From Palleronia caenipelagi (lineage in GTDB: Bacteria > Pseudomonadota > Alphaproteobacteria > Rhodobacterales > Rhodobacteraceae), in NCBI RefSeq assembly GCF_007004065.1, contig NZ_VFSV01000024.1:1-53641 (forward strand): a DNA stretch of 53,641 bases, read 5' to 3'. Positions 1-53,641 of this stretch are shown piece after piece (the stretch's first letter is position 1; every line of letters begins with the position of its first letter). The position numbers and the translations under genes are program-made. The notes beneath the pieces are model-generated. The model was given only the letters and a program-made list of their open reading frames with translations, was not told the DNA's origin and did no database searches.

Positions 1-470
1 GCCCATCCTGCCAGATCTCCTGGACCAAATCCCGTCTGACGAAGAGATCGGTTCCGTGACGGCAGATGGCGCCTACGACACACGCAAGTGCCACGAGGCA
101 ATCGCTGCCCGTTGTGCCGCTGCGATCATCCCGCCCCGCAAGAACGCCAAGCCTTGGAAACCAACGAGCCCCGGAGCCATTGCCCGCAATGAGGCACTGC
201 GCGCGTCCAAATATTTGGGTCGTGCCATCTGGCGACGATGGTCTGGCTACCACCGCCGGAGCCGGGTCGAGAGCAAGATGAACTGCATCAAGCTGCTCGG
301 CCAATCCCTCATGGCCCGAGACTTCGACCGCCAGGTCGCCGGTCTGCAAGTTCGTATCGCCGTGCTGAACGGCTACACCGCGCTCGGCGCACCCATGACT
401 GTAGCCGTAAGATAGGTCCGTCCGGGGAAAGGGGAACCGCGCTCAGACCCCGATTTGTGCAACAGCGCCC
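1..470 (+). mobile_element. IS5-family insertion sequence, right part (transposase C-terminus plus right end)
   Basis: The reading frame is open from base 2, so the transposase starts before the window; it stops at 415. What remains is the C-terminal part of an IS5-type DDE transposase. The catalytic Asp lies in ADGAYDTRKCH and the catalytic Glu in SRVESKMNCIK, with the usual tail LNGYTAL before the stop. About 40 bases after the stop (about 449-470) is a sequence whose complement contains TGTTGCACAAAT, typical of the terminal inverted repeat of this IS group, so the right end of the element appears intact. The left part cannot be seen. The similar IS end at 871-888 belongs to a different, oppositely oriented copy. 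The group assignment comes from memory of the family and not from a search. Confidence 0.8.
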
Positions 471-532
471 CATAAAACTGAAAACAGCTGTCTAAACCCT
501 ACGACTGGACCCCATTGAAACGGGGGAGATTA

Positions 533-890
533 CCTTGGCAGCCGCGAAAAGCTTTCGACAAAGCCTGTTGTTTGACGAAACAGTATACCGAAAAGCACCT
601 TCATCATGAGACAAACTTGGATCGCTGTGTCCCTGAACTCGCGCTGCCACCCGCGCCTCCCCATCGGAGCACCACGCCATAGCATCCTAGGATCAAACCA
701 GATCGATAGACAACCGCGCAGCTTTTGCGCGTCGGCCATTGTGATCAACCCAATTGAGCATCGATGGCCAACTGTACAAAGCCCAGTTTCGGGTCTTGTA
801 TCTTGTAGGCGACCAACTGCTCATACAAGTCAGCTGCCACGCTCGACTCAACAGAAGAAACCCACACCCCATTTGTGCAACAAAGCTCGG
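533..890 (-). mobile_element. IS5-family remnant: left end and N-terminal transposase fragment
   Basis: On the minus strand, 533-748 encodes a piece resembling the N-terminal region of IS5-type transposases: a WFDP motif, a short basic stretch, then AIQVCLMMKVLFG and RQTTGFVES, which are hallmarks of that family. The frame then degenerates and stops. Upstream of it, 871-888 read on the minus strand contains TTTGTTGCACAAAT, the same core as the terminal repeat of the neighbouring IS at about 449-470. It therefore looks like the left end of a second IS5-type copy that was cut off near 530. It ends 13 bases from the stop of the Lrp-type gene. It is not functional: catalytic residues and the right end are missing. 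The bases between 471 and 532 are not assigned. Confidence 0.6.
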
Positions 891-902
891 TCAGTTCAAA
901 AG

Positions 903-1364
903 CTAAAGTGGCAGTTCGGTTGTTTCCCGCACGCGCTTGAGAGCGAAGCTCGACTGCATCTGCGCGACGCCCGGCAGGCGGGCGAGTTTGCTGCGATGAA
1001 GGTTACCGAAATCTTCGCTGTCGCGCACCACGACCTTCAGCAGATAATCCGCCGTTCCGGCCATCAGGTAACATTCCTGTACCTCGGGGATCCGGCGCAC
1101 GGCGGCCTCGAAGGATTCGAGCACTTCATCTGACTGACCTGCCAGTGTGATCTCGACAAAGACCGTTGTCTTTCGCCCCAGAGCCGCCCGGTCGAGCAGC
1201 GCCACGTAGCTCGAAATCGCCCCCTCCCGCTCCAGCCGCGCGACGCGGCGATGGCAGGCGGAGGGGCTGAGGCTGACCTGCTCCGACAGTTCCGCGTTGG
1301 TGAGTCTCCCGCTCCTCTGAAGCTGCCGGAGGATTCGAAGATCTGTCTCGTCAAGGCTCAACAT
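903..1364 (-). CDS. Lrp/AsnC-family transcriptional regulator, likely regulator of ald
   Basis: A 153-residue protein with the standard Lrp/AsnC layout. The N-terminal winged helix-turn-helix spans about residues 4-60 (DETDLRILRQLQ, then LSPSACHRRVARLE as recognition helix). The C-terminal RAM/AsnC ligand-binding domain covers about 65-145 (VQECYLMAGTADYLLKV). The length is typical. It is divergent from alanine dehydrogenase with 135 bases between the starts, the classical arrangement for a local activator that senses alanine or a related amino acid. The role as ald regulator is inferred from this arrangement. An AT-rich inverted repeat at 1381-1396 sits in the shared promoter region. Downstream lies only an IS remnant. 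Confidence 0.9.
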   Translation of the reverse strand: MLSLDETDLRILRQLQRSGRLTNAELSEQVSLSPSACHRRVARLEREGAISSYVALLDRAALGRKTTVFVEITLAGQSDEVLESFEAAVRRIPEVQECYLMAGTADYLLKVVVRDSEDFGNLHRSKLARLPGVAQMQSSFALKRVRETTELPL

Positions 1365-1380
1365 TTTGCAAGATCCTTCG

Positions 1381-1396
1381 AATAAATAAAATTATT
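1381..1396. promoter_or_regulatory. AT-rich inverted repeat between lrp-type gene and ald, possible operator
   Basis: AATAA and TTATT are arranged as an inverted repeat around six A/T-rich bases, 17 bases before the regulator start and about 100 before ald. Lrp-family proteins bind degenerate AT-rich palindromes, so this is a plausible site in an otherwise GC-rich region. A TATAAC hexamer at 1466-1471 could be the ald -10 box, but no well-spaced -35 was found. Confidence 0.3.
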
Positions 1397-1499
1397 GTCG
1401 ACGATCATTCATCACCAGCGTCAAATCCGCAAGACCTTTGCAAAGCTCTTGTCACAGGCCTTTGCTATAACGGCGTCAACACCAGTGGAGGATCCCCAA

Positions 1500-2612
1500 A
1501 TGAAAATCGGTTGCCCGACAGAAATCAAAGCACAGGAATTCCGGGTTGGCCTGACCCCCCCGGCCGCCGCCGAAGCGGTCGCCCACGGCCACGAGGTCAT
1601 CGTTCAGCAAGGCGCAGGCGATGGCGCGGGCTTTACGGATGACGATTACCGCAACGCCGGTGCCGGGATAGTTGATACCGCCGATGAGATTTTTGCCGCC
1701 GCCGATATGGTGGTGAAGGTCAAGGAGCCGCAGGCTGTCGAGCGCAAGATGCTGCGCGAGGGTCAGCTCCTGTTCACCTATCTTCACCTTGCCCCCGATG
1801 TACCCCAGACCGAGGACCTGCTGGCCTCGGGTGCCACCTGCATCGCCTACGAGACCGTCACCGATCGCTCCGGCGGCCTGCCCCTGCTGGCCCCCATGTC
1901 CGAGGTCGCGGGTCGTCTTGCGCCGCAGATGGGCGCCTATACGTTGCAAAAGGCCAATGGCGGCCGCGGTGTACTCATGGGCGGCGTGCCCGGTGTGTTC
2001 CCGGCCCATGTGGTGGTGATCGGCGGTGGTGTCGTCGGAACCAATGCGGCGCGGATCGCCGCCGGGATGGGCGCCGACGTGACGGTGCTCGACCGCTCCC
2101 TGCCGCGTCTGCGCTACCTCGACGATGTGTTCGGAGGCCAGTTCAAGACCGGCTACGCGTCGAAGACCTACACCGCCGAGATGGTGGCCGAGGCCGATAT
2201 GGTGATCGGCGCGGTGCTGGTCCCCGGCGCCTCCGCGCCCAAGCTCATCAGCCGCGCACAGCTCTCGGACATGCAGCCCGGCGCAGTGCTCGTTGACGTG
2301 GCCATCGATCAAGGCGGTTGCTTTGAGACGTCGAAAGCCACGACCCATCAGGATCCGAGCTTCGAGGTGGATGGCATCATGCATTACTGCGTGGCCAACA
2401 TGCCCGGGGCCGTGCCGCGTACCTCGACCCAGGCCCTGAGCAACGCGACCATGCCGTTCATGCTGGCGCTGGCCGATAAGGGCTGGAAGAAAGCCTGTCA
2501 GGACGACCCCCATCTGGCTGCGGGCCTGAACGTTCATGCGGGTCAGCTGACGAACCTGCCCGTCGGTGAGGCGCAGAACCGCGACGCGGTGGAGCCGTCT
2601 GCGGTCCTCTGA
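1500..2612 (+). CDS. ald: Alanine dehydrogenase
   Basis: NAD-dependent alanine dehydrogenase, catalysing reversible oxidative deamination of L-alanine to pyruvate and ammonia; cytosolic. 370 residues, the normal length of the family. The N-terminal signature KIGCPTEIKAQEFRVGLTP is present. The expected catalytic Lys falls in VVKVKEPQ and the His in YLHLAP, and the NAD-binding glycine motif is GGGVVGTNAA. The start chosen is ATG 1500 because the protein begins MKIGCPTE as in homologues and a GGAG motif lies about nine bases upstream. The frame is open further upstream but that stretch is not family-like. It is divergent from an Lrp/AsnC gene that probably regulates it and is followed by a strong hairpin with a T run. 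Confidence 0.97.
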   Translation: MKIGCPTEIKAQEFRVGLTPPAAAEAVAHGHEVIVQQGAGDGAGFTDDDYRNAGAGIVDTADEIFAAADMVVKVKEPQAVERKMLREGQLLFTYLHLAPDVPQTEDLLASGATCIAYETVTDRSGGLPLLAPMSEVAGRLAPQMGAYTLQKANGGRGVLMGGVPGVFPAHVVVIGGGVVGTNAARIAAGMGADVTVLDRSLPRLRYLDDVFGGQFKTGYASKTYTAEMVAEADMVIGAVLVPGASAPKLISRAQLSDMQPGAVLVDVAIDQGGCFETSKATTHQDPSFEVDGIMHYCVANMPGAVPRTSTQALSNATMPFMLALADKGWKKACQDDPHLAAGLNVHAGQLTNLPVGEAQNRDAVEPSAVL

Positions 2613-2742
2613 TCGAGTTTCAGGAAAACGCCCCCTTCATCGTCCGAAGATAAGCCACTGGCTTGATGGATGGGGGCGTTGCCGTCGCAACGACGGCTGC
2701 GAAGCGGGACGGGCTGGTGTCCGCCCCCTTCAATTTAAAACT

Positions 2743-2770
2743 GGCCTCTCGCGGTGCGAGGGGCCCTTTT
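2743..2770 (+). terminator. Rho-independent terminator between ald and rpe, probably bidirectional
   Basis: A 10-bp stem (GGCCTCTCGC with GCGAGGGGCC, one wobble pair) and a 3-base loop are followed by CTTTT on the plus strand. On the minus strand the stem is followed by AGTTTTAAATT. It lies between two convergent genes. A second, longer-range inverted repeat (AACGCCCCC near 2627 with GGGGGCGTT near 2675) lies just after ald. Confidence 0.75.
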
Positions 2771-2772
2771 CG

Positions 2773-3441
2773 TCAGATCGCGGCGCGGATCGCGGCCATG
2801 TTCTGGCCGTAGATCTCCGGCTGATCCACTGACCCGCCCCGGAACACGGCGGAACCTGCGACCAGCACATCTGCACCGGCCTCTACAACGAGGGGCGCCG
2901 TGGTGGGGTCCACGCCGCCGTCGATCTCGATATGCACCGGGCGGTCGCCGATCATCTGGCGCAGGGTGCGGATCTTTGCGGTCATGTCGAGGAACTTCTG
3001 CCCGCCAAAACCCGGGTTCACCGTCATCACGCAGATCAGGTCGGTGAGGTCCAGAAGATGCGCGACGGCCTCTGCAGGGGTGCCGGGGTTCAGGGCGACA
3101 CCGGCCTTCATGCCAGCCGCACGAATCGCTTGCAGGGTCCGGTGGATATGGGGTCCGGCCTCCACGTGGGCGGTCAGGACGTCCGCGCCGGCCTCGGCAT
3201 AGGCGTCGATATAGGGGTCCACGGGCGCGATCATCAGGTGCACGTCCATGACGGTTTTCACATGGGGGCGGAAGGCTTTGACCGCCATCGGGCCGAAGGT
3301 CAAATTCGGGACAAAATGCCCGTCCATCACATCCACATGCACCCAGTCGGCGCCCTGATCCTCAATGGCGCGGATCTCTGCACCAAAATTGGCGAAATCG
3401 GCGGAGAGAATCGACGGGGCGATCTTGATCGAACGGTCCAT
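2773..3441 (-). CDS. rpe: Ribulose-phosphate 3-epimerase
   Basis: Interconverts D-ribulose 5-phosphate and D-xylulose 5-phosphate. 222 residues, standard length. Family features read directly: APSILSADF at the N-terminus, the metal-site motifs HVDVMDGHFVPN and MDVHLM, and the phosphate-binding loops VNPGFGGQKF and EIDGGV. The protein folds as a TIM barrel in the family. The gene is the last of a leftward run iolC-iolB-aldolase-rpe, with 80 bases between it and the aldolase gene, so it may have its own signals. Its presence in an inositol-type cluster is unusual. It could be the cell's housekeeping rpe placed here by chance, or an epimerase acting on a pentulose made by this pathway; the sequence does not decide. 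Confidence 0.95.
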   Translation of the reverse strand: MDRSIKIAPSILSADFANFGAEIRAIEDQGADWVHVDVMDGHFVPNLTFGPMAVKAFRPHVKTVMDVHLMIAPVDPYIDAYAEAGADVLTAHVEAGPHIHRTLQAIRAAGMKAGVALNPGTPAEAVAHLLDLTDLICVMTVNPGFGGQKFLDMTAKIRTLRQMIGDRPVHIEIDGGVDPTTAPLVVEAGADVLVAGSAVFRGGSVDQPEIYGQNMAAIRAAI

Positions 3442-3521
3442 GGGGCAGCCTTTCCGTGTCAGCGCGTGGGTCCGCCCGTGCCATGGAGCAGGGCGGGCCG
3501 CAGGTCAATCGCTTCGACGGG

Positions 3522-4352
3522 TCAGGCGGATTTGAAGCCGCGCAGCACGCGCCGCGTGGCCTCGACCAGGGGATCGTGGGTTTCCGACAGGATCTGCACC
3601 CGGTCAAAGCGGTCCGGGTCGCGGGCCACGGCGTCGCGCAGGGCGTGGCCAAAGGCCATGCGGAGCTCAGTGCCGATGTTGAATTTGCAGATCTTCGAAC
3701 TGCGGGCGAGCATCGTGCGCTGCGCGTCGGGCACGCCGGAGCCGCCATGAATGACCAGCGGCACGTCGGTCACCGCCTCGATGGCGCGGATGCGCGCCTC
3801 ATCAAGCCCCTCCGACCGCTCCTGTTGCAGATGCACATTGCCCACCGAGACGGCCATGGCGTCTACCCCGGTCTCCCGGGCGAATCGCGCGGCTTCCTCG
3901 GGATCCGTCCCGGCCGATTCAGCGCCGCCGGAATAGCCGACAAAGCCGATCTCACCTTCGCACGATATCCCGGCGCTGTGGGCCAGTTCTGCGATGCGGG
4001 CGGTCTCGTCGATGTTCTGGGACAGAGGCTTTTGCGAGCCGTCGAACATCAGCGAGGTGAACCCGCTATCGAGCGCCTCTTGGCACTCGTCGAAGCTGTA
4101 GCCGTGATCGAGATGGGCGACCACCGGGACGCTGGCGCCCTCGGCCAGATGACGGAACATCTTGCCCAGAACCGGCAAGGGCGTGTGCTTGCGGCAGGAG
4201 GGACCAGCCTGAAGGATCACCGGCACCCCCTCCGCCTCGGCGGCGGCCACATAGGCGCGCATGTCTTCCCAGCCCAGCGTCACCAGACCGCCCACGGCAT
4301 AGCCCCCGCTCAGGGCCGGTTGCAGCACATCGGAGAGGGTTGCGAGTGTCAT
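3522..4352 (-). CDS. iolJ: Class II (zinc) ketose-bisphosphate aldolase, probable 2-deoxy-5-keto-gluconate-6-phosphate aldolase
   Basis: 276 residues of the class II fructose-bisphosphate/tagatose-bisphosphate aldolase family. Visible features are the zinc site HLDHG (about residue 80), GEIGFVG, SVGNVH (second zinc His), the phosphate loop HGGSG, and the substrate motif KFNIGTE. In the family these enzymes cleave a ketose (bis)phosphate to DHAP and an aldehyde. Next to iolB and iolC the best guess is the IolJ reaction, cleavage of 2-deoxy-5-keto-D-gluconate 6-phosphate into DHAP and malonate semialdehyde. Its start overlaps the iolB stop by four bases (ATGA), so the two are translationally coupled. 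A different ketose-phosphate substrate cannot be excluded, so the gene symbol is tentative. Confidence 0.75.
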   Translation of the reverse strand: MTLATLSDVLQPALSGGYAVGGLVTLGWEDMRAYVAAAEAEGVPVILQAGPSCRKHTPLPVLGKMFRHLAEGASVPVVAHLDHGYSFDECQEALDSGFTSLMFDGSQKPLSQNIDETARIAELAHSAGISCEGEIGFVGYSGGAESAGTDPEEAARFARETGVDAMAVSVGNVHLQQERSEGLDEARIRAIEAVTDVPLVIHGGSGVPDAQRTMLARSSKICKFNIGTELRMAFGHALRDAVARDPDRFDRVQILSETHDPLVEATRRVLRGFKSA

Positions 4353-5191
4353 TTGAACTTGGCCACCATGTCCTTGATCCCGGGGATCGTTTCCACCTGA
4401 TAGGCGTGGGTCGGCTGAAAATACTGCACCAGCGAACGCTGCGACAGGCCGCCCAGAATGGTGAAGTAATACATCTCATAGCCCGGCAGTACGCAGCAGG
4501 GATGGTAGCCGTTATCGATCACAATCGTGGAGCCATCGACGATGTGATAGGCGTCGCCGGGCCTGTTATCCTCGCGCTGGAGCATTTGCAGCCCGGAGCC
4601 GTGATTGGGCCGAAAGCGGAAATTATAGGTCTCGTCATGGCGCGTCTCGTCGGGCAGGCGGTCGGTGTCGTGTTTATGCGACGGAAAGCCCGACCAGCCG
4701 CCCTGACCGACGGTATACAGTTCGGAAACCAATAGGCGGCCCACCTTGTCATGCTGTTTCTGACCGAGGATGTGTTTGATCTTGCGGTGGGTTTTCGTGT
4801 CGTCGGAGCCGTACTGCACCAGATCGATGCCATCGGCGCGCACGTCGAACGGCTCCAGCACGGTGTCATATTTCGCCCCGGCCACGAAGACTTCGGCGGC
4901 GTCGCTGACACAGACCATCCGCGCCTTGGCGCCGGAGGGGATGTAGACGCCCTCGGGCTCGCCATCCCACACATCGACGCCGCGATTGCCCAGGCTGGAA
5001 AAGGACACGCCCTCGACCGCCACATCCACGGTGCCGGTGGCGGGCACGATGCAGGTCTCATAGCCCGGCACCTGATAGTCAAACGCCTGACCCTTCGTAA
5101 GTTTCACGATATTAAAGTAATTCAGCGGCACCCGTGCATCATCGGCATCGACGATGGCGGCGTTCTGGTTGTCATAGGGGGGGATATGCAT
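4349..5191 (-). CDS. iolB: 5-deoxy-glucuronate isomerase
   Basis: IolB isomerises 5-deoxy-D-glucuronate to 2-deoxy-5-keto-D-gluconate in myo-inositol breakdown. The 280 residues match the family in length and motifs: a double cupin with GGWSGFPSHKHD (metal-binding His residues), DETYNFRF, HIVDGSTIVIDNGYHP and YFTILGG. The start at 5191 is preceded by AGAGG. It lies between iolC (16 bases upstream) and the aldolase (4-base overlap downstream). The N-terminal half aligns less obviously to the motifs I know, but the C-terminal cupin is unmistakable. Expression is probably under the LacI-type regulator through the palindrome upstream of iolC. Confidence 0.9.
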   Translation of the reverse strand: MHIPPYDNQNAAIVDADDARVPLNYFNIVKLTKGQAFDYQVPGYETCIVPATGTVDVAVEGVSFSSLGNRGVDVWDGEPEGVYIPSGAKARMVCVSDAAEVFVAGAKYDTVLEPFDVRADGIDLVQYGSDDTKTHRKIKHILGQKQHDKVGRLLVSELYTVGQGGWSGFPSHKHDTDRLPDETRHDETYNFRFRPNHGSGLQMLQREDNRPGDAYHIVDGSTIVIDNGYHPCCVLPGYEMYYFTILGGLSQRSLVQYFQPTHAYQVETIPGIKDMVAKFK

Positions 5192-5206
5192 GGTCGGAAC
5201 CTCTTG

Positions 5207-6193
5207 TCACAGGGCGCTCACCGGACCGGGGTGGTCGGCGAGGAATTGATCGAGTTGGGCGGTTGTGGGCATGGAGGGCGCGCAGCCCGGTTGCGAGACG
5301 ACGATGGAGGCACAGGCCGAGCCGCGCAGGATCGCGTCGCGTAACTCGCGCCCCTCGGCGATCCCGGCCAGCAGCCCGGAGATAAAGCTGTCGCCCGCGC
5401 CGTTCGGCTTCACCGGCGTGACGGGGTAGATGCCGGTGTGGATCTCCTGCCCGTCATAGAAGGTCACGGCGCCTTTTTCGCCCATCTTGTAGATGACCAT
5501 CCGGCCTGCCGTCTCGGCGAGGGCCTGCGCCTTGGCCAGCCCCTTGTCGATGCCGCCCGCCATGAAGCCGAACTCCTCGTCATTGCCGACGATCAGATCG
5601 CTGGCCTCGCCCGCGCGGGTCAGCACATCTGCGGCGACCTCGGCAGAGGGCCAGGAATAGGGGCGGTAGTCGATGTCGAAAATCACCGGCTTGCCTGCCG
5701 CTTTCATGTTGTCGAACGCGCGGAAGGTGGCGCCGCGCGAGGGCTCCGCGGCAAAGACCGTACCCGCGGTGATCACCGCCCCATAAGCGGCATAGTCGAC
5801 CCGGTCCACGTCGTCTTCGGTTACCTGAAAATCCACCGCGTTGTTGCGGTAGATCACCAGCTGGAAATCCTCTATCTTGCTCTCATAGACCGCGAGCGAG
5901 GTGCGGTATTCGCCGCCGAGCGCGCGAATATAGCGGGTATCGACACCGTAATGCTCCAGCCGGTTGACGCAGAATCGCCCTACCGCGTCGTCAGAAACCG
6001 AGGTGACCAGCGCCGAACGCCCGCCGAGCTTGCACAGGCCCGCGCAGATATTGGCCGAGGAGCCGCCGAGATCCGCCCGGAAACTCTCCGCGTGATCGGC
6101 GGCGGTGCCCGGAGGGTCGGCATACATGTCCATTCCGGCCCGCCCAAAAACGACAAAGTTGTTTTCGCGGATGCCCTCCATCAGACCTGTCAT
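5207..6193 (-). CDS. iolC: 5-dehydro-2-deoxygluconokinase
   Basis: PfkB-family sugar kinase that phosphorylates 2-deoxy-5-keto-D-gluconate at C6. 328 residues from ATG 6193, which is preceded by GGGAGG at good spacing; an earlier in-frame ATG (6256) would run through the operator palindrome and is rejected. Motifs: an N-terminal GRAGMDMYAD, the substrate region DLGGSSANIC, and the PfkB signature PNGAGDSFISGLLAGI with the catalytic Asp. Unlike the IolC-DUF2090 fusions common in proteobacteria, this protein is kinase only; the aldolase function is carried by the separate gene two places downstream. First gene of the leftward operon, starting 57 bases from the operator. Confidence 0.88.
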   Translation of the reverse strand: MTGLMEGIRENNFVVFGRAGMDMYADPPGTAADHAESFRADLGGSSANICAGLCKLGGRSALVTSVSDDAVGRFCVNRLEHYGVDTRYIRALGGEYRTSLAVYESKIEDFQLVIYRNNAVDFQVTEDDVDRVDYAAYGAVITAGTVFAAEPSRGATFRAFDNMKAAGKPVIFDIDYRPYSWPSAEVAADVLTRAGEASDLIVGNDEEFGFMAGGIDKGLAKAQALAETAGRMVIYKMGEKGAVTFYDGQEIHTGIYPVTPVKPNGAGDSFISGLLAGIAEGRELRDAILRGSACASIVVSQPGCAPSMPTTAQLDQFLADHPGPVSAL

Positions 6194-6249
6194 TATGCTG
6201 CCTCCCTGCGGGTTGTCGCTTGCGCGGTGATCTGGCACAGGATAGAAAG

Positions 6250-6267
6250 TTTGCAACCGGTTGCAAA
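6250..6267. promoter_or_regulatory. LacI-family operator between iolC and the iolE-like gene
   Basis: TTTGCAACCGGTTGCAAA, a perfect 18-bp palindrome with the central CG step typical of LacI/GalR-family operators. It sits midway between two divergent starts (57 bases from iolC ATG 6193, 41 bases from GTG 6308). A near-identical copy lies at 9435-9452 before the LacI-type gene. Two matching sites at the control points of one cluster strongly suggest a common repressor. Confidence 0.85.
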
Positions 6268-6307
6268 CAAAAAGTCCGGCGACCTGAGATCTGAGGGGAG
6301 AAGCTTG

Positions 6308-7216
6308 GTGACGATCAGAATTGGGAATGCACCCTGTTCATGGGGTGTGGAGTTCGCGAATGACCCGAGAAACCCCGACTGGCGGACGGTTCTCGCGGAA
6401 TGTGCCGGGGCCGGCTATCGCGGAATCGAGCTGGGACCAGTGGGCTACATGCCCGAAGATCCGGCGGTGCTGGGTGAGGCTCTGGCCGAGCATGAGCTGG
6501 AGTTGATCGGTGGCGTGGTGTTCCGCCCGTTCCACGATCCCGAAGCTTGGGATGACGTTCTGGACGGCACCCACCGCACCTGCCGCGCGCTGCGGAGCCA
6601 TGGGGCCAGCCATCTGGTGCTGATCGATTCGATCTCCCCCCGCCGCGCACCCACCGCAGGTCGCGCCGATGAGGCCGAGCAGATGGACGCCGCCGAGTGG
6701 ACCGCATTTCGCGACCGCATCGCCGAGGCCGCGCGGATCGCGGTGGAAGAATACGGGTTGATCGCCTCGATCCACGCCCATGCAGCAGGATTCATCGACT
6801 TCGAGCCCGAGCTGGAACGGCTGCTGGATGAGGTGGATGAGCGGCTTCTGAAGATCTGCTTTGACACCGGCCACCACTCCTATGCGGGCTTCGATCCTGT
6901 GGCCTTCATGAAGCGCCATGTGGGCCGGATTTCCTACATGCACTTCAAGGATATCGATCCGAAGATCAAAGAACAGGTGATCGCCGAGCGCACCGGGTTT
7001 TACGATGCCTGCGGGCAGGGAATTTTCTGCAATCTCGGTCAGGGAGATGTGGATTTTCCCGCAGTCCGTCAGGTGCTTCTGGATGCGGGTTTCAAAGGCT
7101 GGTGCACGGTCGAGCAGGATTGCGATCCGACCCTGCCGGGCAGTCCGATAGAGGATGCGCGCGCCAATCGCGACTATCTGGAGAGCGTCGGTTTCGAGCG
7201 GGGAGATCAGGCATGA
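6308..7216 (+). CDS. IolE/MocC-like TIM-barrel protein (inosose dehydratase or sugar isomerase/epimerase)
   Basis: 302 residues of the xylose-isomerase-like TIM-barrel family (COG1082), which includes inosose dehydratase IolE and the rhizopine catabolism protein MocC. Visible motifs are IGNAPCSWGVEF at the N-terminus, YRGIELGPVGYMPED, the metal-binding residues in HAHAAGF and CFDTGHHSY, SYMHFKDID, and GWCTVEQD near the end. The start is GTG 6308, seven bases after GGGGAG; the frame is open far upstream but crosses the operator. It shares a 4-base overlap with the dehydrogenase gene that follows. With iolB and iolC divergent, dehydration of 2-keto-myo-inositol is a reasonable role, but I cannot separate dehydratase from epimerase on sequence alone. 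Confidence 0.7.
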   Translation: MTIRIGNAPCSWGVEFANDPRNPDWRTVLAECAGAGYRGIELGPVGYMPEDPAVLGEALAEHELELIGGVVFRPFHDPEAWDDVLDGTHRTCRALRSHGASHLVLIDSISPRRAPTAGRADEAEQMDAAEWTAFRDRIAEAARIAVEEYGLIASIHAHAAGFIDFEPELERLLDEVDERLLKICFDTGHHSYAGFDPVAFMKRHVGRISYMHFKDIDPKIKEQVIAERTGFYDACGQGIFCNLGQGDVDFPAVRQVLLDAGFKGWCTVEQDCDPTLPGSPIEDARANRDYLESVGFERGDQA

Positions 7217-8370
7217 TGAAGCTGCAATGGGGCATGATCGGTGGCGGCGAAGGCAGCCAGATCGGTCCGGCGCACCGTCTGGGCGCGGGTCTCGACGGGG
7301 CGTTTGAGTTCGCCGCCGGTGCGCTTGATCACCGGCCCAAGGAAGGCCGCGCCTATGGTCAGCGGCTGGGTCTGGCCGGCGATCGCGCCTATGGCAACTG
7401 GCAGGAGATGCTGGAGGGCGAGCGAAGCCGCGAAGATCGTGTCGATCTGGTCACTGTCGCCACGCCCAATGCGACGCATTTCGAGATCACGCGGGAGTTC
7501 CTCAAGGCAGGCTTTCACGTACTCTGTGAAAAACCGATGACCATGACCGTCGAAGAGGGCGAAGAGATCGTTCGGATCACCCGCGACACGGGCCGGATCT
7601 GCGCGGTGAATTACGGCTATACGGGCTATTCACTGGTGCGGCACATGCGCGCCATGGTCGCCCGCGGCGATCTGGGCAAGGTCCGGCTGGTGAAGGCCGA
7701 GTTCGCCCATGGTCATCATGCCGACGCCGCCGACGCCGATAACCCGCGCGTGCGCTGGCGCTATGACCCGGCGCAGGCAGGGGTCTCGGCGCAATTTGCC
7801 GATTGCGGTATCCATGCGCTGCATATGGCGAGCTTTGTCACCGGTCAGGAGGTCACGCGCCTCTCGGCGGACACGGTCTCCTGCATCGAGAGCCGTGAGC
7901 TCGAAGATGATGCGATGGTGAATTTCCGTATGGATGGCGGGGCTGTGGGGCGGCTCTGGACGTCTTCGGTGGCTATCGGGCGGCAGCACGGTCTGACGAT
8001 ACAGGTCTTTGGTGAAAAAGGCGGTTTGCGCTGGGCGCAGGAGCATCCGAACCAGCTCTACTGGATGCCTCTGGGCGAGCGCTTGCAGGTGATCGAGCGG
8101 GGCGAGGCGAACCTGTCGCCCGAAGCGGACCGCTCGACCCGCGTCACCATCGGCCATGCCGAGGGGATGCCGCTGGCCTTTGCCAATATCTACAGCGATC
8201 TGGCCGAGGCGATCCGGGCGCGCAAGGACGGCCGCGAGATGGATCCCGCCGCTGATCTCTACCCCCGGGCCGAGGATGGCTTGCGCTCCATGGCGGCTGT
8301 GTTTGCCGTGGCGCAATCGGGCAAGGAAGACGGCGCGTGGCTCGACGCCCGCCCGCCGATGTTCCGCTAG
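7213..8370 (+). CDS. Gfo/Idh/MocA-family oxidoreductase, possible inositol dehydrogenase
   Basis: 385 residues. The N-terminal Rossmann fold shows GMIGGGEGSQIG. The EKP motif (HVLCEKPMT) and the conserved D-x-x-x-H pair in FADCGIHALHM form the usual active-site Lys/Asp/His set. Family members oxidise or reduce a sugar or cyclitol hydroxyl with NAD(P). The start is ATG 7213, overlapping the previous stop (ATGA) and preceded by GGGGAG; the frame is open further upstream but overlaps the preceding gene deeply. In this cluster the likely substrate is an inositol, an inositol derivative, or another polyol. The pairing with a MocC-like gene resembles rhizopine-type clusters, but that reading is an inference. 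Confidence 0.8.
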   Translation: MMKLQWGMIGGGEGSQIGPAHRLGAGLDGAFEFAAGALDHRPKEGRAYGQRLGLAGDRAYGNWQEMLEGERSREDRVDLVTVATPNATHFEITREFLKAGFHVLCEKPMTMTVEEGEEIVRITRDTGRICAVNYGYTGYSLVRHMRAMVARGDLGKVRLVKAEFAHGHHADAADADNPRVRWRYDPAQAGVSAQFADCGIHALHMASFVTGQEVTRLSADTVSCIESRELEDDAMVNFRMDGGAVGRLWTSSVAIGRQHGLTIQVFGEKGGLRWAQEHPNQLYWMPLGERLQVIERGEANLSPEADRSTRVTIGHAEGMPLAFANIYSDLAEAIRARKDGREMDPAADLYPRAEDGLRSMAAVFAVAQSGKEDGAWLDARPPMFR

Positions 8371-8376
8371 ATCCGC

Positions 8377-9378
8377 CTAGGACAGGCGCGGGCGCAGGGT
8401 CGCCCGCTCCACCACGTCGCAGGGAAAGAGCCGGCAATCGGGCGCGGTGACCTCGCCCTCCAGCATCCCAACCATCAGGCTCAGCGAGGCCTGAATGATC
8501 TCGGCGATGGGCTGGCGGATTGTTGTCAGACCGATATTCTGCCAGCCCGCCATTTCCATATCATTCAGCCCGATCAGCCCGATATCCCCGGGCACGGACA
8601 GCCCCGAGTCTGTCACTGCGCTGAGCGCCCCGATCGACAGCACGTCATCCCCGCAAAAATAGACCTCGGCCGGGGTGTCTTGCAGCAGGCGCTGCATCTC
8701 CGCCCGACCGGCGGCAAAACTATAGGCCTCGGCAAAGCTCTGGCTGAGGGTCACACCGTCGTGGCCTGCGAGTTCACCGGCGAAACCTTGCAAACGATCC
8801 CGCGTTGATGTGGCGCTTTCCGGCCCGCCCAGAAAGCCAACCCGGCGGTAGCCCCGGGCCAGCAACTCCCGCGCGGCCATCCGACCGCATTCGACGTTGT
8901 CGATGCCGACCACGTGGACTGGTGGCGCGTCAGTTGCGCGGCCAAAGCTGTGCACCACGGGGATGCCCGCCTCGGCGAAAGCGCGGGCGAAATCGGGGGG
9001 CAGGGTGGAGGAGGCCACGATCACCCCGTCAACGGAGTATTGACGCAGAAGCTGGACCGAGCTGTCTGGACGGGTCTCGTCGGTGAGATTCACCAACAGG
9101 GGCCGATAGCCGCGATCCTGCAAGCCTCTGGTAAAGAGGTCGAACACTTCCAGAAAGATCGGGTTATGAAAGTTGTTGGCCACGAGGCCGATCATCCGCG
9201 TCTGGCCGGTGGTCAGGCTGCTCGCCAGCGCGTTGGGGCTGTAGCCCAGCTCTGCCGCCGCCGCTTCGACCCGCTGGCGCATGGCGGGGGAGACGGAGGC
9301 TCCGGGGGTGAACGTTCGCGACACCGCCGAGCTCGACACGCCCGCCGCCCGGGCGACATCCTTCAGGGTCACACGCAC
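8377..9378 (-). CDS. LacI-family transcriptional regulator of the inositol-type cluster
   Basis: 333 residues. The N-terminal LacI helix-turn-helix is clear: TLKDVARAAGVSSSAVSRTF, then the hinge with LGYSPNALASSL. A periplasmic-binding-protein-like sugar-sensing domain fills the rest (IGLVANNFHNPIF, VDGVIVASS, GDDVLSIGAL). The start is GTG 9378, preceded by AAGGAGG; the first residues VRVTLKDVA match the family. It is convergent with the Gfo/Idh gene (6 bases between stops). A palindrome at 9435-9452, just upstream, matches the one between iolC and the iolE-like gene, so autoregulation and repression of the whole cluster are likely. The inducer is unknown. Confidence 0.93.
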   Translation of the reverse strand: MRVTLKDVARAAGVSSSAVSRTFTPGASVSPAMRQRVEAAAAELGYSPNALASSLTTGQTRMIGLVANNFHNPIFLEVFDLFTRGLQDRGYRPLLVNLTDETRPDSSVQLLRQYSVDGVIVASSTLPPDFARAFAEAGIPVVHSFGRATDAPPVHVVGIDNVECGRMAARELLARGYRRVGFLGGPESATSTRDRLQGFAGELAGHDGVTLSQSFAEAYSFAAGRAEMQRLLQDTPAEVYFCGDDVLSIGALSAVTDSGLSVPGDIGLIGLNDMEMAGWQNIGLTTIRQPIAEIIQASLSLMVGMLEGEVTAPDCRLFPCDVVERATLRPRLS

Positions 9379-9434
9379 GGGCTGGCATCCTCCTTGGGGG
9401 TCAATCGCGCGGACTATCCCCCTTTGGCCGGGCT

Positions 9435-9452
9435 TTTGCAACTGGTTGCAAA
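9435..9452. promoter_or_regulatory. Second LacI-family operator, upstream of lacI-type gene
   Basis: TTTGCAACTGGTTGCAAA, differing from the palindrome at 6250-6267 in one central base. It lies in the 79-base gap between the rimO stop and the GTG start of the regulator gene, about 57 bases before that start, as expected for negative autoregulation. Confidence 0.82.
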
Positions 9453-9457
9453 GCGTC

Positions 9458-10828
9458 TCAGACCCGGTGGCCCCAGAGATCGTATTCGCCGGCCTCATCC
9501 ACCTCGACTTCGACGAAATCGCCGGGGCTCAGCCCGTCATAATCTTCGTCGATATAGAGGTGGCCATCGATTTCGGGCGCGTCGGCGGTGGTGCGACAGG
9601 TGGCGGCTTCGTCGTCCACCTCGTCCACCAGAACGGTCATGCGCTGGCCGACCTTCGCCTCCAGTTTCGCCTCGGAGATCGCTTGTGCTTTCTCCATGAA
9701 CCGCTCCCAGCGCTCCTGCTTCAGCTCCGGCGCGACATGGTCAGGCAGGGCATTCGAGCGCGCACCGTCCACGTTTTCGTACTGAAAGCACCCGACCCGG
9801 TCGAGCTGAGCCTCGTCCATCCAGTCGAGCAGGTATTGGAACTCTGCTTCGGTCTCGCCGGGATAGCCGACGATGAAGGTCGAGCGCAGGGTCAGATCCG
9901 GGCAATCCGCGCGCCATGCGGCGATTTCGTCCAGCGTCCGGGCGCTGGCGGCGGGGCGGGCCATACGCTTCAGGACGTCCGGGTGGGCGTGCTGGAACGG
10001 GATATCAAGATAGGGCAGGAGCCCAGAGGACGGATCGGCCATCATCGGGATCAGCTCGCGCACGTGGGGGTAGGGGTAGACGTAGTGCAGCCGCACCCAC
10101 GCGCCGAGCGTGCCAAGGTCGCGGGCCAGATCGAGGATCGGTGCCTTCGCCTCGCGGTCCTTCCAGTCGGTGCCAAAGGCAGAGGTGTCCTGGCTGATGA
10201 CCAACAGTTCCCGCACGCCCGCGCCGACCAGCCGCTCTGCCTCCCGCATCACCGCCGCGTGGGGTCGTGAGGCGAGGCGGCCGCGCATGTCGGGGATGAT
10301 GCAGAATTTGCACTTATGGTTACAGCCCTCGGAGATCTTCAGATAGCTGTAATGGCGGGGCGTCAGGCTGATCCCGCGTGCGGGCAAAAGGTCCACGAAG
10401 GGGTCGGGATCCGGCGGCACGGCGGCGTGGACCGCATCAAGCACCTGTTCGTATTGATGCGGGCCGGTGACGGCGAGAACCTTCGGATGCGCGCCGGTGA
10501 TATAATCGGGCTCGGCCCCGAGACAGCCGGTGACGATGACCTTGCCGTTCTCCTGAAGAGCTTCGCCGATGGCCTCAAGACTCTCGGCCTTGGCCGAGTC
10601 GAGGAAACCGCAGGTGTTCACGATCACTGCATCGGCGCCGTCATAGCTGGCCGAGATGTCGTAGCCCTCGGCGCGCAGACGGGTCAGGATGCGCTCGCTG
10701 TCCACCAGCGCCTTGGGGCAGCCGAGGGAGACCATACCGATCGAGGGCTGTCCCTCCCGGCGGTCAGAGGAGGTCACAAGCTGCGCCTGAGCGCGGTCGG
10801 GGCGGAGATCTGGCGGGTTCGTGGACAT
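9458..10828 (-). CDS. rimO: Ribosomal protein S12 methylthiotransferase RimO
   Basis: Radical SAM enzyme that adds a methylthio group to a conserved Asp of ribosomal protein S12. 456 residues from ATG 10828. The N-terminal UPF0004 domain carries [12 protein letters not shown] and NTCGFLDSA (cluster-binding cysteines), with a third Cys in VTGCLGAE. The radical SAM motif CNHKCKFC lies near residue 165, and a C-terminal TRAM domain is seen as [15 protein letters not shown]. The stop is close to the LacI-type gene but the two are unrelated. No good ribosome binding site is visible before the chosen start, so the exact N-terminus is a little uncertain; further upstream the frame is open but not family-like. 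Confidence 0.95.
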
Positions 10829-10909
10829 TGGGCGGATATACGCTTGTTTTTTCGCCACGCAAGGCATCGGTGCTTGCGCGCGCTTGCGGTGTTGCGGAAG
10901 TCTGCGGGC

Positions 10910-11416
10910 ATGAGACACGTTCTGATCCTCCTTCTTGTGCTGCAAGCCTGCGGGTCTGGCGGCAGCGATGCACCCCGCAACACCGCGGAACCTTCACCGG
11001 CCAGCGGCGACGTCTCGCGCGGCTTGTATCCCGGTGAGACCCCGCAGATGAGGGTGCTCGTGAACGAGTATGCAGATCGCTATGGCGTGCCGCGCAGCCT
11101 TGTGCACCGCGTTATCCAGCGCGAAAGCGACTATCGTCCCGAGGCGCGAAATGGGCCGTATTATGGGCTGATGCAGATCCTGCCCCAGACTGCGCAAACC
11201 ATGGGCTTTCGGGGCCGACCTTCTGATCTTCTGGATGCAGAGACCAACCTGACATACGCGGTGAAGTATCTGCGCGGGGCGTGGCTGGTCTCGGGCGGGG
11301 ACGAGGCGGATGCTGTGGGCTGGTACGCGCGCGGCTATTACTACGAGGCCAAGAAGCAGTGCCGGCTGGTCGAGACGGGTCTCAACGACCGCGAAACCGC
11401 CCGGCACTGTCGCTGA
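10910..11416 (+). CDS. Lytic transglycosylase (SLT domain) lipoprotein
   Basis: 168 residues. It begins with a lipoprotein signal, [14 protein letters not shown], where LQAC is the lipobox, followed by a Gly/Ser-rich linker, so the mature protein is probably anchored to a membrane facing the periplasm. The SLT domain covers about residues 60-150. The catalytic Glu is in [12 protein letters not shown], and the substrate motifs are [10 protein letters not shown] and AVKYLRGAW. Family members cleave the MurNAc-GlcNAc bond of peptidoglycan and form 1,6-anhydroMurNAc. It is short compared with MltC/Slt70 and carries only the catalytic core. It is divergent from rimO with 81 bases between starts. 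Confidence 0.87.
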
Positions 11417-11425
11417 GCAGAGCGA

Positions 11426-11833
11426 TCAGGCGTCCCGCCAGCCCGGCGCGCATGCGACCACGGTTGCGAATTTCCACTGCCCGTCGATCCGGCGCAAAAC
11501 GTAGTGAGCGTCCATCACATCGACCGGAGTGCCGTCTTTTTGCAAGCGTCGGACGTCCCGGACGTCAAGAATAGCCAGATTGTCGTTGCAGCGCGTGACC
11601 GTCATCTCGCCGATCTCGCTATGGCTATAGCCGTCTGCTTCCAGCTTCGCGAATAGGGACTCGAGGAATGCGGTGAACACCTGCCGGTTGCTCAGGACAG
11701 CATCACCATCAGGTTGCACGAAAAAGGCCGGCTCGGTGTAGCAGTCTGCCACTCCCGCAAAGTCACGCCCGTTCCAGCGCTGCAAATAGGTCGCGTAAAA
11801 CTCGGCGACTTCCGTTTCCAGATCGGATTGCAT
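11426..11833 (-). CDS. SnoaL-like / DUF4440 (NTF2-fold) protein
   Basis: 135 residues with the pattern of NTF2-like small proteins: an N-terminal helix EFYATYLQRWNGRDFAGVADCY, then PDGDAVLSNRQVFTAFLESLF, and a C-terminal HYVLRRIDGQWKFATVVA. Proteins of this fold act as small-molecule isomerases, cyclases or hydrolases, or have no known function. No catalytic residues can be assigned here. It is convergent with the lytic transglycosylase gene (9 bases between stops) and has no operon partner. Function unknown. Confidence 0.7.
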   Translation of the reverse strand: MQSDLETEVAEFYATYLQRWNGRDFAGVADCYTEPAFFVQPDGDAVLSNRQVFTAFLESLFAKLEADGYSHSEIGEMTVTRCNDNLAILDVRDVRRLQKDGTPVDVMDAHYVLRRIDGQWKFATVVACAPGWRDA

Positions 11834-11984
11834 TCACAGCTCCTGTTCGCCTGAAAATTTTCGCGCCCGAGTTGCCAGAATGGCGGCGGAACAAAGGTTC
11901 CGCGCGCCGGTTGGGGGCGGGCATGGAGGACAGCCTGAAACGTGTAGTACCCCCAGTCCGCCCCCCTTGGTCTGAAAGGTACCC

Positions 11985-12959
11985 TTACATCTCGGGCATA
12001 TAGAACATGCCTTCGGGCAGTTCGGTTGCTTTGCCCACCAGCGCCTCGCCGCCCAGGTCCCGCATGAGCTTCAGGGTCTTGTCAGCCGAGTCGAGATCCA
12101 CCTCCAGCGTTTCTGGAATGCCCAGACGGAACCCTTCGATCAGGGTCTCGAACTCCGCATCATCGGCGGCGTTCATCAACGGGCGCAGGGGCTCCCACGC
12201 GGCGTCATCATTGGCCAGCATATCCTTGGCGGCGCGGCTCGCGGCGATCAGGCCTTTGACAGCGTCGGGATGCTTTTCAACGGTCTCCTCGCGCAGCACG
12301 TAGCCGAGATAGGGCATGTCGGGGTCGAGCCCCAGCGCCTCTGCGGCGGTGGCAACGTCGATCAGGACCTTCTGCCCGTCTGCGACCATGCGGGCGAGGA
12401 AGTGCCAGTAGTTGATCGCGCCGTCGAGGTCACCCGCGAGGGCTTGCTCCAGAATTTCCGGCGGTGAGCCGTAGACCTGCTGGGTCTGGCCGACCAGATC
12501 CATGCCGAATTCTTTTTGAGCGTAGGCCTGAAGGAGCAACCAGCTCTTGTCCAACTCGCCGCCGGCAATGCCGATTTTACCATCGGCCAGATCGGTGATG
12601 TCTTCGGCCTCGCTGTCGGCGGGGACGACCACGCCGCCGATGGCCTTGGAATAGGGGATGAACACAAAGTCATGACCTGCCGCGCGTTGCCGTGCGACCC
12701 AGAGCCAATCAGAGACGATGATATCGGTATCGCCATTCTCCAGCGCGGCATCGCTGTCCTCGCCGCGCGGACGCTTCGAGACTTCGAGATCGAAGCCGTT
12801 CTGGGCGTCCAGTTCGTTCTCGGTGATCGTGGTGATTTCCCAGTTCACCGTGCCCGATTCGAGCAGGGAAATGCGCAGCGACGGCATGTCCTCGGCCAGC
12901 AGCGGAGTTGTCCAGATCATCAGCGCAGCGGTGGCGGCGAAAGTCGGTTTCAAAAGCAT
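11985..12959 (-). CDS. ABC transporter periplasmic substrate-binding protein (NMT1/SsuA-like), orphan
   Basis: 324 residues from ATG 12959. The N-terminus is a Sec signal peptide ending at about TTPLLA, then the mature protein begins EDMPSLRIS. The body resembles nitrate/sulfonate/taurine-type binding proteins: GDTDIIVSDWLWVARQRAAG, PYSKAIGGVVVP, then two lobes. Such proteins deliver a small anion or organic solute to an inner-membrane permease. No permease or ATPase gene is adjacent, so it is an orphan in this window or works with a transporter encoded elsewhere. The frame is open upstream but that part is not signal-peptide-like; GAGGG precedes the chosen start. The substrate cannot be told. 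Confidence 0.8.
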   Translation of the reverse strand: MLLKPTFAATAALMIWTTPLLAEDMPSLRISLLESGTVNWEITTITENELDAQNGFDLEVSKRPRGEDSDAALENGDTDIIVSDWLWVARQRAAGHDFVFIPYSKAIGGVVVPADSEAEDITDLADGKIGIAGGELDKSWLLLQAYAQKEFGMDLVGQTQQVYGSPPEILEQALAGDLDGAINYWHFLARMVADGQKVLIDVATAAEALGLDPDMPYLGYVLREETVEKHPDAVKGLIAASRAAKDMLANDDAAWEPLRPLMNAADDAEFETLIEGFRLGIPETLEVDLDSADKTLKLMRDLGGEALVGKATELPEGMFYMPEM

Positions 12960-13082
12960 GAGATCCCTCGGTTGAATTCCGATTGAAGACGTAGCCCGAT
13001 GCGCAGCGCGCTCCAGCGCGCGAGCAACAAAATCTATCACTCGATCTGTCATTTTTTCGAAACTGTGGGAGATGTTGGCTGA

Positions 13083-13157
13083 TGGAGCGGGCGATGAGAT
13101 TCGAACTCACGACCCTTACCTTGGCAAGGTAATGCTCTACCCCTGAGCTACGCCCGC
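13083..13157 (-). tRNA. tRNA-Gly (GCC), copy 1
   Basis: Minus-strand cloverleaf of 75 bases including an encoded CCA. The acceptor begins GCGGGCG and pairs with the 3' CGCCCGC, the D arm reads AGCTCAGGGGTAGAGC, the anticodon loop is TTGCCAA (GCC), and the T arm contains GTTCGAATC. Identical to the copy at 13179-13253. Confidence 0.96.
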
Positions 13158-13178
13158 CCGTCAGCTATGTCATCCCGA

Positions 13179-13253
13179 TGGAGCGGGCGATGAGATTCGA
13201 ACTCACGACCCTTACCTTGGCAAGGTAATGCTCTACCCCTGAGCTACGCCCGC
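13179..13253 (-). tRNA. tRNA-Gly (GCC), copy 2
   Basis: Identical in sequence to copy 1 and separated from it by 21 bases. The same minus-strand orientation suggests one tandem transcript, with this copy first. CCA is encoded. No other RNA gene is near. Confidence 0.96.
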
Positions 13254-13313
13254 GCTGCCATCGGATGAGGCGCGTTTAGACAAGCTCTCGGGGGGATGCA
13301 AGAGAGCGCGTGC

Positions 13314-13402
13314 GAATTTTCTGCGAAAATTCATTCCCCGAAGCTGCCATCATATTTTCCCGCGTAACGATGGAGCGGAGCGCGAATTTTTGTAGAAAAC
13401 TC
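13314..13402. repeat. Two related short palindromes downstream of pyc
   Basis: 13314-13332 is a perfect inverted repeat, GAATTTTC-tgc-GAAAATTC. 13384-13402 is an imperfect relative, GAATTTTT-gta-GAAAACTC. Both are preceded by the same GC. They lie between the pyc stop and the tRNA-Gly genes, on the 3' side of pyc, so they could act as termination or mRNA 3'-end structures or be members of a dispersed palindromic repeat. Confidence 0.55.
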
Positions 13403-13419
13403 GGCCCCGCCCGTTCCGT

Positions 13420-16400
13420 TCATGCGAGTTCGACCAACAGGTCTTTGGCGTCGATCTGACTGCCGACAGACACATGGACAGCCTTCACTGTGGCGTCCCG
13501 TTCGGCATAGAGACCCGTCTCCATCTTCATCGCCTCGACGGTCAGGAGCAGATCGCCTCGCTTGACCTCCTTGCCGGGTTCCACGGCGATGGAGGCAACG
13601 ATTCCCGGCATCGGAGCGCCCACATGGTTCGCGTTGCCTGGCTCCGCTTTGGGACGGATCGCCGCGGCGCCGCCCTCTGTCCGGTTCGGCACGATCGAGA
13701 CGCGTGGTTGGCCGTTCAGTTCAAAGAACACCCGCACCTGCCCGTCGTCTCGCGTATCGCCGATGGCCTGGCAGCGGACCTCCAGCGTCTTGCCCGGATC
13801 GATCTCGGCCGAGATCTCCTCGCCCGGTTTCATCCCGTAAAAGAACGTCTGCGTCGGCAGGGTCCGCACGGGGCCGTAATCCTCGTGCCGGGTGCGGTAA
13901 TCGATGAAGACCTTGGGATACATCAGATAGCCGAACAGGTCTTCGTCGTCGATCTCGACGCCGCCGCACTTCGCCGAGGCTTCCTTGCGCGCTGCTTCCA
14001 GATCTACAGGGGGCAGGTGCTTGCCCGGGCGGTCAGTGATGGGGGTCTCCCCCTTCAGGATCTTGGTCTGAAGCGCCTCGGGCCAGCCGCCGGGGGGCTG
14101 CCCAAGAGAGCCGTGCATCATCTCCACCACCGACTCGGGGAAGCTCACATCCAACGAAGGATCCTCGACCTGCGCGCGCGTCAGCCCCTGGGCCACCATC
14201 ATCAGCGCCATGTCCCCGACGACCTTCGACGAGGGGGTGACCTTTACGATGTCGCCGAACATCTGGTTCACCTCGGCATAGGTGTGGGCGACCTCGTGCC
14301 AGCGCTCCTCCAGCCCCATGGAGCGGGCCTGCGCCTTGAGGTTGGTGAACTGGCCGCCGGGCATTTCGTGGAGATAGACCTCAGAGGCGGGGGCCTGAAG
14401 GCCGCTCTCGAAGGCGGCGTAATGGGCGCGGACGGCTTCCCAGTAATTGGAGATCTCCCGGATCGCCTCGATATCAAGGCCCGTGTCGCGGTTCGAGCCT
14501 TTCAGCGCCTCGACCACGGTGCCGAGCGTCGCCTGACTGGTGTTGCCCGAGAGCGAATCCATGGCGCAGTCCACTGCATCCACACCTGCCTCGGCGGCGG
14601 CAATGATCGTCGCCGACGCAATGCCCGCCGTGTCGTGGGTGTGATAATGGATCGGCAGGCCGACCTCTTCTTTCAGGGCCTTGAAGAGGATCCGGGCAGC
14701 GGCTGGTTTCAGCAGCCCGGCCATATCCTTGACCCCCAGCACATGAGCGCCCGCGGCTTTCAGGTCATGGCCCATCTGGACGTAATATTGCAGGTCGTAC
14801 TTGTCCCGCGCGGGGTTCTGGATGTCGCCGGTATAGCAGATGGTACCTTCGCAGACCTTGCCCGTCTCGATCACCGCATCCATAGCGACGCGCATATTCT
14901 CGACCCAGTTCAGGCTGTCGAAGACGCGGAACACATCGACGCCCGATTTCGCCGCCTGATGGACAAAGCCCTCGACCACGTTGTCGGGATAGTTCGTGTA
15001 GCCCACCCCGTTCGAGGCGCGCAGCAGCATCTGGGTCATCAGATTCGGCATGGCGGCGCGCAGATCGCGCAGGCGCTGCCATGGGCATTCCTGCAGGAAC
15101 CGGTAAGCCACGTCGAAGGTCGCGCCGCCCCAACATTCCACCGAGAAGAGCTGCGGCAGCTTATGGGCATAGGCGGGGGCAACGCGGATCATGTCGATCG
15201 AGCGCATCCGCGTGGCCAGAAGGGATTGGTGCCCGTCGCGCATGGTGGTGTCGGTGATCAGCAAGTGCGGCTGGTCGAGCATCCACTGGGCCACCGCCTC
15301 GGCGCCCTGCTGCTCTAGGATCTGCCGGGTGCCATCGGGCGGTGCCGTGACCGGCGTTCGCGGCGCGATGGCCGGTTTCACGTCCGCCGCCGGCTTAGCC
15401 CGGCCCTGCGTTTCCGGATGCCCGTTCACCGTAATGTCGGCGATATATTTCAGCACCTTGGTTGCCCGGTCCCGGCGGGGGGTAAAGTCGAACAGCTCCG
15501 GCGTCTGGTCGATGAACTTCGTATGATACTCGTTCGACAAGAATGTCGGATGCCGCAGGAGGTTGATGACGAAATCGAGGTTGGTGGACACGCCCCGGAT
15601 GCGGAATTCGCGCAAAGCGCGGTCCATCCGCTTGATGGCGGCCTCTGGAGTCGGCGCCCACGCGGTGACTTTCTCCAGGAGGGAATCGTAGAATCGCGTA
15701 ACTACTGCGCCGGAGTAGGCGGTCCCGCCATCGAGCCGGATGCCCATGCCGGTGGCGCCGCGATAGGCGGTGATGCGGCCGTAATCGGGGATGAAGTTGT
15801 TGGTCGGGTCCTCGGTGGTGATGCGGCACTGGATCGCGTGGCCCGACAGCTCCACATCATATTGCGAGGCGACGCCGGTCGCGGTGCTGAGCGCCTTGCC
15901 CTCGGCGATGAGGATTTGGGCGCGGACGATGTCGATGCCAGTCACCTCTTCGGTCACCGTGTGTTCGACCTGCACACGGGGGTTCACCTCGATGAAGTAG
16001 AACTCGCCCGAATCCATATCCATCAGGAATTCGATGGTTCCGGCGCATTCATAGCCCACGTGCTCGGCGATCTTCTTGCCGAGATTGCAGAGCTTTTCAC
16101 GCTGCGTTGCAGAGAGATACGGGGCAGGGGCGCGTTCGACGACCTTCTGGTTACGACGCTGGACCGAGCAATCCCGCTCCCAGAGGTGGTAGATATTGCC
16201 CTGCTTATCGCCGAGGATCTGGACCTCCACGTGGCGCGCGCGCTGGATCATCTTCTCCAGATAGCCCTCGCCATTACCGAAGGCCGAAATCGCCTCTCTC
16301 CGACCCTCCAGCACCTTTTCTTCCAGCTCGTCCGGCCCCATGATCGGGCGCATCCCGCGCCCGCCGCCGCCCCAGCTGGCCTTGAGCATCAGCGGATAAC

Positions 16401-16863
16401 CGATCTCGTCGGCGGCCTTCCGGGCGACCTCCATGTCGTCGGTCAGAACGTCAGAGGCGGGGACAACCGGCACACCGGCGGCGATGGCGACCTGACGTGC
16501 GCTGGCCTTATCGCCCAGCTGCCGCATCGTCTCGGCTTTGGGTCCAATAAAGGTGATCCCGGCCTCAGTGCACGCATCCACAAACCCGGGGTTCTCGGAC
16601 AGAAGGCCATAGCCTGGATGGATCGCATCGGCACCACATTCGAGCGCCACCCGGATCACCTCTTCGATGGAGAGATAGGCCTCCACGGGCCCGAGGCCCT
16701 GACCGATCTGATAGGCCTCATCCGCCTTGAAGCGGTGGAGCGACAGCTTGTCCTCCTCGGCATAGACGGCAACGGTCCGTTTCCCCAGCTCATTGGCGGC
16801 GCGCATCACCCGGATGGCGATCTCACCGCGATTGGCAATCAGGATCTTCTTGAAGTCGGTCAT
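13420..16863 (-). CDS. pyc: Pyruvate carboxylase
   Basis: Biotin enzyme that carboxylates pyruvate to oxaloacetate with ATP and bicarbonate; the main anaplerotic step. 1147 residues, full length for the single-chain type. Domains in order: biotin carboxylase (about 1-460; KILIANRGEIAIRV, ATP-grasp loop GGGGRGM, FIEVNPRVQVEHTVTEE), carboxyltransferase TIM barrel (about 530-810; TDTTMRDGHQSLLATRMR, metal-binding HYHTHDTAG), the PYC/OADA linker domain, and the C-terminal biotinyl domain (about 1075-1147) with the biotinylated Lys in EAMKMETG. It stands alone, with tRNA-Gly genes downstream and a ZIP-like gene upstream. Confidence 0.98.
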   Translation of the reverse strand: MTDFKKILIANRGEIAIRVMRAANELGKRTVAVYAEEDKLSLHRFKADEAYQIGQGLGPVEAYLSIEEVIRVALECGADAIHPGYGLLSENPGFVDACTEAGITFIGPKAETMRQLGDKASARQVAIAAGVPVVPASDVLTDDMEVARKAADEIGYPLMLKASWGGGGRGMRPIMGPDELEEKVLEGRREAISAFGNGEGYLEKMIQRARHVEVQILGDKQGNIYHLWERDCSVQRRNQKVVERAPAPYLSATQREKLCNLGKKIAEHVGYECAGTIEFLMDMDSGEFYFIEVNPRVQVEHTVTEEVTGIDIVRAQILIAEGKALSTATGVASQYDVELSGHAIQCRITTEDPTNNFIPDYGRITAYRGATGMGIRLDGGTAYSGAVVTRFYDSLLEKVTAWAPTPEAAIKRMDRALREFRIRGVSTNLDFVINLLRHPTFLSNEYHTKFIDQTPELFDFTPRRDRATKVLKYIADITVNGHPETQGRAKPAADVKPAIAPRTPVTAPPDGTRQILEQQGAEAVAQWMLDQPHLLITDTTMRDGHQSLLATRMRSIDMIRVAPAYAHKLPQLFSVECWGGATFDVAYRFLQECPWQRLRDLRAAMPNLMTQMLLRASNGVGYTNYPDNVVEGFVHQAAKSGVDVFRVFDSLNWVENMRVAMDAVIETGKVCEGTICYTGDIQNPARDKYDLQYYVQMGHDLKAAGAHVLGVKDMAGLLKPAAARILFKALKEEVGLPIHYHTHDTAGIASATIIAAAEAGVDAVDCAMDSLSGNTSQATLGTVVEALKGSNRDTGLDIEAIREISNYWEAVRAHYAAFESGLQAPASEVYLHEMPGGQFTNLKAQARSMGLEERWHEVAHTYAEVNQMFGDIVKVTPSSKVVGDMALMMVAQGLTRAQVEDPSLDVSFPESVVEMMHGSLGQPPGGWPEALQTKILKGETPITDRPGKHLPPVDLEAARKEASAKCGGVEIDDEDLFGYLMYPKVFIDYRTRHEDYGPVRTLPTQTFFYGMKPGEEISAEIDPGKTLEVRCQAIGDTRDDGQVRVFFELNGQPRVSIVPNRTEGGAAAIRPKAEPGNANHVGAPMPGIVASIAVEPGKEVKRGDLLLTVEAMKMETGLYAERDATVKAVHVSVGSQIDAKDLLVELA

Positions 16864-17024
16864 TTTGCCCCCGCGCAGTTATCTTTCGCAACTGTCCTAC
16901 GAAGAAGATGCTGCACCTGCAATGCTATCGCTAACGAATGGCATTAATTTCAGCGAAATTTCTCCACATCCGTCAGCACCGCTTGCCTTGATGTCGTGCT
17001 GGCCCAAGGCATGCTCCGCTGGAA

Positions 17025-17732
17025 TCAGCCATTCATGAACAATTCCCCCGCCAGACCCAGCCCGAACCCGGCGACCGCGCCGAGCGGCGGCAAAGTGTCA
17101 TTCTCCAGCGGCACTTGCGGCGCGATATCCTGGAAGATCAGATAGAGAATGCCCCCTGCAGCTGCGCACATGAGTATGCCTGTGACCTGCGGCGCGCCTG
17201 AAAGGAACAGATAGCCGCCCACGGCGCAGAGCGGTCCCATCAACGCCAGCAGCGTAAACTTCCGCACCAGCCCCTCGTGACTGTCGTGACCTGCCTCTTC
17301 AGCCTCGTGATAGGCGTTGAATGCTTCGGGGACGTTTTGCAGGGCGATCAGCAGAGCCAGCAGCGGCGCGGCTTCCGGGCTGACCGAAAACAGCGCACCC
17401 ATTGCGATGGCCTCGGGCACAAAATCCGACATCATCGCAAGAAACTGTGCCCCTTGTCCGCCGCGCCGCGCAATGGCGCCGTCTATGGCGCGCATCAGGA
17501 TGGCTCCGGTCACAAAGCTCCCGAGCGCAATCCAGGGGCTGACCGGCTCTGCGCCCTGCGGAATCAGCACGAGAGCGACAGCGCTCAGCAGGGCGCCCGC
17601 GCCGAAGGCCACGATCGTGTGCCGCAACTCGCGTTCCTTCCAGTCGGGCAGGACGATTTTGAGACGGGCCAGTGCGGCGCCCACGGGAATCGACAAACCG
17701 GCGATAAGAGAAAACAGGAGGACCGAGATCAT
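17025..17732 (-). CDS. ZIP-family metal transporter, divergent motif
   Basis: 235 residues with about eight hydrophobic segments, starting MISVLLFSLIAGLSIPVG. The layout is that of ZIP transporters, which move zinc or other divalent metals into the cytosol. The two metal-site helices are recognisable but altered: SDFVPEAIAMG where most have HN-x-PEG, and LQNVPEAFNAYHEAEEAG. The Pro-Glu pairs are kept, while the helix histidines are replaced by Ser and Gln. A His/Asp/Glu-rich loop (HEAEEAGHDSHE) follows the second motif. The start is ATG 17732; a longer frame to 17810 is possible but less likely. Divergent from the helicase gene. Metal specificity is unknown. Confidence 0.75.
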   Translation of the reverse strand: MISVLLFSLIAGLSIPVGAALARLKIVLPDWKERELRHTIVAFGAGALLSAVALVLIPQGAEPVSPWIALGSFVTGAILMRAIDGAIARRGGQGAQFLAMMSDFVPEAIAMGALFSVSPEAAPLLALLIALQNVPEAFNAYHEAEEAGHDSHEGLVRKFTLLALMGPLCAVGGYLFLSGAPQVTGILMCAAAGGILYLIFQDIAPQVPLENDTLPPLGAVAGFGLGLAGELFMNG

Positions 17733-17849
17733 GTGGGAACCTATTAGGACACAGTCGCTCAACCCTTGCGGGTCAAAACGGAAAAAACGACCAGAACATT
17801 GACTGAACATCTGCTTTTCTTTGAGTTCGTCTCGCGTTAGGTTCGCCGC

Positions 17850-20237
17850 ATGAGCAGTTTCGACGATCCCAACGCCATGTCACAGCCCTCTCTGGCCGCG
17901 CGCGCCATGGCCGCGCGCCCGGCGCCCTATCTTGATGAGCTGAACCCAGCGCAACGTGCGGCGGTCGAGGCGCTGGACGGGCCAGTGCTGATGCTGGCGG
18001 GCGCCGGTACCGGCAAAACCAAGGCCCTGACCGCCCGGATCGCACATCTGATGCAGACCGGACGGGCGCGACCCAACGAAATCCTCGCGGTGACTTTTAC
18101 CAACAAGGCCGCGCGCGAGATGAAGGACCGGGTCGGGCGGCTCATGGGGCAGACGGTCGAGGGAATGCCTTGGCTGGGGACCTTTCACGCGATTTGTGTG
18201 AAGCTTCTGCGCCGTCATGCGGAACTGGTGGGACTGAAATCCAATTTCACGATTCTCGACACGGACGACCAGATCCGGCTGATGAAGCAGCTCATCATTG
18301 CCGAGAATATCGATGAGAAACGCTGGCCCGCGCGGCAACTGGCCGGGTTGATCGACCACTGGAAGAACCGCGCCTGGCGCCCCGATCAGGTTCCCGCGTC
18401 AGAGGCTTCGGCCTTCAATCATCGCGGCAGCGAGCTATACGACTACTATCAACAGCGCCTGAAGACACTTAACGCAGTCGATTTCGGCGATCTGCTGCTA
18501 CACATGGTGACGATTTTCCAGAACCACCCGGATGTGCTGGAGCAATACCAGCGCTGGTTCCGCTATGTGCTGGTGGACGAATATCAGGACACCAATGTGG
18601 CCCAGTATCTCTGGCTGCGGCTGCTGGCCCAAGGACATAAAAACATTTGCTGCGTGGGCGATGACGATCAGTCGATCTATGGCTGGCGCGGCGCCGAAGT
18701 GGGCAATATTCTGCGGTTTGAAAAGGATTTTCCGGGCGCAAAGGTGGTGAGGCTGGAGCAGAATTACCGCTCCACCCCGCATATTCTTGCGGCCGCGTCG
18801 GCGGTGATCGACGCCAATCAGGGTCGGCTGGGCAAAACCCTCTGGACCGCTGCCGAAGACGGCGAAAAGGTCCGCCTCATCGGTCATTGGGATGGCGAGG
18901 AAGAGGCGCGCTGGATCGGCGAAGAAGTCGAATCGATGGCGCGGGGGACGCGGGGTCTGCGGCCCTTCAGCCTCGATGAGATGGCGATTCTGGTGCGTGC
19001 GTCACACCAGATGCGGGCCTTCGAGGATCGCTTTCTGACAATCGGTCTGCCTTACCGCGTCATCGGCGGTCCGCGATTCTATGAGCGGATGGAGATCCGC
19101 GACGCGATGGCCTATTTCCGTCTCGCCGTGAGCCCCGACGATGATCTGGCCTTTGAGCGGGTGGTGAACACACCAAAGCGTGGGCTGGGCGACAAGGCGC
19201 AGCAGAAAATCCAGATGACCGCTCGCAGCAACGGGGTGAGCCTCGTGGACGGGGCGCGGATTTTGCTGCAGGACAAAGGGCTTGGCGGCAAGGGCGGGGC
19301 CGAGTTGCGGGTGCTGGTCGATGCCATCGGGCGCTGGTCCGATCTGGCGCGCCAGCCGGAGCACAACCATATCGAACTGGCCGAGCAGATTCTCGACGAA
19401 TCGGGCTACACCGCCCACTGGCAGAACGACAAGACGCCGGAGGCGCCGGGGCGGCTGGAGAACCTCAAGGAACTGGTCAAGGCGCTGGAGTCGTTTGAGA
19501 ACCTGCAGGGGTTTCTCGAACATGTAGCGCTGATCATGGATAATGAGAGCGACGCGGGCGAGGCCAAGGTCTCGATTATGACACTCCACGCCGCCAAGGG
19601 TCTGGAGTTTCCCGCCGTGTTCCTGCCGGGCTGGGAGGATGGCTTGTTTCCGTCTCAACGCTCCATGGATGAAAGCGGCCTCAAGGGGTTAGAGGAAGAG
19701 CGCCGTCTGGCCTATGTGGGTATCACCCGGGCCGAGGAACTGGCGACGATTTCCTTTGCGGCGAACAGGCGGGTTTATGGCCAGTGGCAATCGGCGCTGC
19801 CCTCGCGCTTCATCGATGAATTGCCCGAAGCCCATGTGGATGTGCTGACCCCGCCCGGTCTCTATGGTGGCGGCTACGGCGCGGCTGGCATGGCGGCCTC
19901 GGCCTCTCCGCAGATCATGACGGCGGCGGAATCGGATCTGCAGGAGCGGGCCAGCCGGGCGGATGTTTATAACTCGCCGGGATGGAAACGCCTTCAGGCG
20001 CGCAGCCAGTCGCGCCCCATGAGCCAGCCCCGCGAGAGCCGCTCCATGGTCATTGATGCCGAAGCGATTTCGGCGTTCACCGCCGGGGACCGCGTGTTTC
20101 ACACGAAATTCGGCTACGGCACTGTGATGGGTCTTGAGGGCGACAAGATCGACGTGGAGTTCGACAAGGCCGGGGGCAAAAAAGTCGTCGGCCGCTTCCT
20201 CGTCGCTGCGGCTGAGGCAGGCGACGTTCCGTTCTGA
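17850..20237 (+). CDS. uvrD: UvrD/PcrA-type ATP-dependent DNA helicase
   Basis: 795 residues, a superfamily 1A 3'-5' helicase for nucleotide excision and mismatch repair or removal of stalled complexes. Motifs in order: Q motif LNPAQRAAVEA, Walker A AGAGTGKT, Ia TFTNKAAREMK, II VDEYQDTN, III GDDDQSIYGWRGA, IV QNYRSTPHI, V TLHAAKGLEF, VI YVGITRAEE. After a low-complexity linker (about 690-740) a C-terminal tudor-like domain appears (AGDRVFHTKFGYGTVMGL), as in PcrA/UvrD. The stop at 20237 is convergent with the small-RNA cluster on the other strand; only about 12 bases separate it from the cluster's terminator. Confidence 0.97.
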   Translation: MSSFDDPNAMSQPSLAARAMAARPAPYLDELNPAQRAAVEALDGPVLMLAGAGTGKTKALTARIAHLMQTGRARPNEILAVTFTNKAAREMKDRVGRLMGQTVEGMPWLGTFHAICVKLLRRHAELVGLKSNFTILDTDDQIRLMKQLIIAENIDEKRWPARQLAGLIDHWKNRAWRPDQVPASEASAFNHRGSELYDYYQQRLKTLNAVDFGDLLLHMVTIFQNHPDVLEQYQRWFRYVLVDEYQDTNVAQYLWLRLLAQGHKNICCVGDDDQSIYGWRGAEVGNILRFEKDFPGAKVVRLEQNYRSTPHILAAASAVIDANQGRLGKTLWTAAEDGEKVRLIGHWDGEEEARWIGEEVESMARGTRGLRPFSLDEMAILVRASHQMRAFEDRFLTIGLPYRVIGGPRFYERMEIRDAMAYFRLAVSPDDDLAFERVVNTPKRGLGDKAQQKIQMTARSNGVSLVDGARILLQDKGLGGKGGAELRVLVDAIGRWSDLARQPEHNHIELAEQILDESGYTAHWQNDKTPEAPGRLENLKELVKALESFENLQGFLEHVALIMDNESDAGEAKVSIMTLHAAKGLEFPAVFLPGWEDGLFPSQRSMDESGLKGLEEERRLAYVGITRAEELATISFAANRRVYGQWQSALPSRFIDELPEAHVDVLTPPGLYGGGYGAAGMAASASPQIMTAAESDLQERASRADVYNSPGWKRLQARSQSRPMSQPRESRSMVIDAEAISAFTAGDRVFHTKFGYGTVMGLEGDKIDVEFDKAGGKKVVGRFLVAAAEAGDVPF

Positions 20238-20248
20238 TCTGACAGAGT

Positions 20249-20289
20249 GACAAAAGAAAATGACGGTGCCGGGGAGGAGGTCGGCACCG
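20249..20289 (-). terminator. Terminator closing the DUF1127-sRNA transcript
   Basis: Read on the minus strand, the 8-bp stem CGGTGCCG/CGGCACCG with a 10-base loop containing CCTCCTCC is followed by TCATTTTCTTTT. The hairpin is also the second stem-loop of the fourth small RNA, so one structure seems to serve both purposes. Confidence 0.75.
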
Positions 20290-20330
20290 CCATCTTCGTT
20301 ACGTCCGCAGGGAGGGAGGAGCGCGAACGT
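20264..20330 (-). ncRNA. Cuckoo/CcsR-type small RNA, unit 4 (distal)
   Basis: Two stem-loops on the minus strand. The first (20330-20300) has arms TACGT/ACGTA plus CGC/GCG. The second (20289-20264) has the 8-bp GC-rich stem that is also the terminator. Each loop shows CCTCCTCCC (complement of 20310-20318 and 20272-20280). This is the anti-Shine-Dalgarno-like signature of the alphaproteobacterial cuckoo RNAs. It is the last of four units on the transcript that begins with the DUF1127 gene. Confidence 0.82.
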
Positions 20331-20345
20331 ATTCGGGAAAAATGT

Positions 20346-20418
20346 GGCGGTGATGCCAGGGAGGAGGAGACACCACCGCCGTCATACGTCTGCCCAGGGA
20401 GGAGGAGGGGCAGGCGTA
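20346..20418 (-). ncRNA. Cuckoo/CcsR-type small RNA, unit 3
   Basis: First stem-loop 20418-20385 (TACGTCTGCCC with GGGCAGGCGTA, one wobble pair), second stem-loop 20380-20346 (GGCGGTG with CACCGCC). Both loops carry CCTCCTCCC on the minus strand (20397-20405 and 20359-20367). The motif-to-motif distance of 38 matches units 2 and 4. An A/T-rich joint (CACATTTTTCCC) separates it from unit 4, a plausible processing site. Confidence 0.85.
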
Positions 20419-20433
20419 ACCCGGTATTTTTGA

Positions 20434-20505
20434 GCGGTGACCCCCAGGGAGGAGGAGGGGCCACCGCCGCGATACACCCACCCAGGGAGGAGGAGGGGGC
20501 AGGCA
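20434..20505 (-). ncRNA. Cuckoo/CcsR-type small RNA, unit 2
   Basis: The second stem-loop (20467-20434) is strong, GCGGTGACCCC with GGGGCCACCGC. The first one (about 20505-20473) keeps the loop motif CCTCCTCCC (20485-20493) and a 3-bp CCC/GGG closing stem, but its outer arms pair poorly compared with unit 3. Motif spacing is 38. The joint to unit 3 (GCTCAAAAATACCGGG on the minus strand) is A-rich. Confidence 0.82.
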
Positions 20506-20523
20506 TATTCCGGTATTCTGTGG

Positions 20524-20594
20524 CGGTGACACCCAGGGAGGAGGAGGGGTGCCACCGATGAGATCAGGACGCCGAAGGGAGGAGGAAAGCGTCC
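20524..20594 (-). ncRNA. Cuckoo/CcsR-type small RNA, unit 1 (proximal)
   Basis: First stem-loop 20594-20567 (GGACGC/GCGTCC), second 20557-20524 (CGGTGACACCC with GGGTGCCACCG, one mismatch). Loops carry CCTCCTCCC (20577-20585 and 20536-20544 on the complement). Motif spacing is 41. It begins about 12 bases after the stop of the DUF1127 gene, so it is expected to be processed from a shared transcript. Confidence 0.85.
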
Positions 20595-20606
20595 CGAAAC
20601 TGCGAA

Positions 20607-20813
20607 TTACTTACGGTGCGATGCTTCCATAGCGATCGACTGGATCTGCGAGCGGTGAACGCCCAGATCATAAAGCTCCCGATCGCTGAGCATGGAGAGC
20701 TCGGCGAGCGTACGGCGATAGATGCGCCACGCATTGTAACGAGCGCGCAGATCGGTGAAGAAGTTGGAGCCGGAGTGACCGGCCTGAACGAAGCTTTGAG
20801 ACAGTTCAGCCAT
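20607..20813 (-). CDS. ccaF1: DUF1127 small protein, CcaF1-like, host gene of the sRNA cluster
   Basis: 68 residues. The C-terminal part is the DUF1127 domain, Arg-rich with the pattern WRIYRRTLAELSMLSDRELYDLG followed by VHRSQI; this string is described here as two adjacent pieces. GAGG lies six bases before the ATG. In Rhodobacter sphaeroides a DUF1127 gene in this position (ccaF1) is stress-induced, encodes an RNA-binding protein and is followed by four CcsR small RNAs; the arrangement here is the same. Regulation by an RpoH-type sigma factor would be expected from that parallel, but I could not point to a convincing promoter. The symbol rests on synteny plus domain. Confidence 0.88.
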   Translation of the reverse strand: MAELSQSFVQAGHSGSNFFTDLRARYNAWRIYRRTLAELSMLSDRELYDLGVHRSQIQSIAMEASHRK

Positions 20814-21613
20814 TTTGAACCTCGGATGTTAGCGTTTGACACTGTGCCGGGCAGCGACACTGCCGTTGGCGTTGATCGGATATTTAGGCTTATTCTGCGG
20901 GTGCACAATCCATCCCGCCATCAATGCTGCTATGCAGCAAGCGCAATGCACCTGGCGCTGGTTGCGCTGTATCGCTCAGTGGCGTGCGCGGGGGGGGCGT
21001 TCGCCACCCCTCGGTGATTGGCAAAGGCAGGTTCTGCTCGGCGCCAAATTCGAATGTCGGCGAGGACCTTTGGGATTTCATGGAACGACGAGGATTCAGT
21101 GGGAAATTGGGGGAGTCGCGCTGTCTGCTCCTGCTCCCCTGTGCATTCGCCACAGTTTTGCCTGAATCCCTGAAAGAAAAATCTTGCTAGATGCAGGTCG
21201 AGGAGGGGCGCATTCTACCACATCTTGATCTCGGCGGGTCTGCGATCAAGATTCTGTGCTCTAAAAGCCGCAGGAGCTCGGAAGGGTCATGCTGATCCCA
21301 TGAGATTTAGGTTGTTTCCCATGAATTCCCGTGGCATCCCTATATCTATCGAAAGGCAGCAGATACCGGCCAGTAGAGCCGGATCTCAAAAACAAAAACT
21401 GAGGCAGAAGCTTCATACAGGCACTCTACTAACTGCTTTTTCGATCATATCGGCAAGCGCGTGGGGCCATACCCCCAGGCAGTGCGCGCGGCCGGCCCCG
21501 GAAACGGGATTGACGGCGGCGATCCGGACAGTGGCAGCAGTTCGGGTCGCCGTTTTCCGTTTCCATACCACCAGAGAATCGATTGGGGGCGGGCAGGTCA
21601 AGGGGCGTTTTCA
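20814..21613. other. 800-base intergenic region between ccaF1-like gene and mraZ
   Basis: No convincing gene on either strand. It must hold the leftward promoter of the DUF1127-sRNA unit and the rightward dcw promoter. Visible structures are a run of eight G (20990-20997) opening a hairpin with CGCCACCCC, spaced TGGGA-like words at 21071, 21081 (TGGAA), 21100 and 21108 that could be MraZ-type boxes but lie about 500 bases before mraZ, and the inverted repeat at 21222-21252. The short open frames here lack recognisable domains. Confidence 0.5.
21222..21252. repeat. Perfect 9-bp inverted repeat upstream of mraZ
   Basis: ATCTTGATC and GATCAAGAT separated by 13 bases. No T run follows, so it is not an obvious terminator; it may be a protein-binding site or mRNA leader structure. 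Confidence 0.5.
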
Positions 21614-22123
21614 GTGGTCGACGTTTTTATCGGATCACACGAAAACAAGATCGACAGCAAAGGGCGTCTGTCGATCCCCGCCGATTTTCGTAAAATTCTT
21701 GATAAACGGGATCCGGACCGCGACGCAGAAGAGCTTCCGCGTTTTGTGCTGCTGTTCGGCGCAGGCTTTCGTGACTATCTCGAAGCCGTTCCCATGGCGC
21801 GGCTTGCGCAGGTTCATCGTCAGATAAAGCGCCTGCCCCCGGGCGATCCGCGACGCAAAGCGCTTGAGCGGCTCTACTATCAGGATGCACAGCGGTTCGT
21901 ACTGGACGATACGGGCCGGATCGTGCTGCCTGCCCGTGCCCGCGCCGTCCTCGGCGGAGCCGAGCGGGCGCTCGTGGTGGGATGTGGTGAGATTTTCTAC
22001 ATCCAGCCCTTCACCGACGATTCCGATCCTCTGCCCGAAGCGGATTCGTCCATTGGCTACGATCCGGCGACCGATCCTTCGGCCTATCTGTCTGGCGATT
22101 TCGATGACGAGCCTGACCTGTGA
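21614..22123 (+). CDS. mraZ: Transcriptional regulator MraZ
   Basis: 169 residues. DNA-binding repressor of the dcw cluster, made of two AbrB-like MraZ domains, seen as [18 protein letters not shown] near the N-terminus and [17 protein letters not shown] in the second half. The start is GTG 21614 because the conserved beginning (VFIGSHENK) follows at once and AAGGGG lies about nine bases upstream; an earlier ATG in frame (21461) would add a non-conserved extension. The C-terminus is acidic (DFDDEPDL). The stop overlaps the GTG of rsmH by four bases. First gene of the cluster. Confidence 0.93.
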
Positions 22124-23100
22124 CCGATGCAGCGCCCCATATTCCGGTTCTCCTGAACCCGATCCTGCGCGCCTGTGCTCCGGTCTCTGGTGTCTGGGTG
22201 GACGGGACCTTTGGGGCGGGCGGGTATACGCGCGGCCTTCTCGCGGCGGGGGCCGAGCGCGTCATCGGCATCGACCGGGACCCATCCGTCTTTCCGATGG
22301 CCGCGAAATGGGCGGACGAATATGACGGCGCACTGACGCTGGTACAGGGGACATTTTCCGAGCTGGACGAGCATGCGGGCGATCCCGTCGATGGAGTCGT
22401 GCTGGATCTTGGTGTCTCCTCCATGCAGCTCGACCAGGCCGAGCGTGGGTTTTCCTTTCTCCGGGACGGGCCCCTCGACATGCGTATGGGCGACGGGGAG
22501 GTGACCGCCGCTACTCTGGTCAATGACCTGGATGAGGGACCGCTGGCCGACATCCTGTACCAATATGGTGAAGAGCGTGCGTCCCGGCGGATCGCCCGTG
22601 CCATCATAGCCGACCGCAAGATCGCGCCGATCCTCACGACCCGACATCTTGCCACGCTGATCGAAGGCGTATTGCCGCGTCCGAAACCGGGTCAGAGCCA
22701 CCCTGCCACCCGGAGTTTTCAGGCGCTCAGGATTGCGGTGAATGACGAATTTGGCCAGCTTGTGGCCGGATTGGAGGCCGCTGAGAGGGCACTACGGCCG
22801 GGTGGGTGGCTGGCGGTCGTTACGTTTCATTCCATGGAAGACCGTGTCGTCAAACGGTTTTTCGCCGATCGTGGCAACAAGCGGGGCGCGGGCAACCGGC
22901 ACCAACCCGCCGTCGAGATCACACCGCCAGCCTTTGAAGACATTTCGCGGGGCATTGCGCCTGATCGCGAGGAGATTGACGCCAATCCGCGCGCCCGGTC
23001 GGCGAGGTTGCGGATCGGTCGGCGCACCGACGCGCCGGCGGGATCTGCTGACCGGAAAGCGCTGGGTCTGCCCCGACTGGCGCAAAAAGGAGATTTCTGA
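22120..23100 (+). CDS. rsmH: 16S rRNA (cytosine-1402-N4) methyltransferase RsmH
   Basis: SAM-dependent methyltransferase that modifies C1402 of 16S rRNA (former name MraW). 326 residues starting at GTG 22120, which overlaps the mraZ stop. Motifs: [10 protein letters not shown], the SAM site [14 protein letters not shown] and [36 protein letters not shown], and [14 protein letters not shown]. It sits in the usual dcw position between mraZ and ftsL and overlaps ftsL by one base. Confidence 0.96.
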
Positions 23101-23447
23101 TGCGCACGCTCATGTATTTGCTGCCCGCAGTCACGATAATGGCGCTGGCGTTCTGGGCCTATTCCGAAAATTACGAGACACAAGGGTCCATCGCTCATGT
23201 GCGCGAGTTGCAGAGGCAGATCGGCGCTGAGCATGAGACGCTGTCGATTCTCAAGGCGGAATGGGCGTATCTCAACCGACCCGACCGTTTGCGCGATCTC
23301 GTGGCTCTGAATTTTGACCGACTGCAACTGCTGCCCATGCAGCCGTATCATTTTGCGGAAACGACCCAGATCCCGTTCCCGCCGAAACCCGGCGCCCTTT
23401 TGGCGATGGATGGCGTAACACAGCCCGAAGGGGAGCAATTCCCATGA
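23100..23447 (+). CDS. ftsL: Cell division protein FtsL
   Basis: 115 residues. It has a short cytoplasmic start, one transmembrane segment (about 4-20, LMYLLPAVTIMALAFWAY), then a periplasmic coiled-coil-like helix (VRELQRQIGAEHETLSIL) and the Leu/Arg region LNRPDRLRDLVALNF typical of FtsL. It bridges FtsB/FtsQ to the septal synthase FtsW-FtsI. Sequence conservation in this family is low, so the call rests on topology and its place between rsmH and ftsI, both overlapping it (1 and 4 bases). Confidence 0.88.
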   Translation: MRTLMYLLPAVTIMALAFWAYSENYETQGSIAHVRELQRQIGAEHETLSILKAEWAYLNRPDRLRDLVALNFDRLQLLPMQPYHFAETTQIPFPPKPGALLAMDGVTQPEGEQFP

Positions 23448-25231
23448 TCCGTACCCCGCTACGCCCGCTCGCCAAGATCCTCAAGGCACGCCAGAGAGGC
23501 GAAAATCCCGACCTCATCGAGCGGGAGAATCTCCGTCTCCGACACGAATCTTTGCAGGACCGCGCGCGGCGCCGGGCTGAGGGGAGGCTGCTGTTGATGG
23601 CGGGGTTCTTCCTGTGTGTCTTTGTCGTGATCGGCGCGCGCATGGGCATGATGGCGGCGTCTCAGCCCAGCGAGCCTCAGGCCGGCGTCGCAGGCAATGC
23701 CATTGTTGCCAGCCGTGCAGACATCACGGATCGTCACGGTCGCGTGTTGGCTACGAACCTTCTGACATATGCACTTTATGCCCACCCGCTTGAGATCATC
23801 GACAAGCCGCGCGCCGCGGGTCAGTTGGCCGAAATCTTCCCGGATCTTGATGCGGGTGATTTGTTGAACGATTTCACAGGCGGGCGCAAGTTCCTGTGGA
23901 TCAAGCGAAAGATCAGCCCTGAACAGCGTCAGGCCGTTCACGATATCGGAGAGCCCGGCCTGCTCTTTGCGCCGCGTGAGATGCGCCTCTACCCCAACGG
24001 CCGGTTGGCTGCGCATGTACTCGGGGGCACGTCCTTTGGTAAGGAAGGCGTGAGCTCGGCGGAGGTCATTGGAACGGCCGGCATTGAAATGGCGCTGGAC
24101 GCAGAGCTGCGTGACCCCTCCCGGGAGAGCGCACCGCTGGAGCTGTCGGTCGATATGTCTGTGCAGGCCGCGATGACCGAAGTTCTGGCGGGTGGCGTGA
24201 CCATGCTGAATGCCAAAGGTGCTGCCGGTGTGCTCATGGATGTGCATACGGGCGAGGTGCTGGCCATGGCATCGCTGCCGGATTTCGATCCGAACGACCG
24301 CCCCCCCTTGCCCATCGAAGGGGATCCCGCCGACAGCCCGCTTTTCAATCGGGCCGTGCAGGGCGTGTATGAGCTTGGATCGACATTTAAAATTGTCGCC
24401 GCCGCTCAGGCGATGGAACTGGGTCTCGTCAATCCGAACACGAAGGTGAATGCCAACGCACCGCTCTATTGGGGCAAGTTCAAGATCGGGGAATACGGGG
24501 GCAAGAACTACGGTCCGACACTGTCCGTTTCCGATGTGATCGTCAAAAGCTCCAACGTCGGCACCGCCCATATCGCTCTGAAGATCGGCGGAAAGCGACA
24601 AAAAGCTTTTTATGAGCAACTTGGCGTTCTGTCGAAAAGTCCGGTGGAACTGGTGGAGACCAGCCGGGGCGTGCCGCTGGTGCCGCCAAACTGGTCTGAG
24701 ATCGTTACGATCACGGCCTCCTATGGGCACGGATTTTCGACCTCGCCGATGAACCTCGCGGCGGCCTATGCGTCGATCCTGAACGGGGGCACGCTGGTGC
24801 GTCCGACGCTTCTGAAGCAGGACGGTCCTCAGAACGGACCCCGCGTGGTCAGCGAGGCGGTTTCGCGCGCCTCGGCGCGGATGCTGCGCGAGGTGGTGCT
24901 GCGCGGAACGGCGAGCTTTGGTGCCGTGCCGGGCTATGCGGTGGGCGGCAAAACCGGCACAGCGAATAAGGTCAAGCGCACCGGCGGCTACTATAATAAC
25001 AAGAATATTAATACTTTCGCCAGTGTCTTTCCGGCTGATGACCCCAAATATGTCCTGATCATTACTCTCGATGAGGCGAGCGAAGAGAGCGGCTCCAAGC
25101 CGCGCCGCACGGCAGGTTGGACGGCTGTGCCGGTGGCGGCCGAGGTGATCCGCCGGACCGCTCCTCTTTTGGGACTCGAGCCTGAGATTGATCCTGCCGC
25201 CGCTTCTGCGATAAAGCTGGCGGCGCAATAA
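23444..25231 (+). CDS. ftsI: Peptidoglycan D,D-transpeptidase FtsI (PBP3)
   Basis: Class B penicillin-binding protein that cross-links septal peptidoglycan. 595 residues, somewhat typical for alphaproteobacteria. An N-terminal basic cytoplasmic tail is followed by one membrane segment (about 50-66). The PBP dimerisation domain comes next (ADITDRHGRVLATNL). The transpeptidase domain has the active-site Ser313 in GSTFKIV, Ser369-x-Asn in KSSNVGTAH, and Lys503-Thr-Gly in GGKTGTANKV. It overlaps ftsL by four bases and is followed by murE after 10 bases. Confidence 0.96.
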   Translation: MIRTPLRPLAKILKARQRGENPDLIERENLRLRHESLQDRARRRAEGRLLLMAGFFLCVFVVIGARMGMMAASQPSEPQAGVAGNAIVASRADITDRHGRVLATNLLTYALYAHPLEIIDKPRAAGQLAEIFPDLDAGDLLNDFTGGRKFLWIKRKISPEQRQAVHDIGEPGLLFAPREMRLYPNGRLAAHVLGGTSFGKEGVSSAEVIGTAGIEMALDAELRDPSRESAPLELSVDMSVQAAMTEVLAGGVTMLNAKGAAGVLMDVHTGEVLAMASLPDFDPNDRPPLPIEGDPADSPLFNRAVQGVYELGSTFKIVAAAQAMELGLVNPNTKVNANAPLYWGKFKIGEYGGKNYGPTLSVSDVIVKSSNVGTAHIALKIGGKRQKAFYEQLGVLSKSPVELVETSRGVPLVPPNWSEIVTITASYGHGFSTSPMNLAAAYASILNGGTLVRPTLLKQDGPQNGPRVVSEAVSRASARMLREVVLRGTASFGAVPGYAVGGKTGTANKVKRTGGYYNNKNINTFASVFPADDPKYVLIITLDEASEESGSKPRRTAGWTAVPVAAEVIRRTAPLLGLEPEIDPAAASAIKLAAQ

Positions 25232-25241
25232 GAGGCAGGTC

Positions 25242-26726
25242 ATGGCCGAACAGACGACGACACTGGCCGCGCTCGGGCTGACCGCTCGAGACGGGGCGAA
25301 CCCGTATATTTCCGGCCTGACGGTGGATAGCCGCCGCGTGGTGCCGGGGGATCTTTTCGCTGCCTTGCCCGGGGTGCGGATGCACGGGGCAGAACGCGCC
25401 GGGGACGCCATTCAGGCCGGGGCCGTGGCGATCCTGACCGACCGCGAGGGTGCGGAGATCATCGGAGACTGGACCAGAGGCAGCGGTGTGGCGCTGGTGG
25501 TGACCGAAGAGCCGCGCCAGGCACTGGCCGGTGCCGCCGCGCTCTGGTTCGGCAGTCAGCCCGAGACCATGGTTGCGGTCACCGGAACGAACGGCAAAAC
25601 CTCCGTATCGAGCTTTGTCCGCCAGATTTGGCAGGAGCTGGGTCATGCGGCGATCAATCTCGGTACGACCGGCATCGAGGGCGACTGGAACGCCAGTCTC
25701 GGCCACACGACGCCAGAGCCGGTGACGCTGCACCGCGCGCTGGCCGAGGCCGCCGGGATCGGAATCAGCCATGCGGCGATGGAGGCTTCGTCCCATGGGC
25801 TCGATCAGTTCCGCCTCGACGGGGTGACGCTGAAGGCTGCCGGGTTCACCAATCTCAGCCAGGATCATCTGGACTATCACCCCGATATGGAGAGCTATTT
25901 CACTGCCAAAGCGCAGCTTTTCGCGCGGGTTCTGCCCGAGGACGGCGTGGCGGTGGTCAATATCACCGACCCGCGTGGCGCAGAGTTGGTCGCGCTCGCG
26001 GAATCTCGCGGTCAGACTGTCATCACTGTGGGCACCGGCGCGGATGCGAGCCTGCGGATCCTCGGCCAGCGGTATGACGCGACGGGGCAAGACCTGAGGT
26101 TTTCGTGGAACGGCGCCACGCGGCAGGTACGGCTGAACCTGATTGGCGGCTTTCAGGCGGAGAACGTGCTGCTGGCCGCCGGGCTGGTCATCGCGGCGGG
26201 TGCGGCACCGGCGGATGTGTTTGACGTCTTGCCGAAGCTTTCGACCGTCAAGGGCCGCATGCAGCATGTGGCCACGCGGGAGGGCGGTGCGACCGTATTC
26301 GTAGACTATTCGCACACCCCTGCCGCGCTGGAGACGGCTCTGACCGCTCTGCGGCCCCATGTCATGGGGCGGCTCGTGGTTGTTTACGGCGCGGGCGGCG
26401 ACCGGGACCGGGGCAAGCGACCGCTCATGGGGGCGGCAGCACGCGATCATGCCGACCTGCGTTTCGTCACCGATGACAATCCCCGCAGCGAGGATCCCGC
26501 CACGATCCGTGCCTCTATTCTCGCCGAGGACAAAGACGCCGTTGAGGTGGCCGACCGGGCCGAAGCGATCCTGCGCGGCGTCGATGCTCTGGAGCCGGGT
26601 GATGCGCTGCTGATCGCGGGCAAGGGGCACGAAACCGGGCAGATCGTCGGTGATACGACCTATCCCTTTGACGATGCTGAACAAGCCAGCGTGGCAGTGG
26701 CTGCTCTGGACGGGAGGGTTGCATGA
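25242..26726 (+). CDS. murE: UDP-N-acetylmuramoyl-L-alanyl-D-glutamate--2,6-diaminopimelate ligase
   Basis: Adds meso-diaminopimelate to UDP-MurNAc-L-Ala-D-Glu in the cytosol, using ATP. 494 residues. The three Mur ligase domains are visible: N-terminal UDP-binding (SGLTVDSRRVVPGDLFAAL), central ATPase with the P-loop TGTNGKTSVSSF and the conserved His region HTTPEPVTLHRAL, and C-terminal domain with DNPRSEDP, the motif that marks mDAP specificity. The stop overlaps the murF start by four bases. Confidence 0.97.
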   Translation: MAEQTTTLAALGLTARDGANPYISGLTVDSRRVVPGDLFAALPGVRMHGAERAGDAIQAGAVAILTDREGAEIIGDWTRGSGVALVVTEEPRQALAGAAALWFGSQPETMVAVTGTNGKTSVSSFVRQIWQELGHAAINLGTTGIEGDWNASLGHTTPEPVTLHRALAEAAGIGISHAAMEASSHGLDQFRLDGVTLKAAGFTNLSQDHLDYHPDMESYFTAKAQLFARVLPEDGVAVVNITDPRGAELVALAESRGQTVITVGTGADASLRILGQRYDATGQDLRFSWNGATRQVRLNLIGGFQAENVLLAAGLVIAAGAAPADVFDVLPKLSTVKGRMQHVATREGGATVFVDYSHTPAALETALTALRPHVMGRLVVVYGAGGDRDRGKRPLMGAAARDHADLRFVTDDNPRSEDPATIRASILAEDKDAVEVADRAEAILRGVDALEPGDALLIAGKGHETGQIVGDTTYPFDDAEQASVAVAALDGRVA

Positions 26727-28129
26727 CGCTCTGGACCGCCGCCGAGGCGGCTGAGGCCACTGGTGGCCAGACCGTCGGCGACTGGACCGTGACGGGTGTC
26801 TCTATCGATACGCGGACCCTTCAGACGGGCGACCTCTTCGTCGCGCTGAAGGCCGCGCGGGACGGGCATGATTTCGTCGCTCAGGCATTGGAGGCCGGGG
26901 CAGGGGCTGCTCTTGTCTCATACCGGCCCGAAAATGTGGCCGAGGATGCGCCGCTTCTGATTGTGCATGACGTGTTGACGGCGCTCGAGGATCTGGGCAG
27001 GGCCGCGCGGGCGCGGTTTGCCGGCAAGGTGCTGGCGATCACCGGCTCCGTAGGAAAAACCACGACCAAGGAAATGGGCCGCATCGCTTTCGGCGCGCAG
27101 ATGCGCGTCCATGCGGCCGAGGCCTCCTATAATAACCATTGGGGTGTGCCGCTGACGTTGGCACGGATGCCGCGTGAGGCGGATCTGGCGATCATCGAGA
27201 TTGGTATGAACCACCCCGGCGAGATCGCCCCGCTGGCGAAAATGGCACGCCCGCACGCAGCAATCATCACCACCGTGGCCCCCGCCCATCTGGCGGCCTT
27301 TGCCTCCGTGGCTGAGATTGCACAGGAGAAAGCCGCGATTTTCGAGGGGCTTGAACCGGATGGACGGGCGATCCTGCCCGCCGATCTGGAGGTGACCCCT
27401 ATCTTGCGCTCCGCCGCGCCGGGAAAGATGACGGGGTTCGGCTGCTCCGAAGATGCCGATCTGCGCCTCACCGAGGTGACGCTCCATGATGAGTGTACCG
27501 TGGTGCAACTGGAAGAGGCAGGTGTGCCGCTGGTGTTCCGGATCGGTGCGGTCGGACGACATCTGGCCTCCAATGCCGCGTCGATCATCGCGGCGGCCTC
27601 GGCACTAGGGGCGGATACCGATGTCGCGGCCCAGGCGCTGGCCGGATGGCACGCGCCGCAGGGGCGCGGCAGCCGCGAACGGATCGTGCTCGACGAGGTC
27701 GAGGATGCCGCGCTGGATCTGATTGACGATGCTTTTAACGCAAATCCCGCCTCTGTTGCCGCAGGGCTGGAGCGACTGGCTGCTGCGAGGCCGGGACCCG
27801 GCGGCAGACGGGTGGTGATTCTCGGAGATATGCTGGAACTCGGGCCGCGCGAGGCCGAGCTCCATGCTGATCTCGCAGCTTTGCCCGCCGTTGCTGCGCT
27901 TGACGTGGTCCACACCATCGGCCCGCGGATGCGCCATCTCCATGACGCGCTTGCGCCGGAGATCCGGGGCGAGTGGTTCCCCGAGACCGACGACGCCCTG
28001 CCGCAGCTCCGCAGGATGCTGCGTGTCGGCGATGTGGTGCTGGTCAAGGGCTCCAAATCTGCGCGCACTTCCCGGGTCGTTGACGCGATCCGCGATTTAC
28101 GTCATCGCACCCGCCGAGCTGTCCCATAG
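26723..28129 (+). CDS. murF: UDP-N-acetylmuramoyl-tripeptide--D-alanyl-D-alanine ligase
   Basis: Adds D-Ala-D-Ala to UDP-MurNAc-tripeptide, the last cytosolic step of the pentapeptide precursor. 468 residues. Motifs: VSIDTRTLQTGDLFVAL, the P-loop TGSVGKTTTKEM, EASYNNHWGVPLTLARMP, EIGMNHPGEI, and DDAFNANPASVAAGLERL. It is coupled to murE by an ATGA overlap and followed by mraY after 13 bases. Confidence 0.97.
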   Translation: MTLWTAAEAAEATGGQTVGDWTVTGVSIDTRTLQTGDLFVALKAARDGHDFVAQALEAGAGAALVSYRPENVAEDAPLLIVHDVLTALEDLGRAARARFAGKVLAITGSVGKTTTKEMGRIAFGAQMRVHAAEASYNNHWGVPLTLARMPREADLAIIEIGMNHPGEIAPLAKMARPHAAIITTVAPAHLAAFASVAEIAQEKAAIFEGLEPDGRAILPADLEVTPILRSAAPGKMTGFGCSEDADLRLTEVTLHDECTVVQLEEAGVPLVFRIGAVGRHLASNAASIIAAASALGADTDVAAQALAGWHAPQGRGSRERIVLDEVEDAALDLIDDAFNANPASVAAGLERLAAARPGPGGRRVVILGDMLELGPREAELHADLAALPAVAALDVVHTIGPRMRHLHDALAPEIRGEWFPETDDALPQLRRMLRVGDVVLVKGSKSARTSRVVDAIRDLRHRTRRAVP

Positions 28130-28142
28130 GAACTGATGCCCC

Positions 28143-29228
28143 ATGCTATACTGGCTGTCCGAGCTTTCTGACGGAGGAGGGATCTTTAACCTCTTCCAAT
28201 ACATCACCTTCCGTGCGGGGGCGGCGTTCTTCACCGCGCTGATCTTCGGGTTCGTTTTCGGACGTCCGATGATCAATCACTTGCGGCGCAAGCAGAAGCA
28301 CGGGCAGCCGATCCGGGATGACGGCCCGGAGAGCCACATCGTCGCCAAGGCAGGGACCCCCACCATGGGCGGTCTGCTGATCCTGTCAGCGCTGATGCTT
28401 TCGACCCTGCTCTGGGCGCGGCTCGACACCCCCTATGTCTGGATGGTGATGTTCGTGACAGCGGGTTTTGGTCTGATCGGGTATCTCGACGATTACGCCA
28501 AGGTGACGAAGCGCAGCCATGCGGGCCTGTCGGGCAAGGTCCGGCTGGCGGTGGGCTTTGCCATCGCGGGCGTGGCTTCGATCTGGGCCATGTGGTTCCA
28601 CCCGTCGGATTTGACCGGTCAACTGGCCTTTCCGGTGTTCAAGGATCTCCTGTTGAATTTCGGTCTGTTCTTCGTCCCCTTTGCGATGATCGTGATTGTC
28701 GGAGCGGCCAACGCGGTGAACCTGACAGACGGGCTCGACGGGCTGGCAATCATGCCGGTGATGATCGCCGCCGGGACCCTCGGGATCATCGCCTATGCGG
28801 TGGGCCGTGTGGATTTTACGGAGTATCTGGACGTGCACTACGTCCCCGGAACTGGAGAAATTCTCGTCTTCACCGCGGCTTTGATCGGTGGGGGACTGGG
28901 GTTCCTTTGGTACAATGCGCCACCGGCAGCCGTGTTCATGGGCGACACCGGATCACTGGCGCTGGGGGGGGCATTGGGGGCCATTGCGGTGGCGATCAAG
29001 CACGAGCTCGTGTTGGCCATCGTCGGTGGGCTGTTTGTCGCAGAGGCGCTGTCGGTGATCGTGCAGGTGCTCTACTTCAAGCGCACGGGTAAGCGGGTGT
29101 TCCTGATGGCGCCGATTCATCACCACTTCGAAAAGCGGGGCTGGGCAGAGCCGCAGATCGTGATCCGGTTCTGGATCATCTCGCTGATTCTGGCGCTGAT
29201 TGGGCTGGCGACACTGAAACTGCGCTGA
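28143..29228 (+). CDS. mraY: Phospho-N-acetylmuramoyl-pentapeptide transferase
   Basis: Integral membrane enzyme that transfers phospho-MurNAc-pentapeptide to undecaprenyl phosphate, giving lipid I. 361 residues with about ten transmembrane segments. Signature motifs are [20 protein letters not shown] (first Asp pair), [26 protein letters not shown] and [13 protein letters not shown]. It is the last gene of the dcw run in this window. murD, ftsW, murG and the rest do not follow; instead terminator-like hairpins and the convergent putA come next. Confidence 0.98.
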
Positions 29229-29277
29229 CAGGTTTGGCTGCGCAGTCGGGATTTGGGTATTTTCAGACAAAAAGAGA

Positions 29278-29307
29278 AGCGCGGGGCTGCCCTGGTACCC
29301 CCGCGCT
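29278..29307. terminator. GC-rich hairpin after mraY
   Basis: AGCGCGGGG pairs with CCCCGCGCT over a 12-base loop, 50 bases after the mraY stop. No clear T run follows; it may be a 3'-end stabilising hairpin. Confidence 0.45.
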
Positions 29308-29395
29308 GCGACCTTCTAGCAGGGCCGGTCCTCTTCTTGTCGCGGCCATCGGCTCCCCAGCCTGTACCGCGATTCCACCATCGTACTGAAAGATG

Positions 29396-29430
29396 AACAC
29401 GGGGCTAATGCGCCCCGTGTTTCTGTATTT
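29396..29430. terminator. Bidirectional terminator between mraY and putA
   Basis: A perfect 10-bp stem AACACGGGGC/GCCCCGTGTT with a 6-base loop, followed by TCTGTATTT on the plus strand and CATCTTTC on the minus strand. It serves convergent mraY and putA; its tail touches the putA stop. Confidence 0.7.
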
Positions 29431-32400
29431 AGGCGTCGCGCGCTACTTCGGCCAGGAGCTGGGCGTTGCCGCCCGAGGCGGTGGTGTCGATGCAGACGTG
29501 GCGCTCGTGCAGAACATCCGCAGCGGTCGGCTGGCCCGTCTGGAGGCCGATGATCGGGCCGGGGCGGCGGGCCAGTTGCAGGGCGAGACGGCGACCGTTC
29601 TCCTGATCGCCCCACCACAGCACCGCGCCGAAATCGGGCTCGTCGACCAGATCGCGCTCATGGGAAATGAGGCGGGCAGTGCCGCCGAGGCGTTCGACCT
29701 CGGCTTTCTGAGCGGCTTTGTCCGCATCGGTGGGGCCCAGGCAGAGCACGGGCTTGCGGGGCTCGGTGCTCCAGCGGTTCGATTCGCCCGTAGGTCCGGG
29801 CAGGTCCTGCGGCGATTGCGGCGCAGGAGTATCGACCGGGGTGCGGAAGCGCGGCAGATACAGGGGGCCGCCGGCTTTGGGGCCGGTGCCGGAGAGGCCT
29901 TCGCCGCCGAAGGGTTGGGAGCCGACGATGGCGCCGATCTGGTTGCGGTTCACATAGATATTGCCCGCGTGGATGCGGTCGGTGACGTGCTGGACGCGAT
30001 CGTCGATCCGTGTGTGCAGGCCGAAGGTCAGCCCGTAGCCGGTGCCGTTGATCGCATCGATGACACGGTCGAGATCGGCGGCCTTGAAGGTCGCCACGTG
30101 GAGGACGGGGCCGAAGATTTCGCGCCCGATATCGCCGATGCCGTTGACCTTGATCAGGGCGGGCGCGAGGAAGGGGGCAGTTTCGGGAGCCTTGGCGCGA
30201 TGCAGGAGGCGGCCCTCGGCCTCGGCAGCCGCAACATGGGCCGAGATGCCCTCATGGGCGACACCGTCGATCAGAGGGCCGCTATCGGTGCTGTAGAGCC
30301 ACGGATCGCCAACAGAGAACGCGTCCATGGCGCCTTTGAGCATCGTGATGAAGCCTTCGGCGATGTCTTCCTGCACATAAAGGCAGCGGCAGGCCGAGCA
30401 GCGCTGGCCGGCGGACTGGAAGGCTGACTGCATGAGATCGCGCACGGCTTGTTCCGGCAGGGCGGTGCTGTCCACGATCATCGCGTTCAGGCCGCCGGTC
30501 TCGGCAATGAGCGGGGTGCCGGGGCGGGCATGTTCGGCGAGAGCGGCCTGAATCTTGCGTGCCGTGGCGGTAGAGCCGGTGAAGGCGACGCCCGCGACAT
30601 CCGGGTGGCTCGTGAGCGCCCCTCCCACCGCGCCACTGCCGGGCAGGAGCTGCAGGGCGCTCTGCGGCACTCCGGCCTCGTGCAGGAGCCGGGTGGCGAG
30701 TGCTGCGATCAGCGTGGTTTGCTCGGCGGGCTTCGCCAGAACTGCGTTACCAGCAGCGAGTCCGGCCGCGATCTGGCCGGTGAAGATCGCCAGAGGGAAG
30801 TTCCACGGCGAGATGCAGACCACGCGGCCCAGAGGGGAACCGCCCAGCTCCGGGATGCGGGCGGCGTAATAGGTGAGGAAGTCCACCGCTTCGCGCAGCT
30901 CGGCCACGCCATCGGCCACGGTCTTGCCAGCCTCGCGGGAGAGAAGGGCAAAGATCTCGCCGAAGTGCTGCTCATAGAGGTCAGCGGCGCGGTTCAGGAC
31001 CCGGGCGCGCTCTGCATCATCGGCGCCCCACGGGACGGCGGCCTGCATCGCGGCGGCCACATCAGCCTCGGACGCCGGATGAACGATGCCCACCTGATCT
31101 GCCGGATTGGCGGGATTCATCACCGGGCGCGCCTCGGCGGGGGACGGGGAGACCGCCAGCATCGGCCCGGCCTCGAACTGCGCGTTGCGATGGGGCATGC
31201 GGGCGGCATCGATCTCGGCCAGATGATCGGGCGCGGTCAGGTCCCAGCCGCGGGAATTACGCCGCTCCGGGGCGAAGAGATCGGGCCCTCGGGTCACCCG
31301 ACGGGGCTCATCGAGACGTTCAAACGGGTCCGCGGCCACGGTTTCGGCGGGGACGTCCTCATCCACGATCTGGTTGACAAAGGACGAGTTCGCGCCGTTC
31401 TCTAGGAGCCGCCGCACGAGATAGGCGAGGAGGTCGCGATGGGCGCCCACGGGGGCGTAGATCCGGCAACGTACGTCCTGATCGGCGCGGACGATGTCGT
31501 AGAGCGCTTCACCCATGCCATGCAGGCGCTGGAACTCAAAGCTGTCGGTGCCCGCGCCCATCTCATCCGCCATGTGCAGGACGGCGGCGATGGTATGGGC
31601 GTTGTGGGTGGCGAACTGCGGGTAGATCCGGTCGTGGTAGGTCAACAAGCGGCGGGCGTTGGAGATGTAGCTCACATCCGTCGCGGCCTTGCGCTCGAAG
31701 ACGGGGAAGGCGTCCATGCCCTCCTGCTGGGCGCGCTTGATCTCGGCGTCCCAATAGGCGCCTTTGACCAGACGAACCATGATCTTGCGCTCAAGCCGTT
31801 CTGCGGTCTCGGCGATCCAGTCGATCACATGACCGGCGCGCGGGCCATAGGCCTGCACGACGATACCAAACCCGTCCCAGCCGCTGAGGCGGGGGTCCTT
31901 GAGCACTTCTTCGATAACTTCAAGAGACAGGGTCAGTCGGTCCTGTTCCTCGGCGTCGATGTTAAAGCCGATCTTCAGCGCGGCGGCGCGGGCGGCGAGG
32001 TCGCGGACGACAGGCACCAGCTCCTCGAGGACGCGCTCGCGCTGGGCGATCTCGTAGCGGGGATGCAGCGCGGAGAGCTTGACCGAGATGCCAGGATTGG
32101 CGGCCACGTCGCGGCTGTTGGCGTGCAGTGCGATATGCCCGATGGCCTTCTCGTAGGACTGGCGGTAGCGCTCGGCATCGGGGAAGGTCAGCGCCGCCTC
32201 GCCCAGCATGTCGTAGGAATAAGTGTAGCCCTTTTCCTCCATCTTGGAGGCGCGCTCCATGGCGGCGGTCATATCCTCGCCCAGTACGAACTGCTTGCCC
32301 ATGATTTTCATGGCGCGGGAGGTGGCGCGGCGGATGACCGGCTCGCCCAGACGCTTAACCGCGCGGCGCAAGGATTTCAGCGGACCCGTGTCGTCATCGT

Positions 32401-32800
32401 CGAGCACCTTGCCGGTGAACATCAGCCCCCACGTGGAGGCGTTGACCATGGCAGAGGAAGATTTGCCCAGATGCATGGACCACTGGCCCGGCGCGATCTT
32501 ATCCTCGATCAGCTCGTCGATGGTCTCGGCATCCGGGACGCGCAGGAGGGCCTCGGCCAGACACATGAGCGCGATGCCCTCATCGGTGGACAGCCCGTAT
32601 TCGGCGAGGAAAGATTCCATCAACCCGGGCTCGGCTTCGGCGCGTAACGCCTTGACCAGACGTGCTCCATGGGCTGAGATCGCCTTGCGGGCGGTCTCGT
32701 CGAGGTTTGCGGACCCGATCAGAGCGTCGAGGATCGCATCGGCATCGGGATAGGGCGTGACAGAGAGCAGAGCGGGGGGAAGCGACGTGTCGCGTGGCAT
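29429..32800 (-). CDS. putA: Bifunctional proline dehydrogenase / L-glutamate gamma-semialdehyde dehydrogenase
   Basis: Oxidises proline to glutamate in two steps, with FAD in the N-terminal domain and NAD in the C-terminal domain. 1123 residues from ATG 32800, preceded by AGGAGG. The proline dehydrogenase barrel covers about 130-450 (ISVKLSALHPRYE, VRLVKGAYWDAEIK, ATHNAHTIAAV, RRLLENGANSSFV). The aldehyde dehydrogenase part covers about 510-980 (ISPWNFPLAIFTGQIAAGLA, VAFTGSTATARKI, catalytic Cys in AGQRCSACR). A C-terminal extension follows. There is no ribbon-helix-helix DNA-binding domain as in E. coli PutA; instead the divergent Lrp-type gene is the probable regulator. Confidence 0.97.
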   Translation of the reverse strand: MPRDTSLPPALLSVTPYPDADAILDALIGSANLDETARKAISAHGARLVKALRAEAEPGLMESFLAEYGLSTDEGIALMCLAEALLRVPDAETIDELIEDKIAPGQWSMHLGKSSSAMVNASTWGLMFTGKVLDDDDTGPLKSLRRAVKRLGEPVIRRATSRAMKIMGKQFVLGEDMTAAMERASKMEEKGYTYSYDMLGEAALTFPDAERYRQSYEKAIGHIALHANSRDVAANPGISVKLSALHPRYEIAQRERVLEELVPVVRDLAARAAALKIGFNIDAEEQDRLTLSLEVIEEVLKDPRLSGWDGFGIVVQAYGPRAGHVIDWIAETAERLERKIMVRLVKGAYWDAEIKRAQQEGMDAFPVFERKAATDVSYISNARRLLTYHDRIYPQFATHNAHTIAAVLHMADEMGAGTDSFEFQRLHGMGEALYDIVRADQDVRCRIYAPVGAHRDLLAYLVRRLLENGANSSFVNQIVDEDVPAETVAADPFERLDEPRRVTRGPDLFAPERRNSRGWDLTAPDHLAEIDAARMPHRNAQFEAGPMLAVSPSPAEARPVMNPANPADQVGIVHPASEADVAAAMQAAVPWGADDAERARVLNRAADLYEQHFGEIFALLSREAGKTVADGVAELREAVDFLTYYAARIPELGGSPLGRVVCISPWNFPLAIFTGQIAAGLAAGNAVLAKPAEQTTLIAALATRLLHEAGVPQSALQLLPGSGAVGGALTSHPDVAGVAFTGSTATARKIQAALAEHARPGTPLIAETGGLNAMIVDSTALPEQAVRDLMQSAFQSAGQRCSACRCLYVQEDIAEGFITMLKGAMDAFSVGDPWLYSTDSGPLIDGVAHEGISAHVAAAEAEGRLLHRAKAPETAPFLAPALIKVNGIGDIGREIFGPVLHVATFKAADLDRVIDAINGTGYGLTFGLHTRIDDRVQHVTDRIHAGNIYVNRNQIGAIVGSQPFGGEGLSGTGPKAGGPLYLPRFRTPVDTPAPQSPQDLPGPTGESNRWSTEPRKPVLCLGPTDADKAAQKAEVERLGGTARLISHERDLVDEPDFGAVLWWGDQENGRRLALQLARRPGPIIGLQTGQPTAADVLHERHVCIDTTASGGNAQLLAEVARDA

Positions 32801-32912
32801 GACAACCTCCTGGTCATTTTGGCCGTGATACCGCTTTTTTCGAGGGAAGTCTCGTCGTATACAGTGGTATGGTACGGAGGAATGCCTGCGTTTTGGCAGT
32901 TCTGGAGGAAAA

Positions 32913-33377
32913 ATGGCTAGCGAAGAACTGGACCGGTTCGACCTCGCGATTCTCGAAGTCCTCGGGAAAGACGGACGAATCAGCGTGACGGATCTGGCCG
33001 GGCAGGTGGGGTTGTCCAAAAGCCCGGTTCAGGCGCGGCTGAAGCGGCTTGAACGCGAGGGGTTCATCACCGGTTACCGGGCGCTGGTGGATCCGGTGCG
33101 GCTGAGGCGCGAGCACGTGGCCTTCGTGCAGGTGACACTGACCGATACCCGCGAGGCTGCGCTGGCGGCCTTCAACAAGGCGGTGGCGGATGTGCCCGAG
33201 ATCGAGCAGTGTCACCTGATCGCCGGAAACTTCGACTATCTGCTGAAGATCCGCACCGCCGACATGACGCGCTACCGCGAGCTGCTGGCCACCCACGTGT
33301 CCCGTCTGCCCTACATCTCCAATACCTCGACCTTCGTGGCCATGCAGGCGGTGAAGGACACCGCCTGGGCGGGTTGA
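32913..33377 (+). CDS. putR: Lrp/AsnC-family regulator, probable proline-responsive activator of putA
   Basis: 154 residues. The winged helix-turn-helix is at about 6-60 (LDRFDLAILEVLGKDGRIS and GLSKSPVQARLKRLE), the AsnC/RAM domain at about 70-145 (EQCHLIAGNFDYLLKIRT). GGAGG precedes the ATG. It is divergent from putA with 112 bases between starts, the arrangement known for PutR in Agrobacterium and Rhodobacter, where it activates putA in response to proline. The role is inferred from context; the fold is certain. It differs from the other Lrp protein in this window (903-1364) across most of its length. Confidence 0.88.
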   Translation: MASEELDRFDLAILEVLGKDGRISVTDLAGQVGLSKSPVQARLKRLEREGFITGYRALVDPVRLRREHVAFVQVTLTDTREAALAAFNKAVADVPEIEQCHLIAGNFDYLLKIRTADMTRYRELLATHVSRLPYISNTSTFVAMQAVKDTAWAG

Positions 33378-33378
33378 C

Positions 33379-33397
33379 GGCGCGGATGCACCGCGCC
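33379..33397. terminator. GC hairpin after the putR-like gene
   Basis: GGCGCGG and CCGCGCC with a 5-base loop, directly after the stop at 33377 and before the convergent hypothetical gene. No T run on either side, so termination strength is uncertain. Confidence 0.4.
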
Positions 33398-33408
33398 ATC
33401 GGCTGCGC

Positions 33409-34149
33409 CTACATCATGTCGTATCCGTCATGTGGGACGATGGTCATGTCGTCCATTTCGTAGAACCATACGTTAAACCCGACGCCGGTTGCCAGTTCAG
33501 GGGCAAAAACCACTTCGTCCACCGACTCGAACTCGGGGCCGAATTCCCAGAAGACAGGGTTGCCGTGCTCCATCGTGATGACTTCCTGCCCGACCAGTAC
33601 ACCGTCATCATAGGCGCTCACTTTCAATTCCCAGCCACCAAGAAGGGTCGCCGTGAAATTCGCGCTGATGAAATCGAAATCATCCGCCGGGTCAGGGCTT
33701 TGGACCGAAGCCGATTGGCCAGAGCCGTTATAAAGGGACATGGTGCCAGACGTTGCGCCAAAATGCGCGCCGTAAGATGAGCTGGTCGGGTCAGACGTGT
33801 CAAAGTGATAGAAATTCGTCCAGGTCAGCCCGCGATACTCCGCAGAGAGTTGTGCAATTCCTGACAGGTCCTCAAAATCCAGCGTCACGGTTTCGGCCGT
33901 CAGCGGCAGCGCGGTGTGCTCAAGGGCCTGTGCAGCGACTTTTTCCGTGGGAAATCGTTCGGCCGCGCGCTCCGGCCCGCTGCTGTCATCGCAAAAGGCA
34001 TCGGGATCGTAAACCACCGCGGTGTGGTCGAGTCCTTCGTCATCAGCATGACAGGTTGGAAACTGTGCCGGGATCTCGACCGGTGTCCCGCGCCCTGATG
34101 CGTTGACAACAGAATAGAGGTCGCCCGGAAGCGTTGAAAAATCGGTCAT
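33409..34149 (-). CDS. Hypothetical acidic protein with a beta-sandwich-like domain
   Basis: 246 residues, not recognised as a characterised family. The N-terminal third is rich in Asp/Glu, with three Cys residues. From about residue 90 the pattern resembles the sandwich domain found in many secreted or PEP-CTERM-type proteins: VTLDFEDLSG, a short Tyr/Trp/Phe-rich piece (YRGLTWTNFYHFD), a Ser/Gly-rich stretch, FDFISANFTATLLGGWELKV, and a Trp/Phe-rich C-terminus. There is no signal peptide, no membrane segment and no PEP-CTERM tail. GGAG precedes the ATG, and the upstream 50 bases are A/T-rich. It looks less GC-rich than its neighbours, possibly acquired. Function unknown. Confidence 0.65.
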   Translation of the reverse strand: MTDFSTLPGDLYSVVNASGRGTPVEIPAQFPTCHADDEGLDHTAVVYDPDAFCDDSSGPERAAERFPTEKVAAQALEHTALPLTAETVTLDFEDLSGIAQLSAEYRGLTWTNFYHFDTSDPTSSSYGAHFGATSGTMSLYNGSGQSASVQSPDPADDFDFISANFTATLLGGWELKVSAYDDGVLVGQEVITMEHGNPVFWEFGPEFESVDEVVFAPELATGVGFNVWFYEMDDMTIVPHDGYDMM

Positions 34150-34205
34150 TACTATGCTCCAAAAAAATAACTTGGATGTCTAGCATAGCTCTAATTGAAT
34201 GTTCT

Positions 34206-34244
34206 GAAAAGAAAAAAGCTGCACGCTGGATGAGCGCGCAGCTT
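34206..34244 (-). terminator. Rho-independent terminator of the nitronate monooxygenase gene
   Basis: On the minus strand, an 11-bp stem (AAGCTGCGCGC/GCGTGCAGCTT, one wobble) and 7-base loop are followed by TTTTCTTTTC, 26 bases after the stop. Confidence 0.88.
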
Positions 34245-34269
34245 GATTGGTCGGCACAGAGGGACGATC

Positions 34270-35190
34270 TCAGCAGTTGGCGCCGAGCGTTTTGCAGGCC
34301 GAGCGGTACTCGTCCTTCATCCGGGCGATGAGGTCGGCGGTGGAGGGCACGTCGTGGATTGCCGCGACCCCGTGGCCGGCGGACCAGAAATCGCGCCAGG
34401 CCTTGGCTTCGTTTTCCATGTTCATCCCGCCGTGGTCGGGCAGATTGTCGGGATCGAGCCCCTTGTTGATCAGTGACTGGCGCATGAAATTGGCATTCAC
34501 GCCGGAGATCTTGGGAGTGTAGACGATGTCTGAAGTGCCGGACTGCACGACCATCTCCTTGTTCGCCTCGGGCACCATGGCCTCCTTTGTGGCGATGAAG
34601 CGGGTGCCGAGATAGGCCAGATCCGCGCCCAGAGCCTGCGCCGCAGCGATATGCGCGCCGGTGGACATGGCGCCGGACAGCACCACCGTGCCGTCGAAGA
34701 AGGACCGGATTTCGGGGATGAAGCCAAAGGGCGAGAGCAGCCCCGCATGGCCACCAGCCCCGGCACAGACCGCGATCAGCCCGTCCACCCCGGCCTCGAC
34801 GGCCTTTTCGGCGTGGCGGGTTTTGATCACGTCGTGGAAGATCTTGCCGCCATAGGAATGGACCGCGTCCACAACCTCTTTGACGGCGCCAAGCGAGGTG
34901 ATGACGAGGGGAACCTTATGCTCGACGATTTTGCGCAGATCGGGCTCAACCCGCTTGTTGGAGCCGTGGACGATGACGTTCACGCCGTAGGGGGCAGGGT
35001 TCTCGACCTCGGACAGACGCTCCTCGATCTCCTTGAGCCAATCCCCGAAGCCCTCGGTCGTGCGCTGGTTCAGGCTCGGAAAGGTGCCAAGCACCCCGGC
35101 CTTGCAGCACTCGACCACCAGATCGGGGCCGGAGGTGAGGAACATGGGCGCTGCGATGGCGGGCAATTGCAGGTTCTTGAAGTCGTGCAT
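34270..35190 (-). CDS. Nitronate monooxygenase family protein (2-nitropropane dioxygenase-like)
   Basis: 306 residues, FMN-dependent TIM barrel related to nitronate monooxygenase and FabK. Motifs: PAIAAPMFLTSGPDLVVEC at the start, VPLVITSLG, the catalytic-His region CAGAGGHAGLLSPFGF, VVLSGAMSTGAHIAAAQALGADLAYLGTRF (written here as adjacent pieces VVLSGAMSTG and ALGADLAYLGTRF), and a C-terminal WSAGHGVAAI. Family enzymes oxidise toxic alkyl nitronates. The start is ATG 35190 with AGGGAG upstream; a longer frame to 35295 is not family-like. It is divergent from the DUF3179 gene and ends in a strong terminator, so it is monocistronic. Confidence 0.88.
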   Translation of the reverse strand: MHDFKNLQLPAIAAPMFLTSGPDLVVECCKAGVLGTFPSLNQRTTEGFGDWLKEIEERLSEVENPAPYGVNVIVHGSNKRVEPDLRKIVEHKVPLVITSLGAVKEVVDAVHSYGGKIFHDVIKTRHAEKAVEAGVDGLIAVCAGAGGHAGLLSPFGFIPEIRSFFDGTVVLSGAMSTGAHIAAAQALGADLAYLGTRFIATKEAMVPEANKEMVVQSGTSDIVYTPKISGVNANFMRQSLINKGLDPDNLPDHGGMNMENEAKAWRDFWSAGHGVAAIHDVPSTADLIARMKDEYRSACKTLGANC

Positions 35191-35372
35191 GATTTTCTCC
35201 CTGTGTCGCGGCCATCTAAGGCACGGGTTCTCGAGAAACCAAGTACGACGCTGCGGCACACCGAACCCCGGTCCCGTTGTCTCACAAGCGTTCACAATTG
35301 CCGGAGGTCACGTCAAAGGGAGGGGACCCCGGGCGGGCTGGCTGCCATTCTGCGGCAAAGGGAGGTATCACA

Positions 35373-36368
35373 ATGATCCATTTATCCGCCCGTCGCATGG
35401 GGTCCCTGGCCCTGCAGGCTCTGGCACTGGGGGCCTGGCTGTTGGCCACAGCCCCGGCCTATGCCCAGTCCGACGAGATCCGGCGCGCGTGGCCGGGGAC
35501 CGATTTTTCACGTATCGGAGTGGACTTTGATGAGATCATCTCGGGCGGGCCGCCTCGGGACGGCATCCCCGCGATCCATGATCCGAAATTCCGCCCTGCC
35601 GCGCAGGAGACACGGCTTGAGGATCGGGAGCCGGTGATGACCTATGTGCCGGAGACCGGACCAGCCCGCGCCTATCCGATCCGCTATCTCATGTGGCATG
35701 AGATTGTGAATGACGTGGTTGGAGGCAGCCCGATCGCGGTGACGTTCTGTCCGCTCTGCAACACTGGAATGGTGTTTGACGGGCGTCTGAACGGGCGAAA
35801 GATGACCTTCGGGGTCTCTGGCCTCCTGCGCCACTCGGATATGATCATGTATGATCATCAGACCGAGAGTTGGTGGCAGCAGGCGCTGGGCAAGGGCATC
35901 GTGGGGCAGATGACCGGCCAGTCTCTGCGCCAGCTTCCGGCCCGGATGGAGAGCTGGAGCGCGTTCCGCAGCGTGCATCCGGATGGGCTTGTACTGGATC
36001 AACCCGACTGGCCGCGTGCCTATGGCAAGAACCCCTACCAGTCCTATGATACCGGGCGGCCCTTTCTCTACTCGGGCGAGAACCCGCCCCACGGGATTCC
36101 GCCGCTGGAGCGGGTGATCCGGGTGGGCGACAGGGCCTGGCCTCTCACCCGTTTGCGCCGGGAAGGGCAGATCAGGGAGGCGGGGCTGACATTGAGCTGG
36201 TCAGAGGGGCAGGCTTCCGCCCTCGATACCGGAGAGATCGGGCAGGGGCGCGACGTGGGGAATGTGCGCGTACAGGACGGGCAGGGGCGTGATGTGGCCC
36301 ATGACATTCCATTTGCCTTCGCGTTCCATGCCTTTCATCCGGACGGGCGTTGGATGCTCGGGCGCTAG
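35373..36368 (+). CDS. DUF3179 domain-containing secreted protein
   Basis: 331 residues. The signal peptide MIHLSARRMGSLALQALALG and the following residues end at about APAYAQS, so the protein is exported. The DUF3179 domain follows with its markers: IPAIHDPKF, AYPIRYLMWHEIVND, VTFCPLCNTGMVFDG (a C-P-L-C pair), GLLRHSDMIMYDHQTESWWQQ, and SWSAFRSVHPDG. The C-P-L-C and His residues suggest a metal or redox site, but no biochemical function of the family is known to me. GGGAGG precedes the ATG. It is convergent with the aldo/keto reductase gene six bases on. Confidence 0.87.
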   Translation: MIHLSARRMGSLALQALALGAWLLATAPAYAQSDEIRRAWPGTDFSRIGVDFDEIISGGPPRDGIPAIHDPKFRPAAQETRLEDREPVMTYVPETGPARAYPIRYLMWHEIVNDVVGGSPIAVTFCPLCNTGMVFDGRLNGRKMTFGVSGLLRHSDMIMYDHQTESWWQQALGKGIVGQMTGQSLRQLPARMESWSAFRSVHPDGLVLDQPDWPRAYGKNPYQSYDTGRPFLYSGENPPHGIPPLERVIRVGDRAWPLTRLRREGQIREAGLTLSWSEGQASALDTGEIGQGRDVGNVRVQDGQGRDVAHDIPFAFAFHAFHPDGRWMLGR

Positions 36369-36374
36369 GGCGGA

Positions 36375-37199
36375 TCAGTCGTCCCAGTCGCCCGCGTGCC
36401 ACTCGGGGTTCACCATCCGCCCATCAGGCCGCATCAGCGCGTCGATGCGTGCGAGCTCTTCAGGGCTGAGCGTGATTTCCGCCGCCGCGAGATTCGGTGC
36501 GAGCCGCTGGGGCGAGGCGGTTTTCGGCAGGGCGACATAGCCTTGGGCGATAATCCACGCGATGGTGACCTGAACCGCGTTGACGCCATGGGTTGCCGCG
36601 ATGTCCCGGAGCACAGGATCGCCGGCCACCGCGCCCTTGGCCAGCGGGCAATAAGCGGCGATGGGGATACCAGCGGCATCCACCGCCTCGCGCAGCCTCG
36701 TCTGGGGGATGTAGGGGTGGAACTCGACCTGATTGACGCAGATCGGATGGCGCGCGGCAGCGCGGGCGCGGTTCAGCTGATCGACGTTGAAGTTCGACAC
36801 GCCGCCAAACCGCACGTCGCCTCGGTCGATCAGGTCGTCGAGCGCGCCGATGGTCTCCTCAATCGGCACGTCGCCAGAGGGCCAGTGCAGGAGCATCAGA
36901 TCGACAGGGCCTATGTCGAGGCGGCGCAGGCTTTCTTCGGTGGCCGCGACAAAGGCCTCCGGCGCATGGGCATCGGGCCAGATCTTTGTCGTGACGAAAA
37001 CCTGATCCCGGGGCAAACCGCTGTCGCGCACGCCCTGACCGACCTCGGCCTCGTTGTGATAGAACTGCGCCGTGTCGATATGGCGGTAGCCTTCGGCCAG
37101 AGCCGCGCTGACGATAGCGGCGGTTTGGCCCGGCTCCATCTTGAAGGTGCCAAGCCCGATGGAGGGGATCCCCGCCGGTCCGATCATTTTGACTGCCAT
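36375..37199 (-). CDS. Aldo/keto reductase (2,5-diketo-D-gluconate reductase-like)
   Basis: 274 residues, NADPH-dependent reductase with a TIM barrel. The catalytic tetrad is visible: Asp and Tyr in GYRHIDTAQFYHNE, Lys in VFVTTKIW, His in DLMLLHWPS. Cofactor and substrate loops appear as VSNFNVDQL, NQVEFHPYIPQ and LPKTASPQRLAPNL. Closest in pattern to the DkgA/DkgB group, which reduces small sugars, 2,5-diketogluconate or methylglyoxal. It is upstream of nothing in the same operon; purL follows in the reverse sense 29 bases upstream on the same strand, so co-transcription from purL is possible. Confidence 0.9.
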   Translation of the reverse strand: MAVKMIGPAGIPSIGLGTFKMEPGQTAAIVSAALAEGYRHIDTAQFYHNEAEVGQGVRDSGLPRDQVFVTTKIWPDAHAPEAFVAATEESLRRLDIGPVDLMLLHWPSGDVPIEETIGALDDLIDRGDVRFGGVSNFNVDQLNRARAAARHPICVNQVEFHPYIPQTRLREAVDAAGIPIAAYCPLAKGAVAGDPVLRDIAATHGVNAVQVTIAWIIAQGYVALPKTASPQRLAPNLAAAEITLSPEELARIDALMRPDGRMVNPEWHAGDWDD

Positions 37200-37228
37200 G
37201 GGGATCTCCTCCGTCGATTTTGCCGGTG

Positions 37229-39391
37229 TCAGCCGAGCTTAGCCTCAAAGCTGCTGCGGTAAAGGTCTGACAGCTCCGCCAGCGGAGCGGATTTCGAGCC
37301 CAGCGTCACCGTGTCACCGCCAAAGCGGCCCACGATGCGGATTTGCACCCCGGCTTTGCCTGCCGCGATCATCAGATGCTCGGCCGCGTCAAAGGAGCAG
37401 GCGGCCAGATAGCGCCCCTGATCCTCACCAAAGAGGCTGGCGGTCTTCTTTTTCTTGTCGATGGTGACGCCGATCCCGGCGGCTTCGGCCATCTCGAACG
37501 CGGCCAGTGCAAGACCACCATCGGACAGGTCGGTCACCGCGTTAAACACCGCCCGGTTGTCGAGGATGAACTGACCGTTCGTGCGCTCGACCTCCAGATC
37601 CACCGGCGGAGGCGGGCCATCATGGCGGTCAAAGGCCACGGCCAGCAGCGCCGAGCGGCCCAGATGGCCGCGGGTCTTGCCGATGACGATGGCCAGATCA
37701 CCCTCTTGCGGCTGACCGGCGATCATCTGGTCGAGGCTCTCGATCAGACCCACCGCGCCGATGGTCGGTGTGGGCAGGATGCCGGTGCCGTCGGTCTCGT
37801 TATAGAGTGACACGTTGCCGGAAACGATCGGCATGTCGAGCGCCTTGCACGCCTCTCCGATGCCCTCAATCGCGCCGACGAACTGGCCCATGATGGCGGG
37901 CTTTTCGGGGTTGCCGAAATTCATGTTGTCGGTGGTCGCCAGAGGCTTTGCCCCCACGGCGACGAGGTTGCGATAGGCTTCGGCCACGGCCTGTTTGCCG
38001 CCCTCCACGGGATCGGCGAAGACATAGCGCGGCGTCACGTCGGAGGTGAAGGCCAGTGCCTTTTCGGTGCCGTGGACCCGCACGACGCCCGCGCCAAGGC
38101 CCGGGGTGCGGATGGTATCGGCCATCACCTGCGTGTCGTACTGCTCATAGACCCAATGCTTCGACGCATAGGCCGGGTTGGAAATCAGCGCCTTCAACCC
38201 GTCGATGGGATTGATCTTCGGCGCATCTTCCAGCGGGGCAGGGGCCGGGGTCGGCTCCCATGGGCGGTCGTATTCCGGAGCGGCGCCGGACAGGGTCGAG
38301 AGCGGCAGGTTGGCCTTCTCCTCGCCCCTATGGGTGATGATGAAGCGGTCCTCGGCGATGGTCTCGCCCACGATGGCGAAATCGAGGTCCCATTTCTCGA
38401 ACACCGCCCGCGCCTCGGCTTCCTTTTCGGGCCTCAGCACCATGAGCATCCGCTCCTGGGATTCGGACAGCATCATCTCATAGGCGGTCATGTTCTCTTC
38501 GCGCTGGGGAACAGCGTCGAGGTTCAGCCGCACGCCGAGCCCGCCCTTGTCGCCCATCTCCACCGCCGAGCAGGTCAAACCCGCTGCGCCCATGTCCTGA
38601 ATGGCGATCACCGCGCCGGTCTGCATCAGCTCAAGACAGGCTTCCATCAGGCGTTTTTCGGTGAAGGGGTCGCCCACCTGCACGGTGGGGCGCTTCTCCT
38701 CGATGCTGTCATCGAATTCCGCCGAGGCCATAGTGGCCCCGCCCACGCCATCCCGGCCGGTTTTCGCACCGAGATAGACCACCGGCATCCCCAGACCCGA
38801 GGCCGCCGAGTAGAAGATCTTGTCCGCGTCGGCGAGACCGGCGGCAAAGGCGTTCACGAGGCAGTTGCCGTTATAGCTGGGATCGAAGCGTACTTCGCCC
38901 CCCACGGTCGGCACGCCAAAGGAGTTCCCATAACCGCCAACGCCCTCGACCACGCCATGGACGAGCTGCCGGGTTTTAGGGTGTTCCACCTGGCCAAAGC
39001 TCAGCGCGTTCATCGCCGCGACAGGTCGCGCGCCCATGGTGAACACGTCGCGCAGAATGCCGCCCACGCCGGTCGCCGCGCCCTGATAGGGCTCGATATA
39101 GGAGGGGTGATTGTGGCTCTCCATCTTGAAGACCACGGCCTGCCCATCTCCGATATCGACGACGCCCGCGTTTTCGCCGGGGCCACAGATCACCTGCGGG
39201 CCTTCGGTTGGCAGGGTGCGCAGCCATTTCTTCGAGGATTTGTAGGAACAATGCTCGTTCCACATGGCCGAGAAAATACCCAGCTCGGTGAAGCTGGGCT
39301 CACGGCCTATAATCTCGAGAATGCGCTGATATTCATCGGGCTTCAGCCCGTGTGCCGCAATGAGGTCGTCGGTGATCTGTGGCTCGGTCAT
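37229..39391 (-). CDS. purL: Phosphoribosylformylglycinamidine synthase subunit PurL
   Basis: Synthetase subunit for the fourth step of purine synthesis, converting FGAR to FGAM with ATP and ammonia from PurQ. 720 residues, the small-PurL type that works with PurS and PurQ (neither is in this window). Motifs: [68 protein letters not shown], and GNVSLYNET in the second half. ATG 39391 is preceded by GGAGAG. It is followed at 29 bases by the aldo/keto reductase gene on the same strand. Confidence 0.98.
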
Positions 39392-39460
39392 GGTCTCTCC
39401 CGTCCGGTTGCGCGCCTCATAATGCATTGCGCGCCGGGGCGGAAGGGGAGGCGCGCGCGT

Positions 39461-39880
39461 CTAGTCCTGCTGACTGAGAAACCCGCGCAGGGGGCTGAGG
39501 TCATAGCCGCCGCGCGCCCCGGCCTCGATGATCTCGTCTGTGGGCAATGCGCCCGCCTGACCCAGCGCCCAGACATGGCAACTGCGTGTCCCCGACCGGC
39601 AATAGGCAAAGACCGGACCGGCGGAGGCATCCATGGCGGCCGCGTGGTTGATGATCAGATCATGGGTGAACCCCGCATGGGTCACCGGCACATAGGCAAA
39701 TCCCAGCCCCGCCGCTTCGCAGGCCGCGCGGATCGCATCCGAGCCCAGATCCGGGGTCACTTCGCTGTCGGGGCGGTTGCAGATCACCGTGGTGAACCCG
39801 GCGTCTTTCAGAGCGGGGATGTCATCGGTGGTGATCTGTGGGCTGACGGCGTAACCGTCGTGGATCTGGCGGATATCCAT
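39461..39880 (-). CDS. TIGR01244/DUF442 phosphatase-like (Blh-type) protein
   Basis: 139 residues with a dual-specificity-phosphatase-like fold. The signature loop is C-x5-R, read as FAYCRSGTRSCHVW. Before it come TVICNRPDSE, the typical DUF442 piece, and an Asp/His region. Family members occur alone or fused to metallo-beta-lactamases acting in sulfide oxidation; some are called sulfur transferases. No fusion partner is present here. It is upstream of purL in the same direction but separated by 69 bases. Confidence 0.85.
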   Translation of the reverse strand: MDIRQIHDGYAVSPQITTDDIPALKDAGFTTVICNRPDSEVTPDLGSDAIRAACEAAGLGFAYVPVTHAGFTHDLIINHAAAMDASAGPVFAYCRSGTRSCHVWALGQAGALPTDEIIEAGARGGYDLSPLRGFLSQQD

Positions 39881-39921
39881 ATGGCGCTTTCTCAGGGTCT
39901 GGGGGGCAAGCTGGGCCCGGA

Positions 39922-40137
39922 TCAGGTCAGAAACAAACCCATGATCACCGCCATCAGCCCCAATGTCGAGAGCAGGAGTGCGCCCATATTCCAGGCCACG
40001 AGCCCTTTGAGCCGGGCGCGCAGGGCCTCATCGGTCAAACCCTTCCGCTTGGCCGAAAAGGCGGCGCCGATGCAATAGAGCAGGCCCGCGAGGCCCAGAA
40101 CGGACAGGGTGACGCCGATCGGCACGAGATATTCCAT
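39922..40137 (-). CDS. Small two-helix membrane protein, unknown function
   Basis: 71 residues. There are two hydrophobic segments (about 5-25 and 48-70) joined by a basic loop (AAFSAKRKGLTDEALRARLKG). It starts MEYLVPIGVTLSVLGLAGLL. It lies 41 bases upstream of the DUF442 gene in the same direction, so the two may be one transcript. It is divergent from the DUF2312 gene. No family recognised. Confidence 0.65.
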   Translation of the reverse strand: MEYLVPIGVTLSVLGLAGLLYCIGAAFSAKRKGLTDEALRARLKGLVAWNMGALLLSTLGLMAVIMGLFLT

Positions 40138-40265
40138 GGGGGATCCTTATCCTTTGCGCGGGCTCTGGTACGTCATTGCCCGACCACGCTCAAGCGGTGC
40201 TTGCCAGCGCGGTTCGGCGGTCTTAGACCCGGCCTTCGACAGAACCCGAACCCATGCGAGGCCCC

Positions 40266-40523
40266 ATGTCCGAAGGAACCCCCGACAGCTATCACGTCAC
40301 CGCCGACGAGCTGCGCCAGTTTATCGAGCGTTATGAACGGCTTGAGCTTGAGAAAAAAGACATTGCCGACGCGCAGAAAGAGGTGATGGCCGAGGCCAAG
40401 GGGCGCGGCTACGACACCAAGGTGATGCGTAAGGTCATCGCAATCCGCAAGCGTGACAAGAATGACCTCGCCGAAGAAGAAGCGGTGCTGGAGATGTACA
40501 AGGCCGCGCTCGGTATGGAGTGA
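40266..40523 (+). CDS. DUF2312 / GapR-like DNA-binding protein
   Basis: 85 residues. GapR is an alphaproteobacterial nucleoid protein that binds overtwisted AT-rich DNA. Markers here are VTADELRQFIERYERLELEK, a helical piece KDIADAQKEVMAEAKGRGYD, then KVMRKVIAIRKRDK and a C-terminal EAVLEMYKAALGM. It is mostly coiled-coil, of typical length. The ATG at 40266 is preferred over 40254 because GAGG sits just before it. It is convergent with ccoS. Confidence 0.9.
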   Translation: MSEGTPDSYHVTADELRQFIERYERLELEKKDIADAQKEVMAEAKGRGYDTKVMRKVIAIRKRDKNDLAEEEAVLEMYKAALGME

Positions 40524-40541
40524 CCGCGCGCCCCGGCGCCC

Positions 40542-40703
40542 TCAGCGGGGGCCGGGGTGATCGTCGAACTCGTCTGACAGGGCCCGCGCCTGATCTCCGT
40601 CCGGGTCCTCATACTGGCCGCTCCTCAGGGTCCAGATAAAGGCGACCAGCGCCAGCAGACCCAGCGAGACCGAGATCGGGATGAGGAAGGTCAAAACGTT
40701 CAT
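40542..40703 (-). CDS. ccoS: cbb3-type oxidase assembly protein CcoS
   Basis: 53 residues, too short for many gene finders. Sequence read from the minus strand: MNVLTFLIPISVSLGLLALV forms one membrane segment, followed by FIWTLRSGQYEDPDGDQARA, the conserved CcoS continuation with the Gln-Tyr-Asp/Glu-Asp-Pro-x-Gly pattern, and a short acidic tail. CcoS is needed for haem b and copper insertion into CcoN. The ATG overlaps the ccoI stop by four bases (ATGA), so it is coupled to the pump gene, in the order ccoG-H-I-S. Confidence 0.92.
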   Translation of the reverse strand: MNVLTFLIPISVSLGLLALVAFIWTLRSGQYEDPDGDQARALSDEFDDHPGPR

Positions 40704-42838
40704 CGAAAGCGCCTCATTGCGTTTGCAGTCACCGTGAGGGACGAGGACGACATGGCCAGCGCGGCCAGCAGCGGTGTGGCAAATCCGGCCATGGCCAGCG
40801 GGATCGACACCGCGTTGTAGATCGCGGCGATGGCGATATTCTGCCTCATCCGCGCGCGAGAGGTGCGGGCGGTTTTCAGCGCTTCGGGCACGCCTTCTAG
40901 CCCGCCGCTGAGCAACACCACATCCGAGGCCGAGCGCGCGGCTTCGAGTGCTGATCCCGGCGAGATCGCGGCATGGGCCACCGCGAGGCAGCCGGTGTCG
41001 TTCAGCCCGTCGCCCACCATCAGCACATGCTTGCCCGAGGCTTCCAGCGTCTGAACGTGGGCGACCTTATCGGCGGGGGACAGGCCGCTCCGCGCCTCCT
41101 CGATCCCCGTCGCGGCGGCCACGCGGGACACAGGCTCGGGCCGGTCTCCTGACAGCAGCCCCAGAGCGTAGCCCGCCCGTGCCAGTGCGGAAGTCGCGCG
41201 CACGGTGCTGTCGGGCAGGGTTTCCTCGGTCTCAAACGCCACCGGTGTTCCGATTCCCTTGTCGAGCCACACAGCGCCGTCGCCCACGGCACCGATCCAT
41301 CCGGCGCGCCCCAGCCGGACCCGGCGCCCGTCGAGGTCGCCCTCGACCCCGTCGCCAGGGCGCTCGATGCGCCCGGTTACGGGCGCCCCCTCGATGCCAC
41401 GCGCTTCGGCCGCTTCGGCAATCGCGCGGGAGACCGGATGCGCGGAGCCTTGGGCCAGTCCCGCCGCGATGGCCAGATCCGCCGGTTCGGGCGTCCCGAT
41501 CAGGCGGGGTGCGCCGGTGGTCAGGGTGCCGGTCTTGTCGAACACCACCGCGTCGATCTCCGCCAGACGCTCCAGTGCGGTGCGGGATTTCACGAGGATC
41601 CCTGCCTTGAACAGGCGTGCCGTTGCCACGGTCGAGACCGCTGGCACCGCGAGCCCCAACGCGCAGGGACAGGTGATCACGAGGACCGAGATCGCCACAT
41701 CGAGCGCCCGCCACCCGTCGCCCGTGGCCGCGAACCAGCCGATAAAGGCGATGAGGCCCAGCAAATGCACCGCCGGCGCGTAGATCCGCGCGGCTTGGTC
41801 GGCGATGCTCGAATACCGGCTGCGCTGCATCTCTGCGGTGGCGACGAGTTCGGCCATGCGCGCAAGCGCCGTATCCCGACCCGCGCGGTCCACGCGGATG
41901 GTCAGGGTGCCGGTGAGGCTTGTCTCCCCTGCGGTCACACTGTCGCCCACGCCCGCAGGCTCTGGTCGGGTTTCGCCGGTCAGCGCCGAGCGGTCGAGAT
42001 CAGTGCGGCCTTCGAGGATCACCCCGTCCGCAGGCAGCCGGTCGCCGGGACGCACGAGGATGCGATCTCCGGGTGAGAGGCTCTCGGCGGCGACGATCTC
42101 TTCGCCGGTGCCGGTCAGCCGAATCGCTTGCGGGGCCTCGAGCGCGGCCAGTTCGGCGGCGGCGGAGCGGGCGGCGGCGCGCCCCTTATGGTCGAGATAC
42201 CGCCCGACCAGCAGGAAGAAGGTCAGCGCCAGTGCCGCGTCGAACCAGCCTTGCTCTTCGCCATAGCCAAAGGCCGTGGCAACGGAGGCGGCGGAGGCCA
42301 GAATGATCGCCAGCGAGATCGGCACATCCATATTGAGCCGTCCCTTGCGCAACACGCTCAGGGCCGAGCGAAAGAAAGGCTGCGCCGAGAAGGCCACTGC
42401 CGGGATGGCGATGGCCGCCGAGATCAGGTGGAAGACCTGTGCCGTGGCCCCCGCCGCGCCGGACCAGACGGCGACCGACAGGAGCATGACGTTCATCATC
42501 GCGAATCCCGCCACGCCGATCTGGGCCACGAGCGCTCTCGCGGTCTCGTCGCGGGGCGAGAGGCGCAGCGGGTCGAGACGCTCGGCCCGGTAGCCCGCAT
42601 CCGCCAGCGCCCCGATCAATGCGTCGGTTTCCACGCCGGGAGCCTCGGCAAAGACCCGCTTCAGTGTCAGGTTCACCCGCGCCGACCGGACCTGTGGCAT
42701 GGCGTTCAGGGCCGATTCCACAGTGCTGATGCAGGCTGCGCAATGGATGTCGGGGAGGTGCAGCACATGGGTCGTGCCGGAGACCTCGGGGGCTTCGGCT
42801 TCGGGCAGAGCAGCACAGGCGGGGCAGGCGGCCGTCAT
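40700..42838 (-). CDS. ccoI: Copper-translocating P1B-type ATPase CcoI
   Basis: Membrane copper exporter that supplies copper for cbb3 oxidase assembly in the periplasm. 712 residues. The N-terminal CxxC pair in CPACAAL is followed by a heavy-metal domain with HCAACIST. About eight membrane segments include the ion motif TCPCALGLAVP. The phosphorylation site is FDKTGTLTTG, and hinge/ATP motifs are ETRPEPAG (TGE-type loop) and MVGDGLNDTGCLAVAH. It is part of ccoGHIS, four bases after ccoH and overlapping ccoS. In R. sphaeroides the homologue is RdxI. Confidence 0.95.
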   Translation of the reverse strand: MTAACPACAALPEAEAPEVSGTTHVLHLPDIHCAACISTVESALNAMPQVRSARVNLTLKRVFAEAPGVETDALIGALADAGYRAERLDPLRLSPRDETARALVAQIGVAGFAMMNVMLLSVAVWSGAAGATAQVFHLISAAIAIPAVAFSAQPFFRSALSVLRKGRLNMDVPISLAIILASAASVATAFGYGEEQGWFDAALALTFFLLVGRYLDHKGRAAARSAAAELAALEAPQAIRLTGTGEEIVAAESLSPGDRILVRPGDRLPADGVILEGRTDLDRSALTGETRPEPAGVGDSVTAGETSLTGTLTIRVDRAGRDTALARMAELVATAEMQRSRYSSIADQAARIYAPAVHLLGLIAFIGWFAATGDGWRALDVAISVLVITCPCALGLAVPAVSTVATARLFKAGILVKSRTALERLAEIDAVVFDKTGTLTTGAPRLIGTPEPADLAIAAGLAQGSAHPVSRAIAEAAEARGIEGAPVTGRIERPGDGVEGDLDGRRVRLGRAGWIGAVGDGAVWLDKGIGTPVAFETEETLPDSTVRATSALARAGYALGLLSGDRPEPVSRVAAATGIEEARSGLSPADKVAHVQTLEASGKHVLMVGDGLNDTGCLAVAHAAISPGSALEAARSASDVVLLSGGLEGVPEALKTARTSRARMRQNIAIAAIYNAVSIPLAMAGFATPLLAALAMSSSSLTVTANAMRRFR

Positions 42839-42842
42839 GGTC

Positions 42843-43286
42843 TTATCTCTTCACGCTGATCGCGATGGCTTTCTCGTAGAGCGTGCCGTCCTCGGCAGTT
42901 GCGCTCACGTCGAGACGCCATTTGCCAGGCGCCAGATCCACCGCGAACGATCCGCCATTGCGCAGCTCCAGAACGGTGTCGTCGCGGGCCTCGGTGGGGC
43001 GGCCGATATGGGCGTCGAGACTGGCCAATTCAGCCAGTTGGCCGTCCTTGTCGAGAATCGCGAGGGACAGGGCGCCGTCCCGGTAGGCTGCCTCAACTTT
43101 CCATCCCAGCGCGTCCTGCGCGTCCCGCCGCGCCTCGAAAGATTGGCTGGCGACGTAGGAGTTATCGACCTCCAGCCCGGGGAAGGTGCGCACCGCGTTC
43201 ACCGCCAGCAGCACATTCACCGCAATGATGATCGAGAAGCCGCCCACAAACATCGAGGCCACGTGGCGTCCGGTGAGTTGCTTCAC
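42843..43286 (-). CDS. ccoH: cbb3 oxidase assembly protein CcoH/FixH
   Basis: 147 residues. One N-terminal membrane helix (about 10-32, FVGGFSIIIAVNVLLAVNAV), then a periplasmic FixH domain: NSYVASQSFEARRDAQDALG and GWKVEAAYRDGALSLAILD are the conserved pieces, ending with APGKWRLDVSATAEDG. CcoH joins the oxidase during assembly. The ATG overlaps the ccoG stop by four bases. Confidence 0.9.
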   Translation of the reverse strand: MKQLTGRHVASMFVGGFSIIIAVNVLLAVNAVRTFPGLEVDNSYVASQSFEARRDAQDALGWKVEAAYRDGALSLAILDKDGQLAELASLDAHIGRPTEARDDTVLELRNGGSFAVDLAPGKWRLDVSATAEDGTLYEKAIAISVKR

Positions 43287-44812
43287 TGGTTTTCCCTCCC
43301 GTTGAAGCTGGTGCCGACCGAGGCGCGCTCGCCGCTCTCGGTATCTTCGACCCAGAGATCGAGATTGGTCCGCTCGCGGGTCGAGACTGGGGTTCCCGAT
43401 GCGGCTGTCAGATAGACCCGGACCCGGTGCTGGGCGTCGGCGGGGACCATGACGATATCATCCGTGTCGGCGCCCTCGACCGAAAGGACCACACCGGAAT
43501 CGGCGGAGACGGACAGGGCAAAAGGCCGCTCCTCGCCATGCTTGTTGCGCAGGCGCACGTCATAGGCGTTGCGCACCGAGCCGTCGGAGAGCACAACGAA
43601 GGTCGGATTGCGCACGGCGGCCACGGTCATCTCGATATCGGGGCGGATGAACAGCGCGAACAGCAGCGCCAGACCGAAGGCCGCCCACACTCCGGCATAG
43701 ACGTAATTGCGCGGGCGCATCAGGTGCTTGCGCACATTGATCGGATCGCCGCCTGCCGCTTCGCGCGGCGCATCGGAGAGGGCCACATAGTCAATCAGGC
43801 CGCGCGCCGCGCCAGTTTTCTCCATGACCTCATCGCAGGCGTCGATGCAGAGCGCACAGGTGATGCAAGCGAGCTGCTGACCGTCGCGGATGTCGATGCC
43901 CATCGGGCAGACATTTACACAGGCGTTGCAGTCGATGCAGTCACCGGGACCCTCGGCGCGGGCGAACTTCCCGGTGGTGGTGTTGCGCACACCCGGCATG
44001 GTGATCAGAGGCGAGCGTCCCCCGATTTGCGGTCCCGCAGCGCTGGCCTCGGCGGCGGCCTCACGGCGCTTTTTGCCGCGGGTACGGGGCTCGCCACGCC
44101 ATTCGCGATAGGCCACGGTCAGGGTGTCGTCATCCATCATCGCGCCCTGAATGCGCGGCCAAGGGCACATATAGATGCAGACCTGTTCACGCATGAAACC
44201 GCCAAAGACGAAGGTCGTCATGGTGAGCACGAAGATCGTCATATAGGCGATGCCCGGGGCCTGAAACGTGACGAGGTTGAAGAGCAGCGTCGGCGCGTCG
44301 GTGAAATAAAACACCCAGGCCCCGCCCGTTGCCACCGCGATCATCAGCCACAACGCCCATGTGGTGACCTTGAGACGGATCTTCCGAGCGTCCCATTTGG
44401 AATTATGCAGCCGCATCCGGGCATTTCGGTCGCCCTGCACCCAGCGTTCGACCACCAGAAACAGGTCGGTCCAGACGGTCTGCGGGCAGGCATAGCCGCA
44501 CCAGACCCGCCCCAGCATAGCGGTGAAGAGGAACAGTCCGACGCCCGCCATGACCAGCAGGCCCGCGACGAAGTAGAATTCGTGTGGCCAGATCTCGATC
44601 CAGAAGAAGTAGAACCGCCGGTTCGCCATATCCACCAGCACCGCCTGATCGGGGAGGTTCGGTCCCCGGTCCCAGCGAATCCACGGGGTGATGTAGTAGA
44701 TCCCCAGGGTGACGATCATGATCACCCATTTCAGGCGCCGAAAATAGCCGGAGACCCGGCGCGGAAAGATCGGCACCCGGGCGGCGTAGAGAGAGGTTTG
44801 GTCGTCGGACAT
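43283..44812 (-). CDS. ccoG: Cytochrome oxidase accessory protein CcoG (FixG/RdxA/RdxB type)
   Basis: 509 residues, membrane-bound iron-sulfur protein, thought to reduce copper during cbb3 assembly. About five membrane segments. The ferredoxin part carries two clusters, CIDCNACVNVCPMGIDIRDG and CITCALCIDACDEVM, with an additional CGYACPQTVW motif in the N-terminal region and CIYMCPWPRIQG in the loop. The C-terminal Ig-like domain follows the last helix. First gene of ccoGHIS. An FNR box lies about 60 bases upstream. The pair of names rdxA and rdxB exists in R. sphaeroides; by position next to ccoHIS this matches rdxB. Confidence 0.95.
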   Translation of the reverse strand: MSDDQTSLYAARVPIFPRRVSGYFRRLKWVIMIVTLGIYYITPWIRWDRGPNLPDQAVLVDMANRRFYFFWIEIWPHEFYFVAGLLVMAGVGLFLFTAMLGRVWCGYACPQTVWTDLFLVVERWVQGDRNARMRLHNSKWDARKIRLKVTTWALWLMIAVATGGAWVFYFTDAPTLLFNLVTFQAPGIAYMTIFVLTMTTFVFGGFMREQVCIYMCPWPRIQGAMMDDDTLTVAYREWRGEPRTRGKKRREAAAEASAAGPQIGGRSPLITMPGVRNTTTGKFARAEGPGDCIDCNACVNVCPMGIDIRDGQQLACITCALCIDACDEVMEKTGAARGLIDYVALSDAPREAAGGDPINVRKHLMRPRNYVYAGVWAAFGLALLFALFIRPDIEMTVAAVRNPTFVVLSDGSVRNAYDVRLRNKHGEERPFALSVSADSGVVLSVEGADTDDIVMVPADAQHRVRVYLTAASGTPVSTRERTNLDLWVEDTESGERASVGTSFNGRENQ

Positions 44813-44865
44813 GGTGAACCTTGGTACTGTTTGTGCCGGTGTGGCAAGGCGGCGGGGCGGCGTCG

Positions 44866-44879
44866 TTGACGTGGATCAA
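44866..44879. promoter_or_regulatory. FNR/FnrL box upstream of ccoG
   Basis: TTGAC-GTGG-ATCAA matches the FNR consensus TTGAT-N4-ATCAA with one difference. It lies about 54-67 bases before the ccoG ATG at 44812, a distance compatible with activation at about -41 of a start site. Confidence 0.82.
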
Positions 44880-44934
44880 AGCCCCGCCAAGTCAGGCCTC
44901 ACGAGCCTGTGAAGTTCTGGGCCGCTCAAAGGCA

Positions 44935-44962
44935 ACGCCCCCGGAGGCTTCTCCGGAGGCGT
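44935..44962 (-). terminator. Terminator downstream of ccoP
   Basis: A 12-bp stem with one mismatch (ACGCCCCCGGAG/CTCCGGAGGCGT) and a 4-base loop, 20 bases after the ccoP stop on the minus strand. Tail TTGCCTTTG is only weakly T-rich. It separates ccoNOQP from ccoGHIS. Confidence 0.65.
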
Positions 44963-44982
44963 CGTTGGTTTCGCAAGAGGAC

Positions 44983-45867
44983 TTATTGTCCCGCCGCAGC
45001 GGCCTCTTCGGAGACACCGCCACCGAGGCTGTAGACATAGGCCGCAACCGCGCGGACTTCGCCTTCGCCCAGACGCTCGACCCATGGGGGCATCACGCCG
45101 TAACGGGCATTGGTGATCGTCTCGGTCAGGGCGTCATCGCTGCCGCCATAGAGCCAGATCGCGTCGGTCAGGTTCGGCGCGCCCAGAGCCGGATCGCCCT
45201 TGGCATCGAGGCCGTGGCAGGACGAGCAGTTCTCGTCATAGAGCGTCCCGCCCTCACCCGCGAGCGGGTCCGTGCCTTCGGGCAGGGACTGCACATGGGT
45301 GACGAGGGTCGCGATTTCATCGCCAGACAGTATCTCGCCAAAGGCCGGCATTTCCGAATAGCGGGCGTCAGGATCGTCCTCGTTCCGAATGCCATGGCGG
45401 ATCGTATAGGTGATCTCCTCCATGGTGCCGCCCCAGAGCCAGTCATCGTCGAGCAGGTTCGGGTAGCCTTTGGCCCCCGCCGCGCCCGAGCCGTGACACT
45501 GGGAGCAGTTGGTGCGGAACACCGCCGCGCCCGCGTTCAGGGCAAAGCCGGACAGCTCCGGGTGACCGGGAATCTCGGCCGGGTCCAGCTCGGTCAGCGC
45601 AGCAAAGCGCTCTGCGTGCTGGGCGTCCACGGCGGCGATGTCTTCGGCGACACTGGCGCGGGTGGACCAGCCAAGAATGCCTCCGGTGGCGCTGTTGATC
45701 AGCGGCCAGGCCGGGAACAGGATCACGTAGATCAGACCCCAGGCGATGGTTCCGTAGAAGCACCATAACCACCAGCGGGGCAGGGGGTTGTTCAGTTCCT
45801 CGATGCCGTCCCATTCATGGCCGGTCGTCTCTGTGCCGGTGACGGGATCTTTGCGGCGCTCACTCAT
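44983..45867 (-). CDS. ccoP: cbb3-type cytochrome c oxidase subunit CcoP (diheme)
   Basis: 294 residues. One N-terminal membrane segment (RWWLWCFYGTIAWGLIYVIL) and two c-type haem domains facing the periplasm, with CxxCH motifs NCSQCHGSG and NCSSCHGLD. Axial Met candidates are in YSEMPAFG and GVMPPWV. CcoP passes electrons from soluble cytochrome c to CcoO. The start overlaps the ccoQ stop by four bases. It ends the ccoNOQP operon and is followed by a hairpin terminator. Confidence 0.97.
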   Translation of the reverse strand: MSERRKDPVTGTETTGHEWDGIEELNNPLPRWWLWCFYGTIAWGLIYVILFPAWPLINSATGGILGWSTRASVAEDIAAVDAQHAERFAALTELDPAEIPGHPELSGFALNAGAAVFRTNCSQCHGSGAAGAKGYPNLLDDDWLWGGTMEEITYTIRHGIRNEDDPDARYSEMPAFGEILSGDEIATLVTHVQSLPEGTDPLAGEGGTLYDENCSSCHGLDAKGDPALGAPNLTDAIWLYGGSDDALTETITNARYGVMPPWVERLGEGEVRAVAAYVYSLGGGVSEEAAAAGQ

Positions 45868-46073
45868 TTCGGGGCCTCCAGTGTCGGGTCGCGGTCGGCA
45901 TCGGCCCGGGCGGGCCGATCCTCGCTGCGGAAGATGGATTGCGCGGCATCCTCATGGAGCTCCCGCGATCCGGGCCGGTAGGCCCAGAACACGACGCCCA
46001 GAAAGACCAGCATCAGCGCCAGAAGCGCCCAGCTGTCTGCAAAAGCGCGCAAGAGGGAGTAGGTGTCGTCCAT
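45864..46073 (-). CDS. ccoQ: cbb3-type oxidase subunit CcoQ
   Basis: 69 residues with one membrane segment (SWALLALMLVFLGVVFWAYR) and a polar tail (PGSRELHEDAAQSIF), the usual small CcoQ. It stabilises the oxidase and in R. sphaeroides takes part in the redox signal to the PrrBA system. The ATG at 46073 follows GGGGGGAG. It lies between ccoO (10 bases) and ccoP (overlap). Confidence 0.93.
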   Translation of the reverse strand: MDDTYSLLRAFADSWALLALMLVFLGVVFWAYRPGSRELHEDAAQSIFRSEDRPARADADRDPTLEAPK

Positions 46074-46083
46074 ATCTCCCCCC

Positions 46084-46866
46084 TTATCGTGTCGCGTCGG
46101 CGGTGAAGGTGGAGAAGTCCACCATCGTGCCGAGGATCTGCAGATAGGCAATCAGCGCGTCCATCTCGGTCAGGGCCTCCTGACCATCGAAGTTACGCAC
46201 CTGCGCGCCGGGATAGCGCTCCAGCAAGCCGTCGATATCGCCGAACGGATCCGTCTGGACCCGGAAATCGGCCTGCGCCACCTCGATCATCTCGTCGGTG
46301 TAAGGCACGCCGACGAACGCATTGGTGGCCAGCAGTTCATCGATATGCTCGCCATCGATGGTTTTGCGCAGCAGGTAGTCGTATTTCGGCATGATGCTCT
46401 CGGGGACGACGGATTGTGGGTCAACGAGGTGATCCACATGCCATTCATCCGAGTAGCGCCCGCCGACCCGGGCCAGATCCGGCCCGGTGCGCTTTGACCC
46501 CCAAAGGAACGGGTGATCATATTTCGACTCCGCTGCGAGGCTGTAATGGCCGTAGCGCTCGACTTCGTCCCGCATGGGGCGGATCATCTGGCTGTGGCAG
46601 ACATAGCAGCCTTCGCGGATGTAGATCTCGCGCCCGGCCATCTCCAGCGGGGAGTAGGGGCGCACGCCCTCTACATCCTCGATGGTGTTCTCCAGCCAGA
46701 AGAGCGGCGCGATCTCGACGATCCCGCCGATGGTCACCACCAGAAAGGAGGAAACCAGCAGCAATGTCGCGTTCCGCTCCAGCGCCCCGTGCCTGTCTAG
46801 GAGCTTCTTCTTGCGCGGGCTGTCAGCCTGTGCGTTGCCCGGGATTTGTGTGTTTTTATCAGTCAT
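46084..46866 (-). CDS. ccoO: cbb3-type cytochrome c oxidase subunit CcoO (monoheme)
   Basis: 260 residues. One N-terminal membrane segment (about 33-55), a periplasmic monohaem domain with [17 protein letters not shown] (CxxCH), and the typical [20 protein letters not shown] and [14 protein letters not shown] (axial Met). Carries electrons from CcoP to the CcoN catalytic core. It follows ccoN after three bases. Confidence 0.97.
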
Positions 46867-46869
46867 TTC

Positions 46870-48465
46870 TCACTCCGCGGGAACAGAGACAGTTACGGAC
46901 TTGGCTTCGGGCGAGCGGATGGTCATCCACATGTTCCACACCATGATCAGCGCGCCGGAGAGGTAGAGCACCCCGCCCAGACCGCGGACCACATACATGG
47001 GGAACTTGGCCGCCACCGTGTCGGCGAAGGAGTTCACCAGGAAGCCGTCAGCATCCACTTCGCGCCACATCAGGCCTTCCATGATACCGGTCACCCACAT
47101 GGAGGCGGCGTAGAGGACGATGCCCAGCGTCGCCAGCCAGAAGTGCAGGTTGATCGCGGGAACAGAGTACATCTTCTCACGGCCCCAGAGTTTGGGCGTC
47201 AGGAAGTAGAGGCAGCCAAAGGTGATCAGACCGTTCCAGCCGAGCGCACCGGAATGCACGTGGCCGATGGTCCAGTCGGTGTAGTGCGACAGGGAGTTGA
47301 CCGCACGGATCGACATCATCGGACCCTCGAAGGTGGACATGCCGTAGAAGGCCAGCGAGGCCACGAACATGCGCACGATCGGGTCGGTGCGGATCTTGTC
47401 CCACGCGCCTTCCAGCGTCATCAGGCCGTTAATCATGCCACCCCAGGACGGCATCCAGAGGATGATCGAGAACACCATGCCGAGGGTCGAGGCCCAGTCG
47501 GGCAGCGCGGTGTAGTGCAAGTGGTGCGGACCCGCCCAGATATACAGGAAGATCAGAGCCCAGAAGTGGATGATCGACAGCTTGTAGCTGAAGATCGGTC
47601 GACCGGCCTGCTTCGGCACGAAGTAGTACATCATGCCGAGGAAGCCCGCGGTCAGGAAGAAGCCCACCGCGTTGTGGCCGTACCACCACTGGGTCATCGC
47701 GTCCTGCACACCGGCAAAGACCTGAACGGATTTCGAGCCCCAGATCGAGACCGGGATCGAGATGTTGTTGACCACGTGGAGCATGGCCACGGTGACGATG
47801 AAGGCCAGCAGGAACCAGTTGGCGACGTAGATGTGCTTTTCACGGCGCTTCAGGATCGTGCCGAGGAACACCGCCAGATAGGCGAGCCACACGATGGTCA
47901 GCCACAGGTCGATATACCACTCGGGCTCAGCGTATTCTTTCGATTGGGTCGCACCCAGCAGGTAGCCGGTCGCCGCCATCACGATGAAGAGCTGATAACC
48001 CCAGAAAACGAACCAGCCCAGATTGCCGCCCCAGAGCCGCGCGGCGGAAGTCCGCTGCACGATATAGAAGGACGTGGCAATGAGGGCGTTGCCGCCAAAG
48101 GCAAAGATCACCGCCGAGGTGTGGATCGGGCGCAGGCGACCGAAATTCGCAAAGCCCTCGGCCCAGTCGAAATTCAGGACCGGAAAGGCCAGCTGAAACG
48201 CGATAAGGGTCCCCATCAGGAACCCGACCACACCCCAGAAAGCAGTGGCGATCACACCGTAGCGGATCGGCCCGTCCATGTAGGTATTGGGATCATGCTC
48301 GGTCGCAGGCTCGCCAACGCGGCGCAGCTCCCGGATGAAAAGAAACGCCGCGATCAGCATGATCAGTGCGGCGTGGACGGAATAGGCGAGATCGCGACCC
48401 CAATCCGCCGCTATGGCGGCGAAGATCGCAATCAGCCCGAATAGGACGAGCTTTAGGTACTGCAT
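46870..48465 (-). CDS. ccoN: cbb3-type cytochrome c oxidase subunit I CcoN
   Basis: Catalytic subunit with two b haems and CuB that reduces oxygen at low tension and pumps protons. 531 residues, about 12-14 membrane segments. Metal ligands appear in [17 protein letters not shown] (low-spin haem His), [17 protein letters not shown] with the Tyr-His region (CuB His and cross-linked Tyr), and [14 protein letters not shown] (CuB His pair), and [16 protein letters not shown]-like pieces seen as [16 protein letters not shown]. The start is ATG 48465 with GGAG. An FNR box lies about 65 bases upstream. First gene of ccoNOQP. Confidence 0.97.
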
Positions 48466-48529
48466 AGGTTCTCCTGTCGTCGGCTCAGGTCGTTTTTTCT
48501 GCAATTGCACAATTCTGTGTTAGGCTTCC

Positions 48530-48543
48530 TTGACATGGATCAA
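48530..48543. promoter_or_regulatory. FNR/FnrL box between ccoN and uspA
   Basis: TTGAC-ATGG-ATCAA, nearly the same as the box before ccoG. It lies 65 bases before ccoN and 73 before the divergent universal stress protein gene, so it could serve both. Confidence 0.87.
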
Positions 48544-48615
48544 CGTCGCCAGAAACCGACAGGATTAATTTCGTACAGAAGGCTGCGCAGCGGCTGAGGA
48601 AGATGGAGGATTTCA

Positions 48616-49425
48616 ATGGCTTATAAGACGGTGGCCGCAATTGCGGGGCTTGGCTCGCTGGATGCGCTGGACGCGGCGATGGATTTTTGTGCCCGGCACG
48701 AGGCACATTTGCACGTTCTCTGCGTCTCGCCCTCTTATATCGAATCGAGCGCCATGATGGCGACCGATTACGTGGCTGCGGCGCCCGTGATGGTCGAGGC
48801 GGCCCTTCATGACGCCGAAGAGATCGAGCGCAAGACCCGCGAGAAGCTCAAGACCCATCCTTATCCTTGCACGGTGGACAGCCGCCGGGATCTGGCGGTC
48901 AACAGGTCGCTCTCGGTGCTGCGGGCCATGCGCTTTGCCGATGTGGCGTTCCTGCCGCGTCCGGTGGGGGACAGCGCCGCGCAGATCGGACCCGTGGTCG
49001 AAGAGGTGCTGCGGCACACCCGGATCCCGGTGATCATCGCGCCCGAAGGCAAGGTGGTCGAGGCGAAGAGGATCATGATCGCTTGGGATGGCGGCGAGGT
49101 GGCGCTGGCCGCCGTGCGTGCCGCCATGCCGCTGCTGAAGCGAGCGGAGACCGTGGAAATCGCCACTGTGGACCCCGATGACGAGACCGAAGGCCATGAT
49201 CTGGCGGTGATGCTCGATCGTCACGGAATCGCCGCAGCTGTTACTGAGCTGAAGGGAACGAAGAAGACCGCCGGTCAGGTCCTGCGTACCCACGCGTTTG
49301 AGAGCGATGTGGATCTGGTGGTGCAGGGGGCCTATTCCCACAACCGGCTGCGCGACATGCTGCTGGGTGGCGTCACCAAGCACATGCTGGGCGACACCAC
49401 CGTGCCGGTTCTTCTGGCCCGCTGA
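48616..49425 (+). CDS. Universal stress protein (UspA family), two-domain
   Basis: 269 residues, consistent with two Usp domains in tandem. The N-terminal half begins YKTVAAIAGLGSLDALDAAM. The second half has IMIAWDGGEVALAAVRAAM and ends with VDLVVQGAYSHNRLRDMLLG and the ATP-type glycine motif GGVTKHMLGDTTVPVLLAR, read as two adjacent pieces. GGAGG precedes the ATG. In photosynthetic relatives a usp gene also lies beside ccoN and fnrL, and the shared FNR box suggests low-oxygen induction. Convergent with fnrL (3 bases between stops). Confidence 0.92.
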   Translation: MAYKTVAAIAGLGSLDALDAAMDFCARHEAHLHVLCVSPSYIESSAMMATDYVAAAPVMVEAALHDAEEIERKTREKLKTHPYPCTVDSRRDLAVNRSLSVLRAMRFADVAFLPRPVGDSAAQIGPVVEEVLRHTRIPVIIAPEGKVVEAKRIMIAWDGGEVALAAVRAAMPLLKRAETVEIATVDPDDETEGHDLAVMLDRHGIAAAVTELKGTKKTAGQVLRTHAFESDVDLVVQGAYSHNRLRDMLLGGVTKHMLGDTTVPVLLAR

Positions 49426-49428
49426 GGG

Positions 49429-50169
49429 TCAGACGATCAGGCCGCCATCCTCGTCATCTCCGGCTTCGATGGCCAACGCCTCGAAGTCGGGGATACGGAT
49501 GTAGCGCGAGCCTTGCGTGTCGATCAGCCCGGATTTCCTCAAGGCGGTGATCTGTCGGCTCGTCGTCTCGATGGTCAGTCCCAGATGATTCGCCATCTCT
49601 TCGCGCGAGAGCGGCAGGCGCACAGTCACGCCGTTCTCGGGCAAGGGCGCCATGTCCACACGGGATTGGCGGCGTGCGAGGTTGACCAGAAAGGACGCGA
49701 CCTTTTCGCGGGCGGTCATCCGGCCCAGCACCACGGTCCAGTCCCGCGCCGCGTCAAGCTCGTCCAGGGTCATCGTAAGGAGCCGTGATGCGATATGCGG
49801 TGTTGTGCGGCAGATCTTCTCGAACTCGGTTCGCTCGAATCGGCACAGTACCGTGTCGCTCAGCGCCACGACATCGAAGGCCGAGCGGGATCGGCCGGGC
49901 CGCCCGATATAGTCAGAGGGCAGCAGTAAACCGACATTTTGGCGCCGACCGTCTTCCAGCGTGCGGGACAGGGTCGCACAGCCGATTACGATGGAGCTGA
50001 AATGGGTTAGCATCTCACCCGCGCCGACGATGGTCGTCCCGGCCGGGTAGGTCCGGTAGCTCTTAGCCTGCTCCAGCATGTCAAGCTCGTCAGAGCTGCA
50101 TTCGGCGCAGACGGCGCGCTTTCGGATTGGACAAGTGCCGCAGGACACGGTGGAAGATCGGTGAAACAT
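49429..50169 (-). CDS. fnrL: Oxygen-sensing Crp/Fnr-family regulator FnrL
   Basis: 246 residues. The [4Fe-4S] ligands are visible: Cys10, Cys13, Cys21, Cys24 region SCGTCPIRKRAVCAEC and a further Cys in VIGCATLSR (four of these five serve). The cNMP-type beta-roll follows, then a helix-turn-helix with LGLTIETTSRQITALRK; its Glu and Ser-Arg match the FNR residues that read TTGAT. Start ATG 50169 (a longer frame to 50238 crosses the FNR box). In the absence of oxygen the cluster dimerises the protein and it activates cco and hem genes. The box at 50192-50205 may also autoregulate it. Confidence 0.95.
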   Translation of the reverse strand: MFHRSSTVSCGTCPIRKRAVCAECSSDELDMLEQAKSYRTYPAGTTIVGAGEMLTHFSSIVIGCATLSRTLEDGRRQNVGLLLPSDYIGRPGRSRSAFDVVALSDTVLCRFERTEFEKICRTTPHIASRLLTMTLDELDAARDWTVVLGRMTAREKVASFLVNLARRQSRVDMAPLPENGVTVRLPLSREEMANHLGLTIETTSRQITALRKSGLIDTQGSRYIRIPDFEALAIEAGDDEDGGLIV

Positions 50170-50191
50170 ACCCACTGTTCTATGGGCCGGT

Positions 50192-50205
50192 TTGATTTCG
50201 ATCAA
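50192..50205. promoter_or_regulatory. FNR/FnrL box between fnrL and hemN
   Basis: TTGAT-TTCG-ATCAA, a perfect match to the FNR consensus. It lies 22 bases before the fnrL ATG and 33 before the hemN ATG; activation of hemN and repression of fnrL are plausible. Confidence 0.92.
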
Positions 50206-50238
50206 TGCGGTCCTTTGCGTCACGGGCAATTTGGTCAC

Positions 50239-51576
50239 ATGGACCCGAACGCATTACAAACCGCTTTGCTGACCGCGCGCATTCCGCGCTACACCAGCTA
50301 TCCGCCTGCGGATCGCTTTTCCGACAGCGTGACACCCGAGCTGGTCTCTGACTGGATGGGCGCTCTGCCGGCGGATGAACCGATTTCGCTATACGCCCAC
50401 ATTCCGTTTTGCCGCCGGCTGTGCTGGTTCTGTGCCTGCCGGACGCAGGGGACCAAGAGCCTGTCTCCGCTGGACGGGTATCTCGATCATCTGCAGATGG
50501 AAGTGGATATCAGGGCCGCGCTCCTGCCGGGTAAAATGAAGCTCTCTGCGCTGCATCTGGGGGGCGGGACGCCAACGATTCTGTCGCCCGACCGGATGGA
50601 CCGGCTGCGGGACATCCTCTTTGGCTCATTTGAGCTGACGCCGCAGACCGAGGTCTCGGTGGAAATCGATCCCTGCGAGTGCGATGGGCCGCGTCTAGAC
50701 GCTTTGATGCGGCTGGGCCTCAGTCGAGCGTCGGTCGGGGTGCAGGATTTCGATCCCGTGGTGCAGCAGGCGATCGGCCGGGAGCAGACCGCCGAGCAAA
50801 CCATCGGCGTTGTGCGCGAACTGCGCGCCCGGGGAATCCCGAGCGTCAATGTGGATCTGCTCTATGGTTTGCCCTATCAGACCGCCGAACGGCTGACCCG
50901 GACGCTGGAGCAGGTGATCGAGTTCCGCCCCGAACGGTTGGCGCTCTATGGGTACGCCCACGTTCCCTGGGCCGCCCGGCGTCAGCGGCTTATCCCCGAA
51001 GATGCCCTGCCGAGCCCGGAAGAGCGGCTGGAGCTGTCCGCCATGGCCCGTGAGATCCTGGTGTCAGCCGGCTACACAGTTGTGGGCATCGACCACTTTG
51101 CGGAGCCTCAGGATACTTTGGCCATCGCTGCCCAGACCGGCACATTACGCCGGAACTTTCAGGGCTACACCACCGACACGGCCGACACGATCCTCGGCCT
51201 GGGCGCTTCGGCGATCTCGCAATATCCGTCGGGCTACAGTCAGAATATCGCTGCGACAGATGGATGGCAGCGCGCCGTTGCGGCCGGACAACTTCCGGTC
51301 GCGCGGGGCGCAGCGCTGACCCGGCAGGACCGTATTGTCTCGACGATCATCCGCGATCTGATGTGCGACGGTCATTGTGATATCGGCGCGGTGGCGCAGG
51401 GCGATGCTGACCGGTATCGCGGCGCGGCTGAGTTTGCGCTGGCCCGGCTGCCCGGCATCGGGACGCTGTCCGAAGACCAGCTTGAGGTCAGCGATTTGCG
51501 TTATGCCCGTCTGCTTGCAAGCTGCTTTGATCCCGGCGTCGGGTCAAACGCAGCGCGGTACAGTCAGGCGAGCTGA
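50239..51576 (+). CDS. hemN: Oxygen-independent coproporphyrinogen III dehydrogenase
   Basis: Radical SAM enzyme that decarboxylates coproporphyrinogen III to protoporphyrinogen IX without oxygen. 445 residues from ATG 50239. Motifs: RYTSYPPADRFSD, YAHIPFCRRLCWFCACRT (the CxxxCxxC cluster with the extra HemN Cys), LHLGGGTPTILSP, VDLLYGLPYQT, and YGYAHVPW. This pattern is HemN rather than HemW. The frame is open to 50161 but the upstream part is not conserved and covers the FNR box. It is under FnrL control by the adjacent perfect box (R. sphaeroides name hemZ/hemN). Confidence 0.95.
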   Translation: MDPNALQTALLTARIPRYTSYPPADRFSDSVTPELVSDWMGALPADEPISLYAHIPFCRRLCWFCACRTQGTKSLSPLDGYLDHLQMEVDIRAALLPGKMKLSALHLGGGTPTILSPDRMDRLRDILFGSFELTPQTEVSVEIDPCECDGPRLDALMRLGLSRASVGVQDFDPVVQQAIGREQTAEQTIGVVRELRARGIPSVNVDLLYGLPYQTAERLTRTLEQVIEFRPERLALYGYAHVPWAARRQRLIPEDALPSPEERLELSAMAREILVSAGYTVVGIDHFAEPQDTLAIAAQTGTLRRNFQGYTTDTADTILGLGASAISQYPSGYSQNIAATDGWQRAVAAGQLPVARGAALTRQDRIVSTIIRDLMCDGHCDIGAVAQGDADRYRGAAEFALARLPGIGTLSEDQLEVSDLRYARLLASCFDPGVGSNAARYSQAS

Positions 51577-51585
51577 GATAAATAG

Positions 51586-51614
51586 ACGTCACCGTTCCAA
51601 AACGGTGACGTTTT
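51586..51614. terminator. Strong hairpin between hemN and the sulfotransferase-like gene
   Basis: A perfect 11-bp stem ACGTCACCGTT/AACGGTGACGT with a 4-base loop, followed by TTT on the plus strand and CTATTTAT on the minus. It includes the last codons of the leftward gene (its stop is at 51589-51591). Confidence 0.82.
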
Positions 51615-52461
51615 CCATCTCCTCGATTAGCGCAACGTCTTCGTGGTACCCCAAAGTCAGAGATTCTGAGAGCGCCTGATCCCACCAGGGCGGGAGGACT
51701 TCGAACGGGAAAGACTCCCTGGGGAAATTGCGCAAAAAGACATCGATCAGTTCCGAAGCCATCTGCGGCGATTTGGGCCGGCGCATTCGCATATATCCCT
51801 TCATCTTCGTCCGGCCTTCGAAGGACATTTCGGTATTTGCGAAATCGAGCGCCCCAACGACACTGGTCTCGTTCGGCAGTCCGGCCATGGACCGCACAAC
51901 GTTGAGCCAGATGAACGGGGCATCCTCATAGCACCAGACCGTTATCGGGCTGTCCGGGCAAGTCTCCCTAATTCGTCTGATAAAGTCCGACCACCGGACC
52001 GTACGGGGATCCACGCCATCCAACAACGCTTCGAGTGACTTGTGCCGGGATTGATTGCGAAACAAGGCCGGGAGGAAAGTGGCAGGGTCGCGGATGCAAA
52101 GGTGAAACGAGACATCATGATCAGCAAACGCGCCCCGCATCCGGCCAAGCTTTTCGGTTTGGGGATACAGCCCGTCGGCAGAAAAGGCCCAGCCAGATAC
52201 ACAGAGGAACCCGGAATTTGACAGGACCAGACGTCTCGCGTTGCCGCGTTTGGTAAAATCGTGCAGCAGATTGGCTTGCTGGGCGGGGGTCAGATCCTGC
52301 TGTTCTGTCGCTTTGATCACGTCGCCCATGCGCTTCTGATAGGCCGCTCGGTCAGGCACGATGATCCCCTGCGGCCCCAGCAATCTCGCATTGCGTCGGA
52401 GGGTATCGACAATCAGGTCGGAGCCGGTGCAGTGGGCGCCGATGTGGTATGCGATATGCAT
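51589..52461 (-). CDS. Sulfotransferase-like hypothetical protein
   Basis: 290 residues, not a characterised family. The N-terminal AYHIGAHCTGSDLIVDTLRR resembles the 5' part of sulfotransferase-type P-loop proteins in roseobacters (His-Ile-Gly-x-His-Cys-Thr). A middle stretch FHLCIRDPATFLPALF recalls their PAPS-binding R-D-P segment, with Ser residues in RLVLSNSGFLC. Such proteins may transfer sulfate to a surface glycan or be inactive relatives; neither can be shown. No signal peptide or membrane segment. Convergent with hemN. It stands alone before tRNA-Thr. Confidence 0.6.
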   Translation of the reverse strand: MHIAYHIGAHCTGSDLIVDTLRRNARLLGPQGIIVPDRAAYQKRMGDVIKATEQQDLTPAQQANLLHDFTKRGNARRLVLSNSGFLCVSGWAFSADGLYPQTEKLGRMRGAFADHDVSFHLCIRDPATFLPALFRNQSRHKSLEALLDGVDPRTVRWSDFIRRIRETCPDSPITVWCYEDAPFIWLNVVRSMAGLPNETSVVGALDFANTEMSFEGRTKMKGYMRMRRPKSPQMASELIDVFLRNFPRESFPFEVLPPWWDQALSESLTLGYHEDVALIEEMENVTVLER

Positions 52462-52593
52462 CTGTCCTCCGGTGTTTCATGGGCAAGGCTGCGTCGTGGT
52501 GCCACGACGAGACACTGGACGCAAATTTCATCGATTTGCAACCGGATCGCACTCTTGTGGCACCGTCAGTCGCGGGTTAGGAAGCGTAGATAT

Positions 52594-52670
52594 GCCGGTG
52601 TAGCTCAGTTGGCCAGAGCGGCGATCTTGTAAGTCGAGGGTCGGGGGTTCGAATCCCTCCACCGGCACCA
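52594..52670 (+). tRNA. tRNA-Thr (TGT)
   Basis: 77 bases including encoded CCA. Acceptor GCCGGTG with CACCGGC, D arm AGCTCAGTTGGCCAGAGC, anticodon loop CTTGTAA (TGT), T arm GGTTCGAATCC. The anticodon stem has one G-A mismatch at its outer pair and a T-G wobble at its inner pair; otherwise normal. Beyond its 3' end the sequence turns into a gene-poor stretch and IS debris. Confidence 0.95.
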
Positions 52671-52998
52671 CGGAATCTTCTGTATCTGCATGATACTCAG
52701 AGGATCCATTATTTTTCTGGTGAAATGCGGCCCAGGCTGCTCAGAAGTTTCCTGAATTTGTTCCCGTAAGCGCAGTTTTTAGTGACCTCGCTACGCAAGA
52801 AATTCGCTCGAGCGTAGCAAGGAGGAGCGCAGTTGGCTCCGATTCGAAATATGTCGAATGAGAAGTGGCGTGCCGAGATCTATTCCGGCGGAATTCGCGG
52901 ATCAAAGGTGCATTCAAAGAAAGATGCTGCTCGAGTGATCTTCGTCCCTGTCACTGGACAGCGGGGTACTTTACCCCTGTCGATGAGAGGAGCACGAC
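52671..52998. other. Gene-poor stretch between tRNA-Thr and the IS3 remnant
   Basis: No supported gene. It contains an inverted repeat GCTACGC (52790-52796) with GCGTAGC (52812-52818), and GGAGG at 52820-52825 before a short open frame with no recognised domain. Near 52951-52977 the sequence CTGTCACTGGACAG leads into the IS3-type element and may be or contain its left end. Confidence 0.4.
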
Positions 52999-53641
52999 AT
53001 GGGACAGCATCGACGGAAATACACGGATGAGTTCAAGGGTGAGATGCGCTGTGCGCCACTGGTTCAAGCACCGCATCGAACGCGGTTGAGCGGCTTTATG
53101 AGCCAGGCGCGACGCAGGGCAGCGTGGCGAAAGAGCTGGGGATCACCGGCACGCAGCTGAAAACCTGGCGGTTGGAGATCGAGGCCTTCGGCTCGATGGA
53201 AGCGAAACACCGCCAGAAGGCCAATGCCGCCGAGCTGGAGCGGCTGCGCAAGGAGAACAAGCGGCTGGCAGAGGAGAACGAGATCTTGCAAATGGGTGAG
53301 CAGGCGAACGCCACGGGTCCGAGGGCGCCTGCGAACGCTTTTTTCGCCTCTCGGGCGGTGAAACCACGATGAACAAGCGCGCTTTCATCCCTGCCCACAA
53401 AGCTCAGTTCGACTGACCGTGGCCCCAGTGGGGCCGCGTAAGCGGGAGAACGCGGTTTCTACACTTTGCCGGCTGGTCCGCCTGTCGCGCAGTTGGTTTT
53501 ATGGTCACGGCGCCGGTGAGGCAGCCCGTGAAAGTCGGAAGGCGCGGCGTGCGGCACGGGACAAGGCACTGCTGGAGCGGATCAGCCATTTTTTCAAAGC
53601 CAGCAAGGGGCGCTACGGGTCCAAACGCATCCACCGGGATC
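52999..53641 (+). mobile_element. Degenerate IS3-family insertion sequence (OrfA and part of OrfB), running off the window
   Basis: The start MGQHRRKYTDEFK is the beginning of an IS3-type OrfA, but the frame changes: the continuation (AVERLYEPGATQGSVAKE, then LGITGTQLKTWRLEIEAFGS, the helix-turn-helix, and AAELERLRKENKRLAEENEI, the leucine-zipper part) is found in another frame from 53082. OrfB begins MNKRAFIPAHKAQFD (53369) and meets a stop at once. Its true continuation is in a third frame from about 53458 (CRLVRLSRSWFYGHG, then ALLERISHFFKASKGRYGSK). At least two frame shifts therefore break it, so it is a pseudogene-like remnant; the catalytic DDE part lies outside the window. Confidence 0.82.

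Follow-up and report, generated by a model that had tools for sequence, protein, structure and literature searches.

A small DUF1127 gene on the minus strand of Palleronia caenipelagi contig NZ_VFSV01000024.1 is followed by a run of hairpins with a recurring loop motif, which raises the question of what kind of operon this is and what controls it. We analyzed the whole stretch of 53,641 nucleotides (the window) and conclude that the locus is very probably a ccaF1-CcsR ("cuckoo") type operon and an ordinary member of a described kind, a confidence that applies to the operon type alone and does not extend to the identity of its regulator. Membership is by structure and context, though not by the Rfam cut-off: the gene, the hairpins, their covariation, a family match, a conserved gene order, and a conserved promoter cassette are all seen here. 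The features are as follows.

17850..20237, plus strand: uvrD/pcrA-type helicase gene (PF00580, PF13361), convergent neighbor and conserved context, near the array in relatives
20252..20295, minus strand: hairpin 8 (unit 4) at 20295-20258 plus T-rich tract at 20260-20252
20299..20332, minus strand: hairpin 7 (unit 4), variant loop GCTCCTCCCTCCCT, no exact CCTCCTCCC
20345..20381, minus strand: hairpin 6 (unit 3)
20385..20418, minus strand: hairpin 5 (unit 3)
20432..20469, minus strand: hairpin 4 (unit 2)
20471..20509, minus strand: hairpin 3 (unit 2)
20523..20558, minus strand: hairpin 2 (unit 1), loop CTCCTCCTCCCT
20563..20598, minus strand: hairpin 1 (unit 1), loop TTTCCTCCTCCCTTCG
20607..20813, minus strand: DUF1127 gene, ccaF1-type, 68 aa (PF06568, E 8.3e-14), ATG with GAGG upstream
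20880..20888, minus strand: CCTAAATAT, likely -10, family tendency CCYATNTT
20903..20908, minus strand: TTGTGC, likely -35, overlapped by box 2 GTGCACCCGCAG; 12 or 13 nt from box 1 at 30 of 30 sites
20922..20939, minus strand: box 1 of the cassette, TGCTGCATAGCAGCATTG, palindrome at 20925-20939; near-invariant in genus and family
21461..22123, plus strand: mraZ ORF (PF02381), first dcw gene, divergent neighbor

An eight-hairpin array behind a DUF1127 gene

The predicted DUF1127 gene was recovered as the ORF at 20813-20607, and homologues of this ORF stand at the equivalent place in relatives. It is co-directional with the array, which was said to lie directly 3' of it and does: the gap between the stop codon and the first hairpin is 8 nt. 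An upstream DUF1127 gene in this position is the CIN1 arrangement described in excerpts of PMC10253847.

All eight minus-strand hairpins in the original prediction were found (20598-20258), with motif starts spaced 38, 49, 38, 50, 38, 51, and 41 as it had given them. The motif had been claimed for every loop; seven loops carry an exact CCTCCTCCC, and the loop at 20321-20310 reads CTCCTCCCTCCC. The grouping into four two-hairpin units is supported by the linkers, which measure 12 to 13 nt between units versus 1 to 4 nt within them. At the foot of the last hairpin lies the T-rich tract TTTTCTTTT (20260-20252), which together with hairpin 8 forms a probable terminator; a terminator scan listed one unrelated plus-strand site and not the array end. 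The repeat found in the window comprises 2.3 copies of 88 to 89 bp at 81%.

The array exceeds chance. The window holds 7 copies of CCTCCTCCC, versus a mean of 0.91 and a maximum of 3 in 100 shuffles, and 1,000 shuffles of the array gave a mean of 0.098 hairpins (maximum, 2) against the 8 observed. When the loops were kept and the flanks alone were shuffled, the mean was 3.5 and the maximum 7 (1,000 shuffles). The minimum free energy of the array is -164 kcal/mol (z, -10.2), a value as low as which was reached by 0 of 100 shuffles. Shuffles were used as the hairpin control, reversed sequence being unsuitable in that it retains the stems and nearly retains the motif.

An array that runs co-directionally from 8 nt past a stop codon to a T-rich tract could also be merely the multi-hairpin 3' end of the DUF1127 mRNA, a stability element or terminator run whose loop motif is a by-product and which yields no trans-acting RNAs. 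The R. sphaeroides relatives, which are described as processed, stress-induced RNAs in the excerpts at hand, speak against this explanation, as do two features of the conserved loci that are given below; we consider it highly improbable.

Match to the CcsR1 family and stem covariation

At its gathering cut-off, Rfam yields three tRNAs only in the window. In a covariance-model search, the check that the original prediction had named, all four units matched CcsR1 (RF02791) with E values of 1.9e-7 to 6.3e-4, below the cut-off: unit 1 at 20518-20600 (33.3 bits), unit 2 at 20429-20510 (26.9 bits), unit 3 at 20342-20420 (38.8 bits), and unit 4 at 20255-20340 (29.6 bits). The best of these falls short of the gathering score of 65.3, which no unit reached. 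The ar14 model (RF02344) scored 57.1 bits over 20381-20513, also below its gathering cut-off of 58.8 bits.

We surveyed RF02791 at E <= 1e-3 in 60 genomes, comprising our own, 13 others of the genus, 22 further members of the family, and 24 of the class. Matches occurred in 30 of them (14/14 in the genus, 14/22 in the rest of the family, and 2/24 in the class), and the same threshold gave a match in 1 of 14 control genomes. The gathering score was passed by only 1 of the 60 genomes, so it acts as a strict library cut-off rather than one of the published description. It overlooks 29 of the 30 genomes with a CcsR1 match, and the present locus is an unannotated addition to a described RNA family.

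For covariation, we aligned 34 units hand-chosen among the 58 genus matches listed, with a structure from RNAalifold. In this alignment, which favors the result by design (the structure comes from the alignment itself and the units were found via an RNA model), 94.3% of cells are paired and both sides have changed in 14 of 17 pairs; 0 of 500 shuffles were as high in each of five measures, and slid versions were 38 to 58% paired. Helix 1 is the weaker (83% paired versus 97.7% for helix 2). The loop motif is highly conserved in these genus units while the stems covary, which argues against a plain 3' end with an incidental motif. The locus therefore shows what characterizes the CcsR/cuckoo family, namely adjacent hairpins with CCUCCUCCC loops (eight hairpins, seven loops exact and one variant) and a conserved structure with covarying stems, and the CcsR1 matches, hairpins, and gene order agree in making it a new instance of that family, as had been proposed.

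Conserved gene order and array evolution

The neighboring dcw cluster had been singled out for its relation to the array. That relation is not peculiar to this genome and is instead shared by most family members with an array. The array lies near a convergent uvrD in 25 of the 29 relatives with a match (13/13 in the genus, within 0.6 kb; 12/14 in the rest of the family, within 2.4 kb), and within the stretch read, mraZ is on its far side in 23 of these 25. The contigs of G007 and G013 end in the array; a second G013 contig (L053) has mraZ, DUF1127, and motif loops. By tblastn, DUF1127 was matched in 22 of the 25 uvrD-linked relatives (G013 via L053) and in none of G007, G009, and G010. Both uvrD and mraZ are absent at two family loci (L054 and L067, the latter on a contig that ends just beyond the array) and two class loci (L068 and L069).

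A UvrD scan of 80 records included 13 from Rhodobacteraceae or similar organisms, with UvrD identities of 72 to 80%. Motif hairpins and mraZ follow uvrD in 10 of the 13, among them records of Rhodovulum, Roseobacter, Jannaschia, Yoonia, Tropicibacter, and Aliiroseovarius, and no hairpins were found downstream of uvrD in the other three (L080, L102, and L112). Since the uvrD/mraZ setting is common to relatives, the nearness of the array to dcw is inherited.

The mraZ ORF itself probably has its real start near 21614. Its leader carries three TCCC repeats, 10 bp apart and conserved in the genus (21315-21340, plus strand), which resemble MraZ boxes, and a strong hairpin of -30 kcal/mol followed by a T-rich stretch (21511-21562, plus strand), placed like the UpsM terminator.

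Loop-motif counts run up to 15 in the relatives examined. In one member of the genus (L045:4979-5622), the cuckoo array is built from a 104-bp unit repeated 6.2 times with 93% matching, a recent amplification. We also observed two-hairpin cuckoo-like units distant from uvrD/mraZ in L070 and L071 (G001 contigs C29 and C17), so similar to each other that they may belong to a repeated or mobile element, and in L072 (G005 contig C11). In our own genome, contig C112:10555-10638 (L036, minus strand) carries a pair of hairpins, each loop showing CTCCTCCC, and a T-run; this orphan unit, with a CcsR1 score of 22.9 bits (E 0.004), is possibly a second, stand-alone cuckoo RNA, and the ORF just downstream resembles a phage-type methylase. 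In Methylobacterium oxalidis (L095:1712-1893), three close motif hairpins lie upstream of uvrD on the uvrD strand.

A promoter cassette found in much of the family

The promoter of the operon carries GCATRGCNGCATTG-N12/13-TTGTGC. A sigma-70 promoter scan of 19900-21700 gave nothing. Upstream regions were aligned for 11 genus members, including the window, and in 24 rows of the window and the wider family, and the majority block reads ATGC-N3-TGCTGCATRGCRGCATTG, 12 to 13 nt, ATTGTGCA-NN-YGCAGCAT, and then a CCYATNTT-like -10. Among the 24 rows, L102 is without the cassette, and L055, L058, and L059 retain box 1 with no full TTGTGC.

In a pattern search with GCATRGCNGCATTGN{6,18}TTGTGC, each of 14 genus genomes gave exactly one hit, and 69 sites were found in 67 of 120 family genomes; the reversed pattern gave none in either set. 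We inspected 30 of the 69 sites, selected by the search program, as loci, and cuckoo hairpins stood behind all 30 cassettes, RNA sequence having played no part in finding them. A script counted at least two motif hairpins within 1.48 kb in 29 of these, and the other, L254, has downstream CcsR1 matches (35.1 bits). A DUF1127 signature was detected in 22 of the 30 by one expression, in 26 by another, and in 27 by either; L235, L252, and L256 gave none, and their hairpins begin 140 to 215 nt past the cassette. Arrays at 3 of 30 cassette loci thus have no DUF1127 signature within 480 nt, and in L204 a two-hairpin unit comes before DUF1127, both of which are hard to reconcile with an array that is only the 3' end of a DUF1127 mRNA.

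In L204 (1501-2290), a first cassette precedes the two-hairpin unit and its T-run; box 1 then recurs, this time lacking TTGTGC, ahead of the DUF1127 ORF and a weaker CcsR1 match.

In the 13 Rhodobacteraceae-type records of the UvrD scan, the 10 with arrays have a relaxed cassette and the 3 without arrays lack it. Because the cassette tracks the arrays across these records and the inspected loci, it goes with this operon type, and its strong conservation hints at a shared upstream regulator. What this analysis adds is the cassette, present in many genomes of the family; no earlier report of it was found in the literature searched, which excluded the founding cuckoo/CcaF1/CcsR papers. It outweighs the locus itself, since such constancy makes it feasible to look for its regulator and to test candidates.

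Candidate regulators of the cassette

As a hypothesis, we propose that the cassette is the binding site of a LysR regulator of the LsrB/VtlR type. Excerpts of three papers describe a VtlR site, CAATGCAGCCATGCA, with control of three DUF1127 proteins and AbcR2 (PMC12595884); a consensus, GCAT-N3-TG-N3-T, with direct activation of atu1667, orthologous to the Brucella small proteins (PMC7486931); and an LsrB box in the AbcR1 promoter, located at -61 to -49 (PMC8844928). Box 1, GCATAGCAGCATT (GCAT-AGC-AG-CAT-T), is one base off this consensus and has 2 mismatches in 15 to the quoted Brucella VtlR site, and it is the sole 15-mer of the window that close on either strand. If TTGTGC is the -35, box 1 would lie at about -63 to -51.

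A Gellertiella LysR protein adjoining trxB, used as an LsrB-like query, gave a single match at E <= 1e-40 (39 to 47% identical) in every one of the 27 family genomes searched. Judged by this sequence match, our own genome encodes a putative LsrB/VtlR-type LysR protein (C116:39050-39910) with 128 of 291 residues identical to the query; by hand count, 45 of the first 60 aligned residues and 83 of the other 231 are identical. No LysR ORF stands beside trxB in our own genome, Jannaschia, or Rhodovulum. Six family genomes (G014, G016, G017, G020, G021, and G022) have the LsrB-like protein yet lack the strict cassette, so presence and absence cannot test the link.

The bare 15-mer TGCATRGCNGCATTG was found in 38 of 241 class genomes (46 sites versus 5 for the reversed pattern). 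At 30 loci inspected, 24 sites fell inside ORFs of at least 170 aa, and our own locus alone was scored for DUF1127 by script, with L204, of the same family, seen by eye. The excess is mostly coding sequence and leaves the box without support from other orders. In L205, an exact match to the reported VtlR site falls outside long ORFs, and the ORFs listed there include no DUF1127. In Gellertiella, a site fitting GCAT-N3-TG-N3-T occurs near lsrB and is only loosely like box 1. No joint mention of VtlR and CcsR was found in the literature searched.

The broader proposal, which we advance tentatively as somewhat short of probable, is that in Rhodobacteraceae an LsrB/VtlR-type LysR would control, via GCATRGCRGCATTG placed 12 to 13 bp before TTGTGC, one operon uniting the DUF1127 protein and the anti-SD RNAs that are kept apart in Rhizobiales. 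This would be one ancient redox- or nutrient-sensing alphaproteobacterial circuit. Its promoter would also receive stress input through RpoH, and evolution could adjust the dose through the length of the array, which reaches 15 motif loops. Binding of the cassette by the LsrB-like protein would make the DUF1127/anti-SD RNA circuits of Rhizobiales and Rhodobacteraceae one system, and it would open to direct testing the question of which signal, apart from RpoH, determines the level of cuckoo RNAs.

The single base at which box 1 misses the published GCAT-N3-TG-N3-T would also fit a cassette that belongs to another regulator, or that is an extended RpoH-type sigma element, unrelated to LsrB/VtlR and to PhaR. 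The -10 region looks RpoH-like, and R. sphaeroides ccaF1 is RpoHI/RpoHII-dependent according to excerpts of PMC10253847. A palindrome set 12 to 13 bp before TTGTGC in 67 of 120 genomes would seem to exceed the known needs of a sigma factor, and we regard this possibility as rather doubtful.

The main named rival for the regulator is PhaR, a PHB-responsive repressor, whose site the cassette would be if the operon belonged to the PHB regulon. Box 1 agrees with CTGC-N3-GCAG, which we take to be the PhaR consensus, and a phaR gene is present in our own genome. TGCTGCAWTGCAGCA precedes phasin-like paralogues, one of which was tested and matched Phasin_2 (25.7 bits versus a cut-off of 24.9). Spacing bears on both sides: about 21 bp, by hand measurement, separate the boxes of the phasin-like paralogues, as against 30 to 31 bp at ccaF1, but two TGC/GCA boxes lie 29 bp apart before a phasin-like gene (22.3 bits, below the cut-off) that adjoins phaR, which weakens the spacing argument against PhaR. 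Excerpts of PMC12542648 give YGCRNYGCR as the S. meliloti PhaR core and report that PhaR represses the sRNA MmgR. The sequence here departs from that core: at the second Y, TGCATAGCA carries A and box 1 in general an R (TGCATRGC), the base being A or G in the box-carrying rows of alignments made without an imposed pattern. On balance, we think it unlikely that PhaR is the regulator, and the LsrB/VtlR-type LysR stays our preferred candidate.

Elsewhere, TGCTGCAWTGCAGCA occurs before paralogous phasin-like genes in L157, L159, L160, and L162; another TGC/GCA box and a stretch resembling CTATCTT follow downstream, and these sites are likely a PhaR regulon. In our own genome, L163:1501-1817 has a small ORF behind a TGCTGCAATGCGGCA site that looks DUF1127-like by eye and has no Pfam match at E <= 0.001.

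Proposed mode of action

Relatives of the operon suggest how its transcription, processing, target pairing, and protein may work. A single minus-strand transcript would start near 20870 from a stress-type promoter, encode the small DUF1127 protein, run through the eight hairpins, and stop in the T-rich tract, next to the convergent uvrD. An endonuclease (RNase E in R. sphaeroides) would cut the longer linkers and so yield four RNAs, each about 80 nt long and with two anti-SD loops on display. These loops could pair with GGAGG-type Shine-Dalgarno sequences and so lower the translation of many mRNAs, and the DUF1127 protein may aid RNA maturation.

Excerpts of PMC3927594 and PMC10746234 read CCUCCUCCC as an anti-SD motif. 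The R. sphaeroides ccaF1-CcsR1-4 operon is described, in the portions available, as having an RpoHI/RpoHII promoter, RNase E processing, and a terminator (PMC10253847); partial accounts of it also cover its 3'-UTR origin (PMC8625941) and turnover by PNPase (PMC7866481). The R. sphaeroides literature also names flhR as a target, and Hfq dependence and stress induction belong, with RNase E processing, to the marks of the CcsR/cuckoo family. DUF1127 proteins are reported in an excerpt of PMC12501420 to act via protein contact, so a role in RNA maturation may fail for some members.

Comparison with known systems

The logic of R. sphaeroides ccaF1-CcsR1-4 (RF02791), to which the locus had been likened from the outset, recurs here in order, strand, hairpin pairs, motif, and upstream DUF1127 gene, as far as excerpts of PMC10253847 describe it: DUF1127 comes first, followed by four RNAs with CCUCCUCCC loops and a terminator at the end. 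Unlike in R. sphaeroides, the stems have diverged below the Rfam cut-off, one loop is a variant, and the DUF1127 protein has 68 aa rather than 71 aa.

The ar14/NfeR1 RNA of Rhizobiales (RF02344) likewise repeats this anti-SD loop motif over several hairpins, but it is a three-hairpin RNA with its own promoter, and a DUF1127 gene is unmentioned in the excerpts of PMC10746234. The leader of mraZ resembles R. sphaeroides UpsM, the dcw leader, by placement, with a conserved leader and a strong hairpin before mraZ, and it lies on the strand opposite to the cuckoo array, as a separate transcript. The VtlR/LsrB circuit of Rhizobiales (AbcR1/2 and DUF1127-type small proteins) places both DUF1127 genes and anti-SD RNAs under the control of a single regulator, with a GCAT-core box about 50 to 60 bp upstream, as described in the excerpts cited above; here an LsrB-like protein occurs, and box 1 departs from the consensus at one position. 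According to the same excerpts, the targets in Rhizobiales are separate genes, whereas here DUF1127 and the RNAs stand in one operon.
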